43,254 nt of DNA. Origin: a virus. This document shows positions 1-43,254 of this stretch, one piece after another. Under the pieces are notes generated by a model. It had not been told where the DNA came from. It made no database searches and saw only the letters and a program-made list of their open reading frames with translations. The DNA is taken from IMG/VR virus record IMGVR_UViG_3300037587_000427, positions 1 through 43,254 of that record; one strand, 5' to 3'. The stretch's first letter is position 1. Each line of letters opens with the position of its first letter. A program made the translations under genes and the position numbers.

Positions 1-63
1 GAGTTGCGAATATCACAAGGTCCGGACGCTGTGCGTGTCCTGGCTGCGAAGGCGGGAGAATAA
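1..63 (+). CDS. 3' end of small HTH protein (complete copy at 42957-43190)
   Basis: The first 21 codons read in frame to a TAA at 61-63 and encode the last 20 residues of the helix-turn-helix protein that is complete at the other end of the window. It is a fragment only because the circle was cut here. The stop is followed one base later by the ATG of the next gene. Confidence 0.9.
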   Translation, partial: ELRISQGPDAVRVLAAKAGE

Positions 64-127
64 TATGGCCGGTAATAAACGAGTGACCGAATACCTGGTG
101 CGTTGGGAGACGCCGTCTATGGCCGAC
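1..127. repeat. Terminal direct repeat, left copy (circular overlap)
   Basis: Bases 1-127 are identical to 43128-43254. The repeat begins inside the 3' end of an HTH gene and ends inside the next gene, so joining the ends restores two intact ORFs. A length of exactly 127 matches a common maximum k-mer in short-read assemblers, so this is best read as the overlap of a circular contig rather than a packaged terminal repeat. Confidence 0.95.
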
Positions 128-382
128 CGGGCATTTATGCACTGTGAGGGACCCGTGACCCGGGCGGTCGTTATTACCTGGGAAACCCGGCTCCAGGCTA
201 AGTACACCGAAAGCACGCCGCGCGTCGTCGCATTCCAGCGTCTTGACGGGGACCCAGTACCCGCCGCAGAACGTAATGAACGGATCGAGCGCTACGAGTT
301 GGCCCTGAATTCGATCATGCGCCTGGACGCTTCACGCTGCGACGAGGCTTCGTTGCTCGCCACTGACGCACTATATCCATGA
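65..382 (+). CDS. Conserved-looking phage protein of unknown function, 105 aa
   Basis: The ATG at 65 is preceded by GGGAG about nine bases upstream and follows the stop of the HTH gene by one base; an upstream in-frame start at 35 would overlap that gene and lacks a ribosome site. The product is soluble, with no membrane segment and mixed alpha/beta character: a central stretch reads VTRAVVITWETRL, and the C-terminal half is helical and charged. I do not recognise the family. The stop overlaps the next ATG by four bases (ATGA), indicating translational coupling to the PP-loop gene. It belongs to the accessory transcript that probably starts from the promoter at 41457. Confidence 0.8.
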   Translation: MAGNKRVTEYLVRWETPSMADRAFMHCEGPVTRAVVITWETRLQAKYTESTPRVVAFQRLDGDPVPAAERNERIERYELALNSIMRLDASRCDEASLLATDALYP

Positions 383-1290
383 GCATCCAGATACCCACAA
401 ACTCGGGCGTCGTGGTCTGCTATGGCGCCGGCGTTGATTCGACGGCCATGTTGATCGCTCTCCGGGATCAGGGGATCCGTCCGGACGTGATTACCTTCGC
501 CGATACTGGGGGCGAGAAACCGGAAACATACGCCTACGCCAGATCGATGGACGCCTGGCTGCTTCGTCAGGGCTTCCCGACGATAACCTGGTGCGCTAAA
601 AAGACCCTTGATTCCACACCTTACGACGACCTAGCCGGGAACTGCTCCGATAATGAAACGCTCCCGAGTCTGGCCTTCGGTATGAAATCGTGCTCGATTA
701 AATGGAAGCAGCTCCCGCAGGACTACCAGATCAAGGGCTGCTTTTCAGGGCCGAATAAAACCCCGCCGCACCCTATCTGGTTAAAGAGCCAGGAGTCCGG
801 CGTCAAAGTCGTCAAGCTGATCGGGTACGATAATAGCCCGGCAGACATCCGTCGCAGTAAACGGGTCAAAACTGAGGACGCGGATTTTTTGTATGCCTAC
901 CCGCTGCAGGATCTGGAATGGAACCGGGCGGATTGTATCGCTCGCATTATCGAGGAGGGCCTCCCGGTACCTGCAAAATCGTCGTGCTTTTTCTGTCCTG
1001 CGGCCCAGAAGTGGGAACTCTTCGAGCTGGCTGGAAAACATCCGGACTTATTTATGCAAGCGCTACAGATCGAACAGCGAGCGATGACCGGAAAGCACAG
1101 CCGCTGGCCGCAGGACGACTGCGTATTCGATGATGAGTGGCTCGAATTTGTGAGCCAGCCAAGCAGTGGCCGACGACTACGATCACCGTCGGACTTGGCC
1201 GTCGATTCGCCTGGGGCCGGTGGGCTCGTGAAGAGGGGATCGTCGACTGGACGAGTGGCGAATTTATTGGCAATAAAAATGAATTATTAG
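379..1290 (+). CDS. PAPS reductase/DndC-like PP-loop protein, C terminus apparently frameshifted
   Basis: N-type ATP pyrophosphatase fold: residues 15-21 (YGAGVDS) are a variant of the SGGxDS PP-loop that binds ATP. DTGGEKPET at 42-50 follows, as in phage PAPS-reductase-like proteins. Cys105 (GMKSCSIKWK) and the pair Cys203/Cys206 (SCFFCPA) sit where related DndC-type proteins carry cluster- or substrate-binding cysteines. Known relatives adenylylate or reduce sulfur substrates; the true substrate here cannot be told, and no other dnd genes are present. After about residue 257 the frame becomes low-complexity and Arg/Ser-rich. The expected ending (VGLGRRFAWGRWA and onward) lies in the next frame and runs to a TAG at 1353-1355. 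The listed end is that of the uncorrected frame; the intended gene probably spans 379-1355. Confidence 0.85.
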   Translation: MSIQIPTNSGVVVCYGAGVDSTAMLIALRDQGIRPDVITFADTGGEKPETYAYARSMDAWLLRQGFPTITWCAKKTLDSTPYDDLAGNCSDNETLPSLAFGMKSCSIKWKQLPQDYQIKGCFSGPNKTPPHPIWLKSQESGVKVVKLIGYDNSPADIRRSKRVKTEDADFLYAYPLQDLEWNRADCIARIIEEGLPVPAKSSCFFCPAAQKWELFELAGKHPDLFMQALQIEQRAMTGKHSRWPQDDCVFDDEWLEFVSQPSSGRRLRSPSDLAVDSPGAGGLVKRGSSTGRVANLLAIKMNY

Positions 1291-1355
1291 CCCGGGCCGC
1301 AGAGCTCCGGGGAACTGGGGGCAACGCCTCCGACGGCCGAAAGTGTGCCGCATAG
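1137..1355 (+). pseudogene. Out-of-frame C-terminal part of the PP-loop protein
   Basis: This frame, -1 relative to the gene starting at 379, encodes a Trp/Arg-rich stretch with GLGRRFAWGRWAREEGIV. It resembles the usual C terminus of phage PAPS-reductase-like proteins far better than the Arg/Ser-rich end of the upstream frame. The nominal GTG at 1137 has no ribosome-binding site, so independent translation is unlikely. A one-base deletion somewhere in about 1140-1175 would explain the break, whether real, a sequencing error or a programmed shift. I see no canonical slippery heptamer in phase. Confidence 0.6.
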
Positions 1356-1371
1356 AAACGAGGACAGATCG

Positions 1372-2028
1372 ATGGGCCATTGTATAAAACATGATAAATT
1401 TATCCGTGGTGACGAGTGTAATCAGTGCGCGGCTGAGCATTTCGTGGCCGAACACTGCCAGGCCAAACCGGAAACATCAACCAAGCATTGCCAGGCCAAG
1501 CAGTACAGCGACCAGATGCAGTGCGCCTGTGGGCTCGCCTGGGACATGAACGATCCAGAGCCACCCGAATGCCCCGGCGCCACGTCACGGACTACCTGCA
1601 TCGACTGCGAGTCCACACTGGAGCCCGGCGAGCGGGTATTCCTGGGCGGTACCTGCAACGACTGCGAGGGAGGAGTAATCGACATGGATGAGGACCCGGT
1701 GACCAATGCGGCCCGGAGTGCCGGCATGCGGCCGGAGTTAGGTATGGGCTACGGCCCCGAGTCCGGATCCTGGGATACTGCAGACCTAATCCGTGTGACT
1801 GAGCTGGCCAAAATTAACGAGGCGTTATCGGATCCGGAAGACAAGCACCCATCCAGGACGCTGCAGGTACGTTATGACGATCTACTGGCCGAGAATGCCA
1901 AGCTCCAGCGGATTACTGAGAGCGCCCGGCAGATCCTCGCCAGGGCCACCGGCGGGCAGTATGGCGGAACGAATACCCAGAAAATCAACGAAGCGGCCAC
2001 CGTGCTCTCGGAGGTGACTCATGTCTAA
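1372..2028 (+). CDS. Cys-rich, probable zinc-binding protein with C-terminal coiled coil, 218 aa
   Basis: The ATG at 1372 has GAGGA seven bases upstream; the longer frame from a GTG at 1345 has none. The N-terminal half carries several Cys-x2-Cys or close pairs: CNQC, a repeated HCQAK motif (two copies), CACG, CIDC and CNDC, the last two separated by about 20 residues as in a zinc ribbon. The C-terminal third (from about residue 150) is a charged helix with DDLLAENAKLQRITE, a likely coiled coil. The family is not recognised. A DNA- or protein-binding accessory role is possible but is inference only. Confidence 0.8.
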   Translation: MGHCIKHDKFIRGDECNQCAAEHFVAEHCQAKPETSTKHCQAKQYSDQMQCACGLAWDMNDPEPPECPGATSRTTCIDCESTLEPGERVFLGGTCNDCEGGVIDMDEDPVTNAARSAGMRPELGMGYGPESGSWDTADLIRVTELAKINEALSDPEDKHPSRTLQVRYDDLLAENAKLQRITESARQILARATGGQYGGTNTQKINEAATVLSEVTHV

Positions 2029-2194
2029 CTCTGGGCTGCCCGTTGTAGCGTGTGCAAATTTTGAGAATAAACAGGTCACTGTAATCCCCGGCGGCTGGGG
2101 ATACAGCTGCCCCCTCTGCGAGGAGACGGATACCCAGCCGGAATATTATGAGAACCACGCTTTTATTAAATACGCAGAGGCCGGTGACTCGTGA
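2021..2194 (+). CDS. Small protein with CxxC pair, 57 aa
   Basis: The ATG at 2021 overlaps the end of the preceding gene by eight bases and is preceded by a GGAGGTGACTC ribosome site. The product has GWGYSCPLCEETD near the middle, a single CxxC knuckle, and an acidic/aromatic C terminus. No family is recognised. Its stop overlaps the GTG of the next frame (GTGA). Tight packing and a good ribosome site support it as a real gene despite its size. Confidence 0.65.
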   Translation: MSNSGLPVVACANFENKQVTVIPGGWGYSCPLCEETDTQPEYYENHAFIKYAEAGDS

Positions 2195-2196
2195 CC

Positions 2197-2370
2197 ATGA
2201 AAATGATCACCACCGGCTTTGCAATAACTGCCTTGGCTGCCGCAATATCCAGTCAGGCAACGACAACCCAGCAGCTGTACGTCGTCGGAATCGATGGCGC
2301 GTTCATTAACAGACCACCAAAACGGAGCCGGGGAAAGGGTAAAAAGCCCAAAGACTGGCACCGAGATTAG
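2197..2370 (+). CDS. Small exported-looking protein, 57 aa
   Basis: This starts at the ATG at 2197; a GTG at 2191 in the same frame, overlapping the previous stop, is an alternative. Residues 1-20 (MKMITTGFAITALAAAISSQ) look like a Sec signal peptide or an N-terminal membrane anchor: one Lys, a hydrophobic core and small residues near position 20. The C-terminal 20 residues are strongly basic (Lys/Arg-rich, RSRGKGKKPKDW). The family is unknown. An exported, basic mini-protein could act at the envelope, but nothing more can be said. Confidence 0.55.
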   Translation: MKMITTGFAITALAAAISSQATTTQQLYVVGIDGAFINRPPKRSRGKGKKPKDWHRD

Positions 2371-2379
2371 GAGAAAATT

Positions 2380-2799
2380 ATGGTAGCAATTCCATCTAAA
2401 TTTCAGGGTATCCAACTGACCGAAGATAAACCGCAGGTAATTACTTTTTGTGGGTCCTCCCGGTTCGTCGCCTCGATGGCCGTCATGATGTGGGAATTTG
2501 AAAAACAAGGCTGCATCTGTATGGGCCTGCACCTACTGCCTACGAATTACTGTGAGCAGAAAGGATACACCCCCGATGAGAATGGGCACATTCACCACAT
2601 CGGCGAGCAGGAGGGCATCGAGGACGCTATGGATGCCCTGCATTTTAAGAAAATAGAAATGTCTGATTCAATCTATGTAATCAACCCGGGCGGGTACATC
2701 GGCAGCTCGACTGCTCGCGAGATTGCGTACGCTGAATTTTTAGGAAAACCCGTCGCGTACCACGAACCCGTAAAACCAGGAGAAGATCATGTCAATTAA
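2380..2799 (+). CDS. Nucleoside 2-deoxyribosyltransferase-like protein (DUF4406-type fold), 139 aa
   Basis: AGGAG lies seven bases before the ATG. The pattern is that of the small Rossmann-like deoxyribosyltransferase/DUF4406 group: an N-terminal strand ending in FCGSSRF (residues 23-29), then a central strand SIYVINPGGYIGSSTAREIA (97-116), with the Gly/Ser-rich nucleotide-facing loop and the conserved Glu in AREIAYA, then a final strand KPVAYHEP. Relatives cleave or transfer the glycosidic bond of deoxynucleosides, and some phage members are thought to act in nucleotide salvage or in interference with nucleotide-based defence. The substrate here is unknown. The fold assignment is fairly secure, the reaction is not. 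Confidence 0.7.
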   Translation: MVAIPSKFQGIQLTEDKPQVITFCGSSRFVASMAVMMWEFEKQGCICMGLHLLPTNYCEQKGYTPDENGHIHHIGEQEGIEDAMDALHFKKIEMSDSIYVINPGGYIGSSTAREIAYAEFLGKPVAYHEPVKPGEDHVN

Positions 2800-3211
2800 G
2801 AACCCGCCGGGAGCATCCGGTTATCAGGCGCAGACAACTAAAAACGCTGAGGTGGCGCCCACCTTTAAAAGCAAGCACAAATTCAGGACGAAAGGCTGGT
2901 ACGCTGATAATTCAAAATTTTGGAGTAGCCAGTGCGCCGATCTGCTGATCGCCAACGAGTCGCTCGCCGAGCATGCGAAAGAGGCCGAGATCGACGCAAC
3001 GGAGCGTGCCCGTTTCCGTCAACTGCAGCTAGACGCCTTAATAACGGACAAGGCCTCTCTGGAGAAAAACGTCACCGAGTTAACTGTCCAGCGGGATAAT
3101 AAACAGATAATGGCCGACGAGTACATGCTGGACCGCGATATCGTACAGGCCGATCTCGACAAAGCACTGCGCATTATTGGCCAATTAACCCTGGAGGCGT
3201 CTCATGATTAG
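2789..3211 (+). CDS. Coiled-coil protein of unknown function, 140 aa
   Basis: It overlaps the preceding gene by eleven bases, with AGGAGAAGATC just upstream of the ATG. Residues 1-50 are basic and polar (KSKHKFRTKGWYADNSKFW). Residues 50-137 form a long, charged, heptad-like helix with many Glu, Asp, Lys and Leu (KNVTELTVQRDN, DLDKALRIIGQL). No catalytic motif is seen. This is typical of phage early proteins that act by protein binding. The stop overlaps the next ATG (position 3204). Confidence 0.75.
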   Translation: MSIKNPPGASGYQAQTTKNAEVAPTFKSKHKFRTKGWYADNSKFWSSQCADLLIANESLAEHAKEAEIDATERARFRQLQLDALITDKASLEKNVTELTVQRDNKQIMADEYMLDRDIVQADLDKALRIIGQLTLEASHD

Positions 3212-3587
3212 GTTAACCGGTACCGACAAATACACCCTGAAACCCGACGAGCTGGCGCTACTGTACGCCAAGCGGGCGGCTATTAAAGCGAACCTCCTGA
3301 CCGGGCAGGAACGCAGAGTCCTGGAATGGATTATCGAAAAGAAACCGGCCATCGAGAGCGAAGATGTGGCCGGGCTGCTGGATGTCTCCGCACAGCACGC
3401 CAGCGGACTGCTGCTCCGGCTATTCAAAAAGGACTACCTGCAGCGGGGCACGGTTCCGGATCCTACCGGAGGCATCAAACACGTCTACTCGTTGCGGGAC
3501 AATATGCGGGAACCCCTGGCGGCGCTCGGGTACTATATCGCCCGGAGGTCTCGGTGGAACGCAGACGGCAAACTAATTAGCGATTAA
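3204..3587 (+). CDS. Winged-helix DNA-binding protein, 127 aa
   Basis: Residues 33-95 read as a winged helix: LTGQERRVLEWIIEKKPAIE (helix 1 onward), then EDVAGLLDVSAQHASGLLLR (helix 2-turn-recognition helix), then LFKKDYLQRGTVP with a Gly-rich wing leading to KHVYSLR. The pattern resembles MarR/IclR-like or phage replication-control wHTH domains. It is the last gene before an intrinsic terminator and is a good candidate for a transcription regulator acting on the palindromic operators elsewhere in the genome, though no direct link is visible. The start overlaps the previous gene and has GGAGG nearby. Confidence 0.75.
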   Translation: MIRLTGTDKYTLKPDELALLYAKRAAIKANLLTGQERRVLEWIIEKKPAIESEDVAGLLDVSAQHASGLLLRLFKKDYLQRGTVPDPTGGIKHVYSLRDNMREPLAALGYYIARRSRWNADGKLISD

Positions 3588-3610
3588 CCCAGCCCCGTGG
3601 TACATTGGAC

Positions 3611-3693
3611 ACTCGCGGACAGGATCCGCAGCAAGGTCTCTCAATGACCTCCGATCAGGTAATCCGAGCCGACTATAGGCGACGCACTGATCG
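3611..3693 (+). other. Cluster of three stem-loops in the 3' intergenic region
   Basis: Three consecutive inverted repeats lie between the stop at 3587 and the terminator at 3700: GCGGA/TCCGC (3615-3619 with 3625-3629), AGGTC/GACCT (3634-3638 with 3646-3650) and CGATCAG/CTGATCG (3652-3658 with 3687-3693), the last enclosing a GCC/GGC mini-stem. The dense structure followed by a terminator could be a small RNA or a structured 3' UTR. It is not a recognisable tRNA: no T-arm motif, no proper anticodon loop. Confidence 0.4.
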
Positions 3694-3699
3694 AATTTT

Positions 3700-3722
3700 G
3701 CCCCGCTAGTCGGGGCCTTTTT
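3700..3722 (+). terminator. Rho-independent terminator of the first accessory operon
   Basis: A six-base-pair GC stem, GCCCCG (3700-3705) with CGGGGC (3711-3716) around a five-base loop, is followed by CTTTTTAT. It lies 112 bases after the wHTH gene and just before a promoter, so it separates two transcripts. Its tail (CTTTTTATGCCT) recurs after the next terminator. Confidence 0.9.
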
Positions 3723-3733
3723 ATGCCTATATT

Positions 3734-3762
3734 TTGCACACCGGCCAGTATCTTGCTAAACT
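3734..3762 (+). promoter_or_regulatory. Sigma70-like promoter for the 3841 gene
   Basis: The -35 box is TTGCAC at 3734-3739 and the -10 box is TAAACT at 3757-3762, with exactly 17 bases between them. It sits immediately after an intrinsic terminator and about 78 bases before the GTG at 3841. It shares the TTGCA-type -35 found in the other intergenic promoters of this genome. Confidence 0.65.
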
Positions 3763-3840
3763 CATTGGCCACTAGCCCGATATCTGTCTGGTACCGGGCC
3801 GGCTTCCACGAATGAACCTACACCCTAAGGAGGGTCTAAT

Positions 3841-4224
3841 GTGAAATTCATCAAGATAACTATTGCGGTCGTTGCCGTGTTCCTGCTCGCCACTGTGGCG
3901 CTGCTGGGCACGATGTCTCCGGCTGGCTTAACTGCCGAGACGATGGGCGTGTCCCTGGATCCCGGCTCAGGCATCATGCCGGCCACTCTGCAGGTATCTG
4001 CTGAGACGGCAACCCTGGCGCCTGATAACCCGATGCTTCCAGCCGTTGCTCTGCTGGTCCCACTATTGGGCTTGATTGCGTACCGATACACGACCACGGT
4101 CATGCGACCCAAGCGGAAAGTTAAACGGAAAATTGCCCACAAACCGACACACGGGTACTTTACTAATCAACTGCTGCGAGTACGTCAACTCTGGGACGTC
4201 GGCCGGCAACCGAACACCGCCTAA
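3841..4224 (+). CDS. Membrane protein with two hydrophobic segments, 127 aa
   Basis: The GTG start is preceded by a strong AGGAGG seven bases upstream, which decides the start. Residues 5-24 are a hydrophobic N-terminal segment (signal peptide or membrane helix) and 65-81 a second one (LPAVALLVPLLGLIAY). A Lys/Arg-rich patch follows (MRPKRKVKRK, 88-97), so the C-terminal tail is probably cytoplasmic. The loop between the helices is small and Thr/Pro-rich. It is the only gene of its transcript, with its own promoter and terminator, suggesting separately controlled expression. A role in membrane modification, exclusion or lysis timing is conceivable; no family is recognised. Confidence 0.75.
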   Translation: MKFIKITIAVVAVFLLATVALLGTMSPAGLTAETMGVSLDPGSGIMPATLQVSAETATLAPDNPMLPAVALLVPLLGLIAYRYTTTVMRPKRKVKRKIAHKPTHGYFTNQLLRVRQLWDVGRQPNTA

Positions 4225-4234
4225 CCTGCTCACT

Positions 4235-4262
4235 AAGCCTCGGATATTCCGGGGCTTTTTTA
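4235..4262 (+). terminator. Rho-independent terminator after the membrane protein gene
   Basis: The ten-pair stem AAGCCTCGGA / TCCGGGGCTT (one G-U pair) has a three-base loop and is followed by a run of T. It lies 11 bases after the stop at 4224 and ends the single-gene transcript. Confidence 0.9.
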
Positions 4263-4316
4263 TGCCTGCCGTTCTGGCTATCTTGTAAAAAATTGATACA
4301 GGTCAGCCGGTCCGCC

Positions 4317-4345
4317 TTGCAATGGGCGCGTTACGCGCCTATATT
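4317..4345 (+). promoter_or_regulatory. Promoter with palindromic operator in the spacer (copy 1)
   Basis: TTGCAA (4317-4322), a 17-base spacer and TATATT (4340-4345). The spacer contains a perfect palindrome with arms GGCGCG (4325-4330) and CGCGCC (4334-4339) around TTA. The -35-to-TATA span matches the promoter at 41457 in 26 of 27 bases. It probably drives the 4380-7270 gene cluster; the predicted start point lies about 28 bases before the ATG at 4380. The palindrome is placed so that a bound regulator would meet RNA polymerase directly. Confidence 0.8.
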
Positions 4346-4379
4346 CAGAGCTCACCCAACAAGCAAGCAGGCATTAATC

Positions 4380-4727
4380 ATGAGCGGCAGTATATCCGCA
4401 GCGACGTTAGCCAAGGCCCTGAGACCCTTCGATGTCGTCCAGAATAAGGAAGGCAGCGTCGGCTACATCTGTGAGGTGCAGCTGAACAGTTGCCAGGTGG
4501 GATTCGACGACCAGGTATCCTACGCTGTTAATTGGCTAGTAACAGCACCCGGCGACAATAAGCACGCCTGGTGGGACCACGACGATCTGTACCCGAAAGG
4601 CAACTTAATGGAGTCTATTGCAACGCAGATGTGCCACCCGTTTGGGCAGTCCCGCGAGAACGTGGGCCGCTTATTTACTGCTGGTCGTGAGAAACCCGCC
4701 GGACATGAGCGCCTCGGTCATGAGTGA
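4380..4727 (+). CDS. Small soluble protein, first gene of the second accessory operon, 115 aa
   Basis: The in-frame ATG at 4293 lies upstream of the promoter, so the ATG at 4380 is chosen; its ribosome site is weak (GCAGGC). The core has a beta-rich look, with alternating strands VGYICEVQLNSCQVGF and YAVNWLVTAPGD followed by HAWWDHDDLYP. This resembles the small SH3-like phage domains that end in a Trp-Trp acidic motif. The C terminus is His/Arg-rich. No function can be assigned. As the promoter-proximal gene it should be strongly expressed early. Confidence 0.7.
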   Translation: MSGSISAATLAKALRPFDVVQNKEGSVGYICEVQLNSCQVGFDDQVSYAVNWLVTAPGDNKHAWWDHDDLYPKGNLMESIATQMCHPFGQSRENVGRLFTAGREKPAGHERLGHE

Positions 4728-5094
4728 ACAACCCGACAGCACCGGACCCGTCGCCAATGGCCGATCATGCAATTCCTATCGAATCCGGTATCGCAAGCGT
4801 TTCGGCCCGAACGGGGTCCGATACGAGTACGTCTCCTCGTTAGCGGGCATCCTGGAATATGGTAATTACGGACTTGATATATACGAGATCCGGCCCTGTC
4901 GGATAGACCTGTGCTCGAAAGCGCTGATTGTGAAAGACGTCCTACGAGCGGCAGCTGAGGGCCAGGAAACAGAAAGCCGCCAGCAGGAGATCACCAGGCT
5001 GGAACGCCGCCTTAATGAGCTGACCAGCAACCAGGACGGCCCCATCTCAACAGATACCCACATAAATGAACGGGAGCAACAACATTATGAATGA
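4720..5094 (+). CDS. Unknown protein with C-terminal coiled coil, 124 aa
   Basis: It overlaps the previous gene by eight bases. ATG codons at 4705 and 4720 are both possible; 4720 gives MSEQPDSTG and the usual short overlap. Residues 15-65 are basic and aromatic (YRIRYRKRFGPNGVRYEY). Residues 65-110 are helical (VKDVLRAAAEGQE, EITRLERRLNELTSN) and probably a coiled coil. No known motif is present. Confidence 0.65.
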   Translation: MSEQPDSTGPVANGRSCNSYRIRYRKRFGPNGVRYEYVSSLAGILEYGNYGLDIYEIRPCRIDLCSKALIVKDVLRAAAEGQETESRQQEITRLERRLNELTSNQDGPISTDTHINEREQQHYE

Positions 5095-5431
5095 CCCAGT
5101 AGATTGGATTCAACTAATTATCGCAATTTTCCTTATCGCCATGCTGGTGACCTGGATAGTGCCCCGCAGGCCCGAGCCCGGAACCCCCGAACCGGAGCAG
5201 GCGCCCGTCTCCGATGCACCCGCCTACGACGCCCTTTATGTGGCGAGGCTGATTATCCAAAAACTGGGGGAACGGAACGCAGCGACCTCAACGCCGCACA
5301 GGTACTCGTTGTCCCTGGAGATCGAAGACCTGCAGCGCCTGCACATGCACCACGGCTATCCGGCCGTTGATAGCCCACTAATGGACTCCGACGACTATGC
5401 TGCATTAGAGGACCCACAGGATGCAGATTGA
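5087..5431 (+). CDS. Single-pass membrane protein, 114 aa
   Basis: The ATG at 5087 is preceded by GGGAGC; an upstream ATG at 5066 lacks one. Residues 8-27 (LIIAIFLIAMLVTWIVP) form one membrane helix. A Pro/Glu-rich linker (PRRPEPGTPEPEQAP) and a soluble C-terminal domain follow, with RYSLSLEIEDLQRLHM and an acidic end. The arginines just after the helix suggest a cytoplasmic C terminus. The function is unknown. Confidence 0.65.
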   Translation: MNDPVDWIQLIIAIFLIAMLVTWIVPRRPEPGTPEPEQAPVSDAPAYDALYVARLIIQKLGERNAATSTPHRYSLSLEIEDLQRLHMHHGYPAVDSPLMDSDDYAALEDPQDAD

Positions 5432-5639
5432 TAGCATCTTGGTATCTATACGGGCCGTAGACAACGCCAGCGGGCCATTGATGGACGCGTGCATCGCTGC
5501 GATCCGCTACAGATATTGCCGCCTGTACGCGCTGGCAGATGTCCCAGATCCCGGCCTCCGGTTCTCTGACCTGGCCCGGGGTGCTGGCCACTTTTCACAA
5601 CATTTAAAGGATCAATACCATGCCGACTTTAGTCGATAA
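5421..5639 (+). CDS. Small unknown protein, 72 aa
   Basis: The ATG overlaps the preceding gene by eleven bases. The product is helical, with VSIRAVDNASGPLMDACIAA near the N terminus and His/Arg residues at the C terminus. No motif is recognised. Support comes from tight overlap on both sides and consistent codon use. Confidence 0.55.
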   Translation: MQIDSILVSIRAVDNASGPLMDACIAAIRYRYCRLYALADVPDPGLRFSDLARGAGHFSQHLKDQYHADFSR

Positions 5640-5892
5640 AAAGCAGCTCCGTCATGTTGCCCGTGGGCTGCAGATATCTATCAGGGACCCCGAAACCGGG
5701 GTATTTAGGCCCTTGGGTGTGACCATCGACTGGAGCGAGATGGAAGCCCGCCTCGCCGCTCAGGAATATGCCCGAGCCGACGTTGAGCCAATAGACCGGC
5801 TGCCGGGTGTGGCGTGTATGCACGGCCTCATCCTGTACGGCAAGTGCAAAGCCTGCGAGGAACTGAAAATCGAGGAGGCACCAAATGAGTAA
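5620..5892 (+). CDS. Small protein sharing an LQISI-DP-TG domain with the 6423 gene, 90 aa
   Basis: AAGGATCAATACC provides a ribosome site before the ATG. Residues 17-35 (LQISIRDPETGVFRPLGVT) match the N terminus of the protein encoded at 6423 (LQISILDPQTGEWSPIGV), revealing a small paralogous domain. The C-terminal part has HGLILYGKCKACEELK with a CxxC pair, plausibly metal-binding. The function is unknown; duplication within one operon suggests a tolerated or selected accessory role. Confidence 0.7.
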   Translation: MPTLVDKKQLRHVARGLQISIRDPETGVFRPLGVTIDWSEMEARLAAQEYARADVEPIDRLPGVACMHGLILYGKCKACEELKIEEAPNE

Positions 5893-6433
5893 TTCACCCC
5901 CGTGGACGCACCCGAGGCATACCCGGGAAGGCACAAAATGCGGGGACAGCTATCTGTCCGAAGCTGGGCACCTCTGCCGCATTCCTGGCCCCGAGATCCG
6001 CAGGCCACCAGCGCCGGAGGACCGTGCCATGGTGTATCTGGAGCGGGAAAAAATGCCGGTTACCCTCGGCGTTACCATTACCCCCGAGGTACAACGAATA
6101 ATCGACGCGCTGTACCGATGCAAGAACGAGCCCTGCGGACTTCGGTTCTCTGGCATGTCCTGTCCGGTCTGCCACACACCTCGCGATCTGGATCTGTCTG
6201 ATATCTGCGGCCAGCTGAGTCCGTTTATCCAGAAAATTTACGACAACGAGGCTGCGCTGGTTGCTCTGGCCGGAAGCCTTCCAAGCGATGCGCGCATCCG
6301 TCACGTCGGATTCCAGACCGAGCGATGCGTTATCAGCTTTGACGATCAGTGCGGGTCTACTGAGGAAATCGTTTTATCCATTGATGAGCTGCAGGAGTGG
6401 CTCGACTCCCTGGGGGCACCCGATGGCGATTAA
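5885..6433 (+). CDS. Two-part accessory protein with Cys-rich centre, 182 aa
   Basis: The gene overlaps both neighbours. Residues 50-75 include MPVTLGVTITPEVQRIIDAL, which echoes the GV-type strand of the paralogous small proteins on either side. Residues 77-97 contain CKNEPCG and CPVCHTP, a likely zinc knuckle or ribbon. The C-terminal 80 residues (FQTERCVISFDDQCGSTEE and IDELQEWLDSLG) look like a small alpha/beta domain. No family is identified. Confidence 0.7.
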   Translation: MSNSPPWTHPRHTREGTKCGDSYLSEAGHLCRIPGPEIRRPPAPEDRAMVYLEREKMPVTLGVTITPEVQRIIDALYRCKNEPCGLRFSGMSCPVCHTPRDLDLSDICGQLSPFIQKIYDNEAALVALAGSLPSDARIRHVGFQTERCVISFDDQCGSTEEIVLSIDELQEWLDSLGAPDGD

Positions 6434-6689
6434 CGGGCAAGACCTGCAGATATCTATCCTGGACCCCCAGACAGGAGAGTGGAGCCCCATCGGCGTCGCC
6501 GTCGTATCCGACCCGATTCCGGGGTACCCTGACTGTGTATCGGTCGGTTTCCATGTCCAGCAACGGGATCCGATCCTGGAGGACATCGAAGCACTGGCCA
6601 ATTTTTGGCACGAGTTCGTCGGGCCGATGCGTCCGCCGGTGATCTGGTTCTGTGACTCGGAGGCACCCGATGGCAGTAATTTACCGTAA
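6423..6689 (+). CDS. Small protein with LQISI-DP-TG domain, 88 aa
   Basis: It starts at the ATG at 6423, which overlaps the preceding stop by eleven bases; a longer in-frame reading from 6261 would run deep into the neighbour. Residues 8-25 repeat the motif LQISILDPQTGEWSPIGV found at 5620. The rest is acidic and Trp/Phe-rich (ALANFWHEFVGPMRPPVIWF). The function is unknown. Confidence 0.7.
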   Translation: MAINGQDLQISILDPQTGEWSPIGVAVVSDPIPGYPDCVSVGFHVQQRDPILEDIEALANFWHEFVGPMRPPVIWFCDSEAPDGSNLP

Positions 6690-6909
6690 ACCGCTCCCCT
6701 GCAGCTGCGGCAACGATGCCCGCGTTCTCACGACACTGGGGTGGATCACCGCCGGCTGTATCCGATGTAACGAATGGTCGGGTCCCTACCAACAGCAGTG
6801 GCGTGCGATCCGTGACTGGAATCGCCGGCGCACTTCACATCGAAACATGTCGGCCAGTGGGACTGCTCTCGCTGAGACGGCTCTGGAGGAACAATATGCA
6901 GATAAATAA
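6670..6909 (+). CDS. Lar-like zinc-ribbon protein, putative restriction-alleviation family, 79 aa
   Basis: Two cysteine pairs in the Lar arrangement, CSCG (residues 10-13) and CIRC (27-30), are followed by the family-typical ending WRAIRDWNRR. Lar of Rac prophage alleviates type I restriction by modulating host restriction-modification; many phage proteins share only the zinc-ribbon plan, and their role is untested. The start at 6670 overlaps the previous gene by 20 bases and carries a GGAGGCACCCG ribosome site. The anti-restriction function is an inference from family resemblance. Confidence 0.65.
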   Translation: MAVIYRKPLPCSCGNDARVLTTLGWITAGCIRCNEWSGPYQQQWRAIRDWNRRRTSHRNMSASGTALAETALEEQYADK

Positions 6910-7270
6910 CCCATTCGCCCGGACGGCTCTGGCCGATGCTGTGGCGGTCAATCCGGTGGACGACAAGCTGGCCGAACAAGTGCGCCAAGAAATGGTCGCA
7001 GCCTGGCAGAAATCCCTCGCAAGTTTCGAGGAGGCTTTTTTCTGGGGTCCGGACGGTCCTCCGCAGGGTACCGGCTGCACAGGCACAGCAACGATCAGTA
7101 ATATCGACCTGGCCGAGCTAGAGAAATTCGCGCTCAATATTGAATACGTCCCCTCGAATCCGGAGTATTCTGATCGATTAAGCGGGCGTTCCCAGTGGAT
7201 GTTCGAGCAATACCTAGAGATCCGTAAGCCTGACCCCCGCGCTGTTATCGTCGTTAACCCTACCGTCTAG
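6896..7270 (+). CDS. Unknown acidic protein, last gene of the accessory operon, 124 aa
   Basis: The ATG at 6896 has GGAGGA six bases upstream, so the longer frame from 6716 is rejected. The product is acidic and helical in its first half (DKLAEQVRQEMVAAWQKS) with a Gly-rich loop (WGPDGPPQGTGCTGTAT). The C-terminal half includes WMFEQYLEIRKPDPRAVIVV. No family is recognised. It is followed by the long non-coding block. Confidence 0.7.
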   Translation: MQINNPFARTALADAVAVNPVDDKLAEQVRQEMVAAWQKSLASFEEAFFWGPDGPPQGTGCTGTATISNIDLAELEKFALNIEYVPSNPEYSDRLSGRSQWMFEQYLEIRKPDPRAVIVVNPTV

Positions 7271-7412
7271 CTCCCTGATATCCCCGCCACCGTTTGCCGT
7301 TCTCTACAGGGCGGCTCTGGCCGTCTACCTCAAGCCGGCTTCGTCCGTCCTCCTGTACACGGCATAGTCCCTCAAGTTATAAAGCCGGCCTCGTTATAAC
7401 CCCAAGTTGTGC

Positions 7413-7439
7413 TTGTACCACTTTGTACCGGTTTGTGCC
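7413..7439 (+). repeat. Three helically phased 10-bp direct repeats (TTGTACC/TTGTGCC)
   Basis: TTGTACC at 7413-7419, TTGTACC at 7423-7429 and TTGTGCC at 7433-7439 repeat at exactly ten-base intervals. A fourth copy of the first unit, extended to CTTGTACCACTTT, occurs at 7506-7518. One-turn spacing suggests cooperative protein binding on one DNA face, as for iterons or operator arrays. Confidence 0.7.
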
Positions 7440-7712
7440 GCTTTTTAAATAAAAGTGACACGCCCGCAGGCCCCGAACCCCCTAGTCTGGGAGCATTCTG
7501 TGTCACTTGTACCACTTTATTTTCTAAACTATTTAAAAGTAATATATAAATATAGAATACCGTATTAAGGACGGTATACAGGATATATACCTGCGAGAAT
7601 TAGAAAGTTCTCGAAATAAAGTGGTCCAAGTGACACACTATCCCCACAGCCCCCGTGCTTATTGGCCTGCAAGCGTGTCACTTTTCCTCAGAAAGCGGCA
7701 CAAACCGGCACA
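7424..7712. repeat. Large interrupted palindrome centred at 7568, with iterated AAGTGACAC motif
   Basis: Outer arms 7424-7472 and 7664-7712 are inverted copies: 20 of 21 matched over the outer part, a divergent six-base patch, then 13 matched bases (AAAAGTGACACGC), two mismatches and seven more. Inner arms 7500-7521 and 7615-7636 match at 21 of 22. Both pairs share the same symmetry axis, 7568. Near the axis are hairpins ATACCGT/ACGGTAT (7557-7577), CAGG/CCTG (7580-7594 region) and CGAGAA/TTCTCG (7594-7613 region). AAGTGACAC occurs in both orientations at 7453, 7500, 7628 and 7675. Confidence 0.9.
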
Positions 7713-7926
7713 TTATACGCCTAAGTCCTTGATTTAATTGACCTTTGCGGCTTTTTAGCACAAGTGACACGCTTTCCCCGCATCGATGACACACTCTTAT
7801 CCCCGGTATCTGTGGCGAGTCTGGACGGCTGCGCTCCTCGTTCGGCTTTATCTGTCCGGCTTTCTAACCTGCTAGCTCTCCGGGTACCGTCTCAACCGGC
7901 TTACCAGGACGGCTGCTGCAGCCCAG

Positions 7927-7956
7927 TTGGCAGGCTGTCTGTATATGATGTACACT
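7927..7956 (+). promoter_or_regulatory. Probable promoter before the terminase genes
   Basis: TTGGCA (7927-7932), an 18-base spacer and TACACT (7951-7956), 31 bases before the ATG at 7988. The downstream sequence ACTCACCA also follows the -10 of the site at 10385, so the two may be related late promoters. Moderate match only. Confidence 0.45.
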
Positions 7957-7987
7957 CACCAGCAACACAACTTTCAGGATTTTGGAA

Positions 7988-8680
7988 ATGGCGAGCGGGG
8001 CCGGCGTGAGCACATTGGAGGCCGACAAGGCTGCAGAGGTCGATAGAATTTATGCCCTCTATGAGAAGCTGACAGAGTTAGAGCAGCGTCTCCTCCACCA
8101 TAAGGACAAGGGCTGCGGTCTGACCGACTCGTATCTGAAAGCCTGCATGGACCTTATGCGGAAGCCTGGCAAGTATCCACACACGGCATCGTATGACATA
8201 TTCCGACGACCCAAGGTCCAGAAGTATCGGCAGGAGTCCAGGAAGGTCCAGAAATTTGCCGGGTTCAAGTCTGATATTATGTCCCGGGAAGAGATGGCCC
8301 AGAGGCTCACTGTATTAGCCAGGGGGCGGATCCGTGACGTCATTGGCACATCGGTCATCGCATCGTCTGACGGCCAGGTACTCGGTCGCAGGCTGCTTGT
8401 GGGTGACCTGGAAGACATGACCGACGAGCAGGCCTCTCTCATCCGTGAGATCAAGGACACCAAGGACGGCATCTCTATCAAGATATACGACTCCCAGTCG
8501 GCCATGAAACAGCTTTCCGACATACAGGGCTATAATGCTCCGGACGTGCAAGAAATCCACATGGGTGGCGGTGCTGCCCGGCCTGACATCCTACTGCCAG
8601 ACAAGGAAGCCGACGCGGCCATGAAAGCACTGGAACCGGATGTCCCGGATCCCGGTGAACCGGAGCTCCCCGAGTCATGA
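7988..8680 (+). CDS. terS: Terminase small subunit
   Basis: AGGA lies eight bases before the ATG; a TTG two codons upstream is less likely. The product (230 aa) fits Terminase_2-like small subunits: an N-terminal helical DNA-recognition part with LKACMDLMRKPGKYP and DIFRRPKVQKYRQESR (the 'ml-x-P-x-V-x-x-Y' region), then a helix MSREEMAQRLTVLARGRIRD. A middle beta segment and an acidic, Pro-rich C-terminal tail follow, probably contacting the large subunit. It overlaps the large subunit gene by four bases and sits directly after the symmetric non-coding element, which could be its recognition site. The assignment rests on pattern and position. Confidence 0.8.
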   Translation: MASGAGVSTLEADKAAEVDRIYALYEKLTELEQRLLHHKDKGCGLTDSYLKACMDLMRKPGKYPHTASYDIFRRPKVQKYRQESRKVQKFAGFKSDIMSREEMAQRLTVLARGRIRDVIGTSVIASSDGQVLGRRLLVGDLEDMTDEQASLIREIKDTKDGISIKIYDSQSAMKQLSDIQGYNAPDVQEIHMGGGAARPDILLPDKEADAAMKALEPDVPDPGEPELPES

Positions 8681-10275
8681 TCTGGCCTCCTGATTATCAC
8701 GCCGAAGTCGCACGCCGTGCCCAGATTGACGATGCCGTTATGGCCACCGCTGACCCGGTTGCGACGGCATACCGGTTTTACAGTAAGCGGCCAGGCCGAT
8801 TCGTGACTGACTGCTGCGTCACCTACGACCCCAGGAACGCCGGGACCAATCGACCCACGACAATGCCATTCGTCATGTTCCAAAGACAGCACGACCTCAT
8901 CGACGAGCTCTGGTTGTGCGTCCAGACCCGTGAACCCCTGTTGATTGAGAAGACTCGCGACATGGGCGCCACTTGGGCCTGTGCGGCATTCTCTGTCTGG
9001 ATGTGGTTGTTCCAGGATGGCAGCTCAGTTGGATGGGGCAGCCGTAAAGAGCAGCTGGTCGACAAGCTGGGCGATCCGGACAGCATATTTGAGAAGATCC
9101 GCATCATCATCAAGAACATGCCCGTCTATCTGGTACCCGAGGGGCTGACCCAGAAGACTCACCTCGTGTACATGAAGTGCATCAATCCACTCAACGGCTC
9201 CACGATCACCGGGGAGGCCGGCGACAATATTGGCCGGGGCGGTCGTAAAACGATGTATTTCAAGGACGAGTCAGCGCATTACGTCCGGCCTGAGCTCATC
9301 GAGGCAGCCCTGGGCGACAACACCGACGTGCCCATCGATATCTCTTCGGTCAATGGTGCGGGTAACTTATTCTACAAGCGCCGGCATGGCGGCGGGACTC
9401 GTGTGTTCATTATGGACTGGCGAGATCACCCGGCCAAGAACGACGCCTGGTACAAGAAACGAAAGGACAAGGCGGTCTCGGAAGGCTTAGAGCACATCTT
9501 CGCCCAGGAGGTCGACCGTGATTATACGGCCGCTGTGTCGGGGATCTTCATTCCGGCCAAGTGGGTGCGGGCTTGTATCGATGCCCACAAGAAACTCGGA
9601 TGGACGGCTTCGGGCTTGATCCGGGTCGGCTTGGATCCTGCAGACGACAGCATCGACAGAGACCGTACTGCGCGGACCACGGTACACGGGAACATCGCTA
9701 CCCATTGCGTCAGCTGGGCCGGTGAGGACACCAGCGTGTCAGCGCAGTGGACCTGGGATCATTGCCTCGAAGTCGGGGCCGATGAGTACCGATACGAATC
9801 GAACGGCGTCGGCGCTGGCATCAAGGGCAAGACCAACGAGCTGAGGCTCGGCAACCAATTGAAGCCGGACGTCCTCAAATGGACGGCGGGCGGCGGCGTG
9901 GTCAATCCAGATGCCGAGTATGCCAAAGACAAGGCCAACGAGGACATGTTCGCCGACAACATCGCACAGGCCTGGTGGCTGCTCCGTGATCGATGCCGGA
10001 AGACGTACCGGATGATCGAAGGCCTGGAGACGTACCCATTCGACGAGCTATTCAGCATCGACAGCAGCACCGTCGAGGAGATGGATGAGCTGGTTACCGA
10101 GATGTCACAGCCTCTCAGAGTGCAGGATGGCCATGGCCTTGTCAGGCGTGAACCCAAGCAAGGACCCAATAGCATGAAGAAACGCGGGATCGCATCGCCT
10201 AACAGGGTGGACTCGCTGATCATCGCCACGGCACCGATTGAGGACGACAGCGCTGCAGGTGTCTGGGGACGGTAG
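8677..10275 (+). CDS. terL: Terminase large subunit (packaging ATPase-nuclease)
   Basis: It is the motor that cuts concatemers and pumps DNA into the prohead through the portal. The 532-aa product carries an adenine-binding region MPFVMFQRQHDLI (63-75), a Walker A variant EKTRDMGATW (91-100), which is the usual non-GKT form of this terminase branch, and Walker B MYFKDESAHY with Asp197/Glu198. The C-terminal RNase H-like nuclease begins at LIRVGLDPADD (Asp320), and a late acidic segment, ETYPFDELFSIDSS, supplies another likely metal ligand. Length and order are normal. ATGA overlap with the small subunit supports coupling. Confidence 0.95.
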   Translation: MIWPPDYHAEVARRAQIDDAVMATADPVATAYRFYSKRPGRFVTDCCVTYDPRNAGTNRPTTMPFVMFQRQHDLIDELWLCVQTREPLLIEKTRDMGATWACAAFSVWMWLFQDGSSVGWGSRKEQLVDKLGDPDSIFEKIRIIIKNMPVYLVPEGLTQKTHLVYMKCINPLNGSTITGEAGDNIGRGGRKTMYFKDESAHYVRPELIEAALGDNTDVPIDISSVNGAGNLFYKRRHGGGTRVFIMDWRDHPAKNDAWYKKRKDKAVSEGLEHIFAQEVDRDYTAAVSGIFIPAKWVRACIDAHKKLGWTASGLIRVGLDPADDSIDRDRTARTTVHGNIATHCVSWAGEDTSVSAQWTWDHCLEVGADEYRYESNGVGAGIKGKTNELRLGNQLKPDVLKWTAGGGVVNPDAEYAKDKANEDMFADNIAQAWWLLRDRCRKTYRMIEGLETYPFDELFSIDSSTVEEMDELVTEMSQPLRVQDGHGLVRREPKQGPNSMKKRGIASPNRVDSLIIATAPIEDDSAAGVWGR

Positions 10276-10384
10276 ACAGCCCGAAACCTGCGCGCCTACT
10301 GGCTGGCCATAAATCGGCTTTCTGTCGAAACGGGGATTCCCGTATCGGATCCGGCCTCGTGGTGGCGGATATTCCGCTCCGTGG

Positions 10385-10390
10385 TATACT
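10385..10390 (+). promoter_or_regulatory. Extended -10 element upstream of the portal gene
   Basis: TATACT at 10385-10390 is preceded by TGG, giving an extended -10 (TGnTATACT); no good -35 is seen at the expected distance. It is followed by ACTCACCA, as at 7954. It lies in the 144-bp gap between the terminase and portal genes, 30 bases before the portal ATG. Confidence 0.5.
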
Positions 10391-10419
10391 CACCAAAACA
10401 ACGCACACAAGGCGGCCAC

Positions 10420-11781
10420 ATGTTCGAATTTTTCCGCAAGCCTAAACGACAGATTATCGACGTCAACTCGCAGACCCAGCAGATGGGCTTTTTCATGAAT
10501 GCGATCACCCACACGATCCGCCGTCTCACCAGCAGCAGGGGGCAGGGCGTCTCACCCGATGGAAAGCGCGATTATAATGAGCTATTCGGATACGGGGAGC
10601 ATCTCGCATACCGGAATTACTTCGCCATGTATCGGCGGGGCGGTATTGCGAAAAACATTGTCGACGCGCCAGCCAAGGCATGCTGGAGAGACCGGCCTAC
10701 TATCCGAGACGGCGACACGGCCATCTTGGTCGAAGAGATGCAAGCCCTGGAAAACCTCGGCATGCTGCGGAAGTTGGAACGGGCGGACATTATGAACCGG
10801 GTCGGCTCGTTCGCTGTCCTCATGGTTATGGTTCCGGATGGCATGGAGCTCGATCAGCCTGTGGGGTCTGCGTCCAATCTGGACCAAGTGTCATTTATGC
10901 CATTCAACGAGGACGGGGTCACGATCTCCGAATGGGACGTCGATGTCGTCTCCCGGCGTTACGGAATGCCCAAGATGTACGAACTACGGACGACCGATAT
11001 GCAGGGCAACAGCCGGCAGCGGATCTCGACGATACCCGTCAAGGTTCACTGGTCCCGGGTGGTCCACATGGCCGAGGACTCGCTCGATTCCGACTTCGAG
11101 GGCAGCTCAGCACTGGAGGCACCCTGGAACAACCTAATCGATTTGATCAAAGTCAGGGGCGGATCAGGAGAGGCTTTTTTCCGAAATGCTCGCCGGGTAT
11201 TCACCCTCACAGCCCGGGACAAAGTCAAGCTGGACGACGAAGCGATGACCGCCCTCCAGGAGGAAGCGGACGAGTTTTCCAATGGGTGGCGAGACGTTAT
11301 GCGCCTGCAGGGTGTGGAAGCCGATCAGCTACCTGTCGAGATTGCCAGCCCGCGTGATTCCTTTGACACCATTATGGAGGAGCTGGCCGGTATTACTCGC
11401 CAGCCCATCCGCAGGCTGCTGGGTAAAGGCGCCGGACAGCTGGCAGGGTCTGAGGACCGGCTGGCCTGGAATAGTGTGATCGATGACCGGCAGCGGACAG
11501 AATGTTCTGACTGGCTGCTGGGCAGTGAGGCCATCCCGGGCGTGCTGAGCATCCTCGCAGAGGCGGGGCTCATCAAATTAGGTACCACGCCACGAGTAGA
11601 CTGGCCGGTCCAGGAGGCGCTCTCTGCTATTGAGGAGGCCAAGATCGCGGATACTCGGGCCAGTGCTATTTCTAAGCTGGTGACGGCGTCGGATGTAGCT
11701 GGAGAGACCATCGATCTGAAAGAGGCCAGCATCGCGGTCGGTTTGCCGAGTGCTATCTTTGACCAGGAGGAGATCGACTAA
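10420..11781 (+). CDS. Portal protein (DUF1073 family)
   Basis: The portal forms the dodecameric ring at one capsid vertex through which DNA passes. The 453-aa product has DUF1073-type features: YRNYFAMYRRGGIAKNIVDA near residue 65-85 (the region preceding the usual W-R motif, here CWRDRPT), a central beta-rich part with VHWSRVVHM, ITRQPIRRLLGKGAGQLAGS in the C-terminal half, and a final helical stretch ending at an overlap with the next gene. The ATG at 10420 follows AAGGCGG; starting upstream at 10381 would place the start on the promoter. The order terminase-portal-MuF supports the role. Automated tools may label this family 'anti-CBASS Acb1-like'; context argues against that. Confidence 0.9.
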   Translation: MFEFFRKPKRQIIDVNSQTQQMGFFMNAITHTIRRLTSSRGQGVSPDGKRDYNELFGYGEHLAYRNYFAMYRRGGIAKNIVDAPAKACWRDRPTIRDGDTAILVEEMQALENLGMLRKLERADIMNRVGSFAVLMVMVPDGMELDQPVGSASNLDQVSFMPFNEDGVTISEWDVDVVSRRYGMPKMYELRTTDMQGNSRQRISTIPVKVHWSRVVHMAEDSLDSDFEGSSALEAPWNNLIDLIKVRGGSGEAFFRNARRVFTLTARDKVKLDDEAMTALQEEADEFSNGWRDVMRLQGVEADQLPVEIASPRDSFDTIMEELAGITRQPIRRLLGKGAGQLAGSEDRLAWNSVIDDRQRTECSDWLLGSEAIPGVLSILAEAGLIKLGTTPRVDWPVQEALSAIEEAKIADTRASAISKLVTASDVAGETIDLKEASIAVGLPSAIFDQEEID

Positions 11782-13070
11782 TGACTCACCCGGTACCGTT
11801 TAGAAGAGGACAGAATGGCCAATTCGGCAACGCACTGACTGACATCGTAGGCCGCCAGGCGTTCGCTTCCATCTTCGGGGAGCTGGTCACAGCCAGCCGT
11901 AGCGACGACATATCTGTCCAATTTCAATACAATAATTCGGACAACGACCTCGTAATCGTGGCGCCCACGGGTACCGGGTTCGAGTCTAACGCAAACAGCA
12001 TGATGAGAGTCGGCACGGGTGCGGGCATCGGAGGCCAGACGGTATTCAGTAAAGACGCGATCCGGTACCGGCCCGGGCACGAGGCTTACAGCCAGTTTAC
12101 TGCGAGATTCGAGGGAGCCGATGTCGGCGTCAATCAGATGGTCGGAATCGGCAACGGGGACGACCGGATCTGCTTCGGGACTAAAGACGGCGTCCTGGGT
12201 CGGTGGTTTCAGGAAGGCGGCAACCCGCCGATTTTCACTCCGAGGGCCAGCTTCAAGGGCGACACCCTGGACGGCTCCGGAGAGGATAGCAACCCGTCGG
12301 GGTTTGACTGGCAGGCGGACAAAAGTATCATTTTCTATCCGGTGTACGGCTGGCTGGGCATCGCGCCTATAATCTGGCTGGTGTTCGGCGGCTTCGAGTT
12401 AGGCTGGATAGTAGCCGACTGGCAGGACGAGACGAACATCGCCACAGAGCCGCATCTGCAGAACCCGTCGCTCCCTATGGTATGCGAGAGCATCCGGACA
12501 GCCGGAACCGGGGACGCTTTCATCGAGACGAGCTCCTGGAGAGCCGGGTCGGTGGGCGGCCAGGAGGAAGACAACGCGAGTAATCGGGGCTTTGCTGACT
12601 TTGCGCTCAACTATTCGGCCAGCCAGACACTCAACGTCCACAGACATTTATTTACACTGCGATCAAAAACGGCGTTCCAGGGCAAAACGAACCACGTCCG
12701 GGCAAAAGTCGAGATCCTGCGGTCGATCTCTGCGGCCAACAAGGATACCGTCATCGCGGCGGTACCGACCGCGATACTCCGATCAAAGGACCCGGTATTC
12801 GCTGCCGCCCTGGACGCGGACTACACCGATGCCAATACTGCGAACAGCGTCATGGAGGTGGCTGACATCAATGCAACGATTAGCGCGGCTCTGTCGAAGT
12901 CGGAGATCGCTGACCTGGTTGTCCTGCCTGCGCTTGATACGGCAGTCAATTTAGACATACTGCGGTTTTTCATATATCCGGCGGGGGAGATCTCGTTTAT
13001 CCAGCTGTCGGACGGGACGGCGATCAACGGCACTGTGAGCCAGCAGATCAACTGGACCGAGGAGTTCTGA
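11781..13070 (+). CDS. Putative virion structural protein, beta-rich, 429 aa
   Basis: The ATG overlaps the portal stop by one base. The sequence is dominated by Gly, Asn, Asp, Thr and aromatic residues with alternating hydrophobicity, typical of a beta-sandwich or appendage protein. It has a Gly-rich N terminus (MRVGTGAGIGGQTVF), a hydrophobic aromatic patch at about 185-210 (YGWLGIAPIIWLVFGGF) and a C-terminal domain ending in NWTEEF. There is no signal peptide. Placement between portal and MuF-like genes suggests a capsid- or vertex-associated component, perhaps a head fibre or receptor-contacting protein. The family is not recognised. Confidence 0.75.
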   Translation: MTHPVPFRRGQNGQFGNALTDIVGRQAFASIFGELVTASRSDDISVQFQYNNSDNDLVIVAPTGTGFESNANSMMRVGTGAGIGGQTVFSKDAIRYRPGHEAYSQFTARFEGADVGVNQMVGIGNGDDRICFGTKDGVLGRWFQEGGNPPIFTPRASFKGDTLDGSGEDSNPSGFDWQADKSIIFYPVYGWLGIAPIIWLVFGGFELGWIVADWQDETNIATEPHLQNPSLPMVCESIRTAGTGDAFIETSSWRAGSVGGQEEDNASNRGFADFALNYSASQTLNVHRHLFTLRSKTAFQGKTNHVRAKVEILRSISAANKDTVIAAVPTAILRSKDPVFAAALDADYTDANTANSVMEVADINATISAALSKSEIADLVVLPALDTAVNLDILRFFIYPAGEISFIQLSDGTAINGTVSQQINWTEEF

Positions 13071-13072
13071 GC

Positions 13073-14014
13073 ATGGCATTATCGACGAACCCCACCAAGA
13101 CCAGAGGCGACGAGAAGCGCTGGAGACGGGAAATAAACAAACGGTGGCGAGAATTCACTGCAGAGATCACCGCCGAGCTGAAACGCATCGATACCCTGGA
13201 TCGGAATGATCCGGCCTCGCTGGCGTTCAATGCTGAGGATCCGTTCACGGCATCCCCGGCTCAGCTGCGTGCATATATGGTTTTCCTGCAGACTCGTATC
13301 GACAGGATCTTGCTGGGTACCACGGCGCCACCTAATTGGCAAGCGCAGCACCAGCTCGACTCGTATCGTAGAGGCGTTGAGCGTGCTACGGCTGCCCTGA
13401 TATCGCAGGGAGCCAGCCCGGAGCTCACCGCCGTCGACCAGGCCGTCGCTGCCCAGATCACCGGGGACTTTACTGCTCGGCCTACGCTGGGTACTTTCTC
13501 CGCTGGGGCCTTGGGCGCGCCGATTCACCAAGATACCTTGGAATTTTTGTTCACCCGGTCATACGAGTCACTAAACAAATGGACCGACATAATGGCCGCC
13601 GAGGTCCGTCAGATATTGTTCGAGGGTGTCCGGGATGGTAAAGGAATCCGGGAGCTCACTCGCCAGATCGTCAAGCGGGTCGGTGTCAGTAAGAGCAACG
13701 CGGAACGGATCGCCCGGACTGAGACAATTCAGGCATTCCAGCGGGGCAGTAACAACGCCTCAGCGCGTGCCAGCGAGATTGCGGGCATTGAGATCAAACA
13801 ACGCTGGATCACCGCCAGAGACGGCAGGGTGCGCCACCAGCACGCTATCTGGCACGGAACAGTCACCAGCGTCCAGGAAGCGAACCGGCGGATCGGTGTC
13901 AGCCCCTGGAATTGTCGCTGTGCGGTGATCCCGGTCATACCGGAAGCCGATACAGAGAGGAAGCGGGAGAAATTTTCCGCCGAGCGTACCGAGCTGCTGG
14001 CGCTGGAAGAGTAG
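13073..14014 (+). CDS. Head morphogenesis protein (Mu gpF / SPP1 gp7-like)
   Basis: The 313-aa product shows the C-terminal MuF-like block: RIARTETIQAFQRGS (residues about 218-232), ITARDGRVRHQHA (about 244-256) and PWNCRCAVIPV near residue 285. The last carries the two cysteines and the Arg-x-x-His pattern usual in this minor head protein. The N-terminal 130 residues are helical and charged. Homologues bind the portal, are carried in few copies in the head and influence DNA retention or ejection. The gene follows the structural gene with a two-base gap. Confidence 0.9.
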   Translation: MALSTNPTKTRGDEKRWRREINKRWREFTAEITAELKRIDTLDRNDPASLAFNAEDPFTASPAQLRAYMVFLQTRIDRILLGTTAPPNWQAQHQLDSYRRGVERATAALISQGASPELTAVDQAVAAQITGDFTARPTLGTFSAGALGAPIHQDTLEFLFTRSYESLNKWTDIMAAEVRQILFEGVRDGKGIRELTRQIVKRVGVSKSNAERIARTETIQAFQRGSNNASARASEIAGIEIKQRWITARDGRVRHQHAIWHGTVTSVQEANRRIGVSPWNCRCAVIPVIPEADTERKREKFSAERTELLALEE

Positions 14015-14030
14015 GCGCGTAGCGCGCTAC
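14011..14030. repeat. GC-rich imperfect inverted repeat at the end of the MuF gene
   Basis: GTAG-GCGCG and CGCG-CTAC arms around TAG form an imperfect hairpin that overlaps the stop codon of the MuF-like gene and lies just before the promoter at 14032. There is no T tract, so it is more likely a protein site or mRNA structure than a terminator. It resembles the GGCGCG/CGCGCC operators only loosely. Confidence 0.4.
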
Positions 14031-14031
14031 G

Positions 14032-14060
14032 TTGCGAATTCCTCAGCTTGTGCGTAAAAT
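14032..14060 (+). promoter_or_regulatory. Promoter for the protease/capsid segment
   Basis: TTGCGA (14032-14037), a 17-base spacer and TAAAAT (14055-14060) lie in the 73-bp gap before the protease gene. The predicted transcript starts about 20 bases before the ATG at 14088, leaving a short leader with AGGAGG at 14075-14080. An internal promoter here would boost capsid proteins over upstream packaging genes. Confidence 0.65.
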
Positions 14061-14087
14061 TACAACTAATTTATAGGAGGCGATCCA

Positions 14088-15422
14088 ATGCCGATAGCAA
14101 TCATCAACGCCAAGACGTCCGGGAAGTTCCACCGGGAGAACATCGCCGGCGCGTCCTACCTCGTGACGACTATGATGCCGATTCGCGGGGGTACCTCGAT
14201 GAACGGTATCCATTACCCGGACAACGAGGTGACCAATGCGTTCATGCAGATGCAGGAGATGCTCGCCCCGTCAGGGCACCCGTCTGCTGGTGGAGTTGGT
14301 TTATCTGCAGCCAGCCCCATCGCGATCAACAACCATCACATAGGCGCCTCCCTGCGTAATCCACGCAAGAAAGGAAAGCGCGTCTTTGTCGATTACATCA
14401 TCAACGAAAAGACCGCCGCCCAGTCCGAAGACGGACGGGAAACTGTCCGCCGTATTTTAGAGGGCGAGAAGCTCGGCGTCTCCACCGGTCTGAATATTAA
14501 CATCCTGGTGAACAAGTCGGGAAAAGACGATTTTGGAAAAGAATTTACCCGGGAGGGTCGGGGCTTCGAATTCGACCACGTCGCCACCTTGCTCAACGAA
14601 GAGGCAGCGGGCGCCCATGCCGGGACCGAACTCATCCTTAACTCGAAAGGGGTAATGGAGGAGTGTGTCACAGGGACCGTGGCTACTAACGAGCTCACCA
14701 GTAGGGATTTACACGAAGCACTCAGCGATCTGGTCCGGCCGATGTCGGACACTGCCTGGTCGTGGATCCGGGATATTTTCCTCGATTCGCAGATGGTGAT
14801 CTTCGACGTAGAGCATCGGGGCCAATCGGACAAGACGTTCCGCCAAGCCTACGAAGTCAGCCCAGAGGACGAGGTTTCTCTGGTCGGGATGCCCGAGGAG
14901 GGTACCGTCAAACAAGTTTTCGAGCCAGTGGCGAGCCAGGAGAGCGGCACGCCGGTGGTCAACTCCACCACCCAAGAGGGGGACGAAATGGACATAACTA
15001 AACTTGTCCTCGCTATAATCGCCAATAGTTCGCGCTATTCGCCAGCAGATCAGACTCGCTTAGAAGCGATGAATGAATCTACCCTGGCGGCTGAGTTGTC
15101 GCGCGCAACGACTGTCGACGAAGCGAAAGAGGTCTTGAATACCGCCGGGGTTGACCTGACCGGCTTACAGGCTTTCAAGGATTCAGCGGAGGATTTCAAA
15201 CTCTTCCAAAATTCCCAGAAAGCAGATGGAGACAAATTGATCGCCGAGATCGTCACGAATTCCGAGTACACAGCGGAAAACCTGGCGGACAAATCTCTGG
15301 CTGATTTGACTCAGTTGCACGCCCTGGCTACAAGGACCAAGGTTGCGGTAAAGGTGACCAATGGTCAGAAGCCTGCCGCGCCTGCGTCTGATCAGAAGCC
15401 TGCGGTCGACACGAGCATATAA
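14088..15422 (+). CDS. Prohead protease (DUF2213-like) with fused scaffold-like C terminus
   Basis: The 444-aa product starts after a strong AGGAGG. The N-terminal 250 residues match the prohead-protease plan of DUF2213-type proteins: a strand-rich start, APSGHPSAGG and NNHHIGASL with a conserved His (about residue 85-87), RVFVDYIINEKT and GEKLGVSTGLN (the candidate catalytic Ser), then FEFDHVATLLN. From about residue 300 the protein becomes helical, acidic and Ala-rich, like a scaffold, and contains an internal ATG with its own ribosome site (see 14988). Protease-scaffold fusions with nested scaffolds are known from lambda C/Nu3. The catalytic residues are proposals from pattern only. Confidence 0.8.
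   Translation: MPIAIINAKTSGKFHRENIAGASYLVTTMMPIRGGTSMNGIHYPDNEVTNAFMQMQEMLAPSGHPSAGGVGLSAASPIAINNHHIGASLRNPRKKGKRVFVDYIINEKTAAQSEDGRETVRRILEGEKLGVSTGLNINILVNKSGKDDFGKEFTREGRGFEFDHVATLLNEEAAGAHAGTELILNSKGVMEECVTGTVATNELTSRDLHEALSDLVRPMSDTAWSWIRDIFLDSQMVIFDVEHRGQSDKTFRQAYEVSPEDEVSLVGMPEEGTVKQVFEPVASQESGTPVVNSTTQEGDEMDITKLVLAIIANSSRYSPADQTRLEAMNESTLAAELSRATTVDEAKEVLNTAGVDLTGLQAFKDSAEDFKLFQNSQKADGDKLIAEIVTNSEYTAENLADKSLADLTQLHALATRTKVAVKVTNGQKPAAPASDQKPAVDTSI
14988..15422 (+). CDS. Probable nested scaffold protein from internal in-frame start
   Basis: The ATG at 14988 is in frame with the protease gene and is preceded by AGAGGGGGACGAA, a strong Shine-Dalgarno at good spacing. Translation from it gives a 144-aa helical, acidic protein (MDITKLVLAIIANSSRYSP and onward) ending in an Ala/Pro/Lys tail. 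This is the lambda Nu3 arrangement, in which the C-terminal part of the protease is made separately as scaffold. There is no separate scaffold gene between the protease and the capsid, which strengthens the case. Confidence 0.6.
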   Translation: MDITKLVLAIIANSSRYSPADQTRLEAMNESTLAAELSRATTVDEAKEVLNTAGVDLTGLQAFKDSAEDFKLFQNSQKADGDKLIAEIVTNSEYTAENLADKSLADLTQLHALATRTKVAVKVTNGQKPAAPASDQKPAVDTSI

Positions 15423-15437
15423 GCCGGGGAGGCTAGC

Positions 15438-15911
15438 ATGTCACAACCAGTACAAAAGATCTTCCTGATCGGCAGTATCCTGGGCGAGCCAATCGTCGGC
15501 GCGGCGCTATCAGCGGCCGCCACGGCTATCGTCCCGGGTGACCTCATCGAGTTCACGTCTGCCGGAACAGTCCAGGAGCATGGCACCGCTGCAGTAAATG
15601 CGGCGAAAATGTTTGCGGACGAAAATATCGCAGTTGGTGGCACAATCGACGACGCTTATGGCGCCGGCGAGGATGTGCTTTTCGGTACCGCCCACAGTGG
15701 CCAGAAAGTCAATGCGCGAGTTGCTGCAGGAGCTCCGGATATCGTGAAAAACGACCCGCTGGAATCTGCCGGTGACGGTACATTGCGTAAAGCGGTAGCA
15801 GACGCCGCGACTGATACGGCCCAACGGGACGCTCTCGTCGGTTATGCTGACGAAGCGGTCGCCAACTCCGGAGGCGGTACAATTGTTCGTATCCGCATCC
15901 GGGTAGCATAA
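15438..15911 (+). CDS. Capsid decoration (cement) protein candidate, 157 aa
   Basis: GGGGAGG lies before the ATG. The sequence is Ala/Gly/Val-rich with the pattern typical of small head-stabilising proteins: IVPGDLIEFTSAGTVQEH, then FADENIAVGGTIDDAYGAGE (about 56-75), then a VLFGTAHSGQKVNARVAAGA strand pair and LESAGDGTLRKA. Such proteins bind the outside of expanded capsids. The position between protease/scaffold and major capsid genes supports this. Confidence 0.75.
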   Translation: MSQPVQKIFLIGSILGEPIVGAALSAAATAIVPGDLIEFTSAGTVQEHGTAAVNAAKMFADENIAVGGTIDDAYGAGEDVLFGTAHSGQKVNARVAAGAPDIVKNDPLESAGDGTLRKAVADAATDTAQRDALVGYADEAVANSGGGTIVRIRIRVA

Positions 15912-15922
15912 GGAGGCCAGTT

Positions 15923-17041
15923 ATGGCTAAGCAAAGAGTAATGGCCCCCATCACGATGACCGGGGCATCCCGTGCGCAGCACGCTGCACGAATCATGATG
16001 GCCAACGAACTGCGCGAGCAGTACATGGAAATCCATCAAAACCAGTTCATGGAGGCGGGCCTCGATAAATACCTGATCGTCAATGCCGACGACAAGGTTA
16101 TCGGTCGGGCGGACACGTCTATGGCCGCTCAGGCGCTGATTACTAACGCAGACGGCACCATTCGCCACGAGGACTTTATGGTCATTCGTGACAAGCTGGT
16201 GGAAGTCCGTCGACGTAAGTTAAATGGCATCCAGGACATCATGGACGCAGGTCTGACATTCGACGAGTCGATCACGACGCAGATCGTGGGCTTTGAGAAT
16301 ATCAACGAGTTCAAGGAAGCCGAGCAGGAGATGAACCCGTCGACCGGCAGCTATGACAACAATAATACGGTGTATACCGAGGACTTTGTCCCGCTGCCGA
16401 TTACGCATAGCACGTTCGACATCCCTTGGCGCCAGCAAGGATTCGATTACAAGCGCGGGTCCGGCTTGGGCGAGTCTGGTCGTCAGGTTAGCGAACGGTT
16501 AGAGAATACGCTGTTTAACGGTAACGCCAACATCGGTGTGCGGTTCAATGGAACGATCTATACCATCTTCGGATATACGACTCATCCGGATCGCGGTACT
16601 GGTACGATCTCCGACTGGACCTTGTTGGCCAATAACGACAAAATTGTCGACGAACTGATCGACGAGATTGGCAGCATGTGGGCGGACCAGGGCGGCGTCG
16701 GAAACGATACTGTCGTGGTTTACGTGGCGAATGATCTCTGGAATGTCCTGAGCAAGGATTACCGGGTCGGCTTCCCATCGGACTCGCACATCGACCGGAT
16801 GAAAGAAATCCCGCAAGTTCGCGATGTTAAGCCTGCCGAGAAATTGGCCAGCAAAAACGTGGTGCTTGTTGAGATGACTGATCGGTCCATCGAGATGGCC
16901 GTGGCTACCCAGTTGACTGCGGTACCGCACGACAAGATCTCGCCGATGTCTCCGCAGTTCTGGACCACCTACGCGGCAATGATCCACCAGATCAAAGTCG
17001 ATTCTAATAGCAATACGGGCATTCGTCATCTGACGCCGTAA
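15923..17041 (+). CDS. Major capsid protein (HK97 fold)
   Basis: Preceded by AAGGAGG, one of the best ribosome sites in the genome, as expected for the most abundant virion protein. The 372-aa product has a helical N-terminal part up to about residue 65, an E-loop-like region (FVPLPITHSTFDIPWRQQGF, about 152-171), RQVSERLENTLFNGN (spine helix, about 189-203), the adjacent GTIYTIFGYTTHPD strand, and VVVYVANDLWNVL, matching the HK97 P-domain order. The C-terminal part ends with the beta segment AAMIHQIKVDSN. Gene order and length fit a T=7-type capsid protein. No chymotrypsin-like or Ig insertion is seen. Confidence 0.9.
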   Translation: MAKQRVMAPITMTGASRAQHAARIMMANELREQYMEIHQNQFMEAGLDKYLIVNADDKVIGRADTSMAAQALITNADGTIRHEDFMVIRDKLVEVRRRKLNGIQDIMDAGLTFDESITTQIVGFENINEFKEAEQEMNPSTGSYDNNNTVYTEDFVPLPITHSTFDIPWRQQGFDYKRGSGLGESGRQVSERLENTLFNGNANIGVRFNGTIYTIFGYTTHPDRGTGTISDWTLLANNDKIVDELIDEIGSMWADQGGVGNDTVVVYVANDLWNVLSKDYRVGFPSDSHIDRMKEIPQVRDVKPAEKLASKNVVLVEMTDRSIEMAVATQLTAVPHDKISPMSPQFWTTYAAMIHQIKVDSNSNTGIRHLTP

Positions 17042-17052
17042 TGATGAGCGCG

Positions 17053-17081
17053 GTCGGGGATCGTTCCCGGCTGCACTTTTT
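17053..17081 (+). terminator. Weak intrinsic terminator after the major capsid gene
   Basis: An eight-pair stem with two G-U pairs, GTCGGGGA (17053-17060) with TTCCCGGC (17064-17071) and a TCG loop, is followed six bases later by five T. It would attenuate rather than stop transcription, reducing expression of the downstream connector and tail genes relative to capsid. Confidence 0.55.
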
Positions 17082-17095
17082 AGGAGTTTATTATT

Positions 17096-17506
17096 ATGTC
17101 TAAAACGAAATCAGGTTCAAAGACGACAACGACTTATATCGTCCTTAAACCCGGCCTGGATCGGGCCGCTAACGGTCTGAAAGCTAAAACAATCGAGTTG
17201 CAGGTCAAGCCAGGCGACGAGATCGAATTGACCGCTGACCAAGCTGCTGGCCTGGTTGGTAAAGTCCGGAACAAAGCCGATCACGAAAAGGAAGCCTCCG
17301 GAGCGGGCGCTCAATTAGACGCGATGGCGAAAGAGTTGAAAGACGCTTTCAAGGCCCTGGATGCTGCTACTGTTGCCAAGCTGGCCGCCGAAAAAGATCT
17401 CAGCGAAATGCAAGTGACCTTTAAGGAATTGACCACTGAGCGGGATACACTCGCCGGCGAAGTCAAAAAGCTGAGCGCTGTTCCTAATCCTCCAGGACAA
17501 AGCTAA
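17096..17506 (+). CDS. Unknown head-region protein with C-terminal coiled coil, 136 aa
   Basis: Preceded by TAGGAG. The N-terminal 65 residues form a small beta-rich domain (TTYIVLKPGLD, TIELQVKPGDEIELT) and the rest is a Lys/Glu/Ala-rich helix (AMAKELKDAFKALDAATVAK and FKELTTERDTLAGEVKKL), a probable coiled coil. Proteins of this type often follow the major capsid gene in phage head-completion modules. No family name can be given with confidence. Confidence 0.75.
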   Translation: MSKTKSGSKTTTTYIVLKPGLDRAANGLKAKTIELQVKPGDEIELTADQAAGLVGKVRNKADHEKEASGAGAQLDAMAKELKDAFKALDAATVAKLAAEKDLSEMQVTFKELTTERDTLAGEVKKLSAVPNPPGQS

Positions 17507-17871
17507 TGGCGGCCCGCGTTACTGAGGCAGAAGTCCGGGCGATCAAGTCTACAAAATTGACGCCATTGACCACGTTTATCACTACGGCGAATATCTTGAC
17601 AGATAAATTGGCCGCGAGTGCTTGCGGGTCGGGGCTCAGTGACGCGGAACTCAAACAAATCGAGCTATACCTGGCCGCGCATTTTGTTAGCGTGACTGAT
17701 CCGGAAGCATTAACGGAAAAGTTTGAGGGCAGCTCGAAGAGTTACCAGCGGGGCTGGGTTGCTGGTCAGTCCGGTATATCGTCCACTAGCTTCGGTGTGG
17801 TGGCGAATACGCTGTCTAATGGGTGCCTTGCTGAGCTCGACAAGCAAGTCGGCGTGGTGCAGATGATATGA
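17506..17871 (+). CDS. Head-tail connector (adaptor) candidate, 121 aa
   Basis: The position directly after the capsid module and the all-helical pattern LTPLTTFITTANILTDKLA ... LSDAELKQIELYLAAHFVSV (about 18-66) match small adaptor proteins (HK97 gp6/DUF4054-like) that bind the portal ring. It starts one base before the previous stop ends and overlaps the next gene by four bases. The assignment is by pattern and order. Confidence 0.7.
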   Translation: MAARVTEAEVRAIKSTKLTPLTTFITTANILTDKLAASACGSGLSDAELKQIELYLAAHFVSVTDPEALTEKFEGSSKSYQRGWVAGQSGISSTSFGVVANTLSNGCLAELDKQVGVVQMI

Positions 17872-18191
17872 CGAACCCCGTGACGCTGGACGAGTTCCTG
17901 ACGTATTGGGAGCAGATCGGGAACGACGGCGGCGACGGCGTACGATATGCCCCTGGTGTGACCGTGCCAGCTCGCCACAGTGACGTGCAGGAAAAAGTAG
18001 AAACCGGAAACGGTAGAGAGATCATGTCCAAATTTGCCTTTTATACAGAGACTGATTTGCAGATGGGCGCTCGCGTTGTTATTGATATCGCTCAGGAGCA
18101 CACCGGTGCAACGGTTCCGACAGGGCCGTCCAGGCCAGTGATAGCCCGGAGCAGGAATCCGATGTTTGACCTGACGAGGGTACTGGTATGA
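17868..18191 (+). CDS. Head completion / stopper candidate, 107 aa
   Basis: A short gene between the adaptor and the HK97 gp10-like protein, the usual place of the head-closure stopper. The product is mixed, with TLDEFLTYWEQIGNDGG at the N terminus, TDLQMGARVVIDIA in the middle (about 62-75) and a C-terminal region ending NPMFDLTRVLV. The middle strand-rich part is what stopper proteins use to plug the channel. No sequence motif is diagnostic. Confidence 0.6.
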   Translation: MTNPVTLDEFLTYWEQIGNDGGDGVRYAPGVTVPARHSDVQEKVETGNGREIMSKFAFYTETDLQMGARVVIDIAQEHTGATVPTGPSRPVIARSRNPMFDLTRVLV

Positions 18192-18556
18192 GCGTGAAGA
18201 TAACCGGATTTAAAAAGATTAGAATCGCGCTTGACCGGCATCGCCGGAGAACCCAGATCGCGACGCTGGCGGGCATGCACCTGGCGACTAAATTTGTGCA
18301 GGGTGAGTCCCAGGAAGAGACGCCGCACGAGTTTGGACTTCTGGTCGGGGATGCTTTCAGTGACGCCGAAACGCGAGGCGAGGATGTAGTCGGCCGGGTA
18401 GGGTATACCCGTGACTATGCAGCGTTTGTCCATGAAATGCCGGCGTCGAATAATTTCACAAAACCCGGTACCGGACCCAATTTTTTGAGAGGCCCTGCTT
18501 TACGGAATGCCCGTAAAATAATGCGGATCATTAGGAGCGCAGCCCAATGGCGTTGA
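18188..18556 (+). CDS. Neck / tail completion protein (HK97 gp10-like)
   Basis: The 122-aa product has the gp10-like signature: a basic N terminus (FKKIRIALDRHRRR), a central VVGRVGYTRDYAAFVHEMP (about 67-85) and GPNFLRGPALRN near the end. The Y-A-x-x-V-H-E pattern followed by P-x-F-L-R is characteristic of this neck family, which joins the connector to the tail. It overlaps neighbours on both sides. Confidence 0.85.
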   Translation: MSVKITGFKKIRIALDRHRRRTQIATLAGMHLATKFVQGESQEETPHEFGLLVGDAFSDAETRGEDVVGRVGYTRDYAAFVHEMPASNNFTKPGTGPNFLRGPALRNARKIMRIIRSAAQWR

Positions 18557-18966
18557 ATTCCCCAGCGGTCGACATTGTAGACTTTTTAGAGGCGGCCGGC
18601 TTCGGTACTAAAGGCGTCAATTTGTTCTCTTTTGGCTGGGGCACCGGAGGAGACGTCGATATTAATAGCCAAGTAATGATCGCCGCCCTGGATGGACTGC
18701 CCCAGGAAGACCGCACGCTAGTCGAGCAGCCAACGATCCAGGTCCTAACCCGTGGCGAGCCCGATGTCGGCTCCGTCGTAGCGTATGCACGAGCCAGAGG
18801 GATACACGAGTTTTTAATTCAGGACCACCAGTTCACGATCAATGGTACTGAATACATCGATTTTGAGCCGCTAAGCTTACCGCAGACGGTTGGCCGCGAC
18901 TCGGAAAGTCGACAGATTATATCTGCGACTTATGTCACAATGAGAAATCCACAATCAGCCCAATGA
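18547..18966 (+). CDS. Tail terminator protein
   Basis: The 139-aa product shows the tail-terminator plan: an N-terminal helix VDIVDFLEAAGFG, GTGGDVDINSQVMIAALDGLPQ, strand TIQVLTRG with the usual EPDVGSVVAYARAR helix (about 74-88), then FEPLSLPQTVGRDSESRQII near the end. Terminators form a hexameric ring that caps the tail tube and sets its length. Its position just before the tail tube gene fits. Confidence 0.8.
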   Translation: MALNSPAVDIVDFLEAAGFGTKGVNLFSFGWGTGGDVDINSQVMIAALDGLPQEDRTLVEQPTIQVLTRGEPDVGSVVAYARARGIHEFLIQDHQFTINGTEYIDFEPLSLPQTVGRDSESRQIISATYVTMRNPQSAQ

Positions 18967-18979
18967 CAGGAGGCCAATT

Positions 18980-19450
18980 ATGTCTGGAGGCCAATTAAAT
19001 ACAGTAAAGGGTCGCGCCTTTATTTTCTCCATTTGGAGTGAATCTCTGGCGGCTTGGCTCGTTGTCGGGGGTGTCGTAGACCGGGGTGTCAGTTTCAACA
19101 ACCCGACTACCGAGACGACGAGCTCGTCCACCGACGGGGATTATGCCGAGTCCGAGTTCGTGGGGTTCGCTACCGCGACGATGAATATCTCGGGCAACAT
19201 CGACCGACGCAACGGCGTTGAGCCGATCACCGGGCGGCAACGCATCGGGACATCGGAGTTCATTAAGCTAGCCACGACGGGGAACCGATGCGAGCGCGTG
19301 CTAATGGAGTCAGTCGACCCGAATTTAACCCTGCGGATCGAGGGCGTGTTTAATATAAGCGACTTTGAACTAACCGCTCCACACACAGACAAGTCCGGGT
19401 TTACTGCGACGCTGAACAACCAGTCCAGCCTATCAGTACAGACCGCATAA
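18980..19450 (+). CDS. Major tail tube protein (TP901-1-like)
   Basis: The gene has the strong ACAGGAGGCC ribosome site shared with the next gene, as expected for an abundant product. The 156-aa beta-rich protein reads VVDRGVSFNNPTTETTSSST (about 31-50), then ESEFVGFATATMNISGNIDR (about 55-74), and ends in FELTAPHTDKSGFTATLNNQ with strand SSLSVQTA. It lies between terminator and chaperones. Tube subunits stack as hexamers around the tape measure. Confidence 0.88.
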   Translation: MSGGQLNTVKGRAFIFSIWSESLAAWLVVGGVVDRGVSFNNPTTETTSSSTDGDYAESEFVGFATATMNISGNIDRRNGVEPITGRQRIGTSEFIKLATTGNRCERVLMESVDPNLTLRIEGVFNISDFELTAPHTDKSGFTATLNNQSSLSVQTA

Positions 19451-19462
19451 CAGGAGGCCTCT

Positions 19463-19825
19463 ATGGCTAAGCTGACAGTAAATGCAATTAAAAAGATCGG
19501 CCTGGACCCTAAAACGGTTCTAGCCTCCGCAGCTGCGGGGGGTGACAGCGTTGACGCATCTGACAATCTGTTCTTATACGTTAAGAACACCGACGCGACA
19601 CCGGCCACGATCACCATCAAGGCGCCCACCGGCGTAGTCGACGCACAGGCTCCACCCTACGGCGCCCAGGATATCGGGGACATCGCCGTGGTCGTGGCGG
19701 CGACTACCGGCGAGGCGTTCATTACCTTGCCAATCGGGTATTCTCAGAAGCAGTCTTTTGCCTGGGAGTATACCTCAGTAACGGCGCTGTCTATCGGGGT
19801 ATTCTCGCTAGCCCCTAACTCGTGA
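19463..19825 (+). CDS. Beta-rich tail-associated protein, 120 aa
   Basis: It shares the AACAGGAGGCC ribosome site of the tail tube gene, suggesting similar high expression. The product is Ala/Thr/Val-rich with strand patterns NLFLYVKNTDATPATITI and EAFITLPIGYSQKQSFAWEY, like an Ig-like or small decorative domain. It may decorate the tail or act as a second tube component. No family is recognised. Confidence 0.7.
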   Translation: MAKLTVNAIKKIGLDPKTVLASAAAGGDSVDASDNLFLYVKNTDATPATITIKAPTGVVDAQAPPYGAQDIGDIAVVVAATTGEAFITLPIGYSQKQSFAWEYTSVTALSIGVFSLAPNS

Positions 19826-20352
19826 GCAGGGATAAAGGTCGCCGCGTAGGCGGCCATCTTCTGACCACAATCCGGGATCCGGGACGTGGGCGGGGTGCCG
19901 TTTACGAGTTCGAATCGACGTACAGTTACATGCGCCGTCTCGAAGATGCGGACATAAATATCACGGAGACCGATGCGGCGCTGCACTCAGGCACTATCGG
20001 GATCAGCAAGCTGGCCGAAGTGATCGACCTCGCGGTATATCGTGCAACGGATTCAACAGGCCAGGATATACCCGCCGACGAAGAGTCCCACGGCGCGGAC
20101 ATTATCGCCCGCTTTGGATTAATGGAAGCGGTGACTCTGGCCGCACATATCCTCAACGTCACGGTATTAGGCTCCATAAAAAAGTTAGAGCTCGACGAGA
20201 AAAACGGCCACCGGGATCTGTTCAGCCAGCTGCAGCCCCAGAGTCGCTCGTGGAGGAATTTCACAAAAGTTGGGTTATTATGGGCGGCGATTATCTCGAC
20301 TTCTGGGATTGTGGCGTTCCTGACTTCCAGGTTCTATACGATGCTTACTTAA
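19822..20352 (+). CDS. Tail assembly chaperone, short form (G-like)
   Basis: The GTG start overlaps the previous stop by four bases. The 176-aa product occupies the chaperone position just upstream of the tape measure gene. Its first 120-140 residues are soluble and look native (YEFESTYSYMRRLEDADINI, ADIIARFGLMEAVTLAAHIL). The last 30-35 residues (VGLLWAAIISTSGIVAF) look like out-of-frame reading of the overlapping frame. An A AAA AAG heptamer at codons 120-121 permits a -1 shift into the downstream frame, giving a G-T type fusion. Chaperones of this type coat and recruit the tape measure during tail assembly and are absent from virions. Confidence 0.8.
   Translation: MSRDKGRRVGGHLLTTIRDPGRGRGAVYEFESTYSYMRRLEDADINITETDAALHSGTIGISKLAEVIDLAVYRATDSTGQDIPADEESHGADIIARFGLMEAVTLAAHILNVTVLGSIKKLELDEKNGHRDLFSQLQPQSRSWRNFTKVGLLWAAIISTSGIVAFLTSRFYTMLT
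20178..20184 (+). promoter_or_regulatory. Likely -1 programmed ribosomal frameshift site (A AAA AAG)
   Basis: The heptamer AAAAAAG is in phase as A AAA AAG relative to the 19822 gene. This is the same slippery sequence as Escherichia coli dnaX. The -1 frame stays open from here to 20453. A second, weaker candidate (GAAAAAC, in phase as G AAA AAC) lies at 20199-20205. The shift would yield a fusion of about 210 residues. Confidence 0.6.
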
Positions 20353-20453
20353 AAGAGCACGGGAAGACCCCCGAGCAGGCTGGCGAATTCAACGACGAGC
20401 AACTCGATGATATGTATGGCCGGGTTGCGGAGATGGAAACAAAATGGCATTAA
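20250..20453 (+). CDS. Tail assembly chaperone, frameshift extension (T-like)
   Basis: This frame (-1 relative to 19822) encodes an acidic, aromatic-rich segment with EEFHKSWVIMGGDYLDFWDC and FNDEQLDDMYGRVAEMETKW, typical of the second chaperone half. A GTG at 20250 and an ATG at 20280 are nominal starts but have poor ribosome sites, so synthesis as a fusion after frameshifting at 20178-20184 is favoured. It ends ten bases into the tape measure gene. Confidence 0.7.
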   Translation: MEEFHKSWVIMGGDYLDFWDCGVPDFQVLYDAYLKEHGKTPEQAGEFNDEQLDDMYGRVAEMETKWH

Positions 20454-22582
20454 AACTCGGCGATTTGCTGATCGACATCAAGGTCGACGGATCCGAACTA
20501 AAAAAAGCGGATCGGGACGTCAACAAGACCAGCACTAACATGGTGAAAGCGTTCACCCGAGTAGGTGGCGCCATTGCTGCCGCGTTCTCGGTGCGTGCAG
20601 TCGCCCAGGTGATAATGATCGCCGACGAGATGCAGGTCCTGGAACGTCGGATCGCCGTGATTTCCGACAACGCAGTGCAGGCCGGCAATAACATGGCCAG
20701 GCTTACCCAGATAGCCACTCGGGCCGGCCAGCGTATCGGCGCGGTAACCCAAGTCTTCGAAGGTTTCAAATTAATTCAAAGCGACATAAAAGCCACTAAC
20801 AGCGAGCTCCTGGGTTTTACGGAGGCGTTGACCCAGCTGGCTGTCATCGGCGGATCTGGACCACAGCAGACGTCGGATGCTCTGCGCCAGCTTAACCAAG
20901 GATTAACCGGTGGCGTTCTGCGAGCGGAAGAATTCAACTCGATAATTGAAAACACGCCACGTATAGCGGAGGCAATCGCAATCGGCCTGGGCAAGTCCCT
21001 GGGCGACTTACGCCAGATGGTCCTTGCCGGGGAAGTCCTGAGTAAAGACGTATTCGAGGCTATCCTGGGCCAGACCGACGAGATCGCCGAGAAGTTCAAA
21101 GAGATCCCTCAGAGCCTTGCCCAGCTGTTCCAAGGCGCCAAGAACGAGATGGCTGTCTTTGTTGCCCAGCTTGACGACTCAATCGGGGCTACCAAGTTTT
21201 TAGCCGACGCTTTCGGAGAATTCCGGGATAATTTAGCCGAGATAAATCGCCGTAATGCGCAGCTGGATAAAGCGGGCGCCGTGGAAGCGCTCCGTCGATT
21301 GGCCATACAAGACCAGATTACGCAGGGCCTACGTGACCAGATCATCCACCAGAAGCAGATCATCCAAGCTGAGGAACTCCGTCTGGAGAAAGCCCGACGG
21401 GCTGGGGCCAACTCGATGGGCCAAATATCCGCCAATAGAGAAATCGAGCGCCTCCTGGTATTGCAAAACGAATCCATGAAAGTCGCCGAGGTATTAGCCC
21501 AGCGCGTCCTCGACCTCCAGGCAGAGGAGACTCGGGAGGCTCAGAATAAGTTAGACATCATTGAGGACGAAGCGGACGCCGTCGAGCGAAAGTTATTCGC
21601 AAACTCCCGTAATTTAGAGGTTGAACGCGCCGCAAATCAGGAGGCCCGTCTGGCCTTTACCACGGCGCCGACACCGGTCACCCCTGTGCGTGGCCCGGGT
21701 GGCAGGCGCTTTGCTGGGGCCGGCGGAGCAGACGACCCTCTGGCGCCACAGGCTTTTGGAGATCCGGACATCGCAGGACAGTCCGCCGAGTTCCTCGCAT
21801 CATTGGGCGATAGAAATTCACAGATCGAACTCGAAGCCCAGCGACATGAGGAGGCCCTCTCCCAGATAACCACTTTCGGAACAGAGGAACGGGCCGCACT
21901 GCAGACCCGTATCGACGAGAAAATCGCAGCCGACCGGATGGCATTACAGGCGCAGCAGCTCTCTGTATTCAGCGGGTTCCTGGGTCAGATGAATAACCTG
22001 ATAGTCGCAGCTGGTGGCGAGGGTACCGCTGCTCAGAAAGCTATAGCAGTCGCTCAGGCCTTGATCCAGGCGCAGCAGATCATTGCAGCGGGTGAAGTCG
22101 CAGCAGCTAAGGCGGCGGCATTCTCGGCCGGTGCGGGTCCTATCGCGGCACTGACCTCCGCCCAAGCGCTCCGGACAACGTCCCGCATATCAGCGGGCAT
22201 CGTGCTCGGCCTGTCATTCGGCGCAGGCCGTCAGACCGGTGGAACGGTCGGTGGTAATCAGCTGACCCCGGTCAATGAGAACGGCGACCCGGAATTATTC
22301 GTCCAAGGTGGCCGGCAATTTTTACTACCCGGCGGCAAAGGCGGCAAGGTCGTCTCGGGTCGCGAGTTGGAAGCTGGCGGAACTGGGTCGGCTTCTGTTA
22401 CCATTATCAACGCCGGGCCACCGTTGCAAGTTACCGGGACCCAGCAAGACGGTCCGAATATGAAGGTATTCGTTAAACAAGCGGTCGACACCGCAGTGGC
22501 CAAAATTAACAGATCTATCTCATCAAATCAGGGCCCCACTGCCCAAGCATTGGAGTCCGCCGGTTTTTCACGGAGACGATAA
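20444..22582 (+). CDS. Tape measure protein
   Basis: It sets tail length and is ejected with DNA. The 712-aa product begins MALKLGDLLIDIKVDGSELK and has the tape-measure N-terminal domain with hydrophobic GGAIAAAFSVRAVAQVI (about 42-58) and the TQIATRAGQRIGAVTQVFEG / LRAEEFNSIIENTPRIAEAI block (about 90-180). A long helical region with RAGANSMGQISANREIERLL follows, then a Gly/Ala-rich membrane-interacting region around 520-590 (KAIAVAQALIQAQQIIAAGE). The C terminus has GGTVGGNQLTPVNENGDPEL and is Gly/Ser-rich. By the usual 0.15 nm per residue, its length corresponds to a tail on the order of 100 nm. Confidence 0.92.
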   Translation: MALKLGDLLIDIKVDGSELKKADRDVNKTSTNMVKAFTRVGGAIAAAFSVRAVAQVIMIADEMQVLERRIAVISDNAVQAGNNMARLTQIATRAGQRIGAVTQVFEGFKLIQSDIKATNSELLGFTEALTQLAVIGGSGPQQTSDALRQLNQGLTGGVLRAEEFNSIIENTPRIAEAIAIGLGKSLGDLRQMVLAGEVLSKDVFEAILGQTDEIAEKFKEIPQSLAQLFQGAKNEMAVFVAQLDDSIGATKFLADAFGEFRDNLAEINRRNAQLDKAGAVEALRRLAIQDQITQGLRDQIIHQKQIIQAEELRLEKARRAGANSMGQISANREIERLLVLQNESMKVAEVLAQRVLDLQAEETREAQNKLDIIEDEADAVERKLFANSRNLEVERAANQEARLAFTTAPTPVTPVRGPGGRRFAGAGGADDPLAPQAFGDPDIAGQSAEFLASLGDRNSQIELEAQRHEEALSQITTFGTEERAALQTRIDEKIAADRMALQAQQLSVFSGFLGQMNNLIVAAGGEGTAAQKAIAVAQALIQAQQIIAAGEVAAAKAAAFSAGAGPIAALTSAQALRTTSRISAGIVLGLSFGAGRQTGGTVGGNQLTPVNENGDPELFVQGGRQFLLPGGKGGKVVSGRELEAGGTGSASVTIINAGPPLQVTGTQQDGPNMKVFVKQAVDTAVAKINRSISSNQGPTAQALESAGFSRRR

Positions 22583-23076
22583 TGGCGACAGAGAATTACC
22601 CCACCGGACTGCCGGATCACTTGCTGGCATCGCAGGCCAGGCAGTCGACACCGGCGTCGGTGCAATCGAACCCCGTAAAAGGCCCCCCGGTCAATTTAAA
22701 ATGGACCGACGATCAGCCAGACGTCTGGAACGTCACCTGGCGGATGAGTAACTCCCAGCTACGTGCCTTCGATGCGTGGAAATTCAACAACCTAAAAAAC
22801 GGGACGGTCTGGTTTAATATTCTGTTACCGGTGGGCATAGACACCACCGGAGAGCAACGAAGCCAAGAGGCCAACTTTATGGGGTCCATCCCGTCAAAGA
22901 CAAAAGAGGGCGCTTTCAATCTGGTGTCGGTCGTGCTGACTGTCCGAGGGGTCTACCGGGATACTCAGGAATTCACTGACAGTTATCTGGATCTCATCGC
23001 CAACGGAGACGAGCCAGTGGCGACTCTGGCCGCACTGGAGCAGCTGGTTAATGTCGACCTAGCGGGGATTGCATAA
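22582..23076 (+). CDS. Tail tip-region protein of unknown family, 164 aa
   Basis: It overlaps the tape measure stop by one base. The sequence reads KGPPVNLKWTDDQPDVWNVT then QLRAFDAWKFNNLKNGTVWF (about 55-74), followed by FNLVSVVLTVRGVYRD. This pattern is of small beta-barrel tail proteins that sit between tape measure and DUF1833 genes (a distal-tail or hub-adaptor position). The role is inferred from order only. Confidence 0.75.
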   Translation: MATENYPTGLPDHLLASQARQSTPASVQSNPVKGPPVNLKWTDDQPDVWNVTWRMSNSQLRAFDAWKFNNLKNGTVWFNILLPVGIDTTGEQRSQEANFMGSIPSKTKEGAFNLVSVVLTVRGVYRDTQEFTDSYLDLIANGDEPVATLAALEQLVNVDLAGIA

Positions 23077-23624
23077 TGGCCGCCTCAACTAAATTAGAGA
23101 AGCTGTACAGGTCAGCTCCAGACGGGTCGATCCAGCTCCAGACGCTAGAAATATTCCACCCCGTCATGGCCGCGCCACTTCGGATTTATTCCGCCGGCCA
23201 GGATGTCAACAAAGATTTTAGATTAGAATCAGGAGCCCCCCGCGATGCTGGGGCGTCTGTTTCATTCACTGCGGCGACTTTCGAGATCGAGGAGCCAGAT
23301 GCTCAGACCGGCGGCGATAATAGCGTCTCGACGGTTAGACTCGGCCTGCGGGCATTGAAACAGATTAACGAGATCGTCGACGCTCTGGAGGCCTCAGCTG
23401 TGCAATTTTTGACGGAGGTCGAATTTATCTATCGGGTATACGAGGGCACCGAGACAGACATCGGCCCCTCGATAGACCCACCGGTCACCCAGTACGGCGA
23501 GAGCATTACACTGGACCCGACAGCAGGGGCGTCCATTACAATCACCACGACGAACAATAAACGCCGGGCGACCGGTGAGATATACACTGTCGAGAAGTTT
23601 CCAGGAGTTGGATCCAGTGCCTAA
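23076..23624 (+). CDS. DUF1833-family minor tail protein
   Basis: The 182-aa product has the DUF1833 plan: IQLQTLEIFHPVMAAPLRIY near the N terminus (about 19-38), a central SVSFTAATFEIEEP (about 63-76), VSTVRLGLRALKQINEIVDA (about 85-104) and a strand YRVYEGTE. In lambda-like tips this gene precedes the NlpC/P60 peptidase and J. It overlaps its upstream gene by one base, and its 3' end is adjacent to the peptidase start. Confidence 0.85.
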   Translation: MAASTKLEKLYRSAPDGSIQLQTLEIFHPVMAAPLRIYSAGQDVNKDFRLESGAPRDAGASVSFTAATFEIEEPDAQTGGDNSVSTVRLGLRALKQINEIVDALEASAVQFLTEVEFIYRVYEGTETDIGPSIDPPVTQYGESITLDPTAGASITITTTNNKRRATGEIYTVEKFPGVGSSA

Positions 23625-24027
23625 AAAATTAACGATAAACGACATCGAGGACATGCTCGGCTGTCCGTGGGAGCGGGGGTCTTTTGGCCCGGATACGTAT
23701 GACTGCTGGGGCGCTGTCCATGAAGGTCTAAAGCGTGCCGGGTGTACCGGTCTGATCAATGTTGATTATGCTTTCCCGGATGGCATTGACGCAGAGTTCG
23801 ACACGGGGCGCTCGGACGGACGCTGGTCCGACAAACAACCCCAGGCGGGTAACAGCGTTGTGCTGTGCTACCGGGGCGGCCAGGCGGTACACGTCGGACT
23901 CTTGATCGACGGGATGGTCCTGCACACCCCCGGAAATCCTGGGAAGCCAGGCTCGGTCGTATTGACCAGACTCGCCACCGTGGCGCGGATGTTTACTAAA
24001 TTGGAGTTTCTCGAATGGCTCGATTAA
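23617..24027 (+). CDS. NlpC/P60-type tail tip peptidase (lambda K-like)
   Basis: GTG at 23617 has CCAGGAG upstream and is preferred over an ATG at 23575 that lies inside DUF1833. The 136-aa product has a catalytic Cys30 in TYDCWGAV and His92 in AVHVGLLIDG, with a third polar residue expected just downstream (HTPG). Such enzymes cleave peptide bonds in peptidoglycan to help the tail cross the wall. The active-site pair and strand spacing are intact. Confidence 0.88.
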   Translation: MPKKLTINDIEDMLGCPWERGSFGPDTYDCWGAVHEGLKRAGCTGLINVDYAFPDGIDAEFDTGRSDGRWSDKQPQAGNSVVLCYRGGQAVHVGLLIDGMVLHTPGNPGKPGSVVLTRLATVARMFTKLEFLEWLD

Positions 24028-26780
24028 TGCTGGCCGATAACCCGACCAAGACGTCGCACTCAGATATTCTCGAAATCGGCGACGGCCTGCTGCTGGTCGA
24101 CGAGCTGCTCCGATTGTACCCGGACGGATTCCCCGCCGGCGTCAATGCCAGAATATACACCGACGGCCCACTCCCCGAGAACGAGATCGAGCTGACTGAG
24201 ACGATGGCCATCGACGCCGACGTCGTGTACTGGCTGGTACTGTATCCGCAGGGACTAGACCCGGGCACGATCATCCTGGGCCTATTACTATCCCTCATAG
24301 TAGGGGACATTGTCGGGCAAATTATCGAGGACGCGCTGGACGATATCCTGGAGGACCTCGACTCGTCGGCTGCCGGCGTGGCGTCATCGGCAAATAACCA
24401 GCTACGGGGGCAGCGCAACCGGATCCGACTAGGGGAAAAGATACCCCAGATATACGGGGAAGTGATTAGCTTCCCGGACGTATCCGATGACGCCGCTTCA
24501 ACATTCAATACAGATGAGTTCACAGAGTTTGACGAATTCAAACCGGCGGGAATCAATCTTGGTGATCAAGTGTTGATTCAACAATTTTATGCCACTGACG
24601 GCAACGCAGATTACGACCGATTTAAAATTGGTAATGTTTTCTTGAGTCCTGATGAAACCGTTCTGTTATTGGAGGCCAGCACGAACAATCAGTTGGTTTC
24701 AACATTAGGGGACTTGAATGAAAAAATTGAACTAATCGACCAAGGGGCAACGGGTGATTTGTTCGGAAGAATGTTTTTATTTAACCCCAATGATATGGTT
24801 GTTGATACTGGCAACCAAACAATAAAACGATTTCAATCATATGGGGTGGGTGCTTCTGATGGCCTAGGATTGTACATGATCTTTGCAGTGTCCGTTTCCG
24901 TTGGCGACTCATTTCAAATGAGGTCTGACCAAGTGGGGTTGGCGGGGACCTTTGATATTTTAAATTGGACAATCGACACCAGGGCAAGATCCGAAACCGG
25001 TATTGAAATTACGATAGATTACACGAATGGATCAGGATTAGTGACCGGAACTTATAACAGCGGGGAGGCCTGGCTGTATTCAGAAGATGGTTTCAGGGGC
25101 ATTGAGACAGCAAACAGCGCCAATCTTGCTGATTTGACATTTTCCAATAATTCACCGGAACCAAAATTATTCACATTCAAACGGCCTGAATTAGAAAATC
25201 CGGGGGCAGGATTGGTCACTGAAGTGTTGCGGGGAATTCTAAATTTCCCGAGGGGATACACAAGGAGGACGGACAGAATTTCAGAAAGTGCCATCATTTC
25301 AAGGGAAATTTTTGAAATTGATGATGATGGCAACAAAGTTGGAGCTGCTATTTTTAGCTTTTCAGATGTGTTTTTGATGCCGGTAAATAATCAATTTTTA
25401 ACGGTCTTGATGTCAGTTTCATCCGCAGCCGCTCAACCTGGAAGAAGACTGGCGTTGGAGCTAACCGCCCTAGGTCAACCTTTTTCAGCCCTTGTGGCTA
25501 CGGATGCCATCATTGCGGACCAATTTGTTTCAGCCGCCGGAAGAACGCAGATCTTCGTCACCCAAACGAATCAAACCGGGACTGTTGATAATATCAACGC
25601 CAGCGGGGACATTATAAGATTGACCCGGATCTCAACCCGTGGCGGACGGCGTTCAAGTGCTGGTAATTTCAATTGCCGAGTTAAACGCAAGATCCCGCTT
25701 TTTAACTCGGGGACCGGCCTGTTCGGGGCGACTGCATTTACCAGGGACTTTGCGGACATATTTATGCACCACGCTGTCAACGTCGGCCCGATAGCGGTCA
25801 GCAATATCGACTTTGAGGAATTGTACGCGATCCAGGATGCAATCAATGCGGCGGATCCGGAAGACGGTTTTTTCAGCTACACGTTTAGCAACAAGCAGGC
25901 GGCCCTCGACTCGGAGCTCGCCACGATCTGCCGAGTGGCGAGGGTGACCCTGTGGAAGGAGGGCAACCGCTACCGGTTTACCCGGGACGAGACGCGCTCC
26001 AAAGTGGGCAACATTACCAGCCGGAATATGCTCGACGCGGGTGCCAAGAGTATCACGCTATCCTTGCCGGACCCCTTCGATGGTGTTGTCCTGGAGTACA
26101 TCGATCCGGAGACTGGCAAGATGGCGACGATTGAGTACCCCGAGACCAGCACCACCCGATTGAAGCGGATGCGGATCCCGGGAATCCGGAATTTTAACCA
26201 GGCTTGGCGTCGTGTCCGATACGAGTATTTAAAGATGATATCCCAGCGTATCAGCCGGGGAATCACGGCCAGCCGAGAGGCGAACCTCTGGTCGATTGGC
26301 GACCGGTTGACGGTGTTCGATCACACCCGCATGGAGATCACCCCGCTGGCCAGTAGCGGCTCAGCTTTCCGGAACGATACGGAGCTCCAGTTCATCGACA
26401 CCGGCGACGTATTCGTTTGTTCGGAAAAAATTGAGGTCGACGGCACGATGGCGGCGGAGTTCTTTTTCGATCACACCGGCGACGGATCCATCCAGAATAT
26501 TTTGATCAATGTTGACCCGGTGGACTCCCGGCGATTTACAATTGACCCAAGCACGGCGCCGGCGACGATCACGCTGCTGGTGGACAACGCCAGGCAGGTT
26601 GCCAACGAGTTGCAGATCGGTGAGCGTATCCTGATTTATCCAGCGGCAGTCTCGGCGAACCAGCTAATTCAAGACGACTATCTGATCATGAACAAGCAGC
26701 CAGACAGCCTGGGTGTAATCCTGGAGCTAATCCGCTATAATGCGGACTTATATCAATTCGACGGAGTGGCGCCGCCATGA
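24015..26780 (+). CDS. Tail tip attachment protein J (host specificity protein)
   Basis: The 921-aa product is J-like. The N-terminal part has DGLLLVDELLRLYPDGFPAG, a hydrophobic helix at 84-103 (PGTIILGLLLSLIVGDIVGQ), then the conserved NNQLRGQRNRIRLGEKIPQI (about 127-146) and YGEV. The C-terminal half has FEELYAIQDAINAADPEDGF and LWKEGNRYRFTRDE. Between residues about 176 and 545 the DNA (24540-25640) is visibly AT-richer, with different codon choice from its flanks, while remaining in frame. This suggests an acquired domain. J binds the receptor and organises the tail tip. The gene overlaps the peptidase gene by thirteen bases. Confidence 0.85.
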   Translation: MARLMLADNPTKTSHSDILEIGDGLLLVDELLRLYPDGFPAGVNARIYTDGPLPENEIELTETMAIDADVVYWLVLYPQGLDPGTIILGLLLSLIVGDIVGQIIEDALDDILEDLDSSAAGVASSANNQLRGQRNRIRLGEKIPQIYGEVISFPDVSDDAASTFNTDEFTEFDEFKPAGINLGDQVLIQQFYATDGNADYDRFKIGNVFLSPDETVLLLEASTNNQLVSTLGDLNEKIELIDQGATGDLFGRMFLFNPNDMVVDTGNQTIKRFQSYGVGASDGLGLYMIFAVSVSVGDSFQMRSDQVGLAGTFDILNWTIDTRARSETGIEITIDYTNGSGLVTGTYNSGEAWLYSEDGFRGIETANSANLADLTFSNNSPEPKLFTFKRPELENPGAGLVTEVLRGILNFPRGYTRRTDRISESAIISREIFEIDDDGNKVGAAIFSFSDVFLMPVNNQFLTVLMSVSSAAAQPGRRLALELTALGQPFSALVATDAIIADQFVSAAGRTQIFVTQTNQTGTVDNINASGDIIRLTRISTRGGRRSSAGNFNCRVKRKIPLFNSGTGLFGATAFTRDFADIFMHHAVNVGPIAVSNIDFEELYAIQDAINAADPEDGFFSYTFSNKQAALDSELATICRVARVTLWKEGNRYRFTRDETRSKVGNITSRNMLDAGAKSITLSLPDPFDGVVLEYIDPETGKMATIEYPETSTTRLKRMRIPGIRNFNQAWRRVRYEYLKMISQRISRGITASREANLWSIGDRLTVFDHTRMEITPLASSGSAFRNDTELQFIDTGDVFVCSEKIEVDGTMAAEFFFDHTGDGSIQNILINVDPVDSRRFTIDPSTAPATITLLVDNARQVANELQIGERILIYPAAVSANQLIQDDYLIMNKQPDSLGVILELIRYNADLYQFDGVAPP
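24540..25640 (+). other. AT-rich mosaic segment inside the tail-tip gene
   Basis: Hand counts of several 60-base lines give about 33-43% GC here (for example 24781-24840 and 24721-24780), against roughly 55-60% in flanking lines. Codon third positions are A/T-rich. The frame is preserved at both edges. The encoded part is beta-rich with FKIGNVFLSPDETVLLLE and ITIDYTNGSGLVTGTYNSG. This points to recent exchange of a receptor-facing domain. Confidence 0.75.
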
Positions 26781-27643
26781 GTGACCCGATTACCCTGCTA
26801 GAACTCCAGAACGCGAGCACCGACGAGGCAACCTTTGCGGAGTTTATCAACAGTCTGGAAGCGAAAGACCTGGTCTCCCGGCTTGGTGCGGTTTATCCGA
26901 CACTGGTCAAGGCAGTACAGCGGATCGGGTTCTCGGACATTGTCACTTGGACTACGACGACTCTGTTCAACGATTTCCAGGTGTTAGTGGTTATCGGGAC
27001 GCAGACCTACCGGCTAGCGAAGGTTCACACGTCCGGAGTCTTCGCCACGGATCTGGCGGCGGGCAATTGGCTTATATTCTCCGGTAATGCTGTGCAGACT
27101 AGCAAGACGGATCAGACGGTTAACGCTTTAATGGTCGTTGGTGCGGCTGGGTTACTTGGTGACGCGATTACGCTCTCCGATTACGACGAGATTGACTTCG
27201 GTGGGTTCTTTGAGGATATCGGCGCGGCGATTGGCAACTCTCCAGACCCCGAAGCGTTCAATCGGGCTGTTCTAGCGAGCAGTACATCCCCTGGCAATTT
27301 CGGTGCTGTAGTTATCCGTGCTGTATCGGCTATAACTAATCTAAGAGCCTGGATAACCAGTCAGGCAGGGGATGGGGCTATCATTAATACTGAGCTCTGG
27401 ACCAAGGAAATTCTAGATCAAGAGACCTTAGGCGGGATGGGCACGTTGCGTCTGATGAAAAACATATCTGGAGGTTCGATTACGAATTCTACACTAGTCA
27501 GCGGCGCGTCGTTACAATTTGCGTTTGCTAACACTTCCGGCGTGATTACCGGGTCGGGGAATAGCCCATCCGGGACATGGAAACAGGTCGCTGCTCTGTC
27601 TATCGCGGATACAGCATTCGGCTATTTTACGAGGACAGAGTAA
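26777..27643 (+). CDS. Putative tail fibre protein, 288 aa
   Basis: It overlaps J by four bases. The N terminus (MSDPITLLELQNASTDEATF) is helical and would fit attachment to the tip. The middle is hydrophobic and Gly-rich (VNALMVVGAAGLLGDAITLS). The C terminus has SGNSPSGTWKQVAALSIADT then GYFTRTE, a pattern seen at the ends of many phage fibres. No collagen or Gly-X-Y repeats are seen. The role is inferred from position and C-terminal pattern. Confidence 0.7.
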   Translation: MSDPITLLELQNASTDEATFAEFINSLEAKDLVSRLGAVYPTLVKAVQRIGFSDIVTWTTTTLFNDFQVLVVIGTQTYRLAKVHTSGVFATDLAAGNWLIFSGNAVQTSKTDQTVNALMVVGAAGLLGDAITLSDYDEIDFGGFFEDIGAAIGNSPDPEAFNRAVLASSTSPGNFGAVVIRAVSAITNLRAWITSQAGDGAIINTELWTKEILDQETLGGMGTLRLMKNISGGSITNSTLVSGASLQFAFANTSGVITGSGNSPSGTWKQVAALSIADTAFGYFTRTE

Positions 27644-27957
27644 TGCGGGAATTTAATAATTTAAGGCACAACCCGGTCGGTGGTTATGACGCAGACATCG
27701 AGGTCAACGGCGAGCTGGTCCCATATACCCTGACCGCTGACGACATCGAAGCGACTGACGTGTCGAAAGCGAAAGCGCTCTCCACAGCCGCAAAGGCCCG
27801 GATCACGGCGCAGTCCATTGCTGACGAGGTCATCGCACTGGAGTCCGAGATCACGCTTCGGCTGCTGAGCAACGCCACGCGGGGCGAGAAGTACGCCGTC
27901 GACAAGCTGGCCGCGATTAACGCAGCTATCGCCGCTCTAGGTGTACGCAAGGAATGA
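27643..27957 (+). CDS. Small fibre-associated protein, 104 aa
   Basis: The ATG at 27643 overlaps the previous stop by one base (TAATG). The product has an N-terminal strand-rich part (GGYDADIEVNGELVPYTLTA) and a long C-terminal helix (KARITAQSIADEVIALESEI, then AVDKLAAINAAIAALG). It could be a fibre assembly factor or a fibre tip; both are common at this position. It overlaps the next gene by four bases. Confidence 0.65.
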   Translation: MREFNNLRHNPVGGYDADIEVNGELVPYTLTADDIEATDVSKAKALSTAAKARITAQSIADEVIALESEITLRLLSNATRGEKYAVDKLAAINAAIAALGVRKE

Positions 27958-28358
27958 GACCCGTGCTACTGGCCATACTCCTGACGGTGGCGAGCCTGTC
28001 CCATACTGCTGAGCTCAATCTCGGCCTGTACACTACCCACGTCAATGTCGACTTTCTAAACGAGGATAACCGGCTCATCGGTCTGTCGCTGGGTCGCTAC
28101 GAGATAGGCACGTATTTTAATTCTTACAAGGTCCGGTCGTATTATGGAGCCCGGCGTTTCGAGTTTAATGATTCTATCGGCGTCATGGTTGGCGGCGTGA
28201 CCGGGTATTCTTGGGACTGCGTCCTGGTGACCGGTGTATGCTCCGAGACTGACGCGATCCCCATGTTCGCCACGTACTGGCGGATTACCGACCACCTGAC
28301 TCGTATCGAGATGGGGCCAGCGATTATGCTGACCGTGTCCGTACCACTTGGAGAATAG
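27954..28358 (+). CDS. Exported beta-strand-rich protein (outer-membrane type), 134 aa
   Basis: Residues 1-19 (MRPVLLAILLTVASLSHTA) are a clear Sec signal peptide. The mature part has alternating strands: LNLGLYTTHVNVDFLNEDNR (about 21-40), LIGLSLGRYEIGTYFNSYKV and MFATYWRITDHLTRIEMGP. It resembles small phage-encoded PagP-like/outer-membrane barrel proteins that occur near lysis cassettes. An outer-membrane modification or superinfection-exclusion role is possible but not shown. Two Cys (WDCVLVTGVC) could form a disulfide in the periplasm. Confidence 0.65.
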   Translation: MRPVLLAILLTVASLSHTAELNLGLYTTHVNVDFLNEDNRLIGLSLGRYEIGTYFNSYKVRSYYGARRFEFNDSIGVMVGGVTGYSWDCVLVTGVCSETDAIPMFATYWRITDHLTRIEMGPAIMLTVSVPLGE

Positions 28359-28361
28359 TTC

Positions 28362-28904
28362 ATGAAAAAATCTGATTTTATCGACAAAATTATTAAAATC
28401 GAGGGCGGCTACGTCAACGACCCGGACGACTCCGGCGGTGCTACTAATATGGGCGTCACGGTTGCCGTGGCCCGTGCTGCTGGCTACCGGGGTGACATGT
28501 CAAAGATGCCCAAGGCCGTTGCGGTTAAAGTCTACGAGGGCCGATACTGGGATCCAGTCGGTGGCGACGAGATGGCAGATCTCTCGCCGACTATTATGGC
28601 CGAGCTCTTTGACTCCGGCGTACTGCACGGACCTGCTCGTGCGGCCAACTGGCTGCAGACGGTTCTCAATGCGCTCAATATGCGGGGCGATCATTATCCG
28701 GACGTTGTCATCGATGGCGACTTCGGTCCTGCGACTCTGGCGGCTGCCACGGCGTACGTCGGCAAGCGAGGCAAAGAAGGCGAGGATGTTCTGGTCGAGC
28801 TGCTTAACAGCCTGCAGGGTGCCTTTATGCTCGACTTGGTGGGCCGTCGTGAGAAAGACGAGCGGTATATGTACGGCTGGGCTAAAAACCGAGTCATGAG
28901 ATAG
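28362..28904 (+). CDS. Endolysin, GH108-type muramidase
   Basis: The 180-aa product has the GH108 signature: EGGYVNDPDDSGGATNMGVT at 14-33, with Glu14 the probable catalytic acid. YWDPVGGDEMADL follows, and the peptidoglycan-binding half has VIDGDFGPATLAAATA (about 117-132). The enzyme cuts the glycan strand. There is no signal peptide, so it needs a holin. The gene follows the exported protein with a three-base gap and is followed by holin genes. Confidence 0.92.
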   Translation: MKKSDFIDKIIKIEGGYVNDPDDSGGATNMGVTVAVARAAGYRGDMSKMPKAVAVKVYEGRYWDPVGGDEMADLSPTIMAELFDSGVLHGPARAANWLQTVLNALNMRGDHYPDVVIDGDFGPATLAAATAYVGKRGKEGEDVLVELLNSLQGAFMLDLVGRREKDERYMYGWAKNRVMR

Positions 28905-28915
28905 GAGCACACAGT

Positions 28916-29446
28916 ATGCTGAGCACTGCACTAGGTCTCATAAAATTCGCGCCCCAGCTTATCGGGTTGTTAAATCCGAAACGGGGCAAGCAAGCCACCG
29001 AGATGGCCGACAAGATCTCTGGAATCGCCGAGGCACTCACTGGCCAGAAAGGCGACGCAGCAGTCCAGGCGATCTCCCAGGACCCCGAACTGGCGTACAA
29101 ATTCCAGACGGCCGTTATGGCTGACAGTCACGTGGCTGAGCAGCTGGAGGCCGAAGATCGAAAGGACGCCCGGGGTGCCTACAAAATCCACAACGAGCAA
29201 GCCGACAAGGTAGCGCAGTCCATTATGGTCTGGAATCTCCCCGTCGTATTCTCGCTGGCTGCCATGAACGTGGCCGCAGTATTTATCGCTGAGACGATGG
29301 ATGTCACCGGGGCCGTGATTGCGGTTATCTCGAATCTGATCGGACTCGTCTCGGGCAAGCTCCTGAGTGAACGCCAGAGCGTCGTCGGTTTTTTCTTTGG
29401 CTCATCGATGGGGTCTAAGCTAAAATCACTACCGAAAGAAAACTAA
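28916..29446 (+). CDS. Holin (three-TM holin family-like)
   Basis: The 176-aa product has an N-terminal amphipathic segment (LGLIKFAPQLIGLL), a charged middle and two membrane helices at about 107-125 (NLPVVFSLAAMNVAAVFIA) and 130-148 (VTGAVIAVISNLIGLVSG). The C-terminal ERQSVVGFFFGSSMGSKLK is typical of GTA-type 3TM holins. It probably forms the pore for endolysin release. It lies 11 bases after the endolysin gene with TAGGAG upstream. Confidence 0.8.
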   Translation: MLSTALGLIKFAPQLIGLLNPKRGKQATEMADKISGIAEALTGQKGDAAVQAISQDPELAYKFQTAVMADSHVAEQLEAEDRKDARGAYKIHNEQADKVAQSIMVWNLPVVFSLAAMNVAAVFIAETMDVTGAVIAVISNLIGLVSGKLLSERQSVVGFFFGSSMGSKLKSLPKEN

Positions 29447-29470
29447 ACCGGTTTACCAGGGGTGTGTCGT

Positions 29471-29755
29471 ATGTGCGATGGTGAAATCAAGGAAGGCATC
29501 AAGGACCTGCAGAAGTGGGCCATCCGCATGGAACGTGACCAGGCGAACCTCCGGGAAATTGTCGAGGAGAATAGTGCGGTCATGAGAGACGCGGCTGGAC
29601 TGTTCAAGGCATACCATGACGGCAGAGCAATCGTTCGGTTCTTAACCGGGTTACAGAAGCTTAGTCTCTGGTTGATCAAATGGGGTGTGATCGGCGGCGC
29701 TGCTGCCTGGGCCGTTTCTAAATTGGCCGAATGGATTCGCCACATTATTGGGTAA
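29471..29755 (+). CDS. Second holin-like protein (XhlA-type), 94 aa
   Basis: The ATG at 29471 is chosen over a GTG at 29462 because of spacing to AGGGG. The product is a charged helix (KEGIKDLQKWAIRMERDQAN) followed by one C-terminal membrane helix at about 65-82 (LSLWLIKWGVIGGAAAW) and a short basic tail. This is the XhlA-like layout of lysis accessory proteins. It is the last gene of the late region. Confidence 0.7.
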   Translation: MCDGEIKEGIKDLQKWAIRMERDQANLREIVEENSAVMRDAAGLFKAYHDGRAIVRFLTGLQKLSLWLIKWGVIGGAAAWAVSKLAEWIRHIIG

Positions 29756-29948
29756 GAATTAAGCCCGTAGCGTGGGCCAGCCGTGCAACTCTTCGCAGTT
29801 TACTAGAAATCCTGTTACCACTCGCCCTAGCTTGCCAGACTGCGCTCCAGATGAAAGAACCCGGGGAGCAAGAACGCGTCCACACTGCAAAGATGGGTCC
29901 GACGGTTGCCGCGTCGGTCAGGTTAGCGAGTCCCCCATGCAAGTCCGG
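29756..29948. other. 193-bp gap between convergent transcripts
   Basis: Late plus-strand and replication minus-strand transcripts meet here. One hairpin, CCGACG/CGTCGG near 29899-29917, could act weakly in either direction, but no proper T tract follows. Short ORFs in this gap lack ribosome sites and are not accepted. No tRNA or other feature is seen. Confidence 0.5.
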
Positions 29949-30068
29949 TTAGTCATTCAAGTTTGCCGCATACAGTAGCACGGCTGTTATTATTACCCAA
30001 GACAGGAACACCCACCCGGGCAGCGTGACGGTGTCACAGGCGAACGAGGGCACGCAGGTCTCGATCAT
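29949..30068 (-). CDS. Tiny single-pass membrane protein, 39 aa
   Basis: The minus-strand ATG (30068-30066) overlaps the stop of the upstream small gene in the ATGA form, a good sign of coupled translation. The product is MIETCVPSFACDTV followed by a membrane helix PGWVFLSWVIITAVLLYAAN. It is the last gene of the minus-strand operon. The function is unknown; small membrane proteins next to lysis genes can act as pinholins or regulators, but this one is in the early operon. Confidence 0.55.
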   Translation of the reverse strand: MIETCVPSFACDTVTLPGWVFLSWVIITAVLLYAANLND

Positions 30069-30271
30069 GCGACCGAACCTCCAGACAGTTCCGACCGGAT
30101 CTCCGCGATCCTCAGCTCGATGTCGGTGAGTTCGTCCTCCGTGCAGCTGTGACATAGCGCTTTAACGGTAACGCCTATCGGTCCGCCTCCGGACATCTCG
30201 ACACGAGTCCCGTGTAGGGTGTGCCAGATCACCCGGGTTACTCGTGGGCCGGTCGGTCTCTTTCTAGCCAT
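30065..30271 (-). CDS. Small unknown protein downstream of DNA polymerase, 68 aa
   Basis: The minus-strand ATG at 30271 has GAGGA seven bases upstream. The product is basic at the N terminus (MARKRPTGPRVTRVIWH) and acidic and helical at the C terminus (EDELTDIELRIAEIRSELSG), with a possible short coiled coil. It lies ten bases after the polymerase stop. No motif is recognised. Confidence 0.65.
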   Translation of the reverse strand: MARKRPTGPRVTRVIWHTLHGTRVEMSGGGPIGVTVKALCHSCTEDELTDIELRIAEIRSELSGGSVA

Positions 30272-30281
30272 AATATTTTCC

Positions 30282-32522
30282 TCAGTCTTTTTTGTACCGG
30301 GGGCCTTCCCACCCAGCCGCAGCCAGTGGCAAGCCTTCCGACCAGTATAGCTGGCGGCACATAATGTCGCCTAGCTCCGTGATAGAACCCTCGCCGAGTA
30401 ATCTCATAGCGACGAGCTCGTCGTGTATATGCAGTACAACCGGATAACCGGCTGCTTCGACTGCTGGCATGTTGCCGGTCATGATGTCCCGACAGATAGC
30501 CTGGTTGATATTTTCGGCCAACTTGCCGCCGTGGGTCTCGACGACAGTCCAGGTCTTTGAAGTCGTCCCCGGGCGCATTTTCATGCCCCAGAATCGGAGC
30601 ACCGGTTTTATGCGTCCGAAGAGATCCGGCTCGTCGTTTACCCAAGGCTTGTAATAGTGTAGATCCCGTCCGGAGGGCAGGCGAGCTTTTAACCAGTCGC
30701 CCTCCATGAACCACCACACCCGGCCGGCGAATTGAGGCTGGCCAGTATGGACGGCATTCACGGCCGCCCGTTCGTAGATTGCCCAGAGGCCTGTCTTTTT
30801 GTCCGCAATTTCCGGATTATTTTCTCGCCACTGGTTTTTGATCTCGTTGGCCTTGTACCGGTTGTAGTGGCCGCGCACATCGCCGGCCTCCAGGAGCTCC
30901 CGGTCTGTCCAGAATTCGTCCTGTGTATTGTTCCAGGTCCAGACGAGATCCTGCTCGGACACACCCTCGGACAGATCCACCTTGCTGCCGAAATTCATCC
31001 AGGCACCGACGCCGCCGGCGTATCCGAAAGCCAGCTCGCAGACCTTACCGATGGCCCGCTCCAGACCTTTCTCGTCGATCTCATCCAGGGTTTTGCCAAA
31101 TATGTCGGCCGCGTTGAGTGCATAGATCCGGCCGTGGGTTAAGAATACATTAATTCGTTTGATGGAATGGGCCAGCCAGGACAGCCCACGAGCCTCCACC
31201 GAGTTATAGTCCGATACGAGGAAGCGAAACCCCGGCGGTGCAGCAAACAGCCCACGAGCGGACGATTTGACCAGGTCCAGGGGCCTAGGTGAGAGCAGTT
31301 TCAATGCCTGCAGTCCGCCGACTCGTGCTGTCCGCATGACCATCGCCGGCCAGACATCGATCTGGTGCTCCTTAAAATTTCCTTTTGGTAAATTCTGGGG
31401 CTGTGGTCCACGCCCTGCGAACCGGCCCGTCGCTGCTCCGTGGTACTGGAACAACCCGCGAACCATTCCGTCGACGTCAGCATAGGCCAGCAGGGTGCCG
31501 CACTTCTCAATCGATTTGAGTGCGCCCCCCTGTCGGATCTCCAGCATCTCACGAGCAACGGCGGGCAGATTTTTGTCGGATAATAGCTCAGTGACGGCCT
31601 CGGCTGCTATTGATGCTGTGTGGACCCCCACGGTGGCGAGCCACTCTTTAATCTTTTCCGTCTTGTCTGCGCTCTCGACGTACCCGCCAGTCAGGGAGAT
31701 GGCCCGCTGGCTGGTGATCACGGCGGCCTCTTTGGCTACCGAGGTGAATGCTGCTGCACTGGCCGCATCGATAGGGGCGCCTCGCAGATTGATGACCATG
31801 TCCAACGCCCAGACGATCCACTCGAACCAGGGGAGATCCGGAAGGGCGTGACTGGCGGCCATCTCGGACTCGACGTCCTTGTCACAATAATCGCCGAGAT
31901 GCAGGCGGTCTTGTACGCTGTCGATCCAGGTACCGGGATATTTTGCGGTCGGTTTCTTTTGGGGCTTGCACATCCGGAGCATTAGATTATGCCCGGCTTT
32001 GTCTTTGGTAATCCGGAGACCCGGCAGTGCTTTATTTGTCAGCATGTCCAGGCCGAGAGGGAGTGCCGCGTGTGCCGCCTTGGCCATGCTGCAGCGCCAC
32101 TGCCTCAGCGGGATAGCCGGCCAGCCGTATCGGGGTCCGAAAATATTGTGCCAGGCGACGATCTCAAAGCTGGCGTTGTGGGCCTCGATTAAATGTCCGG
32201 CCTGTATAGCTGCCAGCAATTCCGGCGGGATCTGGGTCGACGGGTATAGCGTGTAGATCTCGTCATACTCGCAGGGTACCGGGAAGTAAATCCGCTTTGT
32301 GTTGCCCGGGATGCTGCCGACGTTGTAGCTCATGACCAGGACGTCGGTCGATGGGTGGCGAGAATACATCCAGCTCCCGCAGACTTTTAGCTCGGCCAGG
32401 CTGCGAGTCTCCACGTCGATGGTCGTGACCGGTCGCCCCTCCGTGCCCCAGATCGTCTGGTTCTGAATATCCCGGAGGCCTTCGGCGATCCAGTTGTCGA
32501 GCCACAGCGCGGGCATGTTCAT
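30282..32522 (-). CDS. polA: Family A DNA polymerase with 3'-5' exonuclease
   Basis: It replicates the phage genome. The 746-aa product has exonuclease motifs I (IDVETR, Asp36/Glu38), II (EAHNASFE, Asn116) and III (DYCDKD, Tyr212-Asp216). Polymerase residues follow: TGRFAGRGPQPQNLP (365-379), motif A SDYNSVEARGLSWLA with Asp438/Glu443, motif B around Lys493-Tyr501, and motif C IHDEL with His700/Asp701. All catalytic residues are present. The start at MNMPALW (32522) follows the preceding stop by one base; 30 upstream codons overlap that gene. This polymerase type commonly travels with DUF2800, DUF2815 and VRR-NUC, all found in the divergent operon. Confidence 0.93.
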   Translation of the reverse strand: MNMPALWLDNWIAEGLRDIQNQTIWGTEGRPVTTIDVETRSLAELKVCGSWMYSRHPSTDVLVMSYNVGSIPGNTKRIYFPVPCEYDEIYTLYPSTQIPPELLAAIQAGHLIEAHNASFEIVAWHNIFGPRYGWPAIPLRQWRCSMAKAAHAALPLGLDMLTNKALPGLRITKDKAGHNLMLRMCKPQKKPTAKYPGTWIDSVQDRLHLGDYCDKDVESEMAASHALPDLPWFEWIVWALDMVINLRGAPIDAASAAAFTSVAKEAAVITSQRAISLTGGYVESADKTEKIKEWLATVGVHTASIAAEAVTELLSDKNLPAVAREMLEIRQGGALKSIEKCGTLLAYADVDGMVRGLFQYHGAATGRFAGRGPQPQNLPKGNFKEHQIDVWPAMVMRTARVGGLQALKLLSPRPLDLVKSSARGLFAAPPGFRFLVSDYNSVEARGLSWLAHSIKRINVFLTHGRIYALNAADIFGKTLDEIDEKGLERAIGKVCELAFGYAGGVGAWMNFGSKVDLSEGVSEQDLVWTWNNTQDEFWTDRELLEAGDVRGHYNRYKANEIKNQWRENNPEIADKKTGLWAIYERAAVNAVHTGQPQFAGRVWWFMEGDWLKARLPSGRDLHYYKPWVNDEPDLFGRIKPVLRFWGMKMRPGTTSKTWTVVETHGGKLAENINQAICRDIMTGNMPAVEAAGYPVVLHIHDELVAMRLLGEGSITELGDIMCRQLYWSEGLPLAAAGWEGPRYKKD

Positions 32523-32523
32523 C

Positions 32524-32967
32524 CTAGTGACTCCAGACCCAGGCCCAGATTGCGAACGACACGGCCGCACCGAGCCCAAGGAACATTTTAAAGAGGACAA
32601 TTTTAAACGCATGCGCGTCCTGCTCCGGCGTCTGGAACTCGGGCTGGTTTGGGAACCGGTTGACTAACTCGTCCATTGGGTCGAATTTTCTGGCCGGCCT
32701 CGGGATGGGGGCGGGGGGTATGTGGTTGGCCCGTTCGATTGGAGTGCCCCTCGTCTCGGCGCTGTCGGTCGCCGGGTCCCACTTCACAGGGCCGTGGCAA
32801 TGCCTGCTCCGGATCTCTGCTGCTTCCTGGCTAACCCCGTAATTGAGGAGCCAGCCATTCCGCCCGTCGTGATCTACGGGAAGCCTCCGGATTATATTCT
32901 CCGCGTGCTGGACTCGCGTGCGGTTGTTATTAATCTCGTACGTGGACAGCTTGATCGACGTTTTCAT
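32524..32967 (-). CDS. Unknown protein with C-terminal membrane helix, 147 aa
   Basis: GAGAGG before the minus-strand ATG supports the start. The first 110 residues are soluble, Arg/Pro-rich (IPPAPIPRPARKFDP) and end in PNQPEFQTPEQDAH. The last 25 residues form one membrane helix (LGLGAAVSFAIWAWVW). A tail-anchored protein inserted between helicase and polymerase genes could tether replication proteins to the membrane; this is speculation. It overlaps the helicase stop by four bases. Confidence 0.7.
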   Translation of the reverse strand: MKTSIKLSTYEINNNRTRVQHAENIIRRLPVDHDGRNGWLLNYGVSQEAAEIRSRHCHGPVKWDPATDSAETRGTPIERANHIPPAPIPRPARKFDPMDELVNRFPNQPEFQTPEQDAHAFKIVLFKMFLGLGAAVSFAIWAWVWSH

Positions 32968-34673
32968 ATATGTAACCTCTCTATTTTGAATTTATCTGAC
33001 CGCAATCGGTCGGTTAATTCTAGCGCCTTTCGTTCGGGCAATACCTGAGCCCGGACAGGGTGGACGCCAAACACCACAGAAAATTCTCTCTGCACCAGGT
33101 CCGCTGACCAGCCGGTCTGTAACTGCACGATCTCGCACCAGCGCTGGACCTCTTTTGTGAGGATCGCCAGCGCCTGCAGCAGCCTGACCCTGTCATTGAC
33201 CTGTCGGTTGGCAGCAGCGCCACCGGCTGCGAAGTTTATCCGGTTACGCAGCGTACTGATCGGGGTGGCGAGTTCTTTCAACCGTGTCCGGACATCCTCA
33301 AAGTCGTCCAGCTCCTGCTCAACCAAATAGCCATCTTTTTCCTGCAGATCCTTGGTCGCAGATGCTCGCTCGGATAATGTCTCGGCGTGTCCACAGAACG
33401 GGCAGACCGGCCGGGTCTTTAATTTTGGGGTGTACGTCAGCCCGCACAGGGGCATCGGACAGATCCGGTCCTCCCAGGCTTCCTCCGAACCGCCTCCGGT
33501 GTAGCTGCCATCGAGTGACCAGATCGGTGGCCTGTCTGGCCGGCCGTGTCGTCGGTAGTTTCCAACGTGGTCGATAACGATGCCGTGTGTCTTGCCCGCT
33601 TCCGGGAATGGCCGCATGGTCCGGCCAAACTGCTGCAGGTACAGCCCGTATGACTGAGTCGGGCGGAGCATGATACCCACCACGACGGCCGGCAGGTCGA
33701 ATCCTTCGCCGAATAAATCGCAGTTGACCAGATTGAGGATCCGGCCCTCTTTAAATTCGGTGAGCGTGCCATGCCGCTCTCGGTCGGAGTGATTAGCTGA
33801 GAGCATTTTACTGGGTATACCCGCCGCGTTGAACTGATCCGCCACCCGTTGACAGTGGGCAATCGTGACGCCGAACGTGATCGCCCGCTCTCCGGGAGTA
33901 ATCCGTTTGTAGTGGTCGACAGCGGATCCGGTAATGTGCGGTTTGTCTACGGCGTGGGCTGAGTCGTCTTTGCCCCAGTCCCCGGACTTGGTGGTCTTGA
34001 AGGTACGCAGCTCGGCATTGAGGTCGGCATGCTGTGGCGCGAATACCCGGAACGGGGTCAGGTTACCGGCTTCGATGAGGTCGGTCATGCTCGCACCGAC
34101 GATCAAGTCATCGAATACCCCGTCGTACTTCCGGCCCAGGCCTTTGCCATCTGAGCGGCACGGTGTCGCGGTCACACCCAGACCTCTGGCGTTATGGCAC
34201 ATATCGGCGACCAGAGCCCACATGCTGCCCTTCGTTACGTGGTGGGCCTCGTCGATGTTCCACTCGTCCACCAGTGCGCAGATAAACTCGGCAGCGGTGC
34301 GTTTCTTCTTATGCGTCAGGCTGCCAACTGAGGCGACACAGATCGAGGCCGACTCCCTGAAATACGACTGACCCAGCTCAGCGACATGTAAATCGGTGGC
34401 GAATCGGATCGTCGCCCGGCTAGCAATAAACGTGTGATAGACGCCCATTTTGGCCATCGACAGGCTTATCTGTGACAGCAGGACATCCCGGTGGGCGACG
34501 GCCAGATACTTTTTACCCCGTGAAAAATTCAGGGCAGCCCGGTGGGCCTTTACAATAGTTTTACCTCCGCCGGTCGGGAATACCCCGAGCACGTTCTGGT
34601 TACCCGCAGCCCAGGACGACTCGATCCGGGCATTAAACGCGCTCTGGTCTGGCCGTAGGCGGAGATTAAACAT
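32964..34673 (-). CDS. DEAD/DEAH-box helicase (SF2) with zinc finger
   Basis: The 569-aa product has motif I FPTGGGKT (32-39), motif II DEAHH (141-145), motif III VTATP (167-171), motif V near CDLFGEGFDLP and motif VI QQFGRTMRP (347-355). A zinc knuckle follows with Cys405, Cys410, Cys424 and Cys427 (CPMPLCG ... CPFCG), and then a helical C-terminal region. It is a DNA-unwinding or remodelling enzyme of the polymerase module. It overlaps both neighbours. The motifs are complete. Confidence 0.9.
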   Translation of the reverse strand: MFNLRLRPDQSAFNARIESSWAAGNQNVLGVFPTGGGKTIVKAHRAALNFSRGKKYLAVAHRDVLLSQISLSMAKMGVYHTFIASRATIRFATDLHVAELGQSYFRESASICVASVGSLTHKKKRTAAEFICALVDEWNIDEAHHVTKGSMWALVADMCHNARGLGVTATPCRSDGKGLGRKYDGVFDDLIVGASMTDLIEAGNLTPFRVFAPQHADLNAELRTFKTTKSGDWGKDDSAHAVDKPHITGSAVDHYKRITPGERAITFGVTIAHCQRVADQFNAAGIPSKMLSANHSDRERHGTLTEFKEGRILNLVNCDLFGEGFDLPAVVVGIMLRPTQSYGLYLQQFGRTMRPFPEAGKTHGIVIDHVGNYRRHGRPDRPPIWSLDGSYTGGGSEEAWEDRICPMPLCGLTYTPKLKTRPVCPFCGHAETLSERASATKDLQEKDGYLVEQELDDFEDVRTRLKELATPISTLRNRINFAAGGAAANRQVNDRVRLLQALAILTKEVQRWCEIVQLQTGWSADLVQREFSVVFGVHPVRAQVLPERKALELTDRLRSDKFKIERLHI

Positions 34674-34977
34674 CCAGGCCGAGGGCCTCGCACATATCTA
34701 CCGCTGTAGAGCACTCGATCCCTGCCCCGTCCATAGAAGCGGTGACCCTTCCATCCTGGAAAAAAGCCAACTTGGTCAACACCCGATCCCCCGATGAGAG
34801 GATGTCGTCAGTCGGTGCAGTCTTCCGGCCTCTGTCCAGCGCGTCGAGGAGCGTGCCCCTGGCTGATATCTCGGCGATCATCCCGCTCGGCTTTCTACTA
34901 AATCGGGCTTTTAATTCGGATGCCGTCCGAGCCAGCTCCTCGGTCTTTTTTATCAGGTCGTCAAAGATATCGCTCAT
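34666..34977 (-). CDS. Small unknown protein, first gene of the minus operon, 103 aa
   Basis: The start MSDIFDDLIKKTEELART (ATG at 34977) has AGGTGA upstream; the longer reading to 35088 would cross the promoter. The product is a helical N-terminal half, then TAPTDDILSSGDRVLTKLAF and an acidic end (STAVDMCEALGLDV). No family is recognised. It overlaps the helicase gene by eight bases. Confidence 0.7.
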   Translation of the reverse strand: MSDIFDDLIKKTEELARTASELKARFSRKPSGMIAEISARGTLLDALDRGRKTAPTDDILSSGDRVLTKLAFFQDGRVTASMDGAGIECSTAVDMCEALGLDV

Positions 34978-35012
34978 CGTTTCACCTATTAAATTTATGT
35001 TAACGTGGCCAG

Positions 35013-35041
35013 ACTCTAGTCGAATAAAAATACTTTTGCAA
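35013..35041 (-). promoter_or_regulatory. Minus-strand promoter of the polymerase operon
   Basis: Read on the minus strand: TTGCAA (35041-35036), a 17-base spacer and TAGAGT (35018-35013), about 36 bases before the ATG at 34977. Its -35 lies in the left arm of the 19-bp palindrome at 35035-35053. Confidence 0.7.
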
Positions 35042-35053
35042 ACGGTTTGCAAA
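35035..35053. promoter_or_regulatory. Perfect 19-bp palindromic operator between divergent promoters
   Basis: TTTGCAAAC, one central G, then GTTTGCAAA: nine-base arms, fully matched. Each arm contains a TTGCAA that serves as the -35 of one of the two divergent promoters. One dimeric regulator bound here would cover both -35 boxes and co-regulate the two replication operons. Confidence 0.8.
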
Positions 35054-35075
35054 TAAAAATATTCTGGGCTAGTCT
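35047..35075 (+). promoter_or_regulatory. Plus-strand promoter of the recombination/primase operon
   Basis: TTGCAA (35047-35052), a 17-base spacer and TAGTCT (35070-35075), about 49 bases before the ATG at 35124. Its -35 lies in the right arm of the 19-bp palindrome. The -10 is a moderate match. Confidence 0.65.
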
Positions 35076-35123
35076 CTATCCCCGTCAACAGATGAAACAG
35101 ACAATTTTAATTGGAGAAAAATC

Positions 35124-36008
35124 ATGTTAGAGAAAATCCTGGCGCTATTAGAGCGCTTCGTTATTGCACACGAGACCCTTGCCAGCAAGACGGGCAGCGT
35201 CACGGGGGAATTTATTACCGCAACGCTGGAGACCGCCGGGCCAATAGCTGGCGGCCCGCAGCACAGTCCCGAGGTCGGCATTAACCTGGTCCCAGTAGAG
35301 CAACCGATCACCCCTGCCAATACCGTGCAACCGGATAAGCCTGATCGGTTCCAACAGCCGCAGACTACCACCGTGCAGCAGCCAGCAGGCCAACAACCGG
35401 CGGCCACGCTGGCCGGCGATGCAACGCTAGACGCTAAGAACCGGCCCTGGGATAAACGGATCCACGGCAGTGGCCATCGCTTTTTAGAGGGCAAAGTCCG
35501 GAACGGTGAGTGGGCGTACATTCGCGGCATCGACATGGCTCTGGTCGCTACGGTAGAGGCCGAGATTGATGCGATGGTGGCGGGTACTGCTGGACAGGCC
35601 CCAAACGCCGCCGGCGGTATCCAAACAGCCGAGCAGCCTGCCACTGCTGGTACAGCCATCCAGACGAGTCCTGCTGGTCCTGGGCAAGCGCAACAGCCAG
35701 CGAACTCGCTGCCCTCAATGCCCGGGCAAGACCTGGCACCCGGTACATCTGAGACCCCAGCCTTTATGACGATAGCCGGGCCTCACTTGGACGCGAAAGC
35801 CTTGACGGTCGACCAGCTTAACGAGTGTATGCTGGCGGTGTATGACAAAGACGGCAAGCCGACCGTCGATCACATCGTTTTAAAGTACGCCGGTCAAACG
35901 TTCATTACTGACGCCGATCCGAAATACTTCGCCACGTTGTACGCTTGTTTCTTCAACCAGTTCAATTATGGCCATCCGATGGGCCAGAACGCAGGACAGC
36001 CGGCGTGA
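35124..36008 (+). CDS. Unknown replication-module protein, 294 aa
   Basis: TTGGAG precedes the ATG. The product has a helical start (MLEKILALLERFVIAHETLA), then a Gln/Pro/Thr-rich linker (about 60-95). A conserved-looking core follows, TLDAKNRPWDKRIHGSGHRF (about 101-120) then GEWAYIRGID, which recalls the PWD-x-RIH ... W-x-x-x-RG-D motif of proteins found in many phage recombination modules. A second Ala/Gln/Pro linker leads to a C-terminal helical domain (VDQLNECMLAVYDKDGKPTV). It overlaps the DUF2800 gene start (GTGA). A DNA-binding accessory role is plausible but unproven. Confidence 0.7.
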   Translation: MLEKILALLERFVIAHETLASKTGSVTGEFITATLETAGPIAGGPQHSPEVGINLVPVEQPITPANTVQPDKPDRFQQPQTTTVQQPAGQQPAATLAGDATLDAKNRPWDKRIHGSGHRFLEGKVRNGEWAYIRGIDMALVATVEAEIDAMVAGTAGQAPNAAGGIQTAEQPATAGTAIQTSPAGPGQAQQPANSLPSMPGQDLAPGTSETPAFMTIAGPHLDAKALTVDQLNECMLAVYDKDGKPTVDHIVLKYAGQTFITDADPKYFATLYACFFNQFNYGHPMGQNAGQPA

Positions 36009-37174
36009 GCAATCGCGGCGAGCGTGGGGCGTCTTCCTCGGATCAGTGGCTAACTTGTCACGGCTCTCCGGAGATGTCCATCGGCGAGACTAGCGTCACC
36101 CGGCGGGAAGCTGCTGAGGGCCGAGCTGCGCACAAGTTGGCGGAGGAGTGCCTGCTTGATGGGCGCAATGCCTTCGACCGACTGGGGTCTGTGTATCCCC
36201 AAAAATGCGAGGGTAAACTGGTCGACTTTATTGTCGACGCGGACATGGCCGAGGCCGTGCAGCTGTACCTCAACTCAGTACGAGAGCAAGCTGCGGACTG
36301 CGTGCTCGCCGTAGAGAAGCGGATCCCGCTGGACTACATCGGCGAGAGGACTGTCGTCGTGATCGACGTCTCCTTTCTCCACGGTACCACGCTCAACGTC
36401 TGGGATTACAAGCACGGCAAGGGTCGACTGGTCGAAGTGGCCACCGACACCCAACTGATCCTCGGCGCGATAGCTGCCTGGATTGAGGCCTGTGCTGCAG
36501 GCCATAAAATCGACCGCGTTGCCGTGACGATCTGCCAGCCTAGAATCCCGCACAAAGACGGCCCAGTCAGGCACCACTCGTATTCCGTGGAAGACCTGCA
36601 GATGTGGCTCGACTATATCGTGGAGGCCTCCCGTGCCGAGTTTAATCTGGTGGCGGGACCGCACTGTTACAACTGCCTTGCCGCATACCGCTGTCGTCCC
36701 CGTATTCAGCGGACGATTGAGTTATCCGCATCAGTGCGGCCGATGCACGAGATGGCAGATGATGAGCTCTGTGTCATCATGGACGAGCTCCCCACGTTAA
36801 AGCGCAACCTGGACCAGATCCACGATCACGTCGGGCACTTACTGTCTATCGGTCGGATCGAGTTAAAAAATTGGAAGTTGGTCGAGAGTGCGCCCCGGGC
36901 TAAATGTGAGAACCCCGAGCGACTGTACGACGTGGTCGCTCTGTACGGACTGGATCCGGAGATATTTAAAAAACCGGTTGCACCGATCAGCCTGACCGAA
37001 GCCAAGAAAAAAGCCGGCAAAAAAGTGGCCCCCTTGGTAGCTAAATTATACACCCGCCCAGCTCCTGGACTCACTATCGCCCCGATGGGTGACAAGCGTC
37101 CAGCTGTGGCTCCTAAACACGAGAACATGTTCAACGGCGTTAATGTTGCGCCGCCTGCAATTATTGGAGAATGA
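36005..37174 (+). CDS. DUF2800 protein, Cas4/RecB-like PD-(D/E)XK nuclease
   Basis: The GTG at 36005 is preceded by CAGGAC and overlaps the previous stop (GTGA). The 389-aa product has the DUF2800 N-terminal pattern SSSDQWLTCHGSPEM and EGRAAHKLAEECLL (about 38-51), a nuclease core VVVIDVSFLHG then LNVWDYKHGKGRLVEV (Asp and the D-x-K residues, about 121-146), and a late Cys cluster CYNCLAAYRC (about 221-230) that may hold an iron-sulfur cluster. The family is linked to phage recombination. All nuclease residues appear intact. Confidence 0.85.
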   Translation: MSNRGERGASSSDQWLTCHGSPEMSIGETSVTRREAAEGRAAHKLAEECLLDGRNAFDRLGSVYPQKCEGKLVDFIVDADMAEAVQLYLNSVREQAADCVLAVEKRIPLDYIGERTVVVIDVSFLHGTTLNVWDYKHGKGRLVEVATDTQLILGAIAAWIEACAAGHKIDRVAVTICQPRIPHKDGPVRHHSYSVEDLQMWLDYIVEASRAEFNLVAGPHCYNCLAAYRCRPRIQRTIELSASVRPMHEMADDELCVIMDELPTLKRNLDQIHDHVGHLLSIGRIELKNWKLVESAPRAKCENPERLYDVVALYGLDPEIFKKPVAPISLTEAKKKAGKKVAPLVAKLYTRPAPGLTIAPMGDKRPAVAPKHENMFNGVNVAPPAIIGE

Positions 37175-37175
37175 A

Positions 37176-38297
37176 ATGGCAGAGATAATCCTTTACACCG
37201 AACCGGCTCGAATGATCTTTACCAACCTGGTAAAGCCCCGACCTCCTGAGAACGGCGAGGCCGGGCGCCACAAGTATGGCGTGTTCATGGGCTTCCCTAA
37301 AACGAGCATAAACCCGATCAGTGGCCAGCAGTCAGACGGTTGCGGTCCTATCCTGCAGGCGCTGGACCAGGTCTGCCAGCAGGAGTTCGGCGTGCCGTAT
37401 GCCACCGTCAGAGATGGCCAGGCGGGCGTCCAGTTCCCGACAAAAATTATGGACGGCGACGCGATGGAGTTGGACACCCAGACCAATTTGATGAAAGTCA
37501 ACGACCGAAAGGCGGGCTACTGGTTACTGAGTGCTAAGCGTGCGGCGGAGGATGACTCGGACCCGAGTGATTCCGCAGGCGCATATCGCCCAGGTACGGC
37601 CGTTGCACTGCCCACTCCGGGGACGCCTTGTCCGCCAGCGGATATTTATGCCGGCTGCTGGGCGGTCTGTGAGATCCGAGTGGCAGCGTACACCTCAAAG
37701 ACCGGTAACCGCCGGGTTTGTGCGGTGTACCTTAATAATGTAATGAAGTGCTACGAAGACAATCCGCTGTCCTCTGGTGGCGGTCACCTTGCATCGACGA
37801 CGACATCGTTTGCGAATATCAACGTCGTCGGAGCTAACGCCCAGGGGACTGGCGGAATGGCCGGCATGCAGCCGCAGCAGCCGCAGCAGTACCAACAGCC
37901 GCCAGCTCAGACGCCTCAGCAAATGCAGCCAGCTCAGACGCCTCAGCAAATGCAGCCGCAGCAACAGCCTGCCCAGCAGCCGCAGCAAATGCAGCCTCAG
38001 CAACAGCCTGCCCAGCAGCCGCAGCAAATGCAGCCTCAGCAAATGCAGCCGCAAATGCAGCCGCAAATGCAGCCGCAAATGCAGCCGCAACAGCAGCCAG
38101 CTCAGACGCCTCAGCAGCAGCAGCCAGCTCAGACGCCTCAGCAGCAGCAGCAGCCAGCTCAGACGCCTCAGCAGCAGCCGCAAATGCCATCGACCAACTT
38201 CACCCAGCCGCAGACTCCTGGTGTGGACCCAGTGCAGCAGCCACAGGCTCAGCAGTACGAGCCGATGCCTGGCCAGCCACGAATGCCCGGCCAGTAG
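37176..38297 (+). CDS. DUF2815-like putative ssDNA-binding protein with long Gln/Pro-rich tail
   Basis: TTGGAG lies before the ATG at 37176. Residues 1-225 resemble DUF2815 OB-fold-type proteins: RMIFTNLVKPRPPENGEAGR near the N terminus, KYGVFMGFPKTS, then ADIYAGCWAVCEIRVAAYTS and RRVCAVYLNNVMKCYED (about 156-194). Residues about 231-373 are almost only Gln, Pro, Met, Ala and Thr (repeats of PQQM and AQTPQQ). Bacterial SSBs have a disordered tail ending in an acidic tip; this tail is far longer and lacks that tip. It lies between two nuclease genes. Confidence 0.8.
   Translation: MAEIILYTEPARMIFTNLVKPRPPENGEAGRHKYGVFMGFPKTSINPISGQQSDGCGPILQALDQVCQQEFGVPYATVRDGQAGVQFPTKIMDGDAMELDTQTNLMKVNDRKAGYWLLSAKRAAEDDSDPSDSAGAYRPGTAVALPTPGTPCPPADIYAGCWAVCEIRVAAYTSKTGNRRVCAVYLNNVMKCYEDNPLSSGGGHLASTTTSFANINVVGANAQGTGGMAGMQPQQPQQYQQPPAQTPQQMQPAQTPQQMQPQQQPAQQPQQMQPQQQPAQQPQQMQPQQMQPQMQPQMQPQMQPQQQPAQTPQQQQPAQTPQQQQQPAQTPQQQPQMPSTNFTQPQTPGVDPVQQPQAQQYEPMPGQPRMPGQ
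37866..38190 (+). repeat. CAG/CCG-rich tandem repeat array encoding the Gln/Pro tail
   Basis: The array contains five copies of a 19-mer beginning CAGCTCAGACG and ending CCTCAGCA, at 37903, 37930, 38098, 38125 and 38155, with periods of 27 to 30 where adjacent. There are also about four copies of a 12-base unit (ATGCAGCCGCAA) around 38044-38090. All units are multiples of three, so copy-number change keeps the frame. Confidence 0.85.
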
Positions 38298-38319
38298 CGT
38301 GGGCCGTAGTGAGAACCAA

Positions 38320-38733
38320 GTGTCCAGAGATTCGATCCTCCACGGGTCGGAGCTCCGGCTCCGCTTTTACCGGAACAACAATGGTGCGATGACCGACCAG
38401 ACGGGCCGTGTGGTACGCTACGGGATCCGGTACCCCGGCAAGGGCAGCGAACGGATGAACCAGGACGAACCGAGTCCCGATTATATCGTGGCGATGCCCA
38501 TCGAGATCACCGCCCAGATGGTGGGCAAGGTGGTCTGTATTATGGGCGGTCTGGAAATGAAAGCAGAAGGCTCTCCGCTCGAAAGGGATCTAAAAAATCC
38601 CAAGTCGAGGGCATTCGGTCAGAATAAATGGATCCAGAGGCTGCTCGACATGGGCGGCTTCGGTGGATTTATTCGTACAGAAAGTGACATAGATCAATTA
38701 ATAACAAACTTTTTCAAGAGGCTAAACCAATGA
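38320..38733 (+). CDS. VRR-NUC domain nuclease, about 137 aa
   Basis: GTG at 38320 gives MSRDSILHGSELRL; a GTG at 38299, two bases after the previous stop, is an alternative. Neither has a strong ribosome site. The nuclease core has PSPDYIVAMP (Asp54), then VVCIMGGLEMKAEG (Glu79-x-Lys81) and later AFGQNKWIQRLLDMGGFGGF with Gln101, the VRR-NUC order of PD...ExK...Q. Such enzymes are Holliday-junction or flap nucleases in phage replication modules. Confidence 0.8.
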   Translation: MSRDSILHGSELRLRFYRNNNGAMTDQTGRVVRYGIRYPGKGSERMNQDEPSPDYIVAMPIEITAQMVGKVVCIMGGLEMKAEGSPLERDLKNPKSRAFGQNKWIQRLLDMGGFGGFIRTESDIDQLITNFFKRLNQ

Positions 38734-38951
38734 GCATACGTTTACGTCCAGCAAAATGGGAGGAGCGTCAGAAGCGCCTCGACAAGTTAATCGAGGACCA
38801 CGGGCTCACTAACGTCTCGAAGTGGACTGGCTGGACACCTCGAACCGTATTGGCCTACACCGCCTATAAATCAGGGCAATGGCCAGACGAGTCCGGTGTG
38901 ATCGATAACATCCGGCTGGAGCGAGCCGAGCAACTAGCACCCACAAAATAG
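38730..38951 (+). CDS. Small HTH protein, 73 aa
   Basis: It overlaps the nuclease gene by four bases. Residues 20-50 (LIEDHGLTNVSKWTGWTPRT, then VLAYTAYKSGQWP) form a compact helix-turn-helix, similar in plan to the HTH protein at 42957. It could be a regulator of this operon or a primase cofactor. Its C terminus is charged. Confidence 0.7.
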   Translation: MSIRLRPAKWEERQKRLDKLIEDHGLTNVSKWTGWTPRTVLAYTAYKSGQWPDESGVIDNIRLERAEQLAPTK

Positions 38952-38960
38952 AGGTGCGAC

Positions 38961-41417
38961 GTGCTCCCAGATTATAATCAGATAGCGAATTTTATTACCT
39001 CGCTGACCGGTAACGTACAGACCCCGGTGGCGTGGCAGTACATCTATGACCCTGACAAAAAGTACCAGGGCAATCCGACCTTTACGGCGGACCTGGCGAC
39101 TGCATGGCCGTCTATCCAGGACGCACAGGCGAAACAGTTCGGCGTATTTATCACCATTAACCGGACCGATGGCCGAGGCCGTAAGCTGGAGAATATTACC
39201 GGGATCCGGGCAATTTTTGCAGACTGGGACGGAACGATCGAGCCGATCTGGACAGTCCAGCCACATTTGATAAACCGTCGTAGCCCAATTCAGGGGCACG
39301 CCTACTGGCTGGCCGACAATATCGCGCTGTCAGAATTTGGGGAACTGCAGCGCCGGATCGCGTTCTCTGCAGGTACCGACCGAAGCATCATAAACCTGGA
39401 CCGTGTCATGCGGGTACCGGGTACCTGGCACTTCAAGGACCCGTCCAACCCTCAGCAGTACCGCAACGAGCTGGACGTCTCGACGATGTACCCGAGAATC
39501 ACAGCAGCCGAGGCGCGTGCAGCGTTCCCCATTGCTGCCAGCTTGATGGAAGAGTATGAGCGACTGAGCAAGGGCCACGACATCCGGGAAACCGAGGCCG
39601 GCCTGGAGGACACCCCCGAGCGGGTCGCCAGATACCAGGGTTATTTGAAGACAGCCGCACCGGTTGCCGTCGATGGATCCGGAAACGCTCAGCAGACAGT
39701 TATGTCCGTCGCTGCGATGGGCCGGGACATGGGTCTCACGGTTGAAAAAGTAACCGAGATGATGGAGTCGGTCTACGATCCACGCTGCCAGCCCCCTTGG
39801 GTGTCTACCGGCGAGCTGGGTTTATTCGAGCGGTTGGTGAGCAATGCCTACCGGTACCCACAGAACGCTGCAGGGTGCCGCACAACGGAGGCCGTTTTTA
39901 CTGAGGCCGTGGCGAAAAAATGGGGCGGCAATTTTCCTGCACCCCTGGACGGCTGGGAGAAAAACTCGGAACGCAAGCCACCGGATCCGGACACGGGTAT
40001 CCAAAAAATATACGAGACAGTTGACGAGACTGGCGCCTTCCTGGAGCTCATGATCGACAACAAGACACCCGCCTGGGATAAGGCCCGCATATTTCTGCTG
40101 GTCAATTATCCGGAGAGCCGGCTGCTCCACATGGACAAAACATTTTACCGGTTCGATGGTCGTATCTGGGAGGCCCTGGACGACGAGGACATCGATGCCA
40201 AAATCGGCATGTACTTTGCAGACCACCGGCTCCCCCCGAATCAGATCAAGGGGATCTTTGACAGCCTGCGTCGGATGACTCACCGGTCCGTCGTGCCGAA
40301 TGGCAGCTGGCTGGATGGGACCGATGCGTCAGACGTCGCCATATTCGAGAACGGTATCATCGACCTCTCAGACGGATCGATGGCCCTGAAAGAGCACACC
40401 CCCGAATTATTCAAATTAAACGGACTCGACTACGCCCACGAACCAGCGGCCCAGTGCCCGACCTGGCTGGCGTTTTTGGAATCCATCTGGCCAAACGATC
40501 CGGACTTACATAATCAGCTGCAGGAGTGGCTCGGGTATCTTATGGTTGCGGACACCACTCAGCAGAAATGCGCCATCTTTGTGGGAAAACCCCGCGCCGG
40601 TAAAGGTACCATTACCCGGGTCATCCAGCAGCTGCTCGGCGAGTTCAACATGTGCGGCCCCGGGCTGGAGGAGCTGGTCAAGTCGCCCATCCTGGACCTG
40701 ATGTCGAGCAAACTGGTGGCGATGATTCCAGACGCCCGGTCGGTTACCCCCCACATGAGGCAGCAAGTCCTCAGTAAATTGCTAGCCATCATCGGCGAGG
40801 ACTCGATCTCCTTCGACAGGAAGTACAAGGGCGCTAAAACGATGCTCATGCCGAGCCGGATTATTCTGACGGCCAACGACATGCCGTCGTTTATCGATCC
40901 GTCCGGCGCACTGGCTGCCCGCATGCTGGTCTTCCCGTTCTTTCTCACCTTCCTGGGCCGCGAGGACAGAACGCTGTCCCGTAAGCTGTCCATGGAGATT
41001 GAAGGGATCGCCACATGGGCACTGGCTGGCCTGATCCGGTTGCGTGCTTCCGGAGTATTCACCGAGGCCCAGAGTGGCCGCGACGAGCTCGACATGCTGT
41101 CCGAAGATATGAGCCCGCTCAGTCAATTTATCGACTCGTTCTGTGTCGTGGAGACAGACGCCTGGATCTCAATCGAGGCCCTGTACTCCGGTTATATCCG
41201 TTGGACCCAGCTGGAGGGCATCCGTTCACCGATGAGCAAGACGGCACTATCCAAAGGCCTGCGATCCAGCCCCCTGCCGGTCACCCCGGGACGAGAGAAA
41301 GGCGGCAAGCGTGATCGAGGGTTCCATGGCCTGGCGCTGACCGACGATGCCGTCGCCGCACAAGGACCGAATAAAGTAATCCCGTTCCCCACGCCAGCCC
41401 CACCGACAGCCGGATAA
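38961..41417 (+). CDS. Primase-helicase (AEP-like primase with D5/SF3-type helicase)
   Basis: GTG start with GAGGTG upstream. The 818-aa product has an N-terminal primase of archaeo-eukaryotic type: IRAIFADWDG with Asp88/Asp90, HAYWLAD (His113) and RVMRVPGTWHFKD (148-160). A linker follows, then a D5-like region and the helicase with Walker A GKPRAGKGT (542-550), LVAMIPDARS (Walker B region) and a sensor-type stretch MLMPSRIILTANDMPSFI (arginine and Asn). This one protein primes and unwinds for the polymerase encoded divergently. Motifs are complete. Confidence 0.9.
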   Translation: MLPDYNQIANFITSLTGNVQTPVAWQYIYDPDKKYQGNPTFTADLATAWPSIQDAQAKQFGVFITINRTDGRGRKLENITGIRAIFADWDGTIEPIWTVQPHLINRRSPIQGHAYWLADNIALSEFGELQRRIAFSAGTDRSIINLDRVMRVPGTWHFKDPSNPQQYRNELDVSTMYPRITAAEARAAFPIAASLMEEYERLSKGHDIRETEAGLEDTPERVARYQGYLKTAAPVAVDGSGNAQQTVMSVAAMGRDMGLTVEKVTEMMESVYDPRCQPPWVSTGELGLFERLVSNAYRYPQNAAGCRTTEAVFTEAVAKKWGGNFPAPLDGWEKNSERKPPDPDTGIQKIYETVDETGAFLELMIDNKTPAWDKARIFLLVNYPESRLLHMDKTFYRFDGRIWEALDDEDIDAKIGMYFADHRLPPNQIKGIFDSLRRMTHRSVVPNGSWLDGTDASDVAIFENGIIDLSDGSMALKEHTPELFKLNGLDYAHEPAAQCPTWLAFLESIWPNDPDLHNQLQEWLGYLMVADTTQQKCAIFVGKPRAGKGTITRVIQQLLGEFNMCGPGLEELVKSPILDLMSSKLVAMIPDARSVTPHMRQQVLSKLLAIIGEDSISFDRKYKGAKTMLMPSRIILTANDMPSFIDPSGALAARMLVFPFFLTFLGREDRTLSRKLSMEIEGIATWALAGLIRLRASGVFTEAQSGRDELDMLSEDMSPLSQFIDSFCVVETDAWISIEALYSGYIRWTQLEGIRSPMSKTALSKGLRSSPLPVTPGREKGGKRDRGFHGLALTDDAVAAQGPNKVIPFPTPAPPTAG

Positions 41418-41434
41418 CTACCGGCTCCTTTCTT
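41408..41434 (+). terminator. Terminator overlapping the primase-helicase stop codon
   Basis: The six-base-pair hairpin AGCCGG (41408-41413) / CCGGCT (41421-41426) is followed by CCTTTCTT. The stop TAA lies in the loop. The T tract is interrupted, so it is moderate. Confidence 0.65.
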
Positions 41435-41445
41435 GACCTGAGTCA
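41432..41445. promoter_or_regulatory. Dyad TTGAC-N4-GTCAA upstream of the accessory promoter
   Basis: A five-base perfect dyad with four-base spacing (TTGAC CTGA GTCAA) lies 12 bases upstream of the -35 box at 41457. Its geometry is that of CRP/FNR-family sites, but the arms are not a consensus match for either. It is an activator-site candidate only. Confidence 0.35.
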
Positions 41446-41456
41446 ATCGATAATTA

Positions 41457-41485
41457 TTGCAATGGGCGCGTAACGCGCCTATAGT
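41457..41485 (+). promoter_or_regulatory. Promoter with palindromic operator in the spacer (copy 2)
   Basis: TTGCAA (41457-41462), a 17-base spacer containing GGCGCG / CGCGCC around TAA (41465-41479), and TATAGT (41480-41485). It differs from copy 1 at 4317 by one base over the TTGCAA-to-TATA stretch. It probably drives 41524 through the circular junction to 3587. Confidence 0.8.
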
Positions 41486-41523
41486 AGTTCGTATTGAAGC
41501 AAACCACACAGGAATTAAAAACG

Positions 41524-41775
41524 ATGGCCGACTTAGCAGCGCACGCAGTATCAACAATGTCCAAGTACCGAAGTAACGAGATAATAATGGCGTTTGTTAC
41601 CCAGGAAGCTCACGAAAAAGTTGCTGCTGAAATTAGCGCGATACCGGGGCGCTGTGCCACCGCAAAGGCCGTCAAAATTCTGGCGTACAGCCCGTCGAAT
41701 GACCGAATTATCGCGCGCATCGAGGAGTACGTCACTGCCGGCCTGTTCGGCTGTTATCTGGCCTCAATCTCGTAA
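41524..41775 (+). CDS. Small unknown protein, first gene of the accessory operon, 83 aa
   Basis: The ATG at 41524 has CAGGA about 11 bases upstream; an earlier in-frame start at 41494 is too close to the promoter. The product is alpha/beta: AAHAVSTMSKYRSNEIIMAF, then EAHEKVAAEISAIPG, AVKILAYSP and IIARIEEYVTAG. No family is recognised. As the first gene after an operator-promoter, it is likely an early product. Confidence 0.7.
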   Translation: MADLAAHAVSTMSKYRSNEIIMAFVTQEAHEKVAAEISAIPGRCATAKAVKILAYSPSNDRIIARIEEYVTAGLFGCYLASIS

Positions 41776-41796
41776 CCCAGTATCAGGAGCCCGAAT

Positions 41797-41982
41797 ATGT
41801 GGATCTTACAAGACGACACCCAAAAACCACCGGTCTATTTATTACTGCAAATGACCAGCGGGTGCGTGTCCACCCCGGATATACAGAAAGCCCACCGTTT
41901 CCCCACGATTCTCTCGACGTACTGGTCGGACGCGTACATCGACGAGGCCTTTAACTTTGAACCGGTCGAAGTGGCCGAGTAA
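41797..41982 (+). CDS. Small unknown protein, 61 aa
   Basis: CAGGAG is nine bases before the ATG. The product has WILQDDTQKPPVYLLLQMTS at the start and an acidic end (EPVEVAE), with no membrane segment or motif. Context is a chain of short overlapping accessory genes. Confidence 0.6.
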   Translation: MWILQDDTQKPPVYLLLQMTSGCVSTPDIQKAHRFPTILSTYWSDAYIDEAFNFEPVEVAE

Positions 41983-42004
41983 CCTTTTACCCCAGGAGAC
42001 AAAT

Positions 42005-42496
42005 ATGTCACTCAATAAATTAAGCATTACCAGCCGAGCAGAGTCCCTCAACCTGGAGGCGACCGTCATAAGTGTGCTGCCCTGTATCCTGAGCGTGTAC
42101 TCGGTACCCCGTCAGGGCGACATCTCTCCGCGCCAGTTGCTGGCCCAGTACTGCCTCATTGACGCACTAGAGCCCGACGGCATTGATAAACTGCAGTATC
42201 AGTATTCGTCCGGTCTGGCCGGCGCACCGTTGCCGTTACACGTAGCGGGTACCATCGGAGTCATGTTCATACTAAAAGCAGTCCACGAAGCCCGGGAGGA
42301 GGCTCTGGTCCGGTATAGGCCCGTCGGCCAGCCGATTCTCGGCATGTCGATCCCGCTGGCGTTGCGGGAGTGGGTGCAGATTACCAAGCGGCAGGAGCCT
42401 GGCTGGTGGGGCCGCTTTTTCCATCGTAAGCCAAGAACACCCCGGCAGGTCGTCGACCGTATGATCGCCACGGGTAAGCTGGTGAGTGTCCAGTGA
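42005..42496 (+). CDS. Unknown protein, 163 aa
   Basis: The ATG at 42005 has CAGGAG upstream; the longer frame from 41957 does not. The N-terminal half is hydrophobic/mixed (SLNLEATVISVLPCILSVYS), the middle helical (TIGVMFILKAVHEAREEALV) and the C-terminal part basic (WWGRFFHRKPRTPRQVVDRM). It could bind nucleic acid or membrane through the basic end. It overlaps the next gene by four bases. Confidence 0.7.
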   Translation: MSLNKLSITSRAESLNLEATVISVLPCILSVYSVPRQGDISPRQLLAQYCLIDALEPDGIDKLQYQYSSGLAGAPLPLHVAGTIGVMFILKAVHEAREEALVRYRPVGQPILGMSIPLALREWVQITKRQEPGWWGRFFHRKPRTPRQVVDRMIATGKLVSVQ

Positions 42497-42960
42497 GGAC
42501 CGTTGCCCAATGGGTGGCGCTGGCTGCCGAGGGTCTGGAGCCGTTGTCTGTATACCAGGGGAACATGGCCTGTGTACGCAGCCAGGGCGGCATGATCATC
42601 GCGTGCGACAGACACCACATGCACTGGGCCACCGATCACCGTCCGGAGGGCTGGTATAGTCCGGACACGCTGCAGATGATCGAGGCGCTGTCCACTATGG
42701 CACCGCCAGATTATGGCGACGCATCCGGCGGAGAGTGGCACCCGGTACCGGTCCAATTTTGGACACCGCTGGAGGTCCCGGATCATTCGGAGCAAGTCCG
42801 TGTCGGGGGCATCAAGATCCCGGCATGGCAATGGAAGCAGGCCACCGACGACGCACCCGACCTGGCCGCACTCTGGCATCGAACCGAAGCCGGCAGACTG
42901 GCGATACAGGGCCAGCACGCTCTCGGCCATTTTTTAATCTCAGGAGTACCCGACAAATGA
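42493..42960 (+). CDS. Unknown protein, 155 aa
   Basis: The GTG start overlaps the previous stop (GTGA). The product begins MRTVAQWVALAAEGLEPLSV and has many His and Trp (CDRHHMHWATDHRP, VGGIKIPAWQWKQATD). No motif is recognised. Its stop overlaps the next ATG (ATGA). Confidence 0.7.
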   Translation: MRTVAQWVALAAEGLEPLSVYQGNMACVRSQGGMIIACDRHHMHWATDHRPEGWYSPDTLQMIEALSTMAPPDYGDASGGEWHPVPVQFWTPLEVPDHSEQVRVGGIKIPAWQWKQATDDAPDLAALWHRTEAGRLAIQGQHALGHFLISGVPDK

Positions 42961-43190
42961 GTCCCCATCTGTTACGAATGCGCCAAGAACGGCTGGAAAA
43001 GCTGGCCGGTATGTGCGGCCGCTCTGGCCTGGCCGGTGCTGCTCGTGTACTGAAAAAGAATTACTCGACGGTGAAGCGGTGGCGCTCCGGTGACTTAAAG
43101 ATCACCGACAGCGTGGCCTCTCTGATCGAGTTGCGAATATCACAAGGTCCGGACGCTGTGCGTGTCCTGGCTGCGAAGGCGGGAGAATAA
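42957..43190 (+). CDS. Small helix-turn-helix DNA-binding protein, 77 aa
   Basis: The ATG overlaps the previous stop (ATGA) and has CAGGAG upstream. Residues 24-44 (GLAGAARVLKKNYSTVKRWR) form an HTH: helix, turn at Lys/Asn, then a recognition helix with STVKRW. Residues 45-77 complete a small helical bundle. It is a Cro-like or excisionase-like size and a candidate ligand for the palindromic operators at 4317 and 41457, since it is encoded on the transcript the latter starts. Its last 21 codons are repeated at 1-63. Confidence 0.8.
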   Translation: MSPHLLRMRQERLEKLAGMCGRSGLAGAARVLKKNYSTVKRWRSGDLKITDSVASLIELRISQGPDAVRVLAAKAGE

Positions 43191-43254
43191 TATGGCCGGT
43201 AATAAACGAGTGACCGAATACCTGGTGCGTTGGGAGACGCCGTCTATGGCCGAC
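43128..43254. repeat. Terminal direct repeat, right copy
   Basis: Identical to 1-127; see that entry. Confidence 0.95.
43192..43254 (+). CDS. 5' end of the 105-aa unknown protein (complete at 65-382)
   Basis: The first 21 codons of the gene starting at 65 are repeated here because the contig overlaps itself; the reading frame runs off the window end. Confidence 0.9.
   Translation, partial: MAGNKRVTEYLVRWETPSMAD

Follow-up and report, generated by a model that had tools for sequence, protein, structure and literature searches.

The DNA analysed here (the window) is the whole of the IMG/VR virus record IMGVR_UViG_3300037587_000427, which is 43,254 nucleotides in length. The first and the last 127 bp of the record are identical. 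Thus, the record represents a complete circular map of 43,127 bp. Family matches identified terS (Pfam Terminase_2, 7982-8680), terL, and a gene for a virion structural protein on the plus strand, while a family A DNA polymerase and an SF2-type helicase are encoded on the minus strand of this tailed phage. The phage also encodes an Enc34-type single-strand DNA-binding protein and an 818-aa primase-helicase (38961-41417, plus strand). No close relative of the phage was found in the phage collection searched. The C-terminal half of the single-strand DNA-binding protein gene (37690-38190) is an in-frame repeat array rich in Q, P, and M, and the corresponding gene of Sashavirus Sasha has an annotated tandem repeat. 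A 303-aa early protein (379-1290) begins with a region resembling an ATP pyrophosphatase of the PAPS-reductase/DndC kind; its only NCBIfam match is weak (E 0.003).

Dyad symmetry upstream of terS

It had been predicted from the sequence that a symmetric non-coding element of 289 bases (7424-7712), with two nested inverted repeats sharing one axis, lies just before terS. No long reading frame was found across 7271-7981, and the next gene is terS. The outer arms (7424-7472 and 7664-7712) are complementary at 42 of 49 positions and the inner arms (7500-7521, GTGTCACTTGTACCACTTTATT, and 7615-7636) at 21 of 22, both pairs being centred on position 7568 as originally proposed. When an ungapped inverted-repeat finder was run, it fused the arms into a single pair (7424-7536/7600-7712) with 75% complementarity. 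In an axis scan of the whole genome, position 7568 ranked first: over distances of 30-150 bp on either side, 86 of 120 pairs were complementary (z 10.9); the second-best axis in the same scan had a z of 5.2. Coincidence had been judged implausible, and 60 Markov-1 genomes of the same composition indeed gave no more than 55 pairs. The element folded as single-stranded DNA is much more stable than its shuffled versions (z -14.9), and the three local hairpins that had been noticed are present (z -3.5). The many differences between the two halves make an assembly artefact unlikely. In summary, the original prediction was right in nearly every detail of what it observed, and the element is real and non-random.

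Lambda, P22, HK97, P4, and four of the contigs used for comparison (L006-L009) have no comparable dyad in the same axis scan (top z from 4.3 to 5.5). The axis with z 5.5 in P22 is located at the arc/mnt operator. Direct DNA searches with the element alone, including a search of the phage collection, matched nothing, and Rfam gave no match.

Repeat words, central AT-rich DNA, and an IHF consensus

The arms are arrays of one family of words of about 10 bp (AAGTGACAC, AAGTGGTAC, and AAGCGGCAC), most of which are placed in mirror positions. I found 12 sites of this iteron family: five of AAGTGACAC, three of AAAGTGGTACAA (one with a mismatch), two of AAAGCGGCACAA, and two of AAACCGGYACAN. All five genome copies of AAGTGACAC (0.17 expected) lie at 7453-7770. 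It had been claimed that this nonamer recurs at fixed mirror positions, which holds for four copies in two pairs (7453/7675 and 7500/7628) and fails for the fifth one at 7762, which has no mirror copy. In an unguided count of 7-mers in the window, five of the seven genome copies of GTGACAC fell in the element.

On the left side, three minus-strand iterons with an exact 10-bp spacing occupy 7413-7444 (AAAGTGGTACAA at 7413-7424, AAACCGGTACAA at 7423-7434, and AAAGCGGCACAA at 7433-7444). They are followed by a plus-strand AAGTGACAC at 7453-7461 and by two abutting minus-strand iterons at 7500-7518 (AAGTGACAC at 7500-7508 and AAAGTGGTACAA at 7507-7518). On the right side, two plus-strand iterons lie at 7618-7636 (AAAGTGGTCCAA at 7618-7629 and AAGTGACAC at 7628-7636), followed by a minus-strand AAGTGACAC at 7675-7683, two plus-strand iterons at 7692-7713, again with the exact 10-bp spacing (AAAGCGGCACAA at 7692-7703 and AAACCGGCACAT at 7702-7713), and the unpaired plus-strand AAGTGACAC at 7762-7770. 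Thus, the left sites are on the minus strand and the right sites on the plus strand, except for one inverted site in each arm (7453 and 7675).

The DNA between the inner arms had been described as very AT-rich. This core (7519-7617), a candidate unwinding element, has an AT content of 74% and is the most AT-rich 99-bp stretch of the genome. A 21-nt hairpin (ATACCGT-loop-ACGGTAT, 7557-7577) lies on the symmetry axis. A perfect match to the IHF consensus (AATCAAGGACTTA, 7722-7734, minus strand), one of two in the genome, is located at +160 from the axis. It is the only strict IHF site at the element and has no mirror partner. No DnaA boxes were found near the element. The whole putative origin, consisting of the iterons, the AT-rich core, and the IHF site, spans 7413-7770.

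The cumulative GC skew of the window has a minimum at about 8-9 kb and a maximum at about 29.8 kb, and this was considered as a possible origin/terminus pair. A test of the GC3 skew led to rejection of this idea: the GC3 skew of plus-strand genes is -0.050 on the right side of the element and -0.008 on its left side, and does not differ between the two (p 0.60). The GC skew therefore gives no support here. In the relatives, divergent genes confound the GC-skew minima.

The primase-helicase and its relatives

The proposed initiator consists of an AEP primase domain, an SF3/D5-type helicase domain, and a C-terminal winged helix. The 818-aa protein scores 138.6 against TIGR01613 (phage/plasmid primase, P4 family), above the curated cut-off of 108.7. 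A profile was made of this protein and seven phage homologues that are 36-41% identical to it. In a PDB search, the profile matched the SaPI5 primase-helicase (7ola/7om0, E 4e-20) and 6zp9 (E 8e-7). An AlphaFold2 model of the protein (mean pLDDT 77, pTM 0.47) was compared with known structures. The best helicase match in VIA-align was the SaPI5 primase-helicase (Z 27, 402 residues, rmsd 7.9, over residues 355-802), while residues 1-190 matched the primase-polymerase domain of cyanophage S-2L (Z 21.9, 176 residues, rmsd 2.3). In Foldseek, other viral PrimPol-helicases lead by E-value, and SaPI5 is close behind with a higher target-normalised TM-score. Thus, a cognate initiator of the SaPI5 primase-helicase type, which is one of the marks of a PICI/SaPI origin, is encoded in this phage. 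The C-terminal 100 residues of the model form helices and then a beta hairpin, resembling a winged helix. In pairwise comparisons of the window protein with the other full-length homologues, the identity is 29-38% in the C-terminal region versus 39-50% in the helicase core. Judged by these alignments, the C-terminal domain is the fastest-diverging part of the primase-helicase.

Is this combination of an element and an initiator found in other phages? Relatives were sought by the primase family and not by the element, and 38 loci were pulled from the viral-contig set with the primase profile. Among the phages found in this way, strong noncoding dyads are present in Vibrio phage 1.055.O (L011, z 10.8), Shewanella phage 1/44 (L012, z 6.5), Vibrio phages 2.096.O (L018, z 6.2) and 1.083.O (L019, z 6.4), the viral contigs L024, L036, L039, and L044 (z 7.6-9.9), and G004 (locus L145, z 7.3), a record reached via L042. 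The independent cases are fewer than this list, since L011 and L012, L018 and L019, and L024 and L039 are close relatives, and L037 is a copy of L012. Each phage has its own repeat word (TGTGCCAC, GTGTCACA, AAGTGTCACA, CCGTGGCA, or GCCCGTA), while the anatomy is shared. The unguided 7-mer counts placed 13 of the 18 genome copies of GTGCCAC (L011) and 11 of the 14 of TGTCACA (L018) in the element; over the DNA scanned, the same was true for 11 of the 12 copies of AAGTGTC (L145) and all nine copies of CCGTGGC (L036). In most of the relatives' elements, the strands on which the words lie form a nearly mirrored pattern about the axis. A total of 19 strict IHF sites were found at no more than 250 bp from 14 axes (1.1 expected), with mirrored distances of ±83/147 in L011, ±146 in L036, and ±131 in L023. 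In L011, L012, L018, and L019, a distance of 5-7 kb separates the element from terS/terL, and in several relatives the element occupies a divergent intergenic region.

No such element was found in the scanned DNA of L010, L014, and other primase homologues, nor a dyad in the TerL relatives L003-L009. A TerS scan and a single-sequence primase scan of the viral contigs found no relatives. The palindromic pattern AAGTGGCACA...TGTGCCACTT was tried as an element finder and discarded, because both of the two places that it matched lack the architecture. The dyads of L021, L152, L156, and L015 lack a clear iteron word and were not counted as the same element. Among these, the dyad of Vibrio phage 2.044.O (L021, 43444-43684, z 10.3) consists of two mirrored sigma-70-like promoters between divergent operons. 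The dyads at position 1553 of L156 (G009) and at position 4657 of L152 (G007) are strong and AT-rich and lack an iteron word, and these loci have the same primase family.

In Vibrio phage 13VT501A (L013, 10780-11266), opposed arrays of CATTTTTC and GAAAAATG with IHF sites lie directly upstream of terS. A homologue of the window primase was not detectable in L013, and it is possible that its array is an origin with a different initiator. Since L013 has the layout without a detectable primase homologue, the mirrored-array layout may not be exclusive to the initiator family of the window.

Reading of the element as a replication origin

The element is very probably the DNA replication origin of the phage, used by its own primase-helicase (38961-41417). 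What can be demonstrated by sequence comparison is the anatomy of the element, the family and predicted fold of the initiator, and the reappearance of this anatomy in phages that encode such an initiator. A replication origin was one of several options offered by the original prediction, and it is the one that the evidence favours; a packaging site, a switch, and a miniature inverted-repeat element are disfavoured. It counts against the origin that the axis at 7568 is 9.3 kb away from the end of the primase gene (41417) on the circular map, that the IHF site is unpaired, and that several primase homologues showed no such element in the DNA scanned. The best reading is a self-loading-helicase origin that works like the SaPI/PICI origins, in a tailed phage. 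The C-terminal winged-helix domain would bind the iterons of about 10 bp, and the left and right arrays, with their opposite orientations, would each seat one helicase assembly. IHF may bend the flank, and the AT-rich core between the arrays would melt. Two hexamers might then load on opposite strands and generate two forks moving in opposite directions, with the fused AEP domain making the primers. I propose that the mirror symmetry exists because of such two-sided loading for bidirectional replication.

The location of the element, between the early/accessory block and terS, would also suit an operator array or a bidirectional switch that stands between early and late genes and is bound by a regulator of the phage. 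The iterons could be operators, the element is in a divergent intergenic region in several relatives, and the arms of the L021 dyad carry mirrored TTGACA-N17-AATACT promoters. However, the flanking genes in the window all have the same direction and no paired promoters were seen; the only promoter-like matches nearby are a weak minus-strand one within the core and two (7927 and 8022) on the downstream side. An origin is the better fit for some 12 sites that span 350 bp, surround the most AT-rich DNA, and occur in association with a primase-helicase, and a switch is regarded as unlikely. The location immediately upstream of terS would suit a cos or pac packaging site recognised by TerS, and the repeated sites with an IHF site are reminiscent of lambda cos. 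However, the linkage to terS is not kept in L011, L012, L018, and L019, where 5-7 kb separate the two, and the element goes with the primase-helicase, by way of which it was found. Neither lambda and HK97 (cos) nor P22 (pac) has a comparable dyad, and the present record closes as a circle. The named TerL relatives include phage 9NA, for which headful packaging of the pac type has been reported (PMC4153490). Packaging recognition is thus very improbable. Two long imperfect inverted arms around non-coding DNA are also what a miniature inverted-repeat transposable element or another mobile insertion would have. The element, however, is present as a single copy in the genome and has no match in the phage collection, its arms are arrays of short sites rather than terminal repeats, and the relatives keep the anatomy and change the words. 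A mobile insertion is hardly credible.

How does the proposed origin compare with known ones? In the origins of Gram-negative PICIs, one set of iterons is always present on each side of an AT-rich region, and the pri-ori segment maintains a plasmid (PMC6092414). The C-terminal domain of SaPI Rep helicases recognises iterons, and these helicases appear to bind as two hexamers (PMC7581432). As in these systems, the initiator of the window is a primase-helicase with a C-terminal DNA-binding domain, predicted here (PMC6092414; PMC7581432). In contrast, the origins of SaPIs and PICIs are found immediately 3′ of the initiator gene, not 9.3 kb away, and are carried by a satellite island without full virion genes of its own, not by a 43-kb phage that encodes terS, terL, and a virion structural protein. 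The window element also differs in its strong large-scale dyad and its IHF site, and IHF sites are found in the relatives too. Since two defining features (the location directly 3′ of the initiator and carriage by a satellite) are absent, the element is not classed with the SaPI/PICI origins, although it most likely works like them.

The ori and crr of phage P4 have short type 1 repeats in both orientations, and the alpha primase-helicase of P4 belongs to the family that gives TIGR01613 its name. However, the function is split between ori and crr in P4, the best long dyad has a z of only 4.5-4.9, and a tblastn search of P4 with the window primase gave no match. The lambda ori also has iterons (for the O protein) beside AT-rich DNA. 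It differs in that its four iterons are direct repeats, all lie on the same side and are located within gene O, that the host supplies the helicase, and that there is no dyad. Cch2 of SCCmec, a D5-type helicase, binds direct repeats via its C-terminal domain, and its helicase activity needs an AAGTG iteron (PMC7581432). The commonest iteron of the window also begins with AAGTG, possibly by coincidence, while the putative Cch2 origin has three direct repeats only and no two-sided array (PMC7581432).

Previous descriptions of the layout seen in the window came mainly from small satellites, which are parasites of phages. A description of the mirrored-array layout for tailed phages was not found in the literature searched, the coverage of which was incomplete. 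It is conceivable, as a tentative generalisation, that tailed phages with SaPI5-like primase-helicases share one design: mirrored iteron arrays, mirrored IHF sites, a central unwinding element, and a word read by a fast-evolving C-terminal winged helix, which would give each phage a private origin code. If so, satellite islands and these phages share one origin system, which the satellites could have taken from phages or might exploit. The occurrence of this origin type in tailed phages would bear on the source of the satellites' replication module. To my knowledge, the origins of most tailed phages are unmapped. If the reading is correct, a search for a dyad and a private word, paired with a primase-helicase, could reveal the origins of many phages, and the set of initiator-iteron pairs would be material for studying DNA recognition by the C-terminal domain.

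The scan also covered chromosomal loci with homologues of the helicase half (L065-L144), and no comparably strong dyad was found among them (best z 6.4). Four of these loci, which are prophage-like, carry mirrored repeats of lesser strength immediately 3′ of the primase gene (L070 at 11419, L079 at 11490, L099 at 11415, and L078 at 5648). The location of these repeats directly after the primase gene resembles the PICI arrangement.
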